From NCBI GenBank assembly GCA_012845835.1, contig JABAKD010000010.1:16221355-16285354 (forward strand): a stretch of DNA of 64,000 bases. The letters are read 5' to 3'. The notes below the pieces were generated by a model. That model had not been told where the DNA came from and searched no databases. It saw nothing but the letters and a program-made list of their open reading frames with translations. Origin of the DNA: Undaria pinnatifida (Eukaryota > Sar > Phaeophyceae > Laminariales > Alariaceae). Of this stretch, positions 1 to 64,000 are shown in pieces. Each line of letters starts with the position of its first letter. The first letter of the stretch is position 1. The position numbers and the translations under genes are program-made.

Positions 1-774
1 AAGGTTGATACAGAGGCTGTGAGAGGGCGTCGTAGGAGTAGTCGCGTTGCGCCGTTGCACTGGACCATGACCGTGAAGAGCCTTGGGCACGAGACCAGGC
101 AGCAGTGGATCCACACTCTTTTTTGTTTCCCGGTCCATGCGCACGTGAAACCTCTTTGGGCGCCAATATGTTATGATACCCGTACGTGCCTCGTACCACT
201 GGTACTTCCTGTATAACGCCGTTTTGTATGCTTGTATACCTGATCCGATCTGTACCCGGGGTACCGCTCACGTCAGATTTTTATTTCAGAAACCTTTAGT
301 TTACCTGGTACCTGGTACCTGGTATGACAGCATATACCACCAGGGACGTTGTGTATCGCAACACTCGATGAAAAATCGAGGAGCAGTGGGATTGCCTATG
401 CGCGATAAAACTTGAAGGCAAGAACCGGGGGGAAGGGACAACACCTGTGACCACGGCTTGTCCACAAGCTGGAAAGTTGATGCGTGAGAAAAAAAAAAAA
501 AAAAAATCGCATCACGCAAGTGTACCACCCGGGGGATGGCATATTTCAAATCCCCAAACTACCCGATTTATCACCCGGGGTACGTTGAATACCACACCCC
601 CTGCGGTGTCATGCCTCATACCAAGCACCTGGTAGTCGGTATGACACCCCCAAGATATCTTCTGACGTTCGAGCTGCTGTGAAACATGCTAATAATGTTT
701 ATGGGGTGTAAAACCCCCGAGAAATCGATGTACCCCCGTCGCATCGTATGACCTTTGCGAATGTAACAGGTCAG

Positions 775-3700
775 TCGCGCTTCCGTATACAAGCAACTGC
801 TCGAGAACGCCCTGCGGGCGTTGCTGGACCAAATCCCCCACCTCACCGAGGAACGCATGCTGCTTCTCCTCAACGATTCCTTCCGGTGAGGGAGCTAACG
901 AGCCAAACTGGCAACCCCGGCGCGAGACAAGCAGAGGCAAAACCTCGTCGCCGTTACTCGCGAACCGTAACAACGCCACCGCCATTACCAGAGTATAGCC
1001 GTTACCCTACACCATTTTCAAATTGCGCCCGTTTGAGCGCTGATTGTGAAGTATACATGGAACGAGGTGTGGAAGATTGAACGTGGGAAATCTGGGATTT
1101 GGGCAGCGGTATTGAATCAAAATATGTTGGAGGCATGTTTGGTTGGGTGATACAGGTTGGGTACAGCAGGTAGGCTGAGTGTGGGTTTGGTTACGTTAGT
1201 TGCACAAGGTTGAAAGCTTAAACCTGGTGACCCACCGCGCCCCAGGTACGCGACGCAGCCGGAACTCAAGAGCGTGCCGCTGAAGATCATCACCAGCATG
1301 TCAGCCGTTCCAGACAAGGTGGGGGGAGGGGGGCTCGTATGTGTTGAAATATTACAAACCTCATATATTGACAAGTGTTGATACTCTCTTTTTGTAAAAC
1401 AACCTTAAACGCCTCTCCGTTTAAGTATGTTATAATTTCTATAAAAATTGCAAGATTACTAGTTGCAGACGTGGCCCAACACGTTTTATTCTCGAACGTT
1501 AGTTGGTGTTTGTTTCTCAATAACTCAAAGGACTCCGAATTGAAGGGGGGATGCTGTCGCAACCTGCTGGTTGTGTTACAGCAGCAGCAGCTTCAGTATC
1601 ATCATCTGCAGCAGCCCTTCGACGGGCAGAATCATTTATTCTTCCACCAATGGGCAAATCGCGCCGAAGTAACCACTACGTACCATACCTCACCCGCGTG
1701 TCGCTTTTCGTCAACCATTGGGTCGCCCTTATTTATTGGTATCGCTTCATGCGGGAGAAAAACGTTCGAGATCCCTCGAAGCTGACCTTCTTTCAAAGCA
1801 CGTTTGTTTGGAAAAATTACTTCGAAATAAAGTGGGCAGTTTTTTTGTGGTAGTGAAGATTAACACAACTCGGGAACGAAGTCCTCTGCTCCGTCTCTGT
1901 TTCCATGGTAATCATAACCTAATCCATGCCCTTGCGCGATCTGATGGGGTTTTATCAACTCTGTTCGCGTCGAACATATGGAACGAGCCCCCCCCCCCCC
2001 CTCCCGACGTACTCCGTCCCGGCAGTGCGCGGGTGCGAGGCTCTATGATCTTAAGACTACGGCTATGCATGAAATGAGTACCCCCCCCCCCCCCAACCCC
2101 GCCCCGTTCCTCCTTACGTTCCCTTGGGAAAACGTTAACGTTCCATTCTCCGGTCACAGGTACTTGAGAAAATAATCGAGCTGCAGACGCACGAGCCGAG
2201 TCAGTTCGAGGAGCTAGGCTTGCCCCTTGCCATCAAGCGCCTTGCTTGGGAAAAAGACGCGACGCTGTTCGTAAGGATAGCGTCGCCCCACGCGAGCAAA
2301 TACATCTCCAGCGAGTACACGCCAAAGATGATCGTCGCGTCCCAGCAGGTATGTAGGTGGCGAGGCAGAGCAAGCAATGTCCAACGTTTGTGTCCTGATC
2401 CCCCCCCCCCCCCTTTCGTCTAACCTGGAGCTTTTGATGTCGGGGGCTGCTTCGGACACATGCTGCGGCAGAGGTGTACCAGTTCCTTTGTGATGGTTGA
2501 TGAGTCATCCCACGGTAGGGGTACAGAATATTCCGAGCATTTTCTGAGCTCCTAACACGAGGCGAACTCGATATCTCGCCCGAAGCATGACCTCGAAGGC
2601 ATTCGTTCGTGCAACCCGACCAACGTCATCTATGCGCTATTAGTAGCACTAGAACACATATACTCGTAGCACTATTTTGGTCACCGATAGTACCACGCTT
2701 GGGGGGCTCAACCAATCAGAACGGCAGAAACGTTTGGCCCAAGAAAGGGTAACCCCTGTTGCGGGATGACTCTCCATCGTTCAGAAACAGAATTAGCCTA
2801 ACCGCGTGCTGCCTCTACCGTATTGCGCGTGTTTGCGCAGTATCTGGTACAGCTGTGTAGCGACTCGAAGATGGCGAACGCTTCCTTTGACGTTTTATGT
2901 GCTCGCTAAATCGCGTCCCCTTAGAAAAGCTCTCGCTGCCCTTGACCAACGCCTGGGCCGTGTTTTGGATATTCATGTTGAAGGCCCCAACGGTCCAGAC
3001 TTTCCCTTGCAGGATGGTGGGTTTATATCCTAGGTGCGTTGACGCGTACTACGTTAGAGGCGCACTGGCTTTTTTTTTTTCGCCTTCTGAGGGTGGTGGC
3101 TTGAGAAGCTCCATATACTTGACCCGAAAACTGAGGTTTGAGAAAAACTGAAAGAGCAGCCCGATAAATAAAAAGCCATGGCCTACAATAGGTACACAAG
3201 TTCATGTTGCGAAACAAAAATTGACGTATTTCGACGATTCCTGGTTAAGAAGCCCCCCCGGCCATTCACATAATATTTGAGCCGAAAAAATGCTACCTCT
3301 GTCGTATGTAGCGCGCCTCCGCTGTTTTTCCGGAACAGCACAATACAGTGGGTACCTCGATTTAAGAGCGCCCCCGCGACAAGCCGAAACAAGCGCTCGT
3401 AACTGCACATTGCTCTTATCTGTGTTGGGAAATATATAGCTTTTAGTATGGTCGGGACGTGCCGATTTGACCGCTCTTAAGTTCCGAATGCTCTTATCCT
3501 GGAGGGGGAGGGGCGTACTCATTTGTTGCTTGCCTTATTCATCTGACCATTGACTGGGCGCTCTTTAACCGGGGTACCCACTTTAGTTTGTATGAAGCGA
3601 GTTCGACGCGTGTTGGCGATGGGGGTAGCATTTTTTTTCGGCCTGGCTTTTCCCTACTGTTGGGATTTCTCAACGTTTCTTAACAAGCTACCGCGTATAT

Positions 3701-6700
3701 TTGGAACTGCCGTTTGTGTCTTCTCGGCTAACATGCTACCGCTTATCACAGGAAATCCCGTTTGTGACTTCTCGGCTAACATGCTACCGCGTATCATTGG
3801 AAGTTCCGTTTGTGTGTCACGATATTTTGTAAAATCACAAGCTTCCCCTTCTTCGGGATGTGGTTGGCTTGAATTGAAATCCCGAGGGGGGGGGGGGCGG
3901 GTCGCAAAGTTGAGCAGAAGGGGAAAAACTCCTGACGACTAAAGAAAACTACGAAAAAAGAAAATTGCCACCAGCAACCGCCGCACAAGCAAGCAAGAAA
4001 ATCCGGCAAGCAGTGTGTAGCTTGGTCTATTTCAAATACGTCAGCTGCCAGTTCGATCATCTTAGTGGTCGATACTCATCTTTGCAAAGCTGCGTGATAC
4101 TCCGGTCGCTCGTTTTTACGGATGCGTTACTCTTTGAATATATGACTCCTGGATGCTGCGAGGGTCAACATGACAATTTTTATACCAAGGGCGATTTCGG
4201 TCCATAATCGTTCTGCGCACTGATCCTATATGGTGACCCGTCGTATGGAGAGGGAAAAAACTGAAACTCGTGTACACACCCACCTGGTATTTCGTCCAAC
4301 GAAACTAAGGTATCACGCGACCCGCATTAACCCCTTTAGAGCCCCAGAACCCCTCTCTATACTAGTTCCAAGCACTTTTCCCCCCAACGGGTTTCCAGTT
4401 ATAAAAGGTGTTCAGAATGTTTCGCGATGTTGCTCGTTGTATACCTATTTATATACGGTGGGATTAATCATCATTGTTTATCAAAAGTCAGTTTTGGGTG
4501 AAGTAGAGAGTGCCTTAACCCTTTTAGAGCCCCCAAAAAATCCTCCCTATACTACTTCCAAGTATTGTGTCCCCACAAACGGGTTTCCAATCGTGAAGGC
4601 GTCAAAATGAGGAACCTCAGAAAAAAATGGTTGTCACCTCCGTCATATCATAGCACGCGTCTTTCTCCCCATGGTAACCGCTACCAGGTACTCACTGTGA
4701 TGCGGAGCCATCTGTTCTCGGTCAAATGGGTTTCCTGGGTCGATCCTGTCCTTCCTTGCCACTGGACTCGTCTGCTGTCGAAAATTGCCTCTTCCGAGCT
4801 TTTATTGTTGCGCGACACAAACCGGGGAACATCGACCAGCGCAAAACTCACGAGCATGTTGTTGATTGAAACCAAACTCACACCGTTGCGAAAACACGTT
4901 TGTTGGCTTGGCCCACATCGTCCCATATTTTGTCCCCCTGAGATTCGCAAAGGCGTTTTGGTTACTCCCATCTCGTATCCCTCTATTTAATAGACTACCT
5001 GGCCAGGTAGATTCTTCGTATTGCCAGGTTTTTTCATTTTTCAATTGTTCGCTTTTTTCAATTGCGCGTGGTTGTCCGTCTGCGTGCATGCGCGCGTGCG
5101 TTGTATTTTCCACTTTTTGACTTTTCAGGTGAGGTTCTACAAGCACCTGGACACCATCAAGCGGCGAAAGCTTATGGGCCCCGAGCGAATCAACGCTCTG
5201 GCGGAGTGTACGGGAGGACGGCCCATTCTTATCGGGTAAGACCGTTTCAATGACCCGATGACGGAATATAATCGATATACCCTGGTAGTGATCAGTCATC
5301 CCTTTTTTTTTACGACCCCCGCCGAGAGCAGGCATTCGCCAGCAATATAAAGGCTGCTTGTTTTCTACCAGTCACGCACGTTACACCAGAGCACCGTTCG
5401 CTGTGATCTATTAATACAACAGAGTTAAATCCGCGTAGCAACAGCAACAGACAACAACCAAAGACGAACGAACGGCCAGAGCCACACGGCCGCTCTGCCA
5501 ATCACACCGTGTGGCTTTCCTGCCACGCCTTTCTCTCTCTTGCCTCCAACAGTCCCCCGGACGGGGGCGGCCTTCCTTATGCTGGCTTTGTCCATTGTCT
5601 TTTAAGGTGGAAAAGTGTATTTTGAGTCATCGTTGCCAATTATTAGTGTACATACAAATACCAGGTGCATATGTAGTGGTTTTCGCGTACAACACGAGCT
5701 CTACTGGTTGCTCCGCCTTCTCCTCCTGCTTGAACGAACAGTTTCCTGTCCAGCGACATCGCCGACAAGATCAAGGGCGAGTCGTCCCTCTCCAAGGCGG
5801 GGATGTGGGCCACTGTCCTCACCCCCGTCTCCTTAACCGCCTTATCGTCTCTGCGGATCCTGAAAGTACTCAATAAACCAACTGGAAATCTTTCCTATGC
5901 GTTGGTGTTGCACCCTTTGCTGGTTATCGCTAACAGCACACCGCTACTGTGCTGCTTGGTTGCTCCGCCTAACCTCACGCTTACAGTTATTATAACATGT
6001 GCGATGACGTCGCAGAAAAGGTTACGGACGAGTCCTCCCTCTCCAAGGCCGGGGATGTGCCCCCCCCTTGTCACCGCCATATCGTCTCCACAAACCTCAA
6101 AATCAATTCATTAGCGCAATTTTTACCCCCGTACCAGATGTCGATTGTCTTGGTTTCCACCTATTTATTTTGTTGTGGCTAACAGCATACCCACTCTGCT
6201 GGTTGGTATTCCCGCGTTTTCATACTTGAACAGGTTACCTGTGCTAGTGGGTTTGCCAACAGCTATTATCTAAAGCCGATTTTCCGGTATATACACCAGG
6301 TGCCAGCTAAATTCTTACTGTTTTTTGCCACATGACAGTACACCACTCTGCTGCTTTTTCTGGCGATTCTTGTTCCGTTGAACAGTTACCTGTGTGACGA
6401 CATTGCAGACAAGTTCAAGGACGAGTCTTCCCTCTCAAAGGCGGGGATGTGGGCCACCCTCCTCACCGACGTCCTCGTAACCGCCAGGGAGCGAGCGTAC
6501 GGGAGCATCGCCGACCAGTCCGTGGACCGCCTCTGCGCTCTTGCGTCGCGCCTGGACCTGGCCGTCAGGGAAGACGTATTCGGAGACGCCGCTGTTAGGG
6601 ATGTACAGCGGTGAGTAGATAGACTAGACGCATGCTGCAGTGAGGAGATGACGCGTGCTACGATAGAGGTTTCTCACTTTCGGAGGTTAAGACATGTCCT

Positions 6701-9700
6701 TCTTAACCCAAAAACTGATTTGGACAGAAACAACGAATGAATGGTGGTGGCAGGGGGTGGTATAAAACCAGTATAAAAGGACAACGACGACTTTCGTCGT
6801 TAATATTGCTGACAAGCCCATCACAACACCACAAAACGCAGAAGAACACGGAACACAAACAGACGTCGTGTAGAAGCAACGAAAAGCAGAACCTAATTAC
6901 AACGACCTCAACGCAACACAGCAGTATAGCACAGCAGTATAGGCACATTATGTAAGATATACCATCATCTACGACCACATACTTTTCTTCTGTCTGTAGC
7001 TCTGTAGCCGGATGGTATATATGATGCCATATTGTTGTTGTTTGCGTGCGAGGGTGTAGTTCGTCACGCCGTTTGATTTGAATCGCAGCGGTTTGAATTT
7101 TATGGTTTTGTAAGGACGAGGAGGGTTTTTTGGGAAGGAATTTTTTTGTCCGCAGCCCAGGGCACAACGAAGTGAAATGTTTGTGTGTTGTGTTTTTTTT
7201 TTTTTTTGTTGTCCCGCATCGTGATGTAGCAGGATCGAACAGCAGAGGCGCAAACGTTCCAGCGCATGCACCACCAGCGCTGGGTTGGCAGGCCAGCCGA
7301 AGGGTGCTTGTATGCTACTACTAGCAGTGTAGAGTGTGTTGGTGTTCGTTCGTGTGTGTGTCCCAAAATGCACCCACGAGGTGGTTGTTTGCGTGCGAGG
7401 GTGTATTAATAGTTCGTCACGCCGTTTGATTTGAATCGCAGCCGTTTGAATTTTATGGGTTTGTAAGGACGAGGAGGGTTTTTTGGGAAGGAATTTTTTT
7501 GTCCGCAGCCCAGGGCACAACGAAGTGAAATGTTTGTGTGTTGTGTTGTTGTTTTTTTTGTTGTCCCGCATCGTGATGTAGCAGGATCGAACAGCAGAGG
7601 CGCAAACGTTCCAGCGCATGCACCACCAGCGCTGGGTTGGCAGGCCAGCCGAAGGGTGCTTGTATGCTACTACTAGCAGTGTAGAGTGTGTTGGTGTTCG
7701 TGTGTGTGTCCCAAAATGCACCCACGAGGTGGTTGTTTGCGTGCGAGGGTGTAGTTCGTCACGCCGTTTGATTTGAATCGCAGCCGTTTGAATTTTATGG
7801 TTTTGTAAGGACGAGGAGGGTTTTTTGGGAAGGGATTTTTTTGTCCGCAGCCCAGGGCACAACGAAGTGAAATGTTTGTGTGTTGTGTTGTTGTTTTTTT
7901 TGTTGTCCCGCATCCCGCATCGTGATGTAGCAGGATCGAACAGCAGAGGCGCAAACGTTCAAGCGCATGCACCACCAGCGCTGGGTTGGCAGGCCAGCCG
8001 AAGGGTGCTTGTATGCTACTACTAGCAGTGTAGAGTGTGTTGGTGTTCGTGTGTGTGTCCCAAAATGCACCCACGAGGTGGTTGTTTGCGTGCGAGGGTG
8101 TAGTTCGTCACGCCGTTTAATTTGAATCGCAGCCGTTTGAATTTTATGGTTTTGTAAGGACGAGGAGGGTTTTTTGGGAAGGGATTTTTTTGTCCGCAGC
8201 CCAGGGCACAACGAAGTGAAATGTTTGTGTGTTGTGTTGTTGTTTTTTTTGTTGTCCCGCATCGTGATGTAGCAGGATCGAACAGCAGAGGCGCAAACGT
8301 TCAAGCGCATGCACCACCAGCGCTGGGTTGGCAGGCCAGCCGAAGGGTGCTTGTATGCTACTACTAGCAGTGTAGAGTGTGTTGGTGTTCGTGTGTGTGT
8401 CCCAGAATGCACCACCCCCACTGGGTTGGCAGGGCAGCCGAACGGTGCTTGGATGCTAGTAGCAGTGTCGGGGGGGGGCGACGCGCCCCCCCCCGAACCC
8501 CCCCCCCCGGGCCCGACACAGTGTGCGTTGGAAGGACCCTCACCAGTGTGCGTTCGAAAAAGTACATGGAAAAACTATAGTATGTATTTTTAACAAGAAC
8601 ACAAAAAAAACTGCTACAAGCTTGAAAAATGCCATGGCCTAGGTACACAACGAGAATCTCCAGGCAAAAAAAAATGGCCTATTATTATTTTTTTGTTTTC
8701 CGACGATTTTGGGTTAAGGAGCCCCGTCATTTCATCAGAAAAAAAACATTTTTTTCAGACGAAAAAGTGGACACCGTAGACCAAGGGCACGGTATGGTAT
8801 TTGTAGGGGGGATGTTATAATGATGTTATGATGGTGTTACGATGTACCGGTGCCCCCTATTTTCCCACGAGTGACTCTTGAACTTCACTTGACAAGAATA
8901 CTCTCAAGGCGGTTGCGTTTGGCGCAGCGTAGCTAACCGTTCCATTGCGGATTTTTTATCGCAAAAATTAAGACAGAAGGAAAGCTCAAGACCACGACCG
9001 CGGAGGCACGGGGGGGTCACTCGCGCGAGTGACCCCGAGCCATTGCGGAAACCAACCCCGAGAGTGACCCTCTTTTACCGTAGCCTTGCCCTGTACCTCG
9101 ATTTAAGAGCGCCGAAGATAAGAGCATTCAGGACTTGACTGTTTTAGAGCTGCGTCCACGCTTTTGGCAACGAAGGTCTTGGAAAAGGTACGGGATAACG
9201 TTGGTCAGCTCTAAAAGGGGGCTTGAGAACGGTCGAATGAGAATCAGCATGTTCCGCCTGTTTTATTTACGAAAATCAATCTGTTGCCTCCTGCGGACAA
9301 GATCAATGTGTAGTTAAGATTGCGCTTGTTTTGGGCTTTTGTCACCGGGAATGCTCGTACGTCGGGGTAACCGCTGCTGTAGTAGTACCTGGTATCGAAT
9401 ATGGTGGCGCCATCCACCGTCGGCATGCCTAAGCGGCCGGGGGGAGGGGGGAGGGGGGAGGGGGGGAGGGGGGGGGAGGGGGGAGGGGGGAGCGGGGGAG
9501 GGGGGAGCGGGGGAGGGGGGGAGGGGGGACGGGGGGAGGGGGGGGGGGGAAGGGGGGAGGGGGGAGGGGGGAGGGGGGGATGGGGGCACTTTTTGGATGA
9601 AATAATGACTGAACGACGAGGCGTCTCACAACCCCAAAGCTGTCGGAAGAACGAAATATGTGTACCTGGGCCACGGGTTTTGTACGTCGAATTGCTAGAG

Positions 9701-12700
9701 CTGTGAGTCGGCACGACTTAAGTCACCAACTAGTTACTAGTGGGGCTAATAGTTAGTCGTTTTACGGAAGTGCCGACTATCCGATTTATTGGGTTTCCAT
9801 ACTCGGAGGAAGGACTGTTTAATTCGGAGTGCGTTTTTTCCTTTTTCGGGAGGGTCCCCCTCGGCCGGGGGGGGCTGTTATGGCTTGCTTCGCTCTCCTG
9901 ACTTAAGTCGGAAAGTGGGCTTGCTGATCATAAGGTGGTTTCCCCGGCCGACTTGCGGATTAAAGTCACTTGGTTGGCTAACGGCACCTACCGATTAGTT
10001 TTTGGTCGTGAAATACTGCCGACTCACAACTCTACGAATTGCGCTTTCAGTTTGCTACAATAAAAAAAGCAAACGTTTTTGTGGGTGAGGTATATAGTAG
10101 AATGTTTTATCATGCCACCACCCTCAGAAGGAAAATACAATGGTTGGAGTATCTCTACCGCGTTGACCTTTTTTGTTTCAGTAATTTACCACCGAAGCGT
10201 ATTTGCATCATAAGAAACGTCCCGTGTTCGCCACTTGCCTCAAGAATAATGCCGTACCGAATCTTGTTTTATGCCAGGAAGAAGGATACCGAAGCTTACT
10301 TTTGTGCCAGAAAAGAAGGATAAGCCTCGTGTGTCTCGTTAGCCTCTGATTCGCTAACCGGATGGTGATTTTTTTTAGTAAGTATGTCCGTTGTCCGCGT
10401 TGACCTCTGATTGGTTGAGCTGCGTTCGATCCCCGAACAACCCCCCTGCCTTTTTTTCTCCCCGTCGATTTTTTGTTGTGTTTGTTTTCACCTGGCGCAG
10501 TCTGTTCCGCGAGGCTACAGGGATCGTGGAAGGGCAGCAGGAGGTAGCCAAGGGGACCAAGCGGGCAGCCGCTCTCGATAAGGCCAAGGCAGAGGACGAG
10601 AGCACCAAGCTCCGTAAGGTGGATGCGGATGGTATTTATTGTATTTTTTTATTTTCCGGCGTTCTATCGTAGGTCCGATAATTTTCTTGGGTTTGTCAAG
10701 GTTACGATTAGACTTGGAGTTAGGGCTCAACCTCGAGTGCACTTTCAATGATTTTTTCGTAGCTGGGCCAAGGACATATGCTAAGTTCAATCTATTTTGT
10801 CTTAGCTGGGCCAAGGACATACTGTAAATCTGCATCCTTGTATGTTTTGCCTTCTAAGGGCGGTTACTTGAAGAGCTCTATGATACACCTCACCCAAGAA
10901 TAATTTTGAGCAAACAGAAAGTACACCCCGATTGATATACTCATGGCCTAGGTACACAAAAAAAACACATTGCGAAACAAGAACGGCATTCCGACGATTT
11001 TGGGTTAAGGTTAACGCCTTTACAACTGGAAACCCTTTCTTTTTTCATATTTATTTGAAATTAGTATAGGGAGAGGTTTGGGGGCTCTCAAGGGGTTGAG
11101 GTGGGTTAAGAAGTGCCGTCTTTCAGAAAAAAAAAAGCCAAAAAAGTGATACATCTATCGTAGCATGCTTCCAAGGTCTGTACAGCCCTCAACCAACCTA
11201 CCAACAACAGCGGACCAACCAACCAACCAACCAACTGACCACAATGGTCTTCGTGCTCCGCTTTTCCGGTCACTCTCGCACAACGTTCCTGCGCGTCCCT
11301 TTTTGTAAACGAGCGCCACCGCCTCCGCCGCCGCCGCCGCTGCCGCCACCACCGCGTTCTTCCTCTTGACCCTGTAGCAATCACCATGCAAATTATCCCG
11401 CACTTAGTCCAAGTAAGTTGCCCCGAAAAACGACGGTGGGTTTCTGAGAGGGTTTGCTGCGTTGCCCGGCAACCTCAGACGTTGAAGTCGACGTGGTCGC
11501 TGGGTGTCCAGGACGGATAGCAATACTCGTCGTGGGTTCAAGAAACCAACCAACCACAAATCTACCACACACCCAACCAACCAACCAAATCAACAACCAT
11601 ATCACCAACCAGATATGAACCCGCGCGCAAACATTCATCAGATATATCAACCAACCAACCAACCAACCAACCAACCGATCAACCAACCAACGCGTTGTCT
11701 GGTAACCTCAGACGCTGAAGTCGGCGTGGTCGGCGGTATCGAAGATGGACACCAACAGCTGGTTCAAGGAGGCGGTGACGGAGGCCATCGCGGTGGGCTA
11801 CCACAAGGTCGTCAAGGTGCCGATGGACCTCGGTACCATCCTAAAAAAGGTGCGGCATACTCTTCGATGTTCATAGTTTTTTTTCTGTTAGTATATACAC
11901 GGAAGTCTCGACTAATGGTAGCACCAAGTATATGCACTATTGATTTATGCACGAAGTCTAAACTCGAAGTAGTGTCAAGTAGCATTTCATTTGTTTTACT
12001 AGTTTGTCGTACCAGGCGTCATATTGAGTAGTTTTTGTTAAGAGTTTTCTAACACTTGAGCTTAGTCTACTTCGTGTGCCCGAAGACGGAAAATATTTAA
12101 TTTGAAGTATAAAATATTAAAAAGCCAATATTTGTGGGCATTATTTGTTGCATATTTTGTTGAACGCCCGAAGACGGAAAAACGGCAGAAACTGTTTATT
12201 GTGTGAATGGTTTTACAATTCATGTTAAAAGTTTCACGGTGAGCGACCACAGGTCGTCAAGGTGCCCATGGACCTCGGTATCGTCCTCAAAAAGGTGCGG
12301 CATGCTTGTTACTCGTACTCGTAATGGTTTTAACAACGAGCACTCGAAGCCAGAGTAGTGTTCTCTAAAACGTTCCAATATAGTTCAACTATATACCATG
12401 GTACTTGGTATGGTTGAAACTAAATGGCGTCAAGTACCTTGTATTGTAATACTTCGAAGTGTGATTTAAACTGCGGATAGTGTTGGATTACAATAAGAAC
12501 TCTGACTAGAGGACGTTTTGTTTTGTTCGCCTTCCCCTATCCCTACTTTCTAGATTAAAGGCGGAGGGTACCCCAGCTTCGGCGATTTCGACCGCGACCT
12601 CAAACTCATGTGGGAGAATTGCCGCTTGTACAACTCTGAGGTGAGTTGCCCCAAAAAATATCTGAGTCCAAGGCCTTTTTTCCGTCGCTTGTGCGACTCT

Positions 12701-15700
12701 GAAGTGAGTTAATCCTTTAAGAACTGCATCCACGTTTTTGGGGACAAAACCGCTTGAAATTAGCGTGGAATTTATTTTTGCAGTTCTAAACCGGTTACCG
12801 AAAAAAGGGCCTTCTGCAAATATATTCGAGTACCCCATGTTTCGCCGCTTGTGCAACGCTGACGTGAGTTAACGAAAAAACACGCCTTCTGCGAATGTGT
12901 TCGAAAACCCCATATTTCGCTGCTTGTACGCTCGTATAACTTTGAGGCGAGTTCACAAAAAACACGCCTCCTACAAATGCAGCTTGCAATGCTGAGTATC
13001 GACCGCTTAGTCGGTCGAACGCACAGCTGATGTCATTTGCAGTACCTCCGTAAAATGTGTGCGACTACCCCAGTTGATGGTCAAGATACAAATCAGTGCG
13101 CAGAATGGTTACGGGCCGAAACCGCCATCGGTAAGATTGTCCTGTTGACCTTGGCAGCACCCGGGAGAGTCATACATCTTCAAAGAGTGATACATGTGTA
13201 ATAACGCGCGGCCGGAATATCACGCAGCTTGCGAAGATAAGCACCGACCATTAAATTGGTCGAACTCACAGCTGACGCATTTGAAATAATTTAATAAAAT
13301 ATCGACCCCCAACGGCACCTAGCACGAGCACGAGGACACGGTCCGGGTGCAGTGGTAGTGCTCCCTACATATGTGCACTATAGAGGGAAATACTGGCATC
13401 ATAGCGGCGACCGGCACTAATCCGCATACTGCCACTACTGGGTGTTCCCATATGTGCCAAGCGATTTGACATGCACTTTCGCGGGCAACCGACAATATAG
13501 AGGAACCTCTACCATGGTCGCAATATTGTGACGACGCCGAAACAACACTTGAGAAATATACTCCACGCTAGTTCCAAGTAGTTCGTCTAAAAGACCGAAA
13601 ATGGTGGTGTAGTTCTTGAGGGGTTCAGCTTGTGTCGGCGCTAGGTAACCGCGGTTTTTCGTGCGAGAAGCATGATACCGCGTGCCCGGTGCCGTGTTTT
13701 TGACGGTATGCGAGTTGAGATCTCTGCCCTGCCCCAAGGGCATACGGCACCCGCGATGTATATGTGACGCGACACGTACCTCGGCAGTTTCGCTGGCGGT
13801 GCCCTACGTCTCCCGTTTTTTGTCCACTCTATTTACTACGAGTACATAGCTCTTCCCTCCCAAAAAATATCAAGTAGGCAGGCTGTTATGACCTCCGACC
13901 GCCGACCACCGGCGCACACAAAGTTGACGACAGTGACAACTATCCTGCTGAGCGCGTTTCTAGCGACAGCTAAGCTATCGTAGAGCTATCGTAAGGATAC
14001 TGGGTACCACGCGTAATGTAGAGGATGCCCTTCTTGCTCCTATCCACTCCTTGCATGTTACGCCCCTCTCCTTTTCCCCGTACTACCACGAAATCCACCG
14101 GCAACGGCCACGGCCTTTCCAAGTGCGCGCAAGGTTCGTACTACACTTGCGGATGCGCCGCGGCCCCGCCCCCCCCCGACGTACAGACACGCCTAGGTCA
14201 GGCAAGGTATATGACCAGAAACCTGCCCCTCTTGGCCTGGAGGGGCTGGTTCACACCAGTCCAGGTGCTTGATAAACAGATTGTATTTTATTTAAACATC
14301 ACACGTGATCATCTCGTATCCCCGGATCCCCATTCAGTATCCTTAAGGACGAGTGGAACCCCCTGGTACCATAGGATCCTTTTCACACGCTCATCGAACC
14401 CTCAACGGGCAATCACCTCAAGGCTGGTCAGCTATCGTCACTTACCACCAATCATGCTCACTCTCTGGTGCTTTACGGTCCACAGACGTCGCCCCCCCCC
14501 CTAACCACGAACTTCCCTGCCCTCACTTCCTTTCGTATTGTATAAGGTACCTGGTATGGTACAAATTAGTTATACGGCGTCATGGCGCCCTTTGCTGAAA
14601 AGGCGACGATTTGTCGTCGACCCTCCTGCTTCGAAACAATACTAGGACATCATGTACCAGACCCAAGCGGCGTCTAATGCTGTTTTTTTGTTTTTTTTAT
14701 CTTGTCCGTGCCTGCTTTTGCCTGCGTGGGGCTCTTTTTGTCTACCCGTGTCGCGCGTCCTTGCTGCTGTATCGCTTGGCGCAGGGCTCCTCCTTCCACC
14801 AGGAGGCTTTGAGGCTCGAGCGAGAGTGGTCTAAAATTTCGACATCTTTTGAGGACACCCTACGCTACGGCCAGGTAATGACGTACAGTGGCACACCCTT
14901 TTCAAGACCATCCTGTTTTTCGACTCTTTGAGAGATAAGACCAGGTAAATCGGCTTGCCTCGACAAAAGTCTACTTGGAACTACTGTAGTATGGGACAAT
15001 TTTTGTAGCAAGATACCAGGCAGACCATCGTAGAGATAAGGTCACCTCAAGTGGCTTGTCACGCGGTGGTCTTAAAGTGGGTAATACCCTTATCGTACTG
15101 CACCCACGTTTTTGGGGACAAACTACCTGGAATTAGCGTAGGATCCTTTTTTTTTCGGTAGTATGTTGGTTCTGTGCTACCTTTCTGTGTATGTGTCTGC
15201 CTCTGGTTTTTGCCTCTGCATCTCTGCCTGTCTCTCTCGTTGGTCCTCTCACTCTTGGCGTTGCCTGTCTGTTTGTCTGTCCACCTGCCTGTTTCTCTAC
15301 CCACCTGCCTGTTTGTCTGTCCACCCGCCTGTTTGTCCACCTGCCTGCCTATCTGTCTACCTGCCTGTCTACTTGCGTGTCTGTCTGTCCGTCTGCCTGT
15401 CTGTCTATCTGCCTGTCTCTGATGTGTGTCCGATCGCGTTCGCGGTGTTACATTTTTTGTCGATGTCCACACCTGCGTGTTTCGTCGGCGTCCATTCCCT
15501 TGTTCTCCCACGTACCAACCATATGTTACTCGTGACTCTATCACCTTCCCCACCCCTCCCTCGCACGCCTTTTCTTCATCATCCGTTATCCTCCCCCTCC
15601 CCGTTCGATTTTCATCGCCGAATACATCCAAGAGCCGCCCCGGTCAAAGCCTATCCACTTCAGCCACCGGCAGCAACCACAAGCGCAAGGGCAGTTCTTC

Positions 15701-17483
15701 TTCGCAAGACGACCTGCGAGGCGGTGGCAACAGCGGCAGCAGCAGCGGCGGCGGCGCCCCGCTAACTACGATGGCCCCTGCCACCCAGCTGGACGGTCAA
15801 GGCCTCGGTCGCCGCGTGGGACTAGCCGCGATGCTCCTGTCGGAGCCCTTTGTGGCCAAGCTCATGTATCGACACGCGTCGGAGCGCGTCCCGGAGGCCT
15901 GCCGCGGGGGGGAGACACTTCCGCGCAACCACCTTACCTACGCGCCGCTGATGCAACTTCTCGAGCTCGGCGATGCCGCCCGCGCAATGTTCCGCGCGGG
16001 AAGCTTCGGGGTCCGCGCGGTCGAGGAGAACCTCACGAGGGCCGTGCTTCCTTGCGTTGTGGCGCTGCACGCTCGCGCGGAGGGCGCCATCGCCCGCCGT
16101 GCCGACGCACCGGACCGGGCAGACGGGCCGAACGGGGCAAGCGGACCAGAAGCACCGGTCGGAGCTGCAGCGGCGGCAGCAGCGGCAGCGGTGGCAGCGG
16201 TGGCAGCGGCGGCGGCAGCGGCGAAGAAACAGAGGGCGGCACGAGAGGACGCGGAAGACGCGGCGGCTGCGCCGCCGCAGGACTGGAAGACCTGGTTCAA
16301 GGAGTTTCCCGCGGTTCGCCGCGTGGTTTGCACCATGCTCTGCCGCGCTTTGGTGAGGAGCGGCGACGAGGCGGCCGTGCTGATGATGCCGGCGGCGCGC
16401 GCGGCCGTGAGGAAGATGGCAGACGAGTTGTGGCTGTGGGCGAGTCTGGCCGAGCTAGTGCAGAAGAGCGCGACGATGGTCTCGAAGGCGGACGGCGACG
16501 CGAAAAAAGCTGGGCGGGTTCTCCAACCCGAGGTGTTTCCCCCCCCCGTAGTTTTGGCTGTTTCAGTTGAGATGGCGGTGTGTCGTGTGTTTTGCTTCCG
16601 TTCGTGCGTGGACCAGTGGGTCCGCCTCCCCTCCCCTCCCCTCCTTTCTGCGAGTAGTGCTTTTGATACACGCAGTCATACCCCCTCCGCCCCTTCCTTC
16701 TTACCCTCCTTACCCTCCCCCCCCCCCTCTCCGTCGTTCTTACCCCTTCCTTCTCCGATGCCGCCCGCTCCTAACAACGCCCGAAGACGTTGAGGAGCAT
16801 CCTGGAGCTGTTCTTGCGCGGCCTGGAATCGGCGACTGTATCCGATGCGGTGTTTTCCAAGGCGCTTAGTCTAGTGGCCAACCTCCTACAGCTGGCGTCT
16901 CGCTCATCACCAGCGCCAGAACCATCATCATCGTCAGCGGTGGGGGTAGCAGCAAAGCCGGTACCGGCGAAGCGTGTTGGAGGTAAGCCGATAGGGATCC
17001 CCCGCGCGGCGCTTGAAGAACTGGTCGACAAGGCTGCCGCTAGGGCGGTACGACCTCCCCGGAAACCCCGAACGGAGGCGGAGGAGGAGCGGGTGAAGGG
17101 GGAGTTCGAGCGCGTGTTTTCCCTAGCTCCCGAGTGGAAAAATAAGCTCCACGAGAAACGGAAAGAAGCAGCCGCGGCAACGGCAGCGGCGGCGGAGAAA
17201 AGGAAAGAAGCTGCGATAGCAGCGGCAGCGGCAGCGAGAAGGGAGGCTTCGGCGCGAGCTGGGGCGGGGGCCAAGGTTGCGGGGGCCAGAGTGGGGAATG
17301 GGAGGGGGGGAAGTGGGAGTGGGAAGGGGAGCGGAGGGGGGGGGGGGGGGGGCACGGCCCGCGAGGAGCTTGTCGATCAAGGGACCCAAGAGTTTTTCGA
17401 TAAAGGGGCCGAAGAGGAAGGGCGGGGAGGGGGGATATGCCGGCGGTTCCGAGCCCGCTCCGAAAAAGCGGAGTCGGGGGTGA
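775..17483 (+). CDS. NELF-B/COBRA1-like protein with an internal bromodomain (5'-partial, 11 exons)
   Basis: Phase-consistent exons: 775-885, 1246-1318, 2160-2348, 5129-5235, 6386-6610, 10501-10618, 11712-11849, 12554-12640, 14785-14874, 15633-16532 and 16787-17483. The first ten give 679 codons without a stop. Residues 1-124 (ending in an SSEYTP stretch) and the block after the bromodomain (SEPF..., ETLPRNH, then a helical part rich in Leu and Ala) follow, in order, the helical repeats of NELF-B as I remember that family; human NELF-B has about 580 residues. NELF-B is a nuclear scaffold of the complex that pauses RNA polymerase II. A bromodomain (residues 275-379) sits between the two halves. 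The C-terminus is Lys/Ala-rich and nuclear-looking. The first exon begins in mid-codon, so the N-terminus is missing. The bromodomain is certain; the NELF-B assignment rests on recalled motifs and spacing, not a computed alignment. Confidence 0.72.
3352..3575 (-). mobile_element. MITE copy, GATTTAAGAGCGCC terminal inverted repeat family
   Basis: Begins GTACCTCGATTTAAGAGCGCC and ends GGGCGCTCTTTAACCGGGGTAC. The interior matches the cleaner copy at 35371-35534 in inverse orientation (CTTTTAGTAT, GACCGCTCTTAAG, GCACATTGCTCTTA). It carries an extra insert of about 60 bp (GGGGGAGGGGCGTACTCATT...) that also occurs at about 19030 and 37010. Confidence 0.7.
4325..4600 (+). mobile_element. Two copies of a roughly 90-bp MITE (ACGGGTTTCCAGT family)
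   Basis: Copies at about 4325-4410 and 4511-4600 share ACCCCTTTAGAGCCCC, CCCTATACTA, TTCCAAG and ACGGGTTTCCA. Further copies: about 11015-11102 (reverse), 41945-42036 and 62055-62146. The ends ACCCCTTT and AAAGGGGT form short inverted repeats in the best copy (62055). Confidence 0.7.
5690..6385 (+). repeat. Decayed tandem copies of the intron/exon segment preceding exon 6386-6610
   Basis: Three degenerate copies of the acceptor region and 5' half of exon 6386-6610 lie upstream of it. The first, from 5742, keeps a usable acceptor and in-frame coding (DIAD, ESSLSKAGMWAT). The second, from about 5987, is damaged (CDD, DESSLSKAG, then frameshift). The third, near 6225, retains only the GAACAG-TTACCTGTG junction. 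The upstream intron text (CTGCTGGTTG and similar) is repeated with each, at roughly 145-255 bp spacing. None keeps the 3' half of the exon or a donor, so they are pseudo-exons. Confidence 0.75.
7035..8430. repeat. Four-copy satellite, about 348-bp unit
   Basis: Units begin near 7035, 7383, 7731 and 8080 with GGTTGTTTGCGTGCGAGG and are almost identical apart from short T-run and CCCGCAT indels. The array lies in the intron between exons 6386-6610 and 10501-10618. The unit is close to 116 codons, so the - strand shows long repeating open frames. I read these as a by-product of the repeat, not a gene. The last unit ends in a diverged copy followed by a C/G-rich tract. Confidence 0.92.
9095..9345 (+). 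mobile_element. Diverged copy of the 35371 MITE with another small MITE inside
   Basis: The left part (ACCTCGATTTAAGAGCGCC, ATAAGAGCATTCAGGACTT) and the right part (GACAAGATCAATGTGTAG, TTGCGCTTGTTTTGGG) match the 35371 element. Between them, 9141-9217 has its own inverted ends (TTTTAGAGCTG and CAGCTCTAAAA) and resembles segments at 12715-12790 and about 15090-15150. It therefore appears to be a nested insertion. Confidence 0.6.
9433..9590 (+). repeat. G-rich GGGGGA tract, quadruplex-prone
   Basis: About 155 bases of runs of four to ten G separated by single A or short AGC spacers, in the same intron as the 348-bp satellite. On the transcribed RNA this strand would be G-rich and could form stacked quadruplexes. 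Confidence 0.9.
11464..11520 (+). pseudogene. Decayed copy of the bromodomain exon start
   Basis: CAACCTCAG followed by codons for TLKSTWS closely repeats the acceptor and first codons of exon 11712-11849, then runs into a stop (GGATAG). The preceding bases GCGTTG also match. An AACC-rich array separates the two copies, so it may be a tandem duplication split by microsatellite growth. Confidence 0.7.
11515..11695. repeat. AACC/CCAA microsatellite cluster
   Basis: Interrupted runs of CCAA tetramers between the decayed and the functional copy of the bromodomain exon. A second, shorter CCAA run lies at about 11200-11235. Confidence 0.9.
12253..12294 (+). pseudogene. In-frame 14-codon copy of the bromodomain PMDLG segment (possible cassette exon)
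   Basis: This stretch encodes VVKVPMDLGIVLKK, nearly the last 14 codons of exon 11712-11849, with the same GTGCGGCATG donor context. Loss of one A turned ACCACAAGG into ACCACAGG and so created an AG acceptor. Length (42 nt) and phase allow splicing without a frameshift, but inclusion would duplicate the ZA loop and probably disrupt the fold. Transcript data would be needed to tell a cassette exon from a dead copy. Confidence 0.65.
12641..12965 (+). repeat. Tandem copies of the donor end of bromodomain exon 12554-12640
   Basis: The exon end CGCTTGTACAACTCTGAG plus GTGAGTT recurs three times in decayed form, at about 12683, 12843 and 12919. Each is followed by an AAAAAA-rich tract and a GCCTTCTGCAAAT-like stretch. 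This is a local tandem array seeded by the exon-intron junction; the copies keep GTGAGTT or GCGAGTT near-donors. Confidence 0.7.
15225..15420 (+). repeat. CTGT/CTGC pyrimidine-rich repeat
   Basis: Interrupted TGTCTGTCTGCC repeats in the intron upstream of exon 15633-16532. With the C/T-rich stretch at 15540-15610 they form a long pyrimidine tract that could strengthen the acceptor at 15631-15632. Confidence 0.85.
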
Positions 17484-17784
17484 TATGCATGTGCGGTGCG
17501 GCTTTTACCGTACAGCTTACGTACGTAGCGCGGCTTTTACCGTACAGCGTACGTACGTAGCGCAGTTATCGTGCGCGGCGTAGCGCGTAACGGGCGGTTG
17601 TTGAACCAATAGTAATTGTACTCACGTTTCGAAGAAGACCTGTTAGTAGTTGGAATTAGAGTTGGATCGTTATTGCAGCGGGGAAAGTGGTTCGACTTCC
17701 CCCCTGGTATGATTAAGGTGTGGAACTTGAGAACATCGTGTGAGGGTATAAATGGAAATTCCACAAGGTCTGCGCAAAGACCCA

Positions 17785-18040
17785 GGCTACGGTAGGGGGG
17801 ACCCTTTTTGGGCCTTGAATTTCAGTGGCTAGGGGTCACTCGCGCGAGTAACCCCTTTCTATTTTGCGATCTTAGGTTTTCTTTACGTTTTGTATTGACG
17901 AAATCAATCCGCCATTCAAACGTAATCTAAGCTGCTCCAAAACAACTGCCTAAACCATTTTCATCCGTGAGGTACAGAGTCACTCGTGCGAGTGGCTCAA
18001 ACAAACCAGTGAAAACGGGGGTACCCCCCCTACCGTAGCC
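17785..18040 (+). mobile_element. MITE with GGCTACGGTAGGGGGG inverted ends
   Basis: Perfect 16-bp terminal inverted repeats bound a 256-bp non-coding element with internal palindromes GTCACTCGCGCGAGT and GTCACTCGTGCGAGTG. A second, more diverged copy lies at about 18616-18862 and a fragment at about 9000-9090. It sits just 3' of the NELF-B-like gene. Confidence 0.85.
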
Positions 18041-18615
18041 TTGGTCGCAACCTCAATGCACCATTTAAACTGTGCAGTAGGACACGTTGCTAAGTTTTGG
18101 TTTGTTTTCTTGCGTCTTGTGGAACCACGCGGAACTTACGTGAGAAACAGGGCGTTGTCCACCCAATGGCCGACGGTGAATATTTTATCCGAAGCAAACC
18201 TCACCCTAAGTTATACCCTGGTACATGTTATCTTTTGGGACCCGTGTACAGCAACCCAAAAAACGAAAAAACGACGAGTACGACATTCTCGAAGCGATCC
18301 AGGACGAGCGTACTGCTGTTCGAGTATCACTACGTTGAAAGCGTTTCCGTACAGTTCCTTAAAGCGTGCTACGATCGAGGTAGATGGAGCACTTTTTCGC
18401 AAAAATCCTTTTTCTGAAAGACCGGGCCCGTTATAGCCCAAAATCCATCGGAATATCATTGTGCAACAATACGTTGTTTTTTTTGTTTTAGTTTACCGAG
18501 GCCATGGGTTTTGTTCATCGGGTTGCTGTTTCACAAGAAGGGCGTTTTTTTGGTGGGGTATGGAGCTGCTCGAGTGAGGAAGGAGCCTCGCAGAAAAACG
18601 TGGCCCATCTCTACC

Positions 18616-18862
18616 GAGGCTACGGTAGGGGTCAAGTTTTTTTTTTGGGGGGGGCGAGTGACCCTCATGTTCCAGTGCAGTCCAAGCCTTTTGCGTTGCG
18701 CTGTTTTAATTTAGCGATATGAATCCGCGCTGGAATGTGGTAAGCTGCCCTGCGCTGAAGCAACCGCCTCGAGGTGTTTTTTTTTCTGTGAGGAACAGAG
18801 TCAATCGTGCGAGTGTGGCTCAAACTCGGTAGTGAATAGGGGTATATGTCCCCTACCGCAAT
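18616..18862 (+). mobile_element. Second copy of the GGCTACGGTAGGGG MITE
   Basis: Starts GAGGCTACGGTAGGGG and ends CCCCTACCGCA. Near the right end, TGTGAGGAACAGAGTC and CGTGCGAGTGTGGCTC match the 17785 copy. Confidence 0.75.
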
Positions 18863-19389
18863 TGGGGTCCTTTGCTCCTTATATTCCGGTTCGGGTGCAT
18901 ACCCTACCCTTGCAGCCCGAGCTGCTTCGCGTGGACAATGCTGCAATCGTCACATGATACCAACAACTTACGACGCACGCCTTTTCCCTCTGGAATCCCG
19001 CAGGAGTTCCTATGTTTGTTGGGGCGGGGCGGGGGGGGAGAGGGGGGCATACTCATTTGTCGCTTGCCTTAAGTCATTCGACCATTGGCCACGCATCCCT
19101 TTCGAGACGGAGCACCGTTCTTACTCCTAATAAGAGACACCTCTAACGTTTGGGCGCTCAATACGCTTCTTCATTATATTACATGAAAACTGTTCGCTTA
19201 TCCTATCCCCGTCCTGTTTCGCCGTCTGTTGCCACCATTTATCTCGTGGGGGGGGGGCAGCAACGGCTCCAAGGAATCATAATAGTCTTATCAAAGAAAA
19301 CAGGCTCATAGAAGAGCCATCCCACGTTGCCAACTTCGTGTTTCGGGAATTCATTTTCTCTGCAACTGGGAGAGAACCACTATATTTGA

Positions 19390-19957
19390 AGGTTACTCCG
19401 TCAGGGAATGGGAAATTGAAGGAAAACAATTCGACATCAACAGCGCCAGCGATAGCAATGGTAGTGAACACGTAACCAACAAAAACAAGCACGACAACAA
19501 CAGCAGCGACAGGGACAAGTGGACCGTTGTCAATGAAATAGGGGATGGCGCCTGCTTAATTCGTTGCGTTGCTCGCAAAGTGCATGTGAACCCTGACAAA
19601 CACATCTTTACACGTCAGCAAATCCTACAACATATTCGTGATCACCTCCACGACCCAATACCCACATTGTCGTTCTACGACATCGCTTCAAACGGAATCC
19701 AAAGCGAATCTGTGACTACCCTTGGTCAGCCCGACACACTTTACGACTCAGTCGCTCACTACCTCAGCCTCATGTCCAACCCGTATGCCTTTGCCACGAA
19801 TATTGAAATTACCACCGCGAACCATCTGTTCAACATCAACATTAACGTCACATATACAGGCACATAACATCCGAGCACACCTCCTGCACCCAACTCGTGC
19901 AACGTCCTGTACGACCCCGCCGCCCAGCACTACAACACACTCCAATGCCACTGTTAA
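19390..19957 (+). pseudogene. OTU-family cysteine protease, interrupted by one in-frame stop
   Basis: An open frame from about 19390 reads WTVVNEIGDGACLIRCVARK. It contains the OTU catalytic box D-G-x-C (DGAC), followed by an HIRDHL-like helix, a Y-x(n)-M segment and a helical NEI-like part (ATNIEITTANHLFNININVTY). After a TAA at 19865-19867 the same frame continues to YDPAAQHYNTL, which supplies the catalytic His of the HY motif, and ends at TAA 19955-19957. OTU proteases cleave ubiquitin; such domains also occur in transposon proteins. The N-terminal side is Asn/Lys/Asp-rich. With D, C and H all present and only one stop, this is a young pseudogene, a readthrough product or a sequencing error. 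No start codon was chosen. Confidence 0.65.
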
Positions 19958-20885
19958 ATGTGAAACATATGACGATTCCAAGCACTTTCCGTATACAAAA
20001 CTCTACACACTACACACGTCCGTAGCCTTTCATTCGGTACTTGCGCCACTCCCCTGTCCACACCCCGGAGGGGAACCTTGTATCATAATGTCCATGCAGG
20101 CATCGATGACAGCGCAGTACGGTACAGCAAGTGTTATCCCGCGCACTGATGCCACGAGTGTTTTTCTCGACCAAAAAGCAAGGGGTGCGACCCTTGACGG
20201 GGGTTCACCCAGTACTTCGTTTTCCGAAACCACGTTTACCGTGTTCGCTGGAAGTGGCCACATCGGAAAACATAAATAAAAAAAACGATGATGTTCATAT
20301 TATGCAAGAAAATAAGCACCAGGTGCCGAACTCCGCGTCACTAGCGGGTCTTAGTGGATGACGCAGCTAACGCTTCGTGCGGCTCTCCGAACGCCTCACG
20401 GCGCTTCGCGATTGGTGCGAGCAATGTCTGCCTGGTCGGTGAAAACCCGGCATTGTGGGAAGGCCATGGCCTAAGGCCCCAAGGCCTTCCCGCCCCCAGA
20501 ACAAACTCAACGCGAACCCGTTGTCTCCAACGCTAACGCTTTAAGCGGGGTGCACACCAAAGTGGAGCTAATAGTAGCCTTTCTCTCGAACAAACAAAAC
20601 GAAACAAAACAAATTATACACCTTGTACCAGTCCTCTATACCTGCTGCGCAACGAAAATTCTTGAGCATCGTATCATAATTGTTTCAACACAACTCCCTA
20701 CGCACCAAAAAGCTGGCACTCTCACTTAAGGTAGCAGAAAATGCATAAATACGTTCGTCGAACTCAAGCTGACGTCGTTGAAATAATTTCATAAATACGC
20801 AAATGCGCTATTTTCTGAGCCTGTCCTCGCCGTCTCTCTGCGCTTCCCCACCCCGAACCTACGCAGGCCCGAGAAAAAATGTAAC
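19958..20885. other. Between OTU pseudogene and foldback MITE, no gene recognised
   Basis: Open frames here show no family motifs. Around 20455-20490 there are AAGGCCATGGCCTAAGGCC palindromes. 20740-20800 (GAACTCAAGCTGACGTC, TTGAAATAATTTCATAAA) is a repeat shared with 13220-13300. Confidence 0.4.
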
Positions 20886-20996
20886 CTATTACGGGGGACC
20901 ATAGTAAATAGGACCTACGGTACACACAAAAACCAATGTATTTCCCTATTTTGACTAACAATATTTGGTCCTATTTACTATGGTCCCCCGTAATAG
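20886..20996. mobile_element. Foldback MITE with perfect 30-bp arms
   Basis: Positions 20886-20915 and 20967-20996 are exact reverse complements (start CTATTACGGGGGACC), with a 51-bp spacer containing TACACACAAAAACC. A diverged copy is at about 62787-62890. A transcript of either strand would form a long hairpin. Confidence 0.92.
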
Positions 20997-21295
20997 TCAT
21001 GGCAACCACCCAAGGCAAACAGCTGCGACATACTTCACAAATCGGACAAAGCAGATCCCTTTCATGATATTTTTGTCTTTCAGGGCAGATACATATAGCC
21101 CTGGTCTACATGATCTGCATGGCCTACGGACCATGTTGCCCCGGTGGGAGCTGTATGATCTGAACGGTCTAGTAAATTGTTCCTTGTGCTGGATATGCAC
21201 GACACAGATGCTGCACAGCATATGTCCCACAAACAACAGACATAAAACCTAGATTATCTATAGTAGATAGATATCTATCTGTCCGGCGTTTGAGT

Positions 21296-21754
21296 TCACG
21301 CCTCGATGTCGCCCTTGCGCAGTCGATAGTTGAAGTGAGCTATCAACGCGTCCTTCAGGAGAAAGTGATTATTTTCCCGATCAACCTCCTCGACTTTGTT
21401 GCCCCACCCATAAAACGGGCTCTTTCCGTTCCCTACCGAGCTCTCGTCCAAGGCCGGCTCATGGTCCCGGGGGTCATGCAACCCATCCTCCCCCGCCCAG
21501 TCCTCCCCGGGCTCCAGCTTGTCCAGCCCGCCCTCCACCGAACGCAGCATGTTGTGGAGGGTGCAGCACGCCCTGAACATGTTGTCGATGTCCACCTGGT
21601 TTTCGTACGGAACCTGAAGCTTGAGGATCCGAAAGCGGCCCCTCAGAGTGCCGAAAAAGCGCGCGATGTCTTTGCGTGCAACTTGTAGCGCCTGGCTCCA
21701 AATTCGCTCTTCGTCTGACCTGTGGCATTCGGTGGGCGACATGAGTCCCTCCCA
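21296..21754 (-). CDS. Transposase exon 3, C-terminal part
   Basis: 152 codons plus stop. The acceptor is CCTCGGCAG before TGGGAGGG. RIWSQALQVARKDIARFFG and DIDNMFRACCTLHNML are typical of the Harbinger C-terminal core. The tail (GLDKLEPGED...) is acidic and probably unstructured. Confidence 0.82.
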   Translation of the reverse strand, partial: WEGLMSPTECHRSDEERIWSQALQVARKDIARFFGTLRGRFRILKLQVPYENQVDIDNMFRACCTLHNMLRSVEGGLDKLEPGEDWAGEDGLHDPRDHEPALDESSVGNGKSPFYGWGNKVEEVDRENNHFLLKDALIAHFNYRLRKGDIEA

Positions 21755-24700
21755 CTGCCGAGGTGGGGCACGAGGAGGGCGGTAGAGTGAGGTGGATACA
21801 TCACTTAAGAAACTCGCACTACAATTTGGGTTGAAAACATCCGCGAAAACCCCAGCTAAATTTTGGTTAAAGTCCTTTCGTCGTATGTGTTGTAGCTATG
21901 ATAGCGTAACACACTAACTCGCACACATTAATCAAATTGTGGATTTTGAAAGAATAATATAGATGTTTTGATGATGCCGGCTGCCGACTTTAACTTAGTG
22001 AAATCACCTCGTAAGTCACTTCTAGCTGCCTACTACGACTGCTGACCGCTGCGCCCGACGCCCTCACGCTCCTCATAGTGAGTGTGGCTCATTTTTGCGG
22101 GCTGTGGTTGCTTGTGAGGGGGTGGTTTAGGTGTGGTTTTGAGATGCGCTGTGCTCAAGCAAAGCGCAAACGTTCAGCTGGGGGGTGTTTTTTCTTCTTT
22201 TCATTTTGCGTCGTCTGAATTTCGACTATTTTTTTCCACCGCAGCACCCCAAAGCCGAGGTGTAGACCTCCGCTAAAAAAGTGCGGACGGCCAATCTGAG
22301 TAGAATCACGAGCTGCTATGGATGCAACGCTAAAAAAAATGACACACGCTTTCTGCTGAGGCAAACCAGGAGTTGACGGTCGAAATGCAGGGCGTTGAAC
22401 ATGCGGCGTAACTGACTCCACCAAATCAATAGATACAGTTAGAACGAACCGGAAACCCGGGGGTGGGGGTTGGTTTAAGATTCCCTGTGGCCTTACACGA
22501 ATATTTGGGGCCAGGCTCGATTTTGTGCGTGGGGCGGGGCGTGCTCTACACTGCTTTCAGTACAATAGTAACGTGTTCTAACTATTATGAGCTAATTTTT
22601 CTTAAAGCTCCAACATTTATTTGTGCTCCCATCGCCTGGCTTCAGTTCATCTTTTCGTTCGACCGGAGACATCTGGAGGGCGGCATGAGTGCCCCCCAGT
22701 GCCGGTTTCGACGAGGGATGGGACACGAGGAGGGGGCAGGGTGTACGTGCAGATCAGCCGTAAGTCACGTGGCTAACTAGGCCTTCGTGCAGTGCTATAT
22801 AACTAACAGTGCACACAAGTACGCGACATCACTCAAGAAAATAACCTCCTTTGGGGTCAAACTCAAGCTCATATACCGCACCAGGTTTCCGTTCGGGAGT
22901 GGTGGATGGTTTTGACATACGGGGGGTGTCGCAAGTTGACAGGTGGGAAACACCGCGGCGTTTCCACGAGCCATTCCACGCACCAGGTATACCCTAAAAT
23001 AGCTCTTGAAAACGTAAAACAAAAAAAAAAGCAGCCACTATGTAGCTGCCGTGCAAGCAACCGGGGCAAGTTAACACCGACCAGTCCAAACGAGTGTATA
23101 GTTTAGATTATAACACGCAAGATAATACACCCCCTGCAATTTGACTTTCGAGTCGATTTTTTTACACAAGAAAAAAAAAAAGAACAATAAGGGGGCGGCG
23201 CACAACGAAAATGGTGACTTTGAAATGACCCCGTCGACATATTTTCCATAGGCGCATTGTTGTATTAGATACACCATAACCACTGAGCTATGCAGTCAGC
23301 GCACTAGGGGGAGGGGGCGCACAACGAAAACATTGGCGTTGGAATGATCTCGTCTCCACATTTCCATGGACGCAATATTAGAGACACTGGTACACCATAT
23401 GATAGCAACTGAGCTATGCAGTCAGCGCAGCTGTGCTGACCTGCGCCGACTGCAGTAGCTCGGCGGTTTTGGTGTATCTCTAATAAGAATGGGAGAGAAG
23501 GACGTCGGGGGAAATTGAACACCGGACTGTGCTTTTACTAGAGATACACCATAATCACCGAGCTATGCAGTGGCTGCATCTCTCAGTGGCTACTGCGTAG
23601 CTCAGTGATTATGGTGTACATCTAATACGCATCGCTCGGCGCTTGCGTTTTACCCGATGTTGACCAAATCGGCTTGGAAATTTGTCGGGGGGGAGGGGGG
23701 GGTTATCTTGCCTTTGTGTGGTATATGTGGGACAGTGTTATAAGGCTAAGTTTGGGTGAGCAATTGGTAACCTTTTGCATATGGTCAAACGGACTAATAC
23801 CCCTTCAATACCTTAAAAATGGCGTCGTCGACAGACCATGTTTTTTTTGGGTCGTAGTGGGTTCAAATCCCACCATCCACCATAATATTTTTTTCAAGTT
23901 TTTCCCCATGTCGAACTTGAAAAATACTCCCCCCGGTATCCCCAGGAAATGAAACCGCTTGGGTATTGACAGGTCCGCCCGTATATCCGGCCGACCTGCT
24001 ATCCCGCCGTTTCAGGGGGGGAAAGTGTTATAAGGCTTAGTTTGGGTAAGTAAGCTATTGGTAAACCTTTTGCAAGTGGTCAAACGGACTAATGCCCCAC
24101 TAATTCCTCAACAAAAGGGTGTGTCCTACACTATTTTCAGCATAAAAACACGTATTCTAGGCCAGGCTCACAACCCTACGGGGGTAACGCAAGGTGTTTC
24201 CTACACTATTTCAGTAGGGTACAAAAACACATAATGCAACCGAGATGCTTTAACACGAGACAGGTATTTGAGGGTGAGGAAGAAGGGTGACGAAGGGGTA
24301 TTAGTGCGCGCGCAAAATCAGACACAAAATAACTCACGCCCGACAACTTTTCACATTGTGTTAAAACGAAGAAGGAAGAAGGGAGGAAGGAAAGAAGGAG
24401 GGCGGGAGGGAGGGAAGGAAGGAAGGAAGGAAGGAAGGAAGGAAGGAAGGAAGGAAGGAAGGAAGGAAGGAAGGAAGGAAGGAAGGAAGGAAGGAAGGAA
24501 GGAAGGAAGGAAGGAAAACAAACAACCGTTCTGAAAACACACAATCCTCGCCTTGCCACCTAACCAAAAAAACAAAACCACACCCCTGCAAGCAACGCCT
24601 TCCCCACCTTATGGTTCTGAGTGTCCGAAATGCAGTAGTTCCCCCTGCGCTCACTCAGCGTGCCATCCTGCTTCCTAAGGTGGAAAGCCTTCTCCGTGTA

Positions 24701-27700
24701 CGTCTTGTCGCGTCGAAACGCTGAAATTGCGTTGTCTTGGCGGATGACGGTCTTATCGTTCATGCTCCCCTCGAAGCCCTTGGTGACCGCGAGAGCTCGG
24801 CCGGTGTTGTCCACCACCGCCTGGTAAACAAGCACTGGAAACCCCTCCTGTCCAGTAAAACGGCTCTCACTCGAGGTAGGACATCTTCCCCAGCGGATCC
24901 GCATGACGTCCATCGCGCCGATCGCCCCCGTGAACCCCTTTCGGTCATACTGTGCCATCACTGTGTCCTGGTCGGCCCCGGTGGGGAGGCGGACGTGCTT
25001 GCGAAAGAGGTCCCCGGCGAGGCGTCCGGTGAACTTGTGGAAGGTCGCCTGGACGGCCTCCTTGCTCATAAACGACATCCGGCAGACGTCTTCGAGGCAG
25101 CAGCTTCCCCTTCCAAGAATGTGGAGTGCTGCTAGAACCTGCGAGGGTGAAATACAGTCATGGTTCCGCGTGAGTGCGTGACCGTATAGTGCGAGGCACA
25201 GCGCGAGTGCAGTGAAAATCACTCGTCACGACGTGACTTCCTCATCCTACCGCAGTAGTAGTAGTAGCAGTAGTAGTAGTAGTAGTAGTAGCAGTAGTAG
25301 CAGTAGTAGTAGTAGTAGTAGCAGTAGTAGCAGTAGTAGTAGTAGTAGTAGTAGTAGTAGAGTACCGTACTATCTCGGGATAGTGGGGGGTCCCACTTTG
25401 GTGCGGATATTGCCATCTGGCAAGGCACCGCATTAACGGGGAGCAACGGGTAGAACACCCCGGTAGACGGGTGGGTTATTTGTCGAGTCGTGACGCAATG
25501 ACGTGGAGTGGGTCTTCATAGCCATACATCTGGCGCATGGTATATGTTTGCCGTCGCGCAGGCTGGTTGTGAGCAGTCTGCTGTTAATACTCCAACGCAT
25601 ACGTTGCTGTTGATATATTTGCCGTCCTATAATGTCCACTTCTAACGTCGATCACTCATACAGCGAGTACGAGGAATAATTGCTTGTGTTAATAATCTAT
25701 ACTAGACTAATCTGTTCGTCTAGTCCCATTTCAAGAGCATCAACATACTCGAGAACAAAACTTCTGAGTCAGAGTTGAACGTAATAACAGGTAAAAATTC
25801 GCGTCGAACCCATCGCACGCCGAGCGGGGGGAGGAGTCGAGGAGTGTAAAATAAGACAGGGTAGCCTCGCTAGGAATTCGCCCTGCTGGATATTTGGAAC
25901 AGTCGTGGACTGTGCATGCTGGTGGAAGGCAATACCAACGCCGAACCGAAGTATAGGCGGGCTGCTCGTCGCAACCGGTGTACTCGTAGGCGGGTCGTGA
26001 ATAGCAGCACTCTATGGCCTGATCTGCGCCGATTGTTGTAGAACGCTGTATGGTCGGATTCTTGCGCTCTGTTGCCGTGGTCTTTCGTCTTTTCGTAGCC
26101 CGATTATTACTGGCATATCGCAGGTGCACTCCCGACCTTGCGCTTCCACTTCCGTGAACTCCATCGCGGGTTTTAAATGATTGCGAAAGGCGTGTTGGGC
26201 TCCTCACGAGGACTCGGGTATGGGTATGGTCGGATTCTTGCGCTCTGTTGCCGTGGTCTTTCGTCTTTTCGTAGCCCGATTGTTACTGACATATCGCGGG
26301 TGCATTCCCGACCTTGCGCTCCCACTTCCGTGAACTCCATTGCGGGTTTTAAATTATTGCGAAAGGCATGTTAGGCTCCTCACGAGGACTCGGGTATGTC
26401 TGTAGTCTCATTGTTGTTTGTTTCAATGGCCGTGTCTTCGACCCCCTTTCCAATTTCTGGACAATATTGTTGGCATCCTTTGATCGTCGTGTGAGCTGAT
26501 CTACCACTATTCAGGGTGGACTAATGTTATACGAAGTAGATAGGTATACGGCGTACGCATTCGTAGCTATACAAGTTCTCCCTTCAATTGACCTTAACAG
26601 TCCTGCCGAAGGGTGTTGTTCCATATCTCGAATCTTGAATATTCCAAACGTGCTTGAATCTGCTTCAAGATGATATTATGAAGCTATCATTCCTCTAGAT
26701 TCCCGAATCTTCGAACGCATCGACCCGTAAACAGCGAACGAATTAAACCTCACCATTAACAGTCCTGCAAGATCCTTCAAATGAGCTCAGTTCGGAACGA
26801 CCTGGCGCAACCCGCAAATCTTATATTTACCGTCTGTAGAAGCGACCTCAGGTCCTGGTATGAGCCGTACAATATTATAGCAGGGCTTTTAGCCCACATC
26901 TTGAGGTTAGATGATCGTGACCCTTCAATCTTCCAACCGTAAAATAGAGGGGTTTTGTGCCGAAGGGCGTTGTTCCATATCTCGAATACCCGTATATCTA
27001 GCGGTACCAATCATATATCTTGCGAATGAATTAAACCTTGAATCTTCCAAACGTGCTTGAATCTTCGACCGAATTGACCCGTGTAAAGACAGAGGCTCGA
27101 CAAACAACCAAAATATCGAAAACTCAATATCTTCTCCAGCATCGAGCAGAATCGAGACCGCTCCGCAATATCCACCCAAATGAGCTCATGAGCTCAGTTC
27201 GGAACGACCTGGCACAACCCGCAAATCTTATATTTATCTCCAGCGTCGAGCAGAATCGAGACGTCTCCGCAATATCCACCCAAATGGGCTCATTCCGGAA
27301 CGACCTGGCAAAAGTCGAAAATCTTATACTTACCTCCAGCATCGAGCAGAATCGAGACGTCTCCGCAATATCTACCCAAAGGAGCTCAGTTCGGAACGAC
27401 CTGGCACAGCAACCTGCAAATCTTATATATCGTCGGTAGAAGTGGCCTGGCATGAGCCGTACACCGTACAATAGCAAGGTTTTTTAGTCCAGATCTTAGA
27501 ATCTCAGCGGGTAGCATCGCATGCTCCAACAGCCCAGCAAGCACCACAAATATGTTTCCAGCGGCGACTATAGGACCGAGTCGTCTCCGCGGAGCAACAA
27601 CAGCACCGCAACTATTTTCGTAAGCGACCTCGATGTCTCGCCATTTCCGCAAGATCCGCCCAGTTCAAGGTCGACGCGCTCGGCGGCGGCGCGCGACCCG

Positions 27701-30700
27701 AGCGTGCGCGCGCGGGGAATAGGCGGGGCGGAGGCTGAGGAACGCAACCCACGAGAAGAGCGGGCGAGAAAGCGATCTCGAGGGCGCCGAACGGATTCCG
27801 AGCGGAATTCGGTCTGAAGCGAAGACAATCTCAAGTGCCTCCGCTCGCACGGGGCAGTTCGCACATTATCGTATATATGTCTATGTGCTGCTACCTGTCG
27901 CACAAAAAACACACACACGCACCGCAGCAAAGCATGAGTCAGACACATCGTACAGCGGCAGAGCAGCAGTAGCAGCAGCAGCGGCAGTACACTTGCAGAG
28001 TAGCACACAGGCAAAGTAGAGCAAAGCAGGACCTTTCCCGCTTCCGCCATGCTCTTCTTGTGTTCCTGTCATGACGCTGTGTAGCTTTGTGCTGAAAATG
28101 TAGTTCAGTTTATGGCTTGAAGGTGTGTGTACGTTTTTCGCTGCCATCCATTCATTGCTGAACGGGCTATAGAAGTGCCGGTTAAATAATGTCATTGCTC
28201 TGTATAATGCCGGTAATATCCCTTGGCACGACTAAACCTCTCTGTAGTAGGCAATGATATCTGGCGTTGTTCGAAGGTCGAGGTTTGCTTCGCGGTGTGT
28301 ATCTGCCCGGTACAGGTATCTCAGCAAACACGGAACACAGAGTAAACACACCCGCACACCGAGCACCACAGCCAAGCAGTGGTTAGCTACAGCCAAGCAG
28401 CGGTCAGCTACAGCCAAGCAGCGGTCAGCTACAGAGAGTCGTGTAGCAGCCGGGTAGCAGCAGTAGCAACAACAGCGGCAGCAGGCAAGCAGACCAGAGC
28501 AACAACCGCTTTACCTCTTCTGATGGCATGACATGATATGACAAACAGTAGTGCTGACGATCTAGCCTATCTACTTGTTGACGAACTAAACTGACATCAC
28601 GGTCTCCAGATGTGGTCTAACAAACTGACAGTCCAGAAAGCTACTCCCCAAAAGCTAGAAGCTAACAGCTGTTTCCACGAAAAGTCCCTGGTGCTGGCCA
28701 GTAACGGTCGCTGGCTAGCGAAAAGTCCGGGGAAGGGCTCGGCTAGTGACCGACTGCACCAGACGAGTTTACATCTATTATTACACATCTGGAACTAACT
28801 CGTATGTTCAGGATTCATAAGGTACTATACGTGGCATCAAGCCCATCACAGGCGGTCGGGAACATACGTGATGATGTTCCCGGTCGGAGCATCGGACAAC
28901 TTCTCATCAGCACACCTCGGGCAATAGCCTACTGAATATACCTATTGAATGTCAATAGGTTGGGGTGTTGCATATCGATACCTATTGACACCTTCGATAG
29001 GTTTGCGAATTTGTCAATCGATACCCATTGCTTGGACCGATAGGTCCAGAGAAATTGATACAATAGGCTGTTGTTCTTAAGATAGGCGTGTGAATCCGCT
29101 ATCGAGACCTTTTTCTTCGACCAATAGGTTATGATAAATCGGCACAACATGGCTATTATTCTTACACTAGTTATCTCATGCTGTCGATCGATACCTGTTA
29201 CTGTGACCAATAGGCACGTGAAAGTGTCGATCGATACCTATTGTTTGACCAATAGGTATGTGATATTGTCGATCGATATCTATTGCTATGACGAACAGGT
29301 ATAAAGCGCCGTGCACAGTAGTCTACCATGTATTGAATACGCCTGTTGGTCTGTCCACAAGCTGGTGTATCGAATATCGATTAATTGAATATCGATACGT
29401 ATTGTAACTTGTAATAGGAGGGTGAAATTGTCGATAGATACCTATTTCTTTGCCCGATAGGTCCAGAGGAATTGGTATGATTGATGCCCTCGAAAAAAAG
29501 TAGTGAGAGGTGCTTTTGAGTTGTTCAACAGCAGCAGCAGCTATAGATTGAAATCCTCACGAGCCTATCGATCAAAAATATTTTAATACCAGGTATTATC
29601 GTAAATCAGCTGTTTTGAAACAAAAGGCAAGAAGTAGGTCAAGGTACATACTGCTATACCATATGGTATATCATTCAAGGTACTCATTCAAACAATAGCC
29701 TGGGGTATACGGTGCATATGGGTAGTATAGGTATGTTCTAAGCAGTACGAGGGTGTAAATTTACAAGCGGTAGGTATCGATCAAAACCCTTGCAAATATT
29801 ATATCTATTAAATTGTCAGTAGGTGTCGATCGATACCCTTGAGAACCTAGTAAATTGGGCAATAGGCATCGATCGATACCCTTCCAAACATGTTACACTG
29901 AGCAATAGGTATCGGTAGATATAATCGCACAACTATGCATTTAATCAATAGGTATCGATTGGTGGCGATAAAACGGTATTGTTCGAACGATAGCCTGTTG
30001 GGAGTCATTCTTAAATCATGTTGGTGCCCGAGATACCTATCGATGTACACCTTCGCAAGCATATCGGTCGCACAATAGGTTATTGTGGCCACTGCCCTAA
30101 CCCTATTGCTGCTTACAATGCCTATCGATAGACCCCGAAGCCGAGTTATTGTGCCCCGCGATAGGTATCGATCCTCATAGTTGCCGACCTTTTGTTGGCC
30201 CAATAACCTATTCGATAGAGTATTATCTAGGGTATAAAAAGGAACTAAACGACAGGCACACAAACTGGTCGCTCTAAAATACCGCATGCTTGAGCTTCGC
30301 ATCGAACACACATGCGTAGTATTCAACTTGTTATTGAGACCATACCCCTTGAGCTTCTTAGGGCACAACAAGGAAGGACAGGCAGCGCCATTTTCGGGGA
30401 TTCTCCGCTGGGCTGGAGGGGCGTGCGGCGTGGATGATGAATGGCGAACTAGAGTTTATTGCATCTAGACGGGCTGTCTTCGAGCGCCTTTGCTCTCCAA
30501 CACTGAAACAATAAAGAGGGTCGACGTACCGATACCTATCATCCAAAACAATAGAATGGTGAAATGTCTGGCAATACCTAACGTCCGAAACAATAACATT
30601 GCGAAAAGGTCTATCGATACCTATTTTCCGAAACAATCAGTTTGGTGAAAGGTATATCGATATGTACCTATTGGACAAACCCATAGGTTCCCTCTCAGCG

Positions 30701-33528
30701 CCAATATCCTACCGCCCAAACAGTACCGTCCTGAAAATGTCTATCGATACCTACTTGTTTTATCAATATGTTCAGAAAAAGAGGTACAACAGGCTATTGG
30801 CCAAACAGTAGATCCTTGCGGATGTCAATCGATTCCCATTGCCGGCCCCAATAGGCTGCGAAAAGTACCCAACGATACCCATCTCGGGCAACAATAGGCC
30901 TCCTATTGGAATAGGATCCTATCGATTGCCCATTGACTTGGAACCTATTTCATAAAGTTATATTGAAATTGACCTGGAACATATCGTCCAGGGTGTGTTC
31001 ATCGGTCATGCCGTATTTTTCAAGGGTGTGTTCGGTGCGGTACGTACCGAGGCGTACCGGCGGTAAATACCGACGGTATTACCGGTACCGGAAGCTTCGG
31101 TAAGTTCGGTACGAGATCAATACCGGTACCGGAAACTTCGTCAAGTTCGGTACGAGATCAATACCGGTACCGGAAACTTCGGTAAGTTCGGTACGAGATC
31201 AATACCGGTACCGGAAACTTCGGTAAGTTCGGTACGACATCAATGCCGGTACCGGAAACTTCGGTAAGTTCGGTACGACATTAATACCGGTACCGGACAC
31301 TTCTGTAAGTTCGGTACGACATCAATACCGGTACCGGACATTTCGGTAAGTTCGGTACGACATCAATACCGGTACCGGACAGTTCGGTAACTTGGGTACG
31401 GCATCAATACCGGTACCGGACACTTCGGTAAGCTCGGTACGACATAAATACCGGTACCGGACACTTCGGTAAGTTCGGTGCGACATCAATACCGATGCCG
31501 GCGGTACCGGTATGCACGTATCTACCGGAGCCGGTACCGGTATCGGTACAACACCGATACCGGTACCGGACACTTCGGTAAGATTGGCACAACATCAACC
31601 CGTACCGGACACTTCGGTACGTCTGGCACGATATCAACCCGATTCCACCTTATTGTGACGTCATCCTTTGGAGCTTTGGCTCCAGGCAGCACTCCGAAAG
31701 CCACACACACCGGCCCCCAAGCATCTTCCAGTACGCATGGTATACCGAGACTCTGAGCACGCACGAGCAAGGGCGCAACTCCCCAGAATGAGGTGGCCTC
31801 TCGCAGTGATGCCACCCCTTCTGGTGGCGGGTCCTCTTCAAAGTTTGTCATCTCCCACACACACCAGCGCCGGCGGCAGAAGTTATCGACGTGGACGCGG
31901 AAAAGAAAGTCGTGTCGGTGATTTTGCCTGCTGCTCCTGTGTACAACTCGCTCACGGGAGACGTGTACGAGTTGCCGGCGGAGAGGATCAAAGCCGTCGA
32001 TAGTTTCCCGGTGCCGGCCGGTTTTCGGAGGGAAGGCACGCGTGAAACCTCGTTTATGCACCTGATTGGCGTGTACGTCGAAACGATCGACGAGAAGACG
32101 ACGCCCTGCTGATAATCCGAAGGGTATCTTACCTTTTGAACAGCGTATCAAGACAAAGATCAAACAAGAGAAAAATATTGAAAAGATAAGAACCAATTAT
32201 AATTCACTTCATTTGTATACCTCAGCGGGTACCCCCGGCCAATACCGGATTTGCGCTGTACATGTACCGCCAGTTTATGTCCAGTTTATGTACCTAAGCG
32301 CAAGTGTGCGTCGGTCCTTGCCGGCGGTATATACCGCCGGTACTGCCGGTATATGTATTCAAGTGTGTGCCGGTACCGGTACCGGACGCTTCGGTAAGTT
32401 CGGTCCGACATGAATACCGGTACCGGAAACTTCGGTAAGTTCGGTACGACATCAATACCGGTACCAGAAACGTCGGTAAGTTCGGTGCGACATCAATACG
32501 GGTACCGGAAACTTCGGTAAGTTCGGCACGACATCAATACCGGTACCGGAAACTTCGGTAGTTCGGTATGACATCAATACCGGTACCGGAACGACATCAA
32601 TACCGGTACCGGACACTTCGGTAAGTTCGGTACGACGTCAATACCGGTGCCGGACAGTTCCGTAAGTTGGGTACGACATCCATACCGGTACAGAGAATAC
32701 TGGTGCCGTACGTAACACACCCTTGATATTTGTATTTTCCGTTTCTTTGTCCGTTCTGTCTTGATAGCTGCGAGCTACTGGTAATCGTGATGAGATACCA
32801 TGCACTACGGGAAAGCGACCTACCCAGCATCGACACCCTGCGTCCATGCGCCCAGCCCGTCCTTTTCAGTATACCAGTGTATAATATACGACACAGCGGC
32901 ACCGCCGTGTGTATCTCTCATCCCGGTGATTTGATGCATGCGACGCTCCCGCCACCTAACTTTTTTCTCTATTATGATCATTTTCGGGTTTTACCTTCAG
33001 CTCCACTGGAATGCACTGCCGCGCAGCAACATCCTCACGGGCGAGCGCAAACCACTCTTGATCCTTCGCCAGCTCCACCAGCTCCAGGAAGAAGACATGC
33101 GGGACACGGAACCAACCCCGAAACAACGCTGCCTCTCGCGACGTGCTGTCTGCAAGGCCCGCCGAGCGGAGCACGACTGCCCATGGCGACGCGTAGTAGT
33201 CTGCCTTTGGGTGGACACATCGCCGGCGCTTGACTCTTCGTGGAGAGTCGTCGTCGTCATCGCCGACGTCATCATCATCGTCGTCGTAGTCGTCGTTGCA
33301 GGAGCTCCACCCTGAGTCGTCTGTTGTTGCTGAACCTTTGAGTCCTGCCATGGCGGCACTCCATGCGGCAATGGCGTGTACACGAGGGGTGTTGTTGTCC
33401 TTCTTGATGGTTTTCCTCTTTGTGTTGTTGCGGATTGCGATGATGGTGGCCAAGAGCGTAAGAAGGCCGTGAGGGTCATCGTCGTCGTCATGGGAAGACG
33501 AAGATGAAGCCTCCGGAGGAAACACCAT
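21296..33528 (-). CDS. PIF/Harbinger-type (HARBI1-like) transposase, three exons, catalytic Glu lost
   Basis: Exon 1, 33528-32995, is acidic and Ser-rich, then carries the N-terminal region typical of this family (FRGWFRVPHVFFLELVEL, RQCIPVELK). Exon 2, 25138-24608, begins VLAALHILGRGSC and contains the first two catalytic Asp residues (D255 in GAMD, D306 in GSMND). Exon 3, 21754-21296, begins WEGLMSPTECH and contains FFGTLRGRFRILK and MFRACCTLHNML. All junctions are phase 0, giving 507 codons. In the family the segment before FGxLxxRFR holds the third acidic residue; here it reads KDIARFFG, with Ala at 386. The introns (7.86 and 2.85 kb) are full of repeats. Whether exon 1 belongs to the same copy is inference, since two broken copies would look the same. 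Either a dead element or a domesticated protein. Confidence 0.7.
23255..23640. repeat. Cluster of tRNA-derived (SINE-like) repeats in both orientations
   Basis: GTAGCTCAGTGATTATGGTG at about 23597 is a tRNA D-arm/A-box. The reverse-strand equivalents TAGCTCAGTGGTTATGG and relatives occur at about 23265-23295, 23385-23425 and 23535-23570. Copies at 23535-23570 and 23590-23625 face each other and form a hairpin. Reverse-strand GTGTTCAATTTCCC near 23515 resembles a B-box. No full cloverleaf could be folded, so these are repeats, not tRNA genes. Confidence 0.6.
23855..23883 (+). repeat. tRNA T-arm/B-box-like fragment
   Basis: GTGGGTTCAAATCCCAC is a perfect T-stem and loop with a B-box, followed by CATCCACCA, like a tRNA 3' end with CCA. 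No matching 5' acceptor strand or anticodon arm was found upstream. It is probably a processed or SINE-related tRNA remnant. Confidence 0.5.
24366..24516 (+). repeat. GGAA microsatellite
   Basis: About 25 uninterrupted GGAA/GAAG tetramers after a less regular purine-rich start, in the second transposase intron close to the donor of exon 2. Confidence 0.97.
24608..25138 (-). CDS. Transposase exon 2, DDE_Tnp_4-like catalytic core
   Basis: 177 codons without a stop. The acceptor follows TTTCACCCTCGCAG and the donor is AAG-GTGGGG. Family-typical order: ILGRGSCCLEDV, GAMDVMRIRWGRCP, VYQAVVDNTGRALAVTKGF, GSMNDKTV. This is the most secure part of the transposase model. Confidence 0.85.
25254..25361 (+). 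repeat. AGT/AGC trinucleotide microsatellite
   Basis: About 35 AGT triplets with scattered AGC variants, 116 bp beyond the transposase exon 2 acceptor. Confidence 0.97.
26049..26400. repeat. Direct duplication, 176-bp period
   Basis: Two copies beginning TATGGTCGGATTCTTGCGCT, with few substitutions (for example CATATCGCAGG against CATATCGCGGG) and the shared tail CCTCACGAGGACTCGGGTAT. Confidence 0.92.
26780..27445. repeat. Degenerate tandem repeat, about 95-bp unit
   Basis: Units contain CATCGAGCAGAATCGAGAC, TCCGCAATATCCACCC, GAGCTCAGTTCGGAACGACC and CGCAAATCTTATATTTA. They are clearest at about 27130-27440, with an outlying partial unit near 26780. Confidence 0.85.
28925..30930. repeat. 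Two-kilobase field of TATCGATACCTATTG motifs in both orientations
   Basis: CGATACCTATTG or its complement CAATAGGTATCG occurs dozens of times at irregular 30-60 bp spacing. The 28.9-29.5 kb part mainly has the first orientation, 29.8-30.2 kb mainly the second, and 30.5-30.9 kb the first again. Neighbouring motifs often form short hairpins around ATCGAT. A less repetitive stretch lies at about 30240-30500. No gene seen. Confidence 0.85.
31025..31640. repeat. 41-bp tandem satellite, first block
   Basis: About 14 copies of a unit built from ACCGGTACCGGAAACTTCGG and TAAGTTCGGTACGACATCAAT. The centre is the palindrome ACCGGTACCGGT. A second block of the same satellite follows at 32330-32690. Confidence 0.95.
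31858..32111 (+). CDS. Unidentified coding fragment between two satellite blocks
   Basis: An open frame reading HTPAPAAEVIDVDAEKK, then VISVILPAAPVYNSL-like and GDVYELPAERIKAVDSFPV text, ends at TGA 32109-32111. The composition is protein-like (balanced hydrophobic and charged residues, G/C third positions), unlike the satellites on both sides. A polypyrimidine/AG site is possible just upstream. I do not recognise the family; it may be an exon or a transposon gene remnant carried with the satellite. Confidence 0.4.
32330..32690. repeat. 41-bp tandem satellite, second block
   Basis: About eight more copies of the unit seen at 31025-31640, with local deletions. The two blocks are separated by about 690 bp of non-repetitive sequence. 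Confidence 0.93.
32995..33528 (-). CDS. Transposase exon 1, N-terminal region
   Basis: 178 codons from ATG at 33528. An Asp-rich run (DDYDDDDDDVGDDDDD) and a basic RRVKRRR stretch precede the conserved LFRGWFRVPHVFF segment. The donor is CTGAAG-GTAAAA in phase 0, matching exon 2 at 25138. The frame stays open 5' of this ATG, so the true start could be further upstream. Confidence 0.7.
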
Positions 33529-34055
33529 CGCGTGGGAGGGCGTTTGCTGTAGGCGCTGGTTGATGTTCTCGCCTGCGTGCTGTTTCTGTTGTCGTTGTGG
33601 CCGATGAGGTGCCGCGCGCGGACACCGTCCGAGTATTCGTACTCGTATGCGCAACAGGTAGGGACAACGGCAGAAGACCGCCGCCCTGTTTTTTGGTTGT
33701 GCACCCCCAGCGTAGCACCAGGCGTAGAACTGCCTAACCAGCAGTAGTGAGGACAGCTTACAACCTCAGGTTCATGAGCGTTATCCGTCCAGGACCTGGT
33801 TGGTGGTGTTTTGGGCAGGGATAAATCACGATGCTGCTGTGAACCGCGTTGCCTCTGGTTCCTGCTCCTATGTCTAGCATATGACAGAATTTTCCAATTT
33901 TCGGTCTATTTTTTTTTTTCAAATTCAAATTTCATAATTGTCCCTACAGGTAATAACGCCTCTAACACACGGATTGGAACTCCCCACGGCACCAAAAGAA
34001 CTCTCATCAGTCGCGGCTGTGATAGCTGATAGCTGACAACCGCCGGGGAGGGCCG

Positions 34056-34583
34056 ATGGCACAGCAGGAGAACTCCGCGCTGCCACATATCCTCCGAGAG
34101 CTAGCACCAGATTTCGGCGCTGAGAGTCCCGACGCTTCTGGTCCCGGCGCTACCAATGGTGATCATCGTTCAGCAGCACCGTTTCCCGCAACAAACTGCA
34201 CCACAACTGCGCTTGGAGGCAAGGAGGACTCAGGCGGAGTAAAGCATGCATCATCAGCGACGGTCGAGAATGGGGACCCGCAGCAATCTCACACGGCACC
34301 ATACCAAGCAACGCGTCGACAGATTCGAACCCCGCGTCAAGTGTCAGTGATTCCGACAACCGTAGCGACGACGGAATTCATAGGAGCTGAAAATTCGGAC
34401 CTCCCCGGCAGTGCTCCTGTTGCTGCTATCGCATCGGGAGAGTTGGCTCGTCGTAGCGGCACGGTCACCACCATCCACGACAACAACACCAACAATGGCC
34501 GGGCACAGTCCTCGTCCTCCTTCTCCGGACCGTCGAGCGTCGAGCTGCCCGCAACGAGAGGTGCACCGCCCACGCGAATAGTT

Positions 34584-34614
<31 letters not shown>

Positions 34615-37600
34615 GCGGCAACAACGTCACTGTTAGCAGTGGAGGCGGCGGCGGTAGCGGCAGAAGCGGCGCAACAACTGCTGGTGGCGTACCCCCACCA
34701 CCGCATTGTTCTGAGCAGTTGCCCTATTCGACATCAGCCGCAGCAGCAGCAGCTGCAACGACATCTACAGGGACAACAGCTACAGCGGCAGCAGCGACAG
34801 CAACATCAGCTTCGGCAGCAGCAACTACGGCGACAGCTGTTAACAGGAGCCTTCAGGAGCCGAGCTCACCCGCCACCACCACCAACCCAGGTGCCCCTTC
34901 TCCGGACGTCGACATCGCCCCGCCGGCCGAAGACCCCACCACCACCACTACCACCACCAACAGTACCACTAACACCAACACCACCACCACCACCAACAAC
35001 AACGACGATGACGACGAAGATGACGACGAAAAGTATGGCGGTCGAGTTCGAGTGCTGTGTCGATTTCGGCGCTTCTTGGACGCAGAATCGGAATGGGCCG
35101 CACGCAGAATAGGCTGGCTCAATTTCGACGGCAGCGGTGCAGGTGGCGGCGGCGGCGGCGGGGAGACAGGAGAGCCGGGCGAGGGACTGGACATGGTCGC
35201 CGTCCGTGTGGGAGGCGTCTGGAGTAGGCGGAAGTTCGACAGGGTTTTTAGGCCTGGAGTTGATCAGGGGGAGGTGAGGCTGCAGCGACATGACGACATG
35301 CACGACTCGCCAATACGATTTCTTCCGTGTGGTGTGATGCGCGTGCGTGATGATGCATACCGCCGTGGATACCCCGATTTAAGAGCGCCCAGGATAAGAG
35401 CGCTCAGGACTTAAGAGCGGTCAAATCGGCATGCCCTGCCTGTACTAAAAGCTATATTTCCCACTACAGACAAGAGCAATGTGTAGGTAAGAGCGCTTGT
35501 TTCGGCTTGGCACGGGGCGCTCTTAAATCGGGGTGCCCACTGGTCAGTTGTAATGATTTTTTTTTCAACCTTTTCGGAGCTTTGATGTATAGCAGCTGGA
35601 ATATGGGACTGCTGTCTGTGCTGCTCATGTTCGGATTCCTTTCGTGGAGTATTCACTGCAGTACAGCAGAAGGTAAAAATACGCATGCACGATATATATG
35701 GTTACATGTTACGCGTACAGTGCCGTTTTTCTTTCTAATTGTACCATTCGGGTGCGGTGAACCTCGAAACTCACAACTCCCTATGATAGCCCGCAAGTTA
35801 GCAGCGTGGTAGCGTGAACACAATCAATACGACAGCAATACAGCAGTACGAAGCTCCTAAGATTGCAAAACCGCCGTCGTTCTTTGATATGATATATTAT
35901 TCTGACCATTGACCGGTACCAGGTATATACCCTACCGCTCTACGTATCTAGACTCGTAGACTACTCGTATCTAGCCCCTTCCTTCGTTTTAGAAATGTTT
36001 ACATATGTACAGCAAAATCGGACCGGCGTTCCAAAATATTAATATTGCCATGCTCGCACGGTATTACATGTGATGCCTGTTATCCTGGTTATCATAACGT
36101 TGCTACTATAGTCGTAGCATTCTCCTCCGACTTACTCCGCCCCACTTATCTCTTTCTCCATCTCTCTTTCCCTTCCCCTCTCTGTCTCTCTATCTGTCTC
36201 TCTCCCTCTCCCTGGCCCTCTCCCTCTCCCCTTCTCTCTCTTTCCCCCCCTCTTTCCTTCTCTCTGTATCTCTATCTCCCTCTGTCCCCGCTTTCCCCTC
36301 GTCTTCTCTCTATGCGTTTGGGCTGACTCCACTGAAAAACGAAAACTTCGACTTTTCACACTGCGTCAGGTCTACGAGCAGGTAGAGCGCGTCGCCCACG
36401 GTGTAGCTCAAGGCTTCAACGGCACCATCTTCGCCTATGGCCAAACAGGCTCCGGCAAGACCTTCACCATGGGAGGCTCCGCTTCCACCATCCCACCTTC
36501 CCCTCCCCGCCCCCCCCCTCCCCCTCCCCAAAACTCCAACTCCAGCGAACCTTGGAACCCCATCGCCGCAGAACCGACGTCACCACCGCTACCACCACCA
36601 GTATCACCTCCACAGCAGCAACCGACAGTTTCAGAGCCGCCTCCCTTGTCCCCTGCCACTCTAAGAATGCCTCCGCCGCCGCTTCCGGGGAAGTCGGGGC
36701 TGCGACGACCGGCAACCACTACGGCTTCGGGCGCGGGCGCACTTGCACCGGCGCTTGGGTCCGAGGCGGGGGTGATTCCGAGGGCTGTGGCTACGGTCTT
36801 GGCAGATGCGAGCGCGAGGAGGGAGCAGGGGTGGGAGTTTGTCTTGACGGCTACGTATGTGGAGATTTATAACGAGCGGATACGCGACCTGCTGTCCCCC
36901 GCCAGCGACAACTTGAAGGTGAGGGTTGGGGGGAGCGGGGAGGGTGTACTCATCGCCATGCATGGCGCGCAGTCCTTAGGGCCAAAGCCTCACACCCCGA
37001 CAACGGGGAGGGGAGGGGGCGGGCTTACTGTACTCATTTATTGCTTGCCTTAAGTCATTTGACCATTGACCACCATGCATCCCTTTCGAGACGGAGCACC
37101 GTCCCTGCTCCTAGTAGAGACACAAACACCTCCAACGTGTGGGAGCTCATATCGTTTCTTCCATGTACTTAACAAACGCTTTGCTTATCTTATCTCCTTC
37201 GTGCTATTTCCTTTGTGTTTGGCCGTCTGTGGCTACCATCTATCTCTCAAGATAGCGATTGCAGGGGAGGGGGGGTACTCGTTGTCATGCGTAGCCGTAG
37301 TCCTTTAAGACCATGGACCCATGCGTCCTCACAAAGCTGGGACGGAGCACGTCGGGTTTTCACCGACCAGGCAGACCTTACTTTCGAGACGGAGCACAGC
37401 TCCTACTCCTAGTAGACACACCTCCAACTGTTCGGCGCTCTCTCCGTGTTTGCGACTCGTTCCGTAATATTGTTGCTAATATGATCCCCTTACTGTTTTC
37501 CCTTTTACTGGCCTGTCTTCTAGGGCTGTATGCTCTAGCGTTGGTCGTCTCTCGCGTGGCTTGTTTTGTAGAGCGCTCTCTGGGCACCTTTGTGGGTGCG

Positions 37601-40600
37601 TTGCAAGCATCTTTGGGTGCCTCAAGCAAGCGACGGGGAACAGTTTGTTTATTTGTTTTTGTGTTTGATGTTTTGTGTTTTGTGTTTTGTGTTTTGCGTT
37701 ATGTGTTTTGCGTTATGTGTTTTGTGTTTTGGGGTTTGTGTTTTGGGGTTTGTGTTTTTGTCTCGCGTCACGCCGCGCCAGGAGCAAGGTTCGCCGCGTC
37801 TCTTTCATTGCTCGGAGGTTGTGGGTGGACGGGTGCGCCGTTGCTGCTGCACGTGGCGTGCATGAAAAACACTAAGATAAAAAACTGTTAGTACGAAGCT
37901 CGTGGGAAGACCCGCCCTTTGTTTTTCACTGGGTCTGCCCGTCCCCTTCTGCAGGCTTTATTCTGCTAATACTAACCTCCACTCTGGGTGAGTTTCAAAA
38001 ACCAAAAACAGTTCAACTCCGCTTTGCCTCTCTTTGGCGCGTTGCAAGAGCAAACGATTTTTTTTATTATTATCACTCGTACTCTCCAGCTCAACTCGTA
38101 GACTGGCCTTTACTCATTATGGGTTTGCAAGATAATAAAAGGAACAAGTTTGTCGATATAATCGCATCGCCACCTTTGGGCGTGCCAACCTTGACCCCCC
38201 ACATATGGAGGGCTGCAAGGACACACGAAAAACATGTCAATCCTTCGTATCTTTGTGTTTGGTTGCAAGAGCATACACAAAAAACATACCCGCATACGAA
38301 GTATGTCTGAACATCTCAAGCGGGCTCGGACAGGTGTCGGAACGCCCTGGGCGCGGGGTGGAGGTGGCCGGCGCGCGGGAAGTACGGGTTTCTACTCTGG
38401 AAGAGGCGGTTGCCGTGCTGAGGGAGGGGGCCAAGCACCGGATGACGGCAGCGACGCTAATGAACCAGGCCTCCAGCCGCAGCCACAGCATCTTCATGCT
38501 CAGGCTAGACCAGGTGCGACTTCTAGTTGTCGATCGATGCATAAAGTTCAGCTTGAAGCTCGACTTGAACTTGAACTTGAACTTGAACTTGAACTTGGAG
38601 CTTACGCAAGTCCAATTTTAATATTCCGAAAGTTCAAGCTTAAGTACTTAGTACGTAATCTAATCGCATCGTATCGTGTGAATATTGGTTTTCTTTTTCT
38701 TTTCTTTTCATCCAGCGGATGGGTACAAATGAAGCTCAATCACTTTAGAACAGCACGCACGATTTTGGGGGGGAAAAAACAGCTACTTATATCAATTGAA
38801 TTTTTCAGTGGTAACAGGGTTGTGACGCGTGCTACGATAGAGCTATTAAGGTATACCGTTTTTTGGCGAAAAACGTTTTCTGTACGACGAGGCTTCTTAA
38901 CCCAAAATCGTCGGAATGTCTTTCTTGTTTTGCAGTGTGTTTTTTTTAATAAATACTTGGGCCATGAGATGGTTTGTTCGTCGGGTTGCACTTTCGGTTC
39001 ATTCGAAATAAGCTTTTTTCTCCGAAGGAAAGTAGAGTCACTCGAGAGGTTAGGAGCCTCAGAAAAAGAAACAAGGGTTGGTGAATATAGACACTCGGGA
39101 GGTTAGGAGCGTCAGAAAAGAAACAATGATTGGTAAATAGATATACTCGAGAGGTTAGGAGCCTCAAAAAAGAAACAATGGTTGATGAACAGAGTCACTC
39201 GAGGGGTCAGGAGCCTCAGAAAAAGAAACAACAGTAGGTGAATAGTCACTCGAGAGGTTAGGAGCCTCAGAAAAAGAGACAATGGTTGGTGAATGGAGTC
39301 ACTCCAGAGTTATGAGCCTCAGGAAAAGAAACAATGGTTGGTGGATCGAGAAACACGAGAGGTTAGGAGCCTCAGAAAAGAAACAATGGTGGGTGAATGG
39401 AGTCACTCAAGAGGTTAGGAGCCTCTGAAAAGAACCAATGGTTGGTGAATAGAGGTACTCGAGAGGTTAGAAGCCTCAGAAAAAAAAACAATGGTTTGGT
39501 GAGTAGAGACACTCGAGAGATTAGGAGCCTCGGAAAAAGACACAATGGTTGCTGAATAGAGTCACTCAACAGGGTAGCAGCGTCAGAAAAATAAACAATG
39601 GTTGGTGAATAGAGATACTCGAGAGGTTAGGAGCCTCTGAAAAAGAAACAATGATTGCTGAATAGAGTCACTCGAGAGGTTAGGAGCCTCAGAAAAGAAA
39701 CAATGGTTGGTGAATAGAGATACTCGAGAGGTAAGGAGCCTAAGAAAAGAAACAATAGTTTGGTCAATAGAGTCACTCGAGAGGTTAGGAGCCTCAGAAA
39801 AGAAACAATGGTTTGGTGAATAGAGACACTCGAGAGGTTATGAGTCTCAGAAAAAGAAGCGATGGTTGCTGAATAGAGTCACTCAACAGGGTAGGAGCGT
39901 CAGAAAAAGAAACAATGGTTGCTGAATAGAGATACTCGAGAGGTAAGGAGCCTCAGCAAAAAGAAACAATTGCGCACATGTACCGTAACGTGTGACGCTT
40001 ATAAGCTTCACCACACTCCCGCGTATAGGTCGGTGTGTGTCATTTGAACGCGTTTGTATGTTGGACAGTGCTGCCGTGGGAGGTCAAGTTTTTTTTTTTT
40101 GTAGCTGGTTGTTTTTTTGTAGGTCTCGAAGACACCGATCGAGTTCATCGCCACTGCAACTAAAAACGACACTGATGAGTCATCCCACGCTAGGGGTGCA
40201 GCCGATTCTGAGAAACTTCTGAGCTCCTAACATGAGGAGCTAGCTCAATATCAACATCACCCGACCGAAACATGCCTTCCAAGACGTTCGTCCCTGCAAC
40301 CCGACCACCTCTTCTATTCGCTATTAATGGCCCTAAAACCAATATAACGCTGTGATAATCATGCTATCCAACAGTTTCACACTTGAGGAACTTAGCTCCA
40401 CCCCCAAAAAAACTTGCAACCTATGCCAAGGGATGACTTTAAACACCCTTTACAAGTTAGCACTGCACCCGCTACGATGGGGACGCACGTGATAGTCGTC
40501 TGGGGTCGCATTGGCATTCATGCCGGAGTTCAGGGTTTGTACGATTGGTTTAAGAGTTGTTGTTTTTTTCTCCTCCACCTCCACCCCTCTTGATGGCAGC

Positions 40601-43600
40601 ATGTGTTTCGTCGAACGTTGTTTGCACCCTCTACCCCCCGCTCTGCGTGGTCGGCGAAACCCGACGTGCTGCTCCGCCCCGGCGTTGTAGGGATGTCGCT
40701 ACTGCCATGCATGACAATGGGTAGTTCCCCGCCTCCCCCGCGTACGCTTACGCCTCTTTCGCCCCGCTCCCCTCTTTGCCCTCGCCCCCGCAATCCGCGG
40801 AAACCCTGGTGCTCTTGTTCTCGCGGTGCCTTTTTTTTTCGCGCTGTGTTCGCTTTTCTTCTTGGCCTCTCGTTTTCATCACCACCCCGTCGCCTTCATC
40901 TGCGGCTGAACACGACCATTTTTGTGTTGTTTTTTTTTCGGTACGATTCGTATAACAGCGGGATGTCGTTCGCGACTGCAAAGTGTCCGGCCGCCTCACC
41001 CTCGTGGACTTGGCGGGGTCGGAAAGGGCGGGAAAGACGGGGGCGGAGGGACGCAGACTGGAGGAGGCCAACAGCATCAATGTGTCCCTGCACACTTTGG
41101 GAAGGGTCATCAGGGCGCTTAGCGAGAACGGTCCGCACGTGCCCTTCCGCGACAGCAAGCTCACGCGCCTCTTGCAGGAGTCTCTCGGGGGGAACAGCCG
41201 GTGAGAGGGAGGGCGCTGTATATTTAGGAGCGACGGAGGTTGCTAAAAAGCAGGGATTTTCACGCATCGGACCGCTGCTCGCGGATTGGATCGTGTCAGG
41301 ATGACCCGGCCCGAACCGTGTTTTTTTTTACCTCCTGGCCCGACCCGCGGACCGGGTCATGACCCGTGAAAAAAATCCGTGCTGCAAAGGCGTGCTACGA
41401 TATGGGTAGCAGTTTTTGGCCTAGAAATATCTGCCTTCCCCCATTTCCAAGTCCTAAAATGCTTTCCTAGTCTAAGTTCAACTATTTTGTCCCCGTGTCT
41501 GTCCCCGTGTCGGAACTGCGGTGCTAAAAGGGTGAAGAGGGGGGGGGGGGGCTCCTCAAGTGAGCTAGTGGCCCGATATCGTTGAATCTCATGTGTGTCT
41601 TCATTTTACAGCGTTAAGTATGTATGCCCGTGGGCAAAAAAAGCTCAAAGGGCCTGCCACGCGCGATACACTGGATGGAGCGCACCTGACCCTCGACGAC
41701 AGTGACCACAAGGTTCGAGTTGTGCCCACCCCCTCCGGCGTTTCGGATAAAGTGCGAGCACGAAAGAGATTTGTCCGAAAACGGGGTCACAAACGACAAA
41801 TATAACTACTTGTACCTAGTAGACTATATGCCCATAAACCATGGGTTTAGTCCTCGGGTGAAGGGGAGTTGCTTTTTTCTCCCAAGTTCGGATTTTGGGT
41901 AAGGTATTGGTACAGAGCGCCCCAAGTCAAAGGCCTCAGAAAAACTAGTTAACCGCTTTGGAGCCCCCAAACCCCTACGTACACTAATTCCAAGTAGTTC
42001 GTCCCCCAAAACGGGTTTCCAGTTGTGGAAGGCGTTAAACAGACGCATGCTAGGGTAGAGGTGTGCACCATTTTTTTTTACTTGCTGAGGCTTTCTCCTC
42101 CCCCGAATAAACTGTTTTTTGTTCAGGAAATAAAATGTTGTACCCCATTGAACAAACTATGCCATGGCCTACGCATACAAGGAAACATGTTGCAAAAGAA
42201 AAAATTCAGGGCTTTTCACGGGTCAGGTCGAGTCAGGGTAACCCGTCCCGACCCGCGAGATTTGGAACCTCCCGACCAGACCCGACCCATCCCGTGATAT
42301 CTCAAATACCTCCTGACCCGACCCGACCCGACTCGACCCGACCCAACCCGACCCGACCCGACCCGACCCGACCCGACCCGACCCGACCCGCGAGACTTTG
42401 ATGCCCTCCTGACGTATCCGCGGGTCGGGTCATGACCCGTGAAAAGCCCTGGAAAAAATAAAGAAAATCCCTACGATTTTGGGTCAGGGACTGCCCGTCA
42501 TTCAGAGAACGTTTCAGCCCAAAAGAGGTACTGTGCCTTTATCGTATCTCGCTTCACAGCCACCCTTACCGTAGCACGCATCTAATTCACACGACCGCCA
42601 AGCACAACAGGAAACCGTTTTGAGCTGGGTGAAACCGGGGATCTGACGCCGAAATATGCCCTAGAGAAGTGGAAGCGGACAGCACACACGCACAGTTTCG
42701 CCGACTCCCCTCCTCCGGCCTCCCCTGCCCTCCCCCCCCCTTTCGCTCTCCTCTTGTCTGAATACAAACGCCTACGTACACGGCAAACGACTAAATCACA
42801 CCGCTTCTCTCAGCACGGTGCTGATAATCTGCTGCAGCCCGGAGGAAGCGCAGTCGCAGGAGACCCTGTCCACCCTTAAGTTCGGCGAGTGCGCGAAACG
42901 CGTCACCACCTTCGCCTCCGCAAACGTCGTCGCCGCTCCCGATGAGGTTGCCGCTCAGCTCGCGGAGCTTCGTGCGGAGGTTGTCCGCCTCAAGCGACAG
43001 GTGAGACTCACATCGCCTACAACAGGCTGTCATGCCTACCGAGGCAGGCGTTGCTTTGGCGGCGATGAATCGTCTAAAATTGGTCTTTATACCCAGCGGG
43101 CGTTGCTTCATCTAGGTTTTTGTGCCCAGCGGCAGGCATAGTTTTCCGCCTCGAGCGGCAGATGAGGCATCTATGATAGTGTTTTATGCCTACCGGGCAG
43201 GCGTTGCTTCGACGGAGAAAGACACCATTGGTACATAATTCCTGGTAGGTTTTTGTGCCCAGCGGCTAGCATTAGATTGATGGGGTGAGTCGCCATGCGT
43301 AGTGGCAGGCGTGGCTTCGAGGGGATCAGGCGCCGACTTTTTTTTCCATTCCTGCCAAGCAGTGTCCCTTCGAAGCCCCCCCCCTCCCCCCCCGATATGT
43401 TTCCGGCGTGGTCTCTCCGACCCCGCCGCCCCTCCAACGAATGCCTCCTCTCCTAACCCTCTACGGCGAAGGGCTCCTTACCTAACCCTGGCATCCTAAC
43501 CCGAACCCTCTCGTCTCTTCGCCGCGCGCGCTCGCCCAGCTCCACGTCATGCATCTGCGGGAGGCGAAGAGCCGCGAGACGATGGCACTAATGTCTGCTG

Positions 43601-46600
43601 GGAGGTGAGGAGTGTTGCATTGCAAGGAGGCGTTGTGCGTGGGTGTCCGTGGACCGATACACCGAAGAAGGATTACTGGATACAGACAGCAGTACTAATC
43701 TCAATTCGGTGTAACGGTGTTGGGGACGGCGCGAGTAGTTACGCCGCATACATAAGAGACGAGAGGAGGAAGAGAGATTTAGGTACTTTGATTAGACGAA
43801 GGATTACGCCGCATACTTAGGAGAGGTAAGCGTACGGAGGCGTTGTTTGTGGCTGTCCATGGAACGATAGTGATGCTCTCGATCGGAGGCGTGCGTCAAG
43901 ACGTAGCGTCGCGCCTGCCTCTCGCTCTCACACATAGTTTGTTCTCTCTGAGGGCCCAAGGAGGTTGATGCGCACATACACATACCTACGCCCCCCCCCC
44001 CCCCGCGCCATCCTTGCTCTATGACCTTCGAACGTGTCGCAACCTCGCCGATATGTTGTGCCTTGCGTTCAGGCGGTCTTCTCGATCGTCGATGAACAAC
44101 GGAGACCGAGGGGCGCGGGGCGGTAGCGCCACGCGCAGGAAATGGGGCTCGTCGGCATTCAACGTCGCCCCGGGTGACGTGGGCGTTAGTAGGTGGGTGG
44201 CAGCTTAAGGCCATGTGCTTCAAACGCTGCTTATAGTTCAAACGCTAGCTCGTCCGCTAACTCATTGGCAGGTGGGTGGCTACTTCAGCCGATGAGCTAC
44301 TACTAAATGTAGTCCAAACGTTACGAGTTAAACCGCTATTACAAACTCTGCGTAGCTCATCCGCTTGTTTACCCGCTGTACAACTCACTCGCTAGCTCGC
44401 GCGCTATTAATGGTTGAAACGCTAGCACATCCGCTATACAGCCCGCCCGCTAGCTCGCGTGCTAGTTACAACCCTACCGTGGCGAAAGGCTAGCTCGCCA
44501 GCGAGTTCACTAGAAGGTGCCCACTTCAGCCCACGCGCTACTACACCGCAAGCTCATCCGCTACTGGCTCACACCAAGTTGGGGGGGTACCCTCGTTTTC
44601 ACTGCGGCCGAGTTGAGGCCACTCGCCTCGAGCGAGTGTCTGTGCACCTCGATCAACAATAGGGTTAACACATGACTGTTGGCGTAGTGTAGCGGCCACA
44701 GGGAACAGTTGTATCATGAACCTAAATGCCAGTTGCATGGTGAGGAACTCCGAGCCGCTGCAAAACGAGGCACTAAATGTGATTCCCCTAGTATAACCTT
44801 GATTCTAATTAGCAGGTGGTCACTACAACCCACGCGCTGCTGATGTTTTTCAACCGCTGATTCAATATCTAGTTCAAACGCTAGCTTACCTGCTACATAG
44901 CTCACCCCCTAGCTCGCGCATGATTAACAGTTGCTACGCTAGCTCGCCCGCTGGCTTTCGCGCTAATTGAAATCGCCAGTTTGAAAGGTAGTTCACCCGC
45001 TACCTCATTGACAAATGCTCAGACGCCAGCTAGCTCATCCGGTGGCGCAACCCGCTAGTTCAAACTCTAGCTCGTCCGCTAGCTCACGCTAGCTTTGGCT
45101 GTTCTTCAAACAGTAGCTCGCCCGCGAGCTCATCTGCTAGCTCCCGCGCTAGCTCACCGGCGAGCTCAAGCCTTCGCTCACATGTTAGTTTACGCGATAG
45201 CTCACGCGCCAGCTCACGCTCTAGCCCCCCTCCCTCTCCCCCCCCCTGCCCGCCTCCCTCATTCCTAATACAGCGGCGATGATTCTTGGGGGGGGAGGAC
45301 AACGCCCCGAGGCTGGGAGCAAAACGCCTCCTCCTGGAACAGCGGGACTGCCGGCCTTCCATCCCCTTCCACTCCCGGGTGGAAATCAAGGGCGGCGGCG
45401 GCGGCGGCGGCGCACCGCGAGCAGCAGTCACCGCTTGGGGCTTCCTCTGTCTCTCCTGCGATGTCTCCCGACGCTAGTGCTACTGCTAGTAATTGCGCAA
45501 GTGTTGGCTCTGCCGCCGCCGCCGCCGCTGCTGCTGAGGCTGCTGCGGCTGCCTCAACCTCGAAAGGAGGCGGTGGAAGGCGCCGCGGCGGTGGTGGTGG
45601 CGGTAGTAGCGTCGCTCCGGCCGTGGCAAGGGCTTCTTCGGCGAAGGGCGGCAGTGGTAGAAGAAATGATGGCCTCGGGCGTGAGCGCGAGCGCGGACGT
45701 TTTTTGTGGTCGGAAGAGGAGCAAGAGCGAGACGCTGCTCTTGCTGCTGCTGCTGCTACGTCGTCGAATGGCGTGGGTGTGGCTGCGGTTGGGGTACGCA
45801 GCGGTGGCGGCGGTGGTGATGGTGATAGGACTCCTGCAGAAGACAGCGGGAGCAACGACATTTACCGGCATTGGGAGCAGGTAGAAGAGGAGGGCGGTGG
45901 GGGTGCCAGCTGGAGGAGGAGGCGGGTCGCTCGCCAGGACTCGTTGTCTGAGTCCGGGGCCGAAGCGGAAGAGGGGAGGCTTCCCACCCCTGCCCGCGAT
46001 GGCATTCGGGCGGAGGGGGGGGGCGAGGGGGAGGCGATGGATGCAGGCCGCAACCACCGAAGGTTTGGCTTTCAGCCGAAGGGGAAAGGGGGAACTCCTG
46101 GGCGAAGGCGACATCATCAGGGGTACAAACACGCGCTGCAGCAGCCGTGGTCGCAGAGGGGGGGAGGGGAAGACGAGGAGGAGGACGACCAGCAGCAGCA
46201 GCAGCAGCAAATGGCCAGCCCAAATTTGCCGCCGTCTTTGATACCTCGCCGAGGAAGTTCAATTCCCCGGCTGTCTGTTTCGCGTGGAGGTGGGGTTGGT
46301 CTTGCAGCCGCCGTCGTGGGTGTTTCTGCAGGTACGTCCGCGGATGTGTCGGGCGACGATGAAAGCGGCGGGTTTTGGACGTTCCCGCGGGAAGGCATGA
46401 GAAACGTGCTGGAGCCGCGCGGCTCAGGTTTGGCTAGGAAGGAGGCGGTGTTGTTGGCCGGGGCGGGGATGCGCTCACCCCCGGTCCGACAAATTAGGGC
46501 GGTGGCAGAGGGGGGTGGAAAGGTGCATGTGGTCGATCGGGCTATGTCGTCCTCGGAGGGAGAGGGAGTGGATAGGCACGAACTCCGAGTGGCGCTCGTT

Positions 46601-47485
46601 CGGATCAAGCGCTTGCAGAAGAGTTGGGAGGAGCGATGTAGTGCGTTTGAGGTGAGGCGGGGCGTGGCGGTGGCGTGTCGGGCGGCGCGGCGGGGCGTAT
46701 ATAACGCGTAACGACGAAACGGCCTTCCTTTTTTCGCTCGTTTTCGTTGCGTTTTTGTATGGCTTTGGTCGTATTTTTCATGTTTTTGTTTTTCCACGGC
46801 TTTTGTTGCATTCTTGTGCTTTTGTTTTTTCAGCATTTTTTTTTACCAGTGTTGCTTTTACCTTATCTGCTTTCTGCTACGCAGCAGCAGCACTGTTTTT
46901 GTTTGTACGGCAGGTTTTGTTGTATTCTGGTTACACTGTTTTTGTTTTGCCACTTGCGTTTTTTCTGGCTCCCACCCATCGCGCTTTCAGCTACCCTCTA
47001 CTGCAGCATGGATCTTGTAACGACCACGGCCAACGTGTCGACCCTGCTGCCTGCTAACCGAAACCCCCTGCCCTTGCCTTTTGCTCCAAAACCCTCCTCC
47101 GCAGAAACTGCTGCAGCTCAAGGACCTCCGAATAGAGTCCCTCATGTTGCCCCACAGAATCGGGTCCCTGTCTGGGTACCCCGGCGAAGCTGCCACCGTT
47201 TCAAAAAACGCCTCCAGTGTTAAGACCAAAACCGCAACGAGTGATGGCCGAGGGGGTTTCTCCAAGCCGCGCGGCGTCGCGGGCGGGGACGTGGGCGGGG
47301 GAGGGGATGGAGGGGAGAGGGTGGGGGAGGGGCGCGGTGCTACACCAAAGAAGACGAAGGGGGCCGAGCGGGTTAGTGTGTCGAAGCGCGCGTCCCCCGG
47401 CACTCCGGCCCCTCCGCCACCCTCCCCCATGAGGGTCAAGGAAAAACGACGGCTCGCGCGAAACAGTGACACTGATGATTACTGA
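34056..47485 (+). CDS. Kinesin motor protein, nine exons, 1,439 residues
   Basis: Exons: 34056-35273, 36370-36918, 38334-38513, 40959-41200, 42814-43000, 43540-43604, 44073-44192, 45274-46651 and 47105-47485. All phases agree, giving 1,440 codons with the stop. Kinesins move along microtubules using ATP. The motor spans about residues 330-760: [11 protein letters not shown]-loop GQTGSGKT (430-437), [12 protein letters not shown], switch I SSRSH (636-640), switch II DLAGSE (666-671), then [12 protein letters not shown]. It is about 80-100 residues longer than a usual motor because a Pro-rich loop follows the P-loop helix. Residues 1-329 are low-complexity Ser/Thr/Ala/Asn. A short coiled neck ([17 protein letters not shown]) follows the motor. 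The tail has Ala, Gly and Gln runs and one coiled segment near 1285-1330. The subfamily was not assigned; the N-terminal extension argues against a conventional kinesin-1. Confidence 0.93.
35371..35534 (+). mobile_element. MITE with perfect 20-bp terminal inverted repeats
   Basis: The ends are ACCCCGATTTAAGAGCGCCC and its exact reverse complement; the element is 164 bp with no coding capacity. It lies in the first intron of the kinesin gene. Related copies are at 3352-3575 and about 9095-9345. No clear target duplication was seen, so the superfamily is open. Confidence 0.88.
36470..36820 (+). other. Proline-rich insertion within the kinesin motor
   Basis: Between TFTMGGS and [18 protein letters not shown], where motors normally have a short loop, the exon encodes about 100 residues of Pro-, Ser- and Ala-rich sequence (for example [18 protein letters not shown]). 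It stays in frame and in the same exon, so it is either a translated surface loop or an unrecognised retained intron. No phase-compatible GT-AG pair was found that removes it cleanly. Confidence 0.7.
37010..37460 (+). mobile_element. Two adjacent copies of a dispersed repeat (TTTCGAGACGGAGCAC family)
   Basis: CCCTTTCGAGACGGAGCACC and TACTCCTAGTAGAGACAC occur at about 37080-37125 and, as ACTTTCGAGACGGAGCACAG, at about 37380-37425. A further copy is at about 19030-19190, preceded there too by GGGGGGGAG and TACTCATTTGTCGCTTGCC. It lies in the second kinesin intron. Ends not defined. Confidence 0.6.
37640..37765 (+). repeat. TTTTGTG/TTTTGCG short tandem repeat
   Basis: Repeated TGTTTTGTGTTTTGCGTTA and TTTTGGGGTTTG units in the second kinesin intron. 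A small open frame through it encodes a Cys/Phe/Val periodic peptide that simply mirrors the repeat. Confidence 0.88.
38820..38960 (-). mobile_element. Dispersed repeat with GCGTGCTACGATAGAG and CTTAACCCAAAATCGTCGGA
   Basis: This copy, in the third kinesin intron, is the clearest of a family that also appears at about 3185-3310, 6645-6720, 8625-8770, 10935-11165 and 42155-42590. Shared blocks are CCATGGCCTAGGTACACAA, TTGCGAAACAAGAA, CGACGATTTTGGGTTAAG and CTATCGTAGCACGC. No coding capacity; about 150-250 bp when uninterrupted, which suggests another MITE. Confidence 0.75.
39010..39970. repeat. 53-bp tandem array, about 18 units
   Basis: Units carry CACTCGAGAGGTTAGGAGCC, TCAGAAAAAGAAACAATGG and TTGGTGAATAGAG, with scattered substitutions and 1-3 bp indels. 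The array fills about 1 kb of the third kinesin intron. Confidence 0.95.
41251..41381. mobile_element. hAT-like MITE, first copy
   Basis: CAGGGATTTTCACGCATCGG at the left and CATGACCCGTGAAAAAAATC at the right are diverged inverted ends of the element at 42207. The flanks CTAAAAAG and CTGCAAAG agree at 6 of 8 positions, as expected for an old 8-bp target duplication. It lies in the kinesin intron after exon 40959-41200. Confidence 0.7.
41945..42036 (+). mobile_element. Copy of the ACGGGTTTCCAGT MITE
   Basis: TTTGGAGCCCCCAAACCCCT, TTCCAAGTAGTTCGTCCCCC and ACGGGTTTCCAGTTGT match the other copies. Lies in the kinesin intron between exons 40959-41200 and 42814-43000. Confidence 0.72.
42207..42451. 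mobile_element. hAT-like MITE with an internal GACCC array, nested in another repeat
   Basis: Inverted ends CAGGGCTTTTCACGGGTCA and TGACCCGTGAAAAGCCCTG are perfect. The interior is a run of GACCC pentamers. GAAAAAAT occurs directly on both sides (42198-42205 and 42452-42459), fitting an 8-bp target duplication plus one extra base. The flanks are the two halves of the TACACAA/ATTTTGGGT dispersed repeat, so the MITE inserted into that repeat. Confidence 0.82.
43110..43215 (+). repeat. Decayed copy of the kinesin exon 42814-43000 donor end
   Basis: TTTTCCGCCTCGAGCGGCAG followed by ATGAGGCATC and ATGCCTACCGGGCAGGCG repeats the exon end TTGTCCGCCTCAAGCGACAG, its GTGAGACTCA donor and the intron text ATGCCTACCGAGGCAGGCG about 140-155 bp downstream. 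The donor GT has become AT. Confidence 0.72.
44220..45235. repeat. Degenerate GCTAGCTCGCCCGCTA array in a kinesin intron
   Basis: About 1 kb in which CGCTAGCTCGCCCGCTAGCTC-like 9- and 18-bp units recur with frequent GCTAGC palindromes. Variants of the upstream donor text AGGTGGGTGGCAGCTTAAG reappear at about 44270, 44515 and 44815. No gene other than the flanking kinesin exons. Confidence 0.82.
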
Positions 47486-49420
47486 GAGGAAAAACACGGC
47501 GGGTTTGCGTCTGTTTCGGACACAAGAATCGTTTCCCAGTTTGCCCGCGTGGGTTGGCTTGTCTCTCACCAGATGTCCCTTACACGGAGTATGCCACCGC
47601 AAAAGCGCATCCCACTCTATTTCAGCTACTGCAGGCTGTACACGAAGTCGGATTGCACTCTATTTCCGAGTATTTATTTTCGTCGCGCAGTCCCAAAAGG
47701 GAGGGAACTGAGCTGACGCTTTTTTGGTGATGGGTACAGCAGCACGGGACAGCACCTCGGTAGGAAATTTTGTGGAGTGAAGGCATCTTTTTTTCCGTCT
47801 CTTTGCGCGAATCTTGCAACAATCGATTTTTACGCTGAAGCTTGGGTAGGACGCACTCTGTCTGCTTCACGTAAGAATTGATGCTGGCCCATTGTAAGAA
47901 TTGCTTCATTAGGTGGGGTCGCGTGTAGTACTGTGATGCTGGTGATTGTGATGTTTTTTTGTTTTTTCTTGTTGGTGTTATTGGCTGTTGTGTTCGGTTT
48001 CTGCCGGTCTGACGACGTGGGTCTTCGACTCTCCAGCGTGCTATCAGCTTCGTTAGCTGAGGCGTGTTCTGCGCTGTCATCGCGCGCAGTGCTCGAGACC
48101 TCCCCCTCCCGATTGAGTCGACCGAGAAGAAAATGACCCGACCGGCTGGCTTGACAATGGTTCCTGCCGGTGTCGTGGCGTGGCGCTGCTGCCGTTGCTT
48201 GTGCTGCTGCTGCTGTGAAGACCCCTCTGATTTATGGCGAGGAAAGGACGAGGGAGCGAAGCGACCGCGACCGTATTTTCCTTGCAAGGCAAAAACGCCT
48301 TTTTATAGCGGGATGCGTACAGGTTGCCATTAATTAAGTAGTGTGACTGTACGTCTGCCTTGTCTGTCTGCTGTGTCCCGCTGTCTCTCGGCGGCTCTCA
48401 TGGCTGATTGCGAGAGCTGTACGTGGCCGATTCCCTCAAACTCGAGGCCTGCAACAGGAGCAGACGAGTTGGGGCTATCTCGTGGTGACTTGTTTCGTCG
48501 CACCCCGTGTCAAGTTGGCCGCGGTCGCCGGGTTGATGTGGTTTTGGTGGCCGTGTGGCGGGGTTTCGTCTTTTTTGGGGCGTTTTTTTCTTCTTTTTTT
48601 TGAATGCTCACGGCCTGCTGCGTGTACGAGGCACTCTTGCCTCATTTACCTCTCTACTAGTATCTAGTTGTGGTGATGTGGTTTCTAGCTGTATGTGGTG
48701 CTGTTATTGATAGCTATTTGTGGTGATGTTTTCGCGAAGACGAACGGGGGCGTTTTATTTTGTTACTGTGGTACTCGGGTAGTGCGCTAACAATGTAGTG
48801 GGGGGGTGGTTGCTGTTGGCTGTGGGGCAGAGGGGGGGGGTTATTTTTGAGTTGTCTTCGGAATCAGGGTAGTTCGCTAATATAGTAAGGGTGGGGGGTG
48901 GTTGTTGGAGGGAATAAACAGGGTTTGTACGGACTGGAGAGGGCGTTTCTAGTGAAGGGGGTGGGGCGGGGGGGAGGGGGGGGCTCGAGGGGGGGCGAGC
49001 GGGGTTGGCTGAGGGGACGAAGGGAACAGCAATCGTGGGTGGACTACAAATCGGTTGTAAGATGCGATGCAGACGAACCATACGGAGCGAGAAGCGAGTG
49101 GAGGGCGTCTTGTAGGGCTAGGCCAGGATAGGTTCGCCAAACAGAACAGTATGTGCTGGCTGCGTTCAGTACATAATGTTTGGCTGCGTTAGCCACGTTT
49201 CGTACTCTTAGTATGATTTACTTTTTGAGGCAAAAGCGGCGACGTCACATTAGTACCCCATACATTCACGGAGGAATGATTATTTTGCCGCGGCGTTTTG
49301 GAGCCGGTTCGTGTATTGTTGTAATGTATCGATGTTGCATTTTGTCTTCTTAGATTGATTACGGGATTCCTCATAATAGCTTTTGGTGCCGTCTCGCTTA
49401 GTTTAGCTAATATTCGTATC
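47486..49420. other. Kinesin 3' flank, no recognised gene
   Basis: Small open frames on both strands have no recognisable motif and look like chance. A G-rich stretch lies at about 48955-49010, and GTGGTTGTTG-type repeats at 48800-48910. I see no further exon or RNA gene. Confidence 0.5.
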
Positions 49421-49422
49421 AG

Positions 49423-49490
49423 ATCAGATCAAATCAGATCAGATCAGATCAGATCAGATCAGATCAGAATATATCAGATCAGATCGTTGC
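49423..49490 (+). repeat. GATCA pentamer microsatellite
   Basis: About a dozen AGATC units, interrupted once by ATATATC. Confidence 0.95.
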
Positions 49491-49989
49491 GCGCAGAGTT
49501 AGAGCGACTTCTGTCTGGTGGTCCCACGCGCCTGGATCTACTTTTTTTTCGCGTACATTGGGGTAGATACGCTTCCTTTTTCATGTGTCGTTTCTACTTT
49601 TTATATCGACGTCGGTTAGTATTTCCCTCACGCTGGCTGCTTTCCGTTCTTAATTTTTGTTTTCCTTTAATATCTTTGTTTTTAGATTGTATGTCTTTCT
49701 TATGAATAAAGCATAACATCATTAGCCGCCGACGTGAAGTAGACTATTAATAACTGAATGAAGGCTTTGTTTCGTTTCGATTTTTTTTCTTCTCCGACCC
49801 TACCTGAATTTATTTTTTGGGGGACCGTTTAGGAATTAAGATTAATACCAAAAGTTCTTGCGTTGCCGGACAATTCCGGCTTTAGCAGCGGGCAAGCCGT
49901 CTTTTTTCTCGTCTTGAGTTAGCCAGCATAACACGTCGTTGTCTTGCGGGGCGGTGTGTTTGTCGGCACGCGGCGTCATCGGCTTGCAG

Positions 49990-50690
49990 ACAAGCGCGTC
50001 GGTTGACGGTTTAGCGTTGTCCCGTCAATACCCGTCTAGACTTAATATACTGGTCTTTAGTGTGAGAAGTTCGTTGACGGACAGCCGTCATGCGTCTCTA
50101 GATGGATACGCTAGCTTTAGTGTGGGGAGTAGGTCCTAGACGGACAGCCATCAAGCTTTTTTTTACTCAAATGTATTATTTTTAGTGCGAGGATTTCCTT
50201 GACTGCCGTTCGTCAACGGTTTGACGGCTTTTGGTCAAGGGGCAAGAATGAGTCAACCGAAATGTTTTATTTTTAGTGTGGGTATTTCCTCGACGGCTGT
50301 CCTTGACGGCTTTCCGTCAAGGGGAAATGATGCGTCAACCGAAAAATGCTAGTTTTTAGTTTGGGGATTCCCTTGACGACTGTCCTTGATGGCTGTACGC
50401 CAAGGGGTACCAGTGCATCTACCGAAGTGTGCTATTGTTAGTATGGGGATTTTCCTTGGCGGCTGTCCTTGACGGCGGTACGTCAAGGAGTGAGAGTGCA
50501 TCAACCGAAACATACCATTTTTTGTGTGGGTATTTCCTTGGCGGCTCTTGACGGCGGTACGTCAAGGGGTGAGAGTGCATCAACCAGACATAACATTATT
50601 AGTGTGGAGTTTCCTTTACGGCTGTCCTTGACGGCTGTACTTGACGGCTCCCCGTCAAGGGGTAAAGGTACGTCAACCGACGTACGTTTT
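49990..50690. repeat. About 80-bp tandem array with TTGACGGCTGTC motifs
   Basis: Eight diverged units, each with a TTTAGTGTGGG block, CCTTGACGGCTGTCC, CGTCAAGGGG and GTGCATCAACCGAA. The inverted pair TTGACGG/CCGTCAA gives each unit a small hairpin. A related short array is at about 57930-58270. Confidence 0.88.
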
Positions 50691-52130
50691 TGCTTGTGGT
50701 TGATGTGGTAGAGCTTATTCAGGGGTCTTTTTTATTTTTTTTTGATCGCTGATAGTTGTTCCGTCGGGTTCTGTTCGGTTTTTGTTTTGTTTTCTTGCGG
50801 GGTAAGAAAAGGGGCGTTCTGAATCGGATTGTGGAAGGTCCTTCCGGTCTATCGTCACGAGGAGACGATAAACAGAACAAAATGTATGGAAAGGAAAACG
50901 GTAAGAAACAGAAGGTACTTGTTGAATGAAAACGCTTCAGTACCTCTTCGGTGTGCTTCAATGACTTGGATTAGCTTTTTTTTCACAACAATAATGATGC
51001 AGAGACAGATGGATGCACCTCTGTGCCTATCATATCGAAGTGTCTTTTGCGCGATTGAGAGTTAGTTTTGGTTTCGATCCTCGTTCCGTTTCTCTGGCCT
51101 CGTGCTTACTTTGTTTTCGCTGCATATACTTCCAATCTTCTTTTTACTTCCCTGACAGCCTCACGCCTACTTTGTTGGCACTCCCCTTTCCTCAGCGGCC
51201 ACCGACACGCGAACACAGCGAGTTGTTGGACGGACGGAGGATAATAAGTATGTGTTGTATGTGCATGTGTTGTACGGGTTGTATGGGTTGTATGTGTTGT
51301 ATGATCTACTGTATGTGTTGCATGCTTTGCTGTATGCGCTATACTCTTAAAAGCGGGGTTATCGGTAGACCAGTGATGCAAAAAACTGTACAGCACGGAC
51401 GGGACACATCATAAGGAAATAATTCTGAGGGGGGGAAGGTAAGGGCGGAACAAGCCGAAGGGCTGCGGCCAATGACCTGGGGGATGGAATATTGATGAGG
51501 AATAGGCTAGGTTATAGTATGGGCACCTAAAACGACAAAATGTGGGGAAGGGACCTTGGGAAACGGTTGGCAGAGAGAGTCATAGCAGAGATACTACTGC
51601 TTCACGGAAGGATGTTCCATTTATATCGGAACGGCATGTACACGACGTATATAATCTTGTCGGAGGGCAAATGTTATAAGAAGAAAAATATAGTATTACC
51701 CAGGCTGGGCCTTTTATTTTGGGGACGGTGCGTTCTACACTGACTTGAGTATATAACGGCTTCCGGATTTATTATTTTCCTGCAAATACCAGCCTGCGCT
51801 TTCTTACTATCTTGTTCCTTGTTGGGTGTCCCTCGCGCCGCGTGCGCATGAGCCACCGAGCCTCGCACCCCTCACGCGTTTGACGACGACCTCATGCATT
51901 TTTTCTTCTTTTGTTTTTATTCATCCAATTTGTTGTCCTCGCACTACTCTTGCGCTCCCTCCCAGTAGTAACTCAGATCCAGGCTCACACAGCGGGCCCT
52001 CCTTCCCCATCCCCGCCACGGTACGTGCCTTCATTTTTATTCGCGAGAAGAATTCGGCACTTTCTTTCCTCGTCGACTCGCGTCGAATGCGTCAGTGAAA
52101 AATGATTAAAATCATGTGCAGAAACGCAGG
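50691..52130. other. No gene recognised; short TGTATG repeat and LTR-like segments
   Basis: A TGTATGTGTTG-type microsatellite lies at 51246-51345. 51720-51830 (TTCTACACTGACTTGAGTAT...) resembles 57735-57850, and 51905-52060 (AACTCAGATCCAGGCTCACA, CGGTACGTGCCTTCATTTTT) resembles 59890-60020. These look like dispersed pieces of one element family. Confidence 0.5.
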
Positions 52131-52222
52131 TTCCTACCGACATAGCCTCGAAGCTCTCTTACCTTTGACTCGAATAGTGTTATGGTATTTCCCTGCAGTC
52201 GAGTGTTGAATTAGATCGGCAG

Positions 52223-53791
52223 CTAGGTACTGATTGAGGGTGGCGTCCACCTCTTTGGCCAAAATCGGGTTAATGCGATGTGGCCGGGAGGTGACAGGCG
52301 CACTGCCCTCCGATACCGAAATTTCGAAGGGCAGCAGAGAGCAGGAGCCAAAATCCGTTTTAGAGCAGGAAAAAACATGCGGAAATCCGTAGAGGACGTC
52401 GCCTGTAGTTCCTCGATGGCCGCAGGGGTCCACTCCGGGCTATGCAAGTCGAAAGTTATTTCGCGCAGATGCCTCGGCGAGCGGTGCCAGACGCGCTGGA
52501 ACGAAACCCTTGCTTTGGGAGTCAAACGCTCGAGCAGGGCAGGCGATGGCGAGGCCGTGGCTGCAGCTGCTGCGAGAGAGGATTCCGAAATGGTGGTCAC
52601 CTCAGGCGCGTTCGTGGGCGGGGAGACGGCTGGTGCACTGTTCGTACTTTGGAAAACGGCAACGGGTGCGCGCATCAATGGGGCGTAGGCAACTCTCAGA
52701 AGGTCGCTGGGCTCGAGGTCGGTCGCGCCACTGATGGGGAAGACCTGCCGCCCTGAAGCGGCAACATGTTCTTCGGCAAGAAGTTCCGGCTGGGGCAACA
52801 TTTCGACGAGATAGTGGCCTGTAAGAGCTGGTAGGCCGTTACTGCGGACTAAGGTAACAGCGAACAGCTGAGGCTCATCTGACAAAGTGACGCCATCGGC
52901 GCTATCGTAACGGAGGTGGAAACCTCCGCCAGAGGCGACGGGGTCGGGTACAAAAGCCGATGCACCCGTGGGGGCATGGTGAGATAGCGTCAACTCCCCG
53001 AAAACTCTTTGGTCAGAGGGGCGGGGAGGAAAAGAGCGATAGGACCGCGTATTGAAACGCATCCAGCTATCGCGTCCCAGGAGCATCGCGTGTTGCATAA
53101 TTGAGGGCGGAACGACGCAGGCCCACACGGCGAGAGAGCTCGTCGGCTGTTCAGTTCGAAATAATTGGAAGCTCAAGCGGACGCTCGTCAAAGTTCGTAG
53201 GGGAGCGGATTTGCCGAATCCCCCCCAGGAACGAGGGGTAGAGCCCTGCTCGCAATTAGCGGTGGCCGCGCCACCCGAAAGCATCTTCTCCAAGACGTCA
53301 CGGTGGACGAAAGTCTGGGGGGAGCTAGTGTCTAGGAGCGCGACACAACCGAAAACTGTAGAGGCGGTGGTTCCGCTATGCACGGTAATTTTGGTGGTGA
53401 AAGAGGCGTCGTCGAGCGTAATCGAGCCTACGGCGAGGCCCGGGCCGTGCTCGGCGAGCGAGGGCATGTCCATGGGGGTGGGCGCGGCGAAAGAGGCGAC
53501 AGCCAGCACATCAGGGCTGTGGTCCGCTGGTGCGTCGGAAAAATGGGTCGAAAACTCCGAAGGAGGACCGGCGCAGGCACGTGCTGAAACCCGAAGGCGC
53601 GTCAGCGGTGCGGGGTTAATCTCGTGAATTCCCTCGGACAATATCGGAGTGCAGAATTGAGAAGAAGAGGAGGGGTGTGCCAACCCGTCCATATTGTGGC
53701 GAAGGAGGTCGAGGAAGGTAGAAAAAGCCTGCCAGAGCAAGTTATTTCCACATGGGCGTCGAGGTCGTCCGCCCGGAGGCCAATGCCCCAC
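52223..53791 (-). pseudogene. Retroelement polyprotein: NADAR end, retropepsin and RT start
   Basis: A 522-residue open frame. It starts in the NADAR tail, has an Ala/Pro/Ser-rich linker, and then the protease: VALLDTSSPQTFVHRDVL, where the usual D-T-G active site reads D-T-S, followed by a LLGRDSWMRF flap-end motif. Further down are a HLREITFDLHSPEW linker and STDF. Near 52375-52390 the frame shifts; the continuation (PFEISVSEG, APVTSRPHRINPILAKEV, YLAADLIQHST) is the N-terminal RT segment of Ty3/Gypsy elements. RT catalytic motifs are absent. Confidence 0.78.
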
Positions 53792-54145
53792 ACCTAGTCT
53801 GGCCTAAGCTAAAAGCTTGTTACTAGTGCCCAAAAGGTGGTGTTTCATCTCCGGGTTTTGCGAAAACTTGGCAAAAGTCCCAGAGAGAACGGCGTTTTCC
53901 CGTTCCCACCCCCAAATGGCATTGTCGAAACCCGGACGCTCCGTGCGATACGCTTGTGCGATTGGGGTTCCGACGTGCTCAGTATGAGCTTCAGTGCACG
54001 GTTGTCGCGTGGAAGAGGCGTGCCTTTTCGGCCAACATAAATTGTTCTGCGCAAGAATACGAAACGTCGTCGAATGACAAACGCCGACGCTGTCCATTGC
54101 GAAAAAATGGAGGGGGGTTGCCAAAACAACACGACGTTTCCCGTG
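53620..54145 (-). pseudogene. NADAR domain (RibA/RibD-fused type), frameshifted
   Basis: In order on the - strand across frames: FWQPPSIFSQW, SYSCAEQFMLAEKARLF, SEPQSHKRIAR, AIWGWERENAVL, FAKFSQNPEMKHHLL, then WGIGLRADD and CGNNLLWQAF. This order and spacing are diagnostic for NADAR, which acts on ADP-ribosyl or related N-glycosidic substrates. At least three frame changes and one stop (TAG at about 53811, where the family has Glu) break it. The last piece is in the same frame as the downstream protease, so the intact parent would have been one NADAR-protease-RT polyprotein. Confidence 0.82.
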
Positions 54146-54740
54146 GAATACTCACGTATAGGGTTCAAATTCGAGGGGGGCGAGACCTCGGAGGGTATGG
54201 TAGAGGCGCGCAGTGCGGCCCTGTGGGGGCACTGGGTCGCCGACGTGGACCGCGGGGCCGGTCTGACGGTCATCGGCGGTGGGGAGTTATCGCGCGTAGG
54301 CGAAACGTCGCCATAAGTAGCTCTTTCTGCGCCCATCGATTGAGGATCAACGGGGGCACGGAGCTCGGAGCCAGTTCGGAGCTCGGAGCCAGTTCTGCTT
54401 GACGAGAGGAGCGAGTCATCCGCGCAAAATATCGGGCAGATACCCCGGCTACGTTGACCGAAGGTTGTGGAGTCACCACGGGTTCGACGGGCAGTGTCGG
54501 GATCGCCTGTTCCACTGGTGCCGTGGAAGTCCGGAGGAGGTGCTCGTGGGTTGTTTGAGGCTTTTTGCTGTAGCATTTTTCCTGAGGCTTCGGAGCCTTT
54601 CAGGGTAGAGGTGTGGGAGTAGGTTGTGAAGAGCCGCATCTTCGAGTCATGTTCTAGACCGTGGAACCGGTGCTTCCCCGAATCTTCCATATTTCTGCAT
54701 ACACGGCTCATCAGAGTGGGCTAGTGTTATGGTATTCCCC

Positions 54741-57400
54741 TGGGAGCCTAACAAGGCGTAAGATATGGGATACGGCTGGATGTAAAAGGATTTCACATGC
54801 TTTTGAAGACATGTGCGTATAGGAAAAAGGGGATGATGCTTTTGCCTCGCGGAATTGTACGCTAGTCAGTTCGTCCGTGGCGTGTATGGAACTAATACAA
54901 GAGCGTATCTAGTACGAGTGAGTGACCAACGGGGAACCTGACTATTAATAGTAGAGAAACCTACAAAGGGTGGCCTGTGTCTGTAACAGCCCCTTTATAT
55001 TATTATAATAGTGTGCGATGCTCCTCCCTCGACCAAAGCGCGTTTCCCAGCCAGGCGCGACATCAGGCGTCTGCCGGACCTTTCTTTTCCGTGCCTATCC
55101 CCACGCACGCCTAGGCCCTGTAAGAACCCATGAACAAAAAAATTATTACGAGCGTTTACAGTGTATATTCAGATAGTGAAGGGGCCACGTCATTAATTAC
55201 TTGATCAATTGTCACACGGCGCCGACTGGACCCGACGCCCTACAATACGACGACCAAGGTGGTGTTGGCGCCCCATGTATGAATTAGTTTCTACAGATAA
55301 TAAAATTTGCTCACGTCGCGGAAAAATCGGACCCGGCCATGCTGGTCATACAGGCCCGGGACATTTCTGCCCTCAATAACATACCGGTATGTCATGAGTG
55401 GGGACATGATCTGTCCGTCGTGTGTAACGACTTCCAAGCGCCGTGCTGGCGAACGTGGTACCCGCGTGGGGATTAGGCGGATCATATTCGACTCGAAGTA
55501 GCCGGCAGGGCTGTGAGAGTCCGGAGCGAGCAAAGCAGGGGGAGAGCTTCCCCGTCAGCAGCGGGCGAGGAGAGGGAATGCGGGCCTGTCATATGGACGG
55601 CGACACGTTATTACCGGGCCGTGACCCGGATGCTCTCTTTGGACACGATAGGTACGCGTCGGGTTGGGGGTGTTACCACAGATTAGACAAACACTTTACT
55701 CTTTTTCTCCCTCGGTATTGTTTTTTTGCGAACTTACCTCAGCTTATTGAGTCCGTTCAACTAAATGTAAATACGTCTAAAAACAAAGAAGAAAGAACAA
55801 AGGGGGGAAATTTGTTTGTAAGTGTTGACAAACCCTTTTGGAACTGTACTCACGCTTTGGGGCACTTATTCTATAAAAAAAAACGCTCGGAAATGGCAAA
55901 AGAAAGGGAAATGAGCAATGATCAAAATGTGATGAAACCGACATAGTCAGGGTAGTACGGTGTCGTTTGGGAATCAAGCAACGCCGGTGCTGGAGGCCTC
56001 GACCGCCCTGGCCCCTAAACTCTTACGACGGTGCTGTGGTTGTGCCTCCGTACGCGTGGTCCCTTCTTTTTCAACTCTGTAGGGGTTCCGCAGCAATGCC
56101 GGTTTATGCCAGCTAGAACGAAAACGGCACTATAGCGGCGACCGGCACTATAAAGGAGAAAGGCACTATGGCGGCGACCGGCACTATAAAGGAAAAAAGT
56201 ACTATAGCGGAAACCGGCACTACTCCGCACACGGCCGCAATAGGTTATTCCCATACTGTGATCTGGACGCACGTTGTGGACGAACCGTAGTTATGCGTCG
56301 GGCAGGGGGGGTGTTGCAGCTGGGAGAGCAGGATTAACTGTGATGAGTGGCGATTGTCCGGACCAACACCACGTGAAGGTCTGTTTTTGCGAGATCTAGC
56401 TGTCAAGAAGCTCCCGTCTCAAGAGCTTTGGGGTAAAGAGGAATATTGCCGGCGAGGAGCCGCCTCCGTTGTGTGTGGATAACCTTGTAGGAAGAAGCGT
56501 GTATTCCTCGTGTTTCTAAGCACCGCCCAAGGAACAAAGGAAAACCAAAAGCCAAACGATCTGCCTACTTCTATACCATGTGACGTATCGCGTATCGTAA
56601 AATCAATGTCGTTGCTCTTTGAAACAACTGGAACATAGAAGATACGGGCGAAATTCGGCGAGATGCGAAGCTAATCCGTGCAACTTCTCAAACGAATTCC
56701 AACAAAAAGGTGGTCCGGCCTCAGACAAGATGATTGGAGTCTACGTTGTGGCCTGAAAACTCGACCTTGTTATCACACATGATCACACATGACAGTAAAG
56801 CACGAGAGAGTTCGCGAAAAAAACCGAAACCGTGGCAACTTAACTCAACGAGGATGAGCAACATATAAAGGAGCCGCGTCGAAGGATCGATCGGGCGGAT
56901 GTGACATGGAAGGTTCGGTGGCGAGACATGGACTCGACGATCTCCCTGTGCGAAGCCTTAAATAACGGTCTCGACGAGAGCTAGGTTTTCGACTGCATGT
57001 ATAAGCGTGTTGGTCCCGGAGACATGCTATCCACACAACACGTCGCGGATTTTATCTGTTCTGTGCTTGAGAAGTCTGGTCACTCTGTCCAGATGATGCA
57101 TCATAACATCATAAGTCTAGTACCCCAACGGAAACTTGCTTAGTTTTTCATCATATTATACAGAGTTTGAACCACGCATCTTAAAGGAGTTTCAATTACG
57201 TTGCCAAATACAGGTACTCATATCAAAACTCATCCAAATACAAACGAAAGACGGTCGTGTAGATTTTGCATATTTCATATTTGAATATTTTTGGAGTAAT
57301 CTTGATTACTCTTGACTCTCCCCCCTCCGCCCACCATTAATCAACACGAGCGAGTGCTTCACAAAACAATTTTCCATTAACACGACGACTACGCGCAAAC
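54741..57400. other. No recognised gene; probable LTR remnant and repeats
   Basis: Sequence next to 54740 may be the 5' LTR of the retroelement. 56100-56225 has GGCACTATAGCGGCGACC repeats, related to 13380-13440. A - strand frame at 55533-55291 (80 codons, RYVIEGRNVPGLYDQHGRV) reads like protein, but I cannot name it. Confidence 0.4.
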
Positions 57401-57412
57401 ATCAAGACCATT

Positions 57413-57650
57413 CGGTAAATCAACCACACCCACCTGCCAAATCGTCACAATCCACCACAACGGCCACCATAACCTCGTCACCAGCCGCATGCGCACACCC
57501 GACACATACATGCCACCTAGAGCCCACAACAAATTTCTACCCACGAAATTTCAAGGAAAATTCGAAGAACTCAACACAAAAGGGGCCAATCAGCTCGCAT
57601 GGCACGGCAACAACCCTGACTCCATCCGGTCCCCGCTTCGTGCCGGACTA
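57413..57650 (+). pseudogene. Unidentified coding remnant
   Basis: An open frame of about 79 codons (FGKSTTPTCQIVTIHHNGHH, later RAHNKFLPTKFQGKFEEL, WHGNNPDSIRSPLRAGL) ends at TGA. The 5' side lacks a start or a convincing acceptor. The Asn/His/Thr-rich text resembles the style of the OTU pseudogene at 19390, but no shared motif was found. Confidence 0.3.
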
Positions 57651-57929
57651 TGATACCGGACACCTATGGTTTGCAAGAAAAAATAAAAAAAGGTCAGCTG
57701 ATCCAGACTGAGTTTATTGTTGGAGAGTTGATTCGTGCTACACTAACGTCAGTATAGCGACTCCCGTAATTATTATGGTCCCGTAAATCTCAGCCTCATC
57801 TTCCTTTACTAGTGCTTGCTTTCGTAGCAGATGACCTGTACCATACATCACGCACGACGCGACAAAAACAAAACACAAAAAACAAGGCCACAATACATAT
57901 GATGCCACCATCTACTGCAGACAAAAGAG

Positions 57930-58270
57930 GTAGGTTGACGGTCTACATTTGACCCGTCAAGATCTCTTCATACTTAATATATACCTGGAACTATGTTTAG
58001 TGTCCATTAATGACGGGTCCTTGCCATCTTTCCGTCAAGAGTACCTTACATCTGTCCTTCTACGGGCAAGAGAGCCGTCAACTCTTTACAACCACCTTCA
58101 ATCTAGAATGACACAAAAATGCCATACCAGGTAAGGCAAGCTGCAGTGAACGCGTGTACGTACGTACTCAACTCGTAACACCAAAAGAGCCAAAAGTGAC
58201 GTCATGCCGGTTCCTTGACAGATCCTTGACGGTTTCCGGTGACAAGAGAGCCGTCAACCGTCTTCAACCA
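57930..58270. repeat. Second, shorter locus of the TTGACGG repeat family
   Basis: GACTTAATATA-like and GTTTAGTGTCC blocks with GGTTGACGGTCTAC, TTGACGGTTTCC and CCGTCAAGAG match the 49990 array, roughly 7.5 kb away. The flanking text differs. Confidence 0.7.
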
Positions 58271-58854
58271 TGTTGGACTCAGAATGACACAGAGAGTCAG
58301 GCTAGGTCAAGCAAGGCTGGAATGAAAACACACAAACACGCACGTCATTCCGAACACACGAACGGAGCGAAGAGTAACGCTACGCCCACCAAAAACACTA
58401 CGAAACCCAGAGTGGAGCGCTGCAGCAAAAGAGGCGACGCCACCCATGGCCTCAAAGCGGTTTCCTCCAAGCCAAACAAACCGCCATTCCACATCGCAAA
58501 CGCATATACTGGTGTAGTAACAGTACGTATGTTATCGTCAACCCAAATAAATACACTGTTGTAGACTAATGCTTTACCTTCTACTTCAACTACTACACCG
58601 TAGTCATACTTCGTATACTCTACTAAAACAATATCATCAGTGCTCTGTCGTTTTTCGCAGCTGCCGCACTGGCAAAAGCAGAGCTCCATTGAAAATTAAA
58701 AATATAAAACACACACCAAAAAAAAATAGAACCCTTAGAAAATTAGGATTTTCTGGCCCGGAAAACACGCGACCTAATCATTGTTGCACAGCTATAATAA
58801 GCGTCCTAGAGAGCGGAGCTTTCATACTTTGATCACAAATCAGTGATGGGAATC

Positions 58855-59170
58855 GAACGATAGTTGAATTCGATACGACACCAATAAACGAGAAATCAAG
58901 CAGATACGATTGCGATAGTAGACGATATATACGTCGAAAATTTCACCGTTCAGTATCATCAACATAAATAATACGGACATACCAGGGGATGAGGCTAAAA
59001 AGCTTTCGATACACATTAGACATATCGAAAGTTCGATATCTAGTACTGGAGTATTTGATATATCGGAATTTCGATAATTTCGATAAACATCGAAATTCCG
59101 ATGACGATATCGGAATTCCGATACATATCAAACTTCGATCATTCGATGTATCGAAGCTTTCGATACGTTA
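58855..59170. repeat. TCGAAATTCCGATAT-type palindromic repeat
   Basis: Many TTCGATA, ATCGAAATTCCGATA and ATATCG units in both orientations; A/T-rich and able to fold into hairpins. No coding signal. Confidence 0.75.
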
Positions 59171-59446
59171 TGCCGCACTATCACAAATAGATTGCACGAG
59201 AAGGAACACAACCCTCGCCCTCCCCCCAATCTCGCACGTTTTCCTTCTTCTTCGGGGGGGGGGGGCATATATAATCTTCACGCGAAAAGAAGCCTAATGA
59301 GCAAGGTCACCAACACGCGGCCGTAAAACCCACCCGCCCCGACTGACCCACCCGCCCCGACTGACCCACCCGACGCTAAACCCGTCCTCTTGTGGCCAGC
59401 AAGCAAGTCGACTAACATGAGTCGCGCCTAAAATAAATAAAAAAAG

Positions 59447-59643
59447 CAGGGCTCTTCACGGGTCAGATCATTTCTCGCGGATCGAATTTGGTCACAGGGT
59501 GACCCACCCGTCTCGATCCGTGAGATTTGGACACCCCATGACCCGACCCATGAAGCTTCGAACACCTCCTGGCCCGACCCGACTCCATCCGAAAACCTCC
59601 TGCCCCGAGGCGCGGGTCAGGTCATGACTCCTGAAAAGCCCTC
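59447..59643. mobile_element. hAT-like MITE, third copy
   Basis: CAGGGCTCTTCACGGGTCAG at the left and GTCATGACTCCTGAAAAGCC at the right, with GACCC-rich interior text, match the 42207 element. The flanks are A-rich; no exact target duplication. Confidence 0.75.
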
Positions 59644-59996
59644 GAAAAAAACGCACGCACAGTACGGACGCACGCGCGATGCCCGGCTGGATTCGCAGCA
59701 GCTATTCTGCCGCAGCTGGCGGCATATTCTGTGCAACAAATCGGCTACACCTCGCGAAAAAAAAATATACAACACACAGCCAGCCATTCCGAAAAAAATA
59801 CAAAAAACTTGGGAACTCCAGAGTTGAAAAAAAACAAAATTTGATCGCCCCGCGCATGTATACATCCCCCTAGTGCTATATATATTGCCCATCCCATTTA
59901 TTTTCTTCGCAGTTTTTATTTCTCCTTCTCCCTCCCTAGATGCAACTCAGACCCGGGGCCACTAAGCAGGCTTTTATCCCCCTCCCCACTACGGTA

Positions 59997-60115
59997 CGCG
60001 CCTTCGTTTTTATCGCGAAAATGCTTGAGCGCTTTCCTGCCTCTTGGGGGCAGGAAAGCGCTCTCTTGGGGGCAGGAAAGCGCTCAAGCATTTTCGCGAT
60101 AAAAACAAAGGCGCG
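59997..60115. repeat. 119-bp near-perfect hairpin, 45-bp arms
   Basis: 59997-60041 and 60071-60115 are reverse complements with one mismatch. The middle contains a 22-bp direct duplication (TCTTGGGGGCAGGAAAGCGC...), so part of the right arm occurs twice. The left arm begins in sequence shared with 52020-52045 (GCCTTCATTTTTATTCGCGA), so the inversion arose within a dispersed element. Confidence 0.92.
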
Positions 60116-60188
60116 TCGACTTGGGTGGAATCGTGCTTAACCACGCCATGGAGCGTTCTCGGCAGTTGGTGCCTCTAGCAAAAAAAAA

Positions 60189-60260
60189 TCTCCATACCGA
60201 GAATCGAACTCCATACTCCTACCTCAGTGTTCGAGGTTTAACCACCAGACCACCGAGGCG
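60189..60260 (-). pseudogene. tRNA-Glu-like pseudogene or tRNA-derived repeat
   Basis: The - strand has CCTCGGTGGTCTGGTGGTTA (A-box and D-arm, as in eukaryotic tRNA-Glu), an anticodon-arm-like CCTCGAACACTGAGG, then GGAGTTCGATTCTCGG (B-box, T-arm) and a TTTTTTTTT terminator. The anticodon stem and loop are two bases short and lack the invariant U33. The T and acceptor stems pair poorly. It could still be transcribed by RNA polymerase III. Confidence 0.6.
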
Positions 60261-60835
60261 ACCGGTAATTTATATGTAGAAGAAAAAGCGAACGAAATGT
60301 CGGAAAACATCGTGCAGCTACCCAGCGGGGGTGAACCACGCGAGTACTGACCAGAGAAATCCAGGCGAGGCCGTGTTTTACCGACAACAACGAGAGCTAC
60401 ACAGGCCGCGGTTCTCCAACAAAAACGAGGAGCGGCAAGCACCTGGCTCGCTAAACCGCTACCAGGTCTGTAACAACTTCCTCCCGAAAATTAAAATGCA
60501 CCGATCACATCGGTACCTGAAACGGTTGTCTCATTGTCGCCCCCTCGCTATACACCTGGGCTATTCATCAAAGTCGCGTGTGGCGAACGCACCCTCTCGC
60601 TCGCAAGCGCCCGGCACCGCCCGGTAGCCTCTTTCAAAGAGTTCCGTGCTCATATCACCACGCCCTGGAACATTCCACCTCCTTCAACCCCCCCTCCCTT
60701 CCCCCCCTCATTCCTCGTCCATCCAAGACACCAACACTCGACACCAATATTCCACCTACCCCTCCTATCACCACCACTGCATTTACACCGCGTTACAGTC
60801 ATTCAGCACGTCACCCCCCCCTCCCATACTCCCAT

Positions 60836-61165
60836 GGTAACCCATGAAAACGAACTACCATGGCAATCCCATGGGAACTACCATGGTAATCCCGTGGGAA
60901 CTACCATGGGATGTGGCAATTCCGTGGGAATTACCATGGGATATGGCAATCCTATCCCGTGGGAACTACCATGGGATGTGGCAATTCCGTGGGAATTACC
61001 ATGGGATATGGCAATCCCGTGGGAATTACTATGGGATATCCCACATAAGGACCGTCATCCCATGTCAAGATCCGTAATATGGTAATCCCGTGGGAATTAC
61101 CATGGGATATCCCACATAAGGACCGTCATCCCATGTCAAGATCCGTAACATCCCACGGGATTTTC
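60836..61165. repeat. CCATGG/CCCGTGGGAATT tandem repeats
   Basis: Units of 18-60 bp built from TACCATGGGATATGGCAATC, CCGTGGGAACTACCATGG and ATCCCACATAAGGACCGTC. Several units repeat exactly (about 61035-61075 and 61105-61147). Rich in NcoI-type palindromes. Confidence 0.93.
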
Positions 61166-61357
61166 CGGCAGCCATGTCACCAATTCGACCCCTACTTCTC
61201 CCCCACCCCTCTCGCCTTGCCTGACACAGCTATTCTCGGATTTTCATCTCCCTGTGTATGAGTTTACCTCCACACCTCCCAGCATACCTTTTCTTAATCA
61301 TCCCAATTAAAAGTTCACTTTATTCCTATCCATCCATCCCTCCAATTTTATTTTCCT

Positions 61358-62367
61358 TCACATTGACAGCGATCGCTGGAGACTCAAATGACGGCCTCCT
61401 CCTCCCTCATCCGAGTTATCGTACGAAGAGCCCCCGTCCCCCCTCCCTACAGGGGCTGGCAACTCCGCCTCCCCCCCCTGCAATGCCTCCGCCGCCGCCT
61501 TGCGCAGCCGCGGCTCTAGCTTCCCTTCTACATGAAGAACTAGCGAGTCGGAACAGCCGCCGATAAACTCTCCTCCCGCGAAGAGCTGGGGTACGGTAAG
61601 GCAGCGCGACGACGGGCGGGAAGCCAGGACCAGCTGCATGGCAGCGCCTCCGTGAGTCTTGTCCAACTCCTGGGACACAAAGATGGATGATACGTGCGGT
61701 GGTGGGGAGAGGGCAAAGCTTCAGGCTCTACACAGGGGACTCTCAGGCTCTACACAGGGGACTCTTGCTCACTGCATCGATTATAGTATGTCCCCGCTGA
61801 CAACGATCAATTAATCTGGCTATTATTATAAGAGCAGAAGCTGTGTTCCTACAGTCAAGACAGAAAAAAAAATGAAAGATGTCCTCATGGTAGGAGATCA
61901 TAAATCTTAGAATCTGCTGCACGCCTAGCGTGTGATGACTCAGCCCGCAACACAAACCACAAAACAGATTCCAGGATATACACCAAGAGAGGCGATTTTG
62001 TATCCTGTATTCTATTAAAATGTTTCAAATACGTCAGCCGTGAGTTCGACCAACTCAACCCCTTTGGAGTCCCCGAACCCCTCCCTATACAAAATTCAAG
62101 TAATTTTATCCCCCAAAACGGGTTTCCAGTTGTAAAGGGGTGAAGGGTCAATACTCATCTTTGCAAGCTTCGTGACACTCCAGCCGCCAGTCCATATTAT
62201 ACATCTTTAATTTCTCGACGACTTTTTTTATCACCCTTACCTCCACCCTGAACGGGATTCTGAGATGCCGAAGGAGCGCCTTGAGCTTCGCGCAGAAGGA
62301 GCAATACGATTTAGAGTAGAGCAGCACTCCAGGCGCGGAGATGTTTCGCTCCACGATCGCTGTCCAC
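61358..62367 (-). CDS. Glutaredoxin, CSFC active site (two exons, 5'-partial)
   Basis: Exon 62367-62241 reads WTAIVERN, then GVLLYSKSYCSFCAKLKALL; exon 61669-61358 reads ELDKTHGG, then LTVPQLFAGGEFIGGCSD and HVEGKLEPRL. The join is phase 0 and reproduces the glutaredoxin fold order: beta strand, C-x-x-C at the helix start, ELD, cis-Pro TVP, GG and the GKL end. The two-Cys site suggests a dithiol type that reduces disulfides with glutathione. The exon at 62367 begins after an AG acceptor in mid-codon, so an N-terminal exon (possibly a targeting peptide) lies upstream but was not found. After GKLEPRL a Gly/Ser-rich tail of about 45 residues runs to the stop; an unrecognised splice there is possible. 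Confidence 0.85.
62055..62146 (+). mobile_element. ACGGGTTTCCAGT MITE inserted in another repeat, in the glutaredoxin intron
   Basis: ACCCCTTTGGAGTCCCCG to GTTGTAAAGGGGTG is flanked by CAAATACGTCAGC and CAATACTCATCTTTGCAA. At 4030-4100 the same flanking blocks are joined by only about 25 bp with no MITE. This gives an empty-site comparison for the insertion. Confidence 0.75.
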
Positions 62368-63885
62368 CTGTTTTAAGTTTGTCGTTTCGACCGTCAAGAC
62401 ACGAAGTGGAACGAGAGAAACCAAAAAAACAATGAAAGTTAATACTACGTAAAAAATAAGAGTGTTTGCGACATCCAACCTTTGCTGGGTTCGAAAAGAA
62501 CCGTAAAGATACTATTAAAACCGGCGAATATTATAACCCAAACCAAAGGCCAACCGACCCACCAAAAAAGTAGGTTAGACAATAAAATAACGGCAGGAAA
62601 AAATATGTCTGACCAAATTTTCGCTTATTTTTCGTGGATTGGGTTGGACGTGGATTGTGTGACGTTCGACAGCTTCAATACAAATAATAGTACAATACGT
62701 TTTCCTACCCAACTCCCACCCAACCAAAGAAAATAGTTCGCAAACACCCTATTAGTACATCGCAAACACCCTATCAGTACCCTGCAACGGACGATCGTAA
62801 TCGGGACCTACGATACACACAAAAACCTACCATAATCCACTATCTTTACTAACCAAATATGGTCCTGATTTCTGTGTTCCGTGGTAGTATCATAAAAGCA
62901 CTGATTTTATAGTTTCCGCGCACAGATTGATTAACATCACCCTGTTGACCCTGGTACAAGCTACGCTGTAGTTCCAACGGGAGTCGCCGACCTATATCCT
63001 TAATGAGGACACACAACCCGTAATACGCGCGATCAGAGTATCACATACAGCTTGCAAAGATGATTTTCGACGAAACCTTCGATCTCACAGCTGGAGTGCA
63101 TTTGTATTTTTTATAATAAACAAAATAGTGCCCCAAGGGCGGAAGGCGCCAACAAAAACCACGCCCTTGCATGTTTTGGATATCTATTTTCAAGGGCGCC
63201 AAGGGCGGAAGGCGCTTTTACCGTGTTGAGCAACGCGAAAAAAAAAATGAAAGCATGGAGACTACTGCTCACAATCAAAATGTCTCCTGCTCATGACCTT
63301 TCCCTCGCCCCCCCCCCCCCCCCTTCCCTCCCTCTCTCCCAAACTACACCAGCTTCTCCTCCAGCAACTCCCAGCAACCTCCCAAAACAAATCGATTTCT
63401 GCACTGTCCACAATCCACCATACGGCAGACCACATGTATGTGTTGCATTGCCCGCATTTTGTTTTAGCCGAATCTGGAACGGAATTCGAACCGTCTTCGG
63501 AACGTTCGGGTACGCAATATCGAAAACTTGGCTAATCATTTTTACTGCCGGAATTGGACTAGACAAACCTCGTTCGGGTATTGTAGGGTAGGGCAGGGAG
63601 TGGGGGGGGGGCTCTCGGAGGTTTCAAGTGAGGCGAAGACCATGGGGCTGGGTCGGTATCAGAATGCTGGAAGCGCACGGGCGATTTTTTTTCACGCCTG
63701 GAAGCGCTTCTACCACCGCATTTATGTTTAGATACTCCAACGCTCCTCACATGCATCGATCGCTAAATTCCGGCAGCGTGGCGAACCTATCCTTGACCTC
63801 GTTCCACGCCCCTAGGACGTTTCGGTGGCACCCGCTCCAGTCACAGAATCCCGTAAGAGTTGGGTGATCTCCGTCGTTCTGTTCG
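62368..63885. other. Upstream of glutaredoxin; repeats, no certain gene
   Basis: Contains the foldback MITE copy at 62787 and a 62900-63120 segment related to repeats at 13000-13260 and 20740-20800 (CAGCTTGC..., GTCGAACTCACAGCTG). GGGCGCCAAGGGCGGAAGGCGC-type direct repeats lie at about 63130-63215. A - strand stretch at about 63865-63755 reads like an exon (FCDWSGCHRNVLGAW), but I could not support it further. The missing glutaredoxin exon may lie here. Confidence 0.4.
62787..62890. mobile_element. Diverged second copy of the 20886 foldback MITE
   Basis: GGGACCTACGATACACACAA, then CTAACCAAATATGGTCCTGA, matches the spacer and inner arms of the 20886 element base for base over long stretches. 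The outer arms have decayed, so the inverted repeat is now imperfect. Confidence 0.75.
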
Positions 63886-64000
63886 TCATCAAGGGCAGGG
63901 TAGGGTAGGGTAGGGCAGGGAAGGGTAAGGTGAGGTAAGGAAATGTAGGGTAGGGTAGGTTAGGGTAGGGTACGGTGGGGTAGGGTAGGGTTTGGTAGGG
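63886..64000 (+). repeat. Degenerate GGGTA telomere-like array
   Basis: About 20 GGGTA/GGGTTA-like pentamers with many variants, running off the window edge. It lacks regular TTAGGG or TTTAGGG phasing, so I read it as an interstitial satellite, not an active telomere. Confidence 0.75.

What the first reader, a model, noticed from the sequence alone, without database searches (positions are those of the whole stretch)
775..17483. Bromodomain built into a NELF-B/COBRA1-like pausing factor
Eleven phase-compatible exons appear to encode the two halves of a NELF-B-like helical scaffold with a full bromodomain between them, including the acetyl-lysine-binding Asn. Animal NELF reads no histone marks itself, as far as I know. 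A built-in reader would tie promoter-proximal pausing directly to acetylated chromatin in this lineage. The bromodomain is seen directly; the NELF-B identity comes from recalled motif order (SEPF, ETLPRNH, ELKSVPLKIITSM).
Basis: partly seen in the sequence, partly recalled or inferred. Interest (0 to 1): 0.87.

Follow-up and report, generated by a model that had tools for sequence, protein, structure and literature searches.

The report
Brown-algal pausing factor with built-in bromodomain
In this brown-algal genome the gene for NELF-B, a scaffold protein that in animals helps hold RNA polymerase just after it starts, carries an extra domain of the kind that recognises acetylated histones, so polymerase pausing and chromatin marks may be linked in one protein.

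Summary
Confirmed, with corrections. Eleven GT-AG exons (770-17483) and one upstream (-328 to -2) join in phase into a NELF-B (COBRA1) protein with a bromodomain inserted inside the COBRA1 domain. Pfam: Bromodomain 3.9e-18; COBRA1 34.5 bits in two stretches (cut-off 22), but one stretch of 51.5 bits (9.9e-14) when bromodomain, linkers and loops are left out. A profile of the NELF-B parts finds seven PDB sequences at E <= 10, the best six all NELF-B; the insert lies near human residue 292, a module border in Vos et al. 2016. Ectocarpus and Hapterophycus records carry the same fusion. The acetyl-lysine Tyr and Asn are kept in 7 of 7 sequences. No second NELF-B was found in the genome; a NELF-C/D exon was. 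Acetyl marks sit at start sites in Ectocarpus. That the bromodomain anchors pausing to acetylated promoters is inference. Seven paper searches on the subject found nothing on the fusion. A new variant of a known kind.

The parts
770..885 (+). E2, NELF-B N part (VSRASVYKQLLENALRALLDQIPHL...); E1 lies upstream of the window at -328 to -2
1246..1318 (+). E3, NELF-B N part (YATQPELKSVPLKIITSMSAVPDK)
2160..2348 (+). E4, NELF-B N part (VLEKIIELQTHEPSQFEELGLPLAIKRLAWE...)
5129..5235 (+). E5, NELF-B N part (VRFYKHLDTIKRRKLMGPERINALAECTGGRPILIG)
6386..6610 (+). E6, NELF-B N part nearly up to the insertion point (YLCDDIADK... DVQR)
10501..10618 (+). E7, end of N part (LFREATG) and first linker
11712..11849 (+). 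E8, bromodomain part 1 (TLKSAW... PMDLGTILKK, with the Tyr of GYHK); phase 0-0
12554..12640 (+). E9, bromodomain part 2 (IKGGGYPSFGDFDRDLKLMWENCRLYN, with the acetyl-lysine Asn); phase 0-0
14785..14874 (+). E10, bromodomain part 3, last helix (GSSFHQEALRLEREWSKISTSFEDTLRYGQ); phase 0-0
15633..16532 (+). E11, second linker, NELF-B middle (GLGRRVGLAAMLLSEPF... ETLPRNH) and C part
16787..17483 (+). E12, end of NELF-B C part and basic tail; frame change at the G run 17336-17352, stop in the +1 frame
   Evidence: not mended

Best explanation
A brown-algal NELF-B gene, the only one found in this genome, into which a bromodomain cassette (three exons, each a multiple of 3 bases and phase 0-0, plus linkers) has been inserted at the border between the N-terminal and middle modules of the NELF-B scaffold. 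Shown: architecture, conservation of the fusion in other brown algae, an acetyl-lysine pocket with its key residues, and a NELF-C/D exon in the same genome. Inferred: the NELF-B halves fold together around the insert and pair with NELF-C/D; the bromodomain hangs out on its linkers and binds acetylated histone tails near the start site, so that the NELF core is kept at acetylated promoters, where it slows early polymerase. I put architecture and NELF-B homology at about 0.95, a role in a NELF-like complex at about 0.8, and promoter anchoring by acetyl-lysine at about 0.5.
Against: No RNA, protein, binding or pausing data for this gene. The whole-protein AlphaFold model is weak (mean pLDDT 53) and Foldseek gave no match at E <= 0.001 (best 0.036, a bromodomain), so the NELF-B fold was not shown by structure. 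In Ectocarpus sp. CCAP 1310/34 the gene is annotated as two proteins on one contig (P0009, P0005), the second starting at an ATG that the window also has in E8. P0001 alone scores 20.8 bits for COBRA1, just under the cut-off of 22. In human NELF-B, K278, about 14 residues before the insertion point, crosslinks to NELF-A and NELF-C, so the insert is not far from a partner surface. The last exon changes frame. NELF-A was not found, but that search had no working control. The relatives' gene models may not be independent of one another.
Confidence: 0.62

Rival explanations
1. The fusion is real and in a NELF complex, but the bromodomain reads an acetyl-lysine on a non-histone partner (polymerase, DSIF, NELF itself) or serves only as a spacer.
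For: Bromodomains that bind non-histone partners are known (recalled). Nothing here shows histone binding.
Against: Acetyl marks are plentiful at start sites in Ectocarpus. A mere spacer need not keep the pocket Tyr and Asn, which 7 of 7 sequences keep.
Confidence: 0.22
2. A NELF-B homologue by descent that has left pausing and does another chromatin job in brown algae.
For: The sequence is far from human NELF-B (human fragments 25% identical to P0001). Focal pausing has not been shown in brown algae in anything I saw. NELF-A not seen (no control).
Against: It is the only NELF-B found in the genome and a NELF-C/D exon is kept. Chivu et al. report higher pausing indexes in species with NELF-B and C/D than in species without NELF (passages).
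Confidence: 0.12
3. Two transcripts: a bromodomain protein read from within an ordinary NELF-B gene.
For: Ectocarpus sp. CCAP 1310/34 has the gene split into P0009 and P0005, the latter starting at the bromodomain; the window has an in-frame ATG at the same place in E8.
Against: P0001, P0002 and P0011 run without a break from NELF-B N part through bromodomain to the part after it; same strand, phases match; even the first linker is 40-60% identical. P0005 itself still joins bromodomain and C part.
Confidence: 0.04

Closest known systems
Human NELF-B (COBRA1), PDB 8jj6, 7ycx, 6gml
   Same: Both halves of the scaffold in order; COBRA1 over Pfam's cut-off; PDB profile match 6e-11.
   Different: Human NELF-B runs straight through the insertion point; the algal protein has 193 model residues there (30 linker, 107 bromodomain, 56 linker) and a basic tail.
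Bromodomains of BRD4, CECR2, BRD9/BRD7, BRD1/BRPF and polybromo
   Same: Sequence (BRD4 1.2e-15, CECR2 2.4e-14, BRD9 about 5e-12, Peregrin about 2e-9; polybromo 2.6e-32 summed over six copies) and predicted fold; Tyr and Asn of the pocket.
   Different: Those sit in remodellers, acetyltransferase complexes or BET proteins (recalled), not inside a NELF subunit; the WPF shelf reads SWF, MWF or KWF (by eye).
Ectocarpus siliculosus 'conserved unknown protein' (P0002), 'Bromo domain-containing protein' in UniRef
   Same: Orthologue with the same fusion; its stored Pfam line already lists both domains.
   Different: Named for the bromodomain only; NELF-B identity not stated in the name shown.

Membership tests
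NELF-B / COBRA1 (PF06209) | COBRA1 domain over the curated cut-off | tested here: met
   34.5 bits with insert, 51.5 without, cut-off 22; orthologue P0001 alone 20.8
NELF-B / COBRA1 (PF06209) | Closest solved relatives are NELF-B | tested here: met
   Six NELF-B sequences at 6.4e-11 to 2.3e-9, next match 0.83; N part alone 6 of 6 at E <= 10
NELF-B / COBRA1 (PF06209) | HEAT-like scaffold fold | tested here: inconclusive
   Helical model, pLDDT mean 53; bromodomains filled the fold lists
NELF-B / COBRA1 (PF06209) | Core partner NELF-C/D encoded in the same genome | tested here: met
   TH1 exon at G000:C29:11590964-11591182, 37.6 bits by hmmscan (cut-off 24), best seven PDB matches NELF-C/D, 4.6e-8 to 9.4e-5; only one exon found
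NELF-B / COBRA1 (PF06209) | NELF-A present | tested here: inconclusive
   PF23553 no match, but no control genome rang
NELF-B / COBRA1 (PF06209) | Binds NELF-C/D and promotes pausing | not testable with these tools
   needs biochemistry and PRO-seq
Bromodomain (PF00439) | Bromodomain model over cut-off, nearly full length | tested here: met
   65.6 bits, model 2-82 of 84, cut-off 21.7
Bromodomain (PF00439) | Acetyl-lysine Asn and ZA-loop Tyr | tested here: met
   Y415 and N458 of the model, same in 6 of 6 orthologues compared
Bromodomain (PF00439) | Four-helix bromodomain fold | tested here: met
Bromodomain (PF00439) | Binds acetyl-lysine | not testable with these tools
   needs peptide binding

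The most novel reading that the evidence does not exclude
Brown algae, a further lineage with complex multicellularity, rebuilt NELF their own way: instead of the later parts that Chivu et al. find in animals (NELF-E, and the HDAg-like domain of NELF-A), the old NELF-B/C core gained its own acetyl-lysine reader, so pausing is set by promoter acetylation; and because E8-E10 are all phase 0-0, skipping them would give a reader-less NELF-B in frame, a possible splice switch.
Probability: 0.3. Interest if true: 0.88.

Novelty: new variant of a known kind. Interest (0 to 1): 0.7.

Why it matters
As far as I know (recalled) no NELF subunit of animals reads histone marks itself. A NELF-B with a conserved reader inside it, in a lineage that became multicellular on its own, makes a direct link between promoter acetylation and early elongation testable in a laboratory model (Ectocarpus), and bears on the question of how pausing became regulated.

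Tried and rejected
COBRA1 search of the own genome by family gave no match (1 candidate scored): single exons are too weak for that route. First exon draft had a spurious 35-base exon and missed the 5' part of E8; some searches were run with that draft, with the corrected model. A possible exon at 2841 (YLVQLCSDS...) was dropped because the orthologues join E4 directly to E5. Full-product PDB search: the 60 shown of 395 were bromodomain-type matches with no NELF-B among them, so NELF-B was searched with the bromodomain cut out. Third protein search, with human NELF-B fragments and Discosporangium as further rows, gave 26 hits: named ones all brown-algal, the rest unnamed (one is the window's own), no animal NELF-B; so these searches could not show whether the insertion exists outside brown algae. 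P0010 (Discosporangium, partial, 354 aa; an early branch of the brown algae as I recall) ends just after the insertion point and cannot say whether it has the bromodomain. First AlphaFold model (5 rows) was useless, mean pLDDT 41; the second, 17 rows, reached 53. Foldseek and VIA lists, 50 rows each, were filled by bromodomain structures; NELF-B is not in them, which says nothing against it. Paper searches for NELF with brown alga, stramenopiles, Phytophthora, bromodomain or domain fusion listed nothing on this fusion; the two papers were opened by passages and do not have the word NELF.

Full report
What is there. The window is G000:C2:16221355-16285354 of a 511-Mb genome in 68 contigs. On the + strand eleven exons between 770 and 17483, and one upstream exon at -328 to -2, join with GT-AG borders and matching phases. 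In-window exons are richer in G+C than the introns between them (0.64 against 0.49). The joined protein has about 1,000 residues; its exact tail is uncertain because the last exon changes frame at 17 G (17336-17352).

Is it one protein? A search of 5.8 billion proteins with the joined draft product gave 8 hits at E <= 0.001: five orthologues, four from named brown algae and one (P0001) from an unnamed EukProt source, and three other proteins whose Pfam line shows only a bromodomain. P0001 is 65% identical over 94% of the query. P0001 runs from the NELF-B N part through the bromodomain to the C part; P0002 (Ectocarpus siliculosus, starting inside the N part) does so too, and P0011 (E. fasciculatus) from the end of the N part into the middle part; P0003 (Hapterophycus) and P0004 (Ectocarpus sp.) join N part and bromodomain; P0005 joins bromodomain and C part but is annotated apart from its N part P0009 on the same contig. 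Where they reach, these records agree with my joints. They come from other genomes, but I cannot say that their gene models are independent of one another. Discosporangium, Hapterophycus and Ectocarpus are all Phaeophyceae.

Is it NELF-B? Pfam finds in the corrected product Bromodomain (65.6 bits, E 3.9e-18) and COBRA1 (34.5 bits, E 1.5e-8, two stretches; cut-off 22). N part alone: 17.3 bits, model 2-86; C part alone: 21.0 bits, model 192-276; both below the cut-off by themselves. With bromodomain, linkers and low-complexity loops left out, COBRA1 becomes one stretch, model 2-277 of 348, 51.5 bits, E 9.9e-14; the loops lie beyond the end of that stretch, so the gain comes from closing the insertion. 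This is what an insertion inside the domain predicts. A profile of five cut sequences (two of them N part only) finds 7 PDB sequences at E <= 10: six NELF-B (6.4e-11 to 2.3e-9) and one chance match (0.83); its second stretch runs across the cut. N part alone finds NELF-B 6 of 6 at E <= 10. Of 17 homologues scanned one by one, 14 match COBRA1 and 6 Bromodomain at E <= 0.01, and no other family is listed; P0001 itself is at 20.8 bits for COBRA1, just under the cut-off.

Where is the insert? The cut lies between human residues about 292 and 293 (my count on the alignment, uncertain by a few residues). Vos et al. 2016 (PMC4940160, passages only) divide human NELF-B by crosslinks into 85-291, 291-438 and 438-519, the middle one perhaps a hinge; they have NELF-AC bind the N-terminal region. 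So the bromodomain sits at a module border, where an extra domain could be borne by the scaffold (inference). Against too easy a reading: K278, close by, crosslinks to NELF-A and NELF-C.

Copies and partners. P0001 against the whole genome gave 34 matches at E <= 1 (74 candidates, 47 scored); 14 lie at this locus (one of them an intronic exon copy). Of the 20 elsewhere, three are below E 0.01 and start in the bromodomain (one runs on into the linker); those in NELF-B or tail parts have E of 0.055 or worse. So no second NELF-B was found, though a very diverged one could be missed. NELF-C/D is present as one exon at C29:11590964-11591182: TH1 34 bits in the genome search and 37.6 by hmmscan, best seven PDB matches all NELF-C/D (4.6e-8 to 9.4e-5), the eighth a designed repeat protein at 0.004. 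NELF-A_N gave nothing, but neither did the control. Spt5 did not complete.

How it may work. Chivu et al. [quoted passage not shown] Their main text has no occurrence of bromodomain, stramenopile, Ectocarpus or algae. In Ectocarpus H3K9ac, H3K14ac and H3K27ac peak at start sites and follow expression (PMC7784034, passages). The best reading is that the algal NELF core carries its own reader and is held at, or tuned by, acetylated promoters. Whether that strengthens pausing or aids release at active genes cannot be told from sequence.

Novelty. Seven paper searches on the subject (an eighth was for acetyl marks) listed no paper on a NELF-B with a bromodomain; the library holds open-licence papers only, and of most listed papers I saw the listing alone. 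The one kelp paper with NELF names a GO term in a methylation analysis (passage); a 2026 paper on brown-algal chromatin has no occurrence of bromodomain, NELF or pausing in its main text; two papers that hold bromodomain and Ectocarpus do not have the word NELF (passages). The domain pair is, however, already stored for the Ectocarpus protein in databases, so the architecture is visible there, but the names shown are only 'conserved unknown protein' and 'Bromo domain-containing protein'. I file it as a new variant of a known kind.

Limits.

Noticed in passing
window 5736-5841, 5995-6076, 11459-11499, 12234-12306: Decayed partial copies of exons E6 (88 of 106 and 65 of 82 positions identical) and E8 (36 of 41 and 65 of 74) lie in the neighbouring introns; the last keeps AG and GT borders around a 42-base open frame (PMDLG motif) that could be an extra exon.
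   Followed up: partly
window 7037-8413: Tandem repeat of 349 bases, four copies, 96% matches, in the intron between E6 and E7.
   Followed up: no
window 9439-9586: G-rich array (GGGGGGA-type units) in the same intron.
   Followed up: no
window 17336-17352: Run of 17 G in the last exon, where the frame changes; assembly slip, polymorphism or small intron.
   Followed up: partly
window 36118-37053: Open frame with kinesin motor domain stretches (Pfam 1.2e-25).
   Followed up: no
window 19286-19867: Open frame with an OTU-like cysteine protease match (7.5e-6, over the cut-off), perhaps of a mobile element (guess).
   Followed up: no
L003 1447-1770 (-), G000:C29:11590964-11591182: NELF-C/D (TH1) exon, the likely partner gene.
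   Followed up: partly
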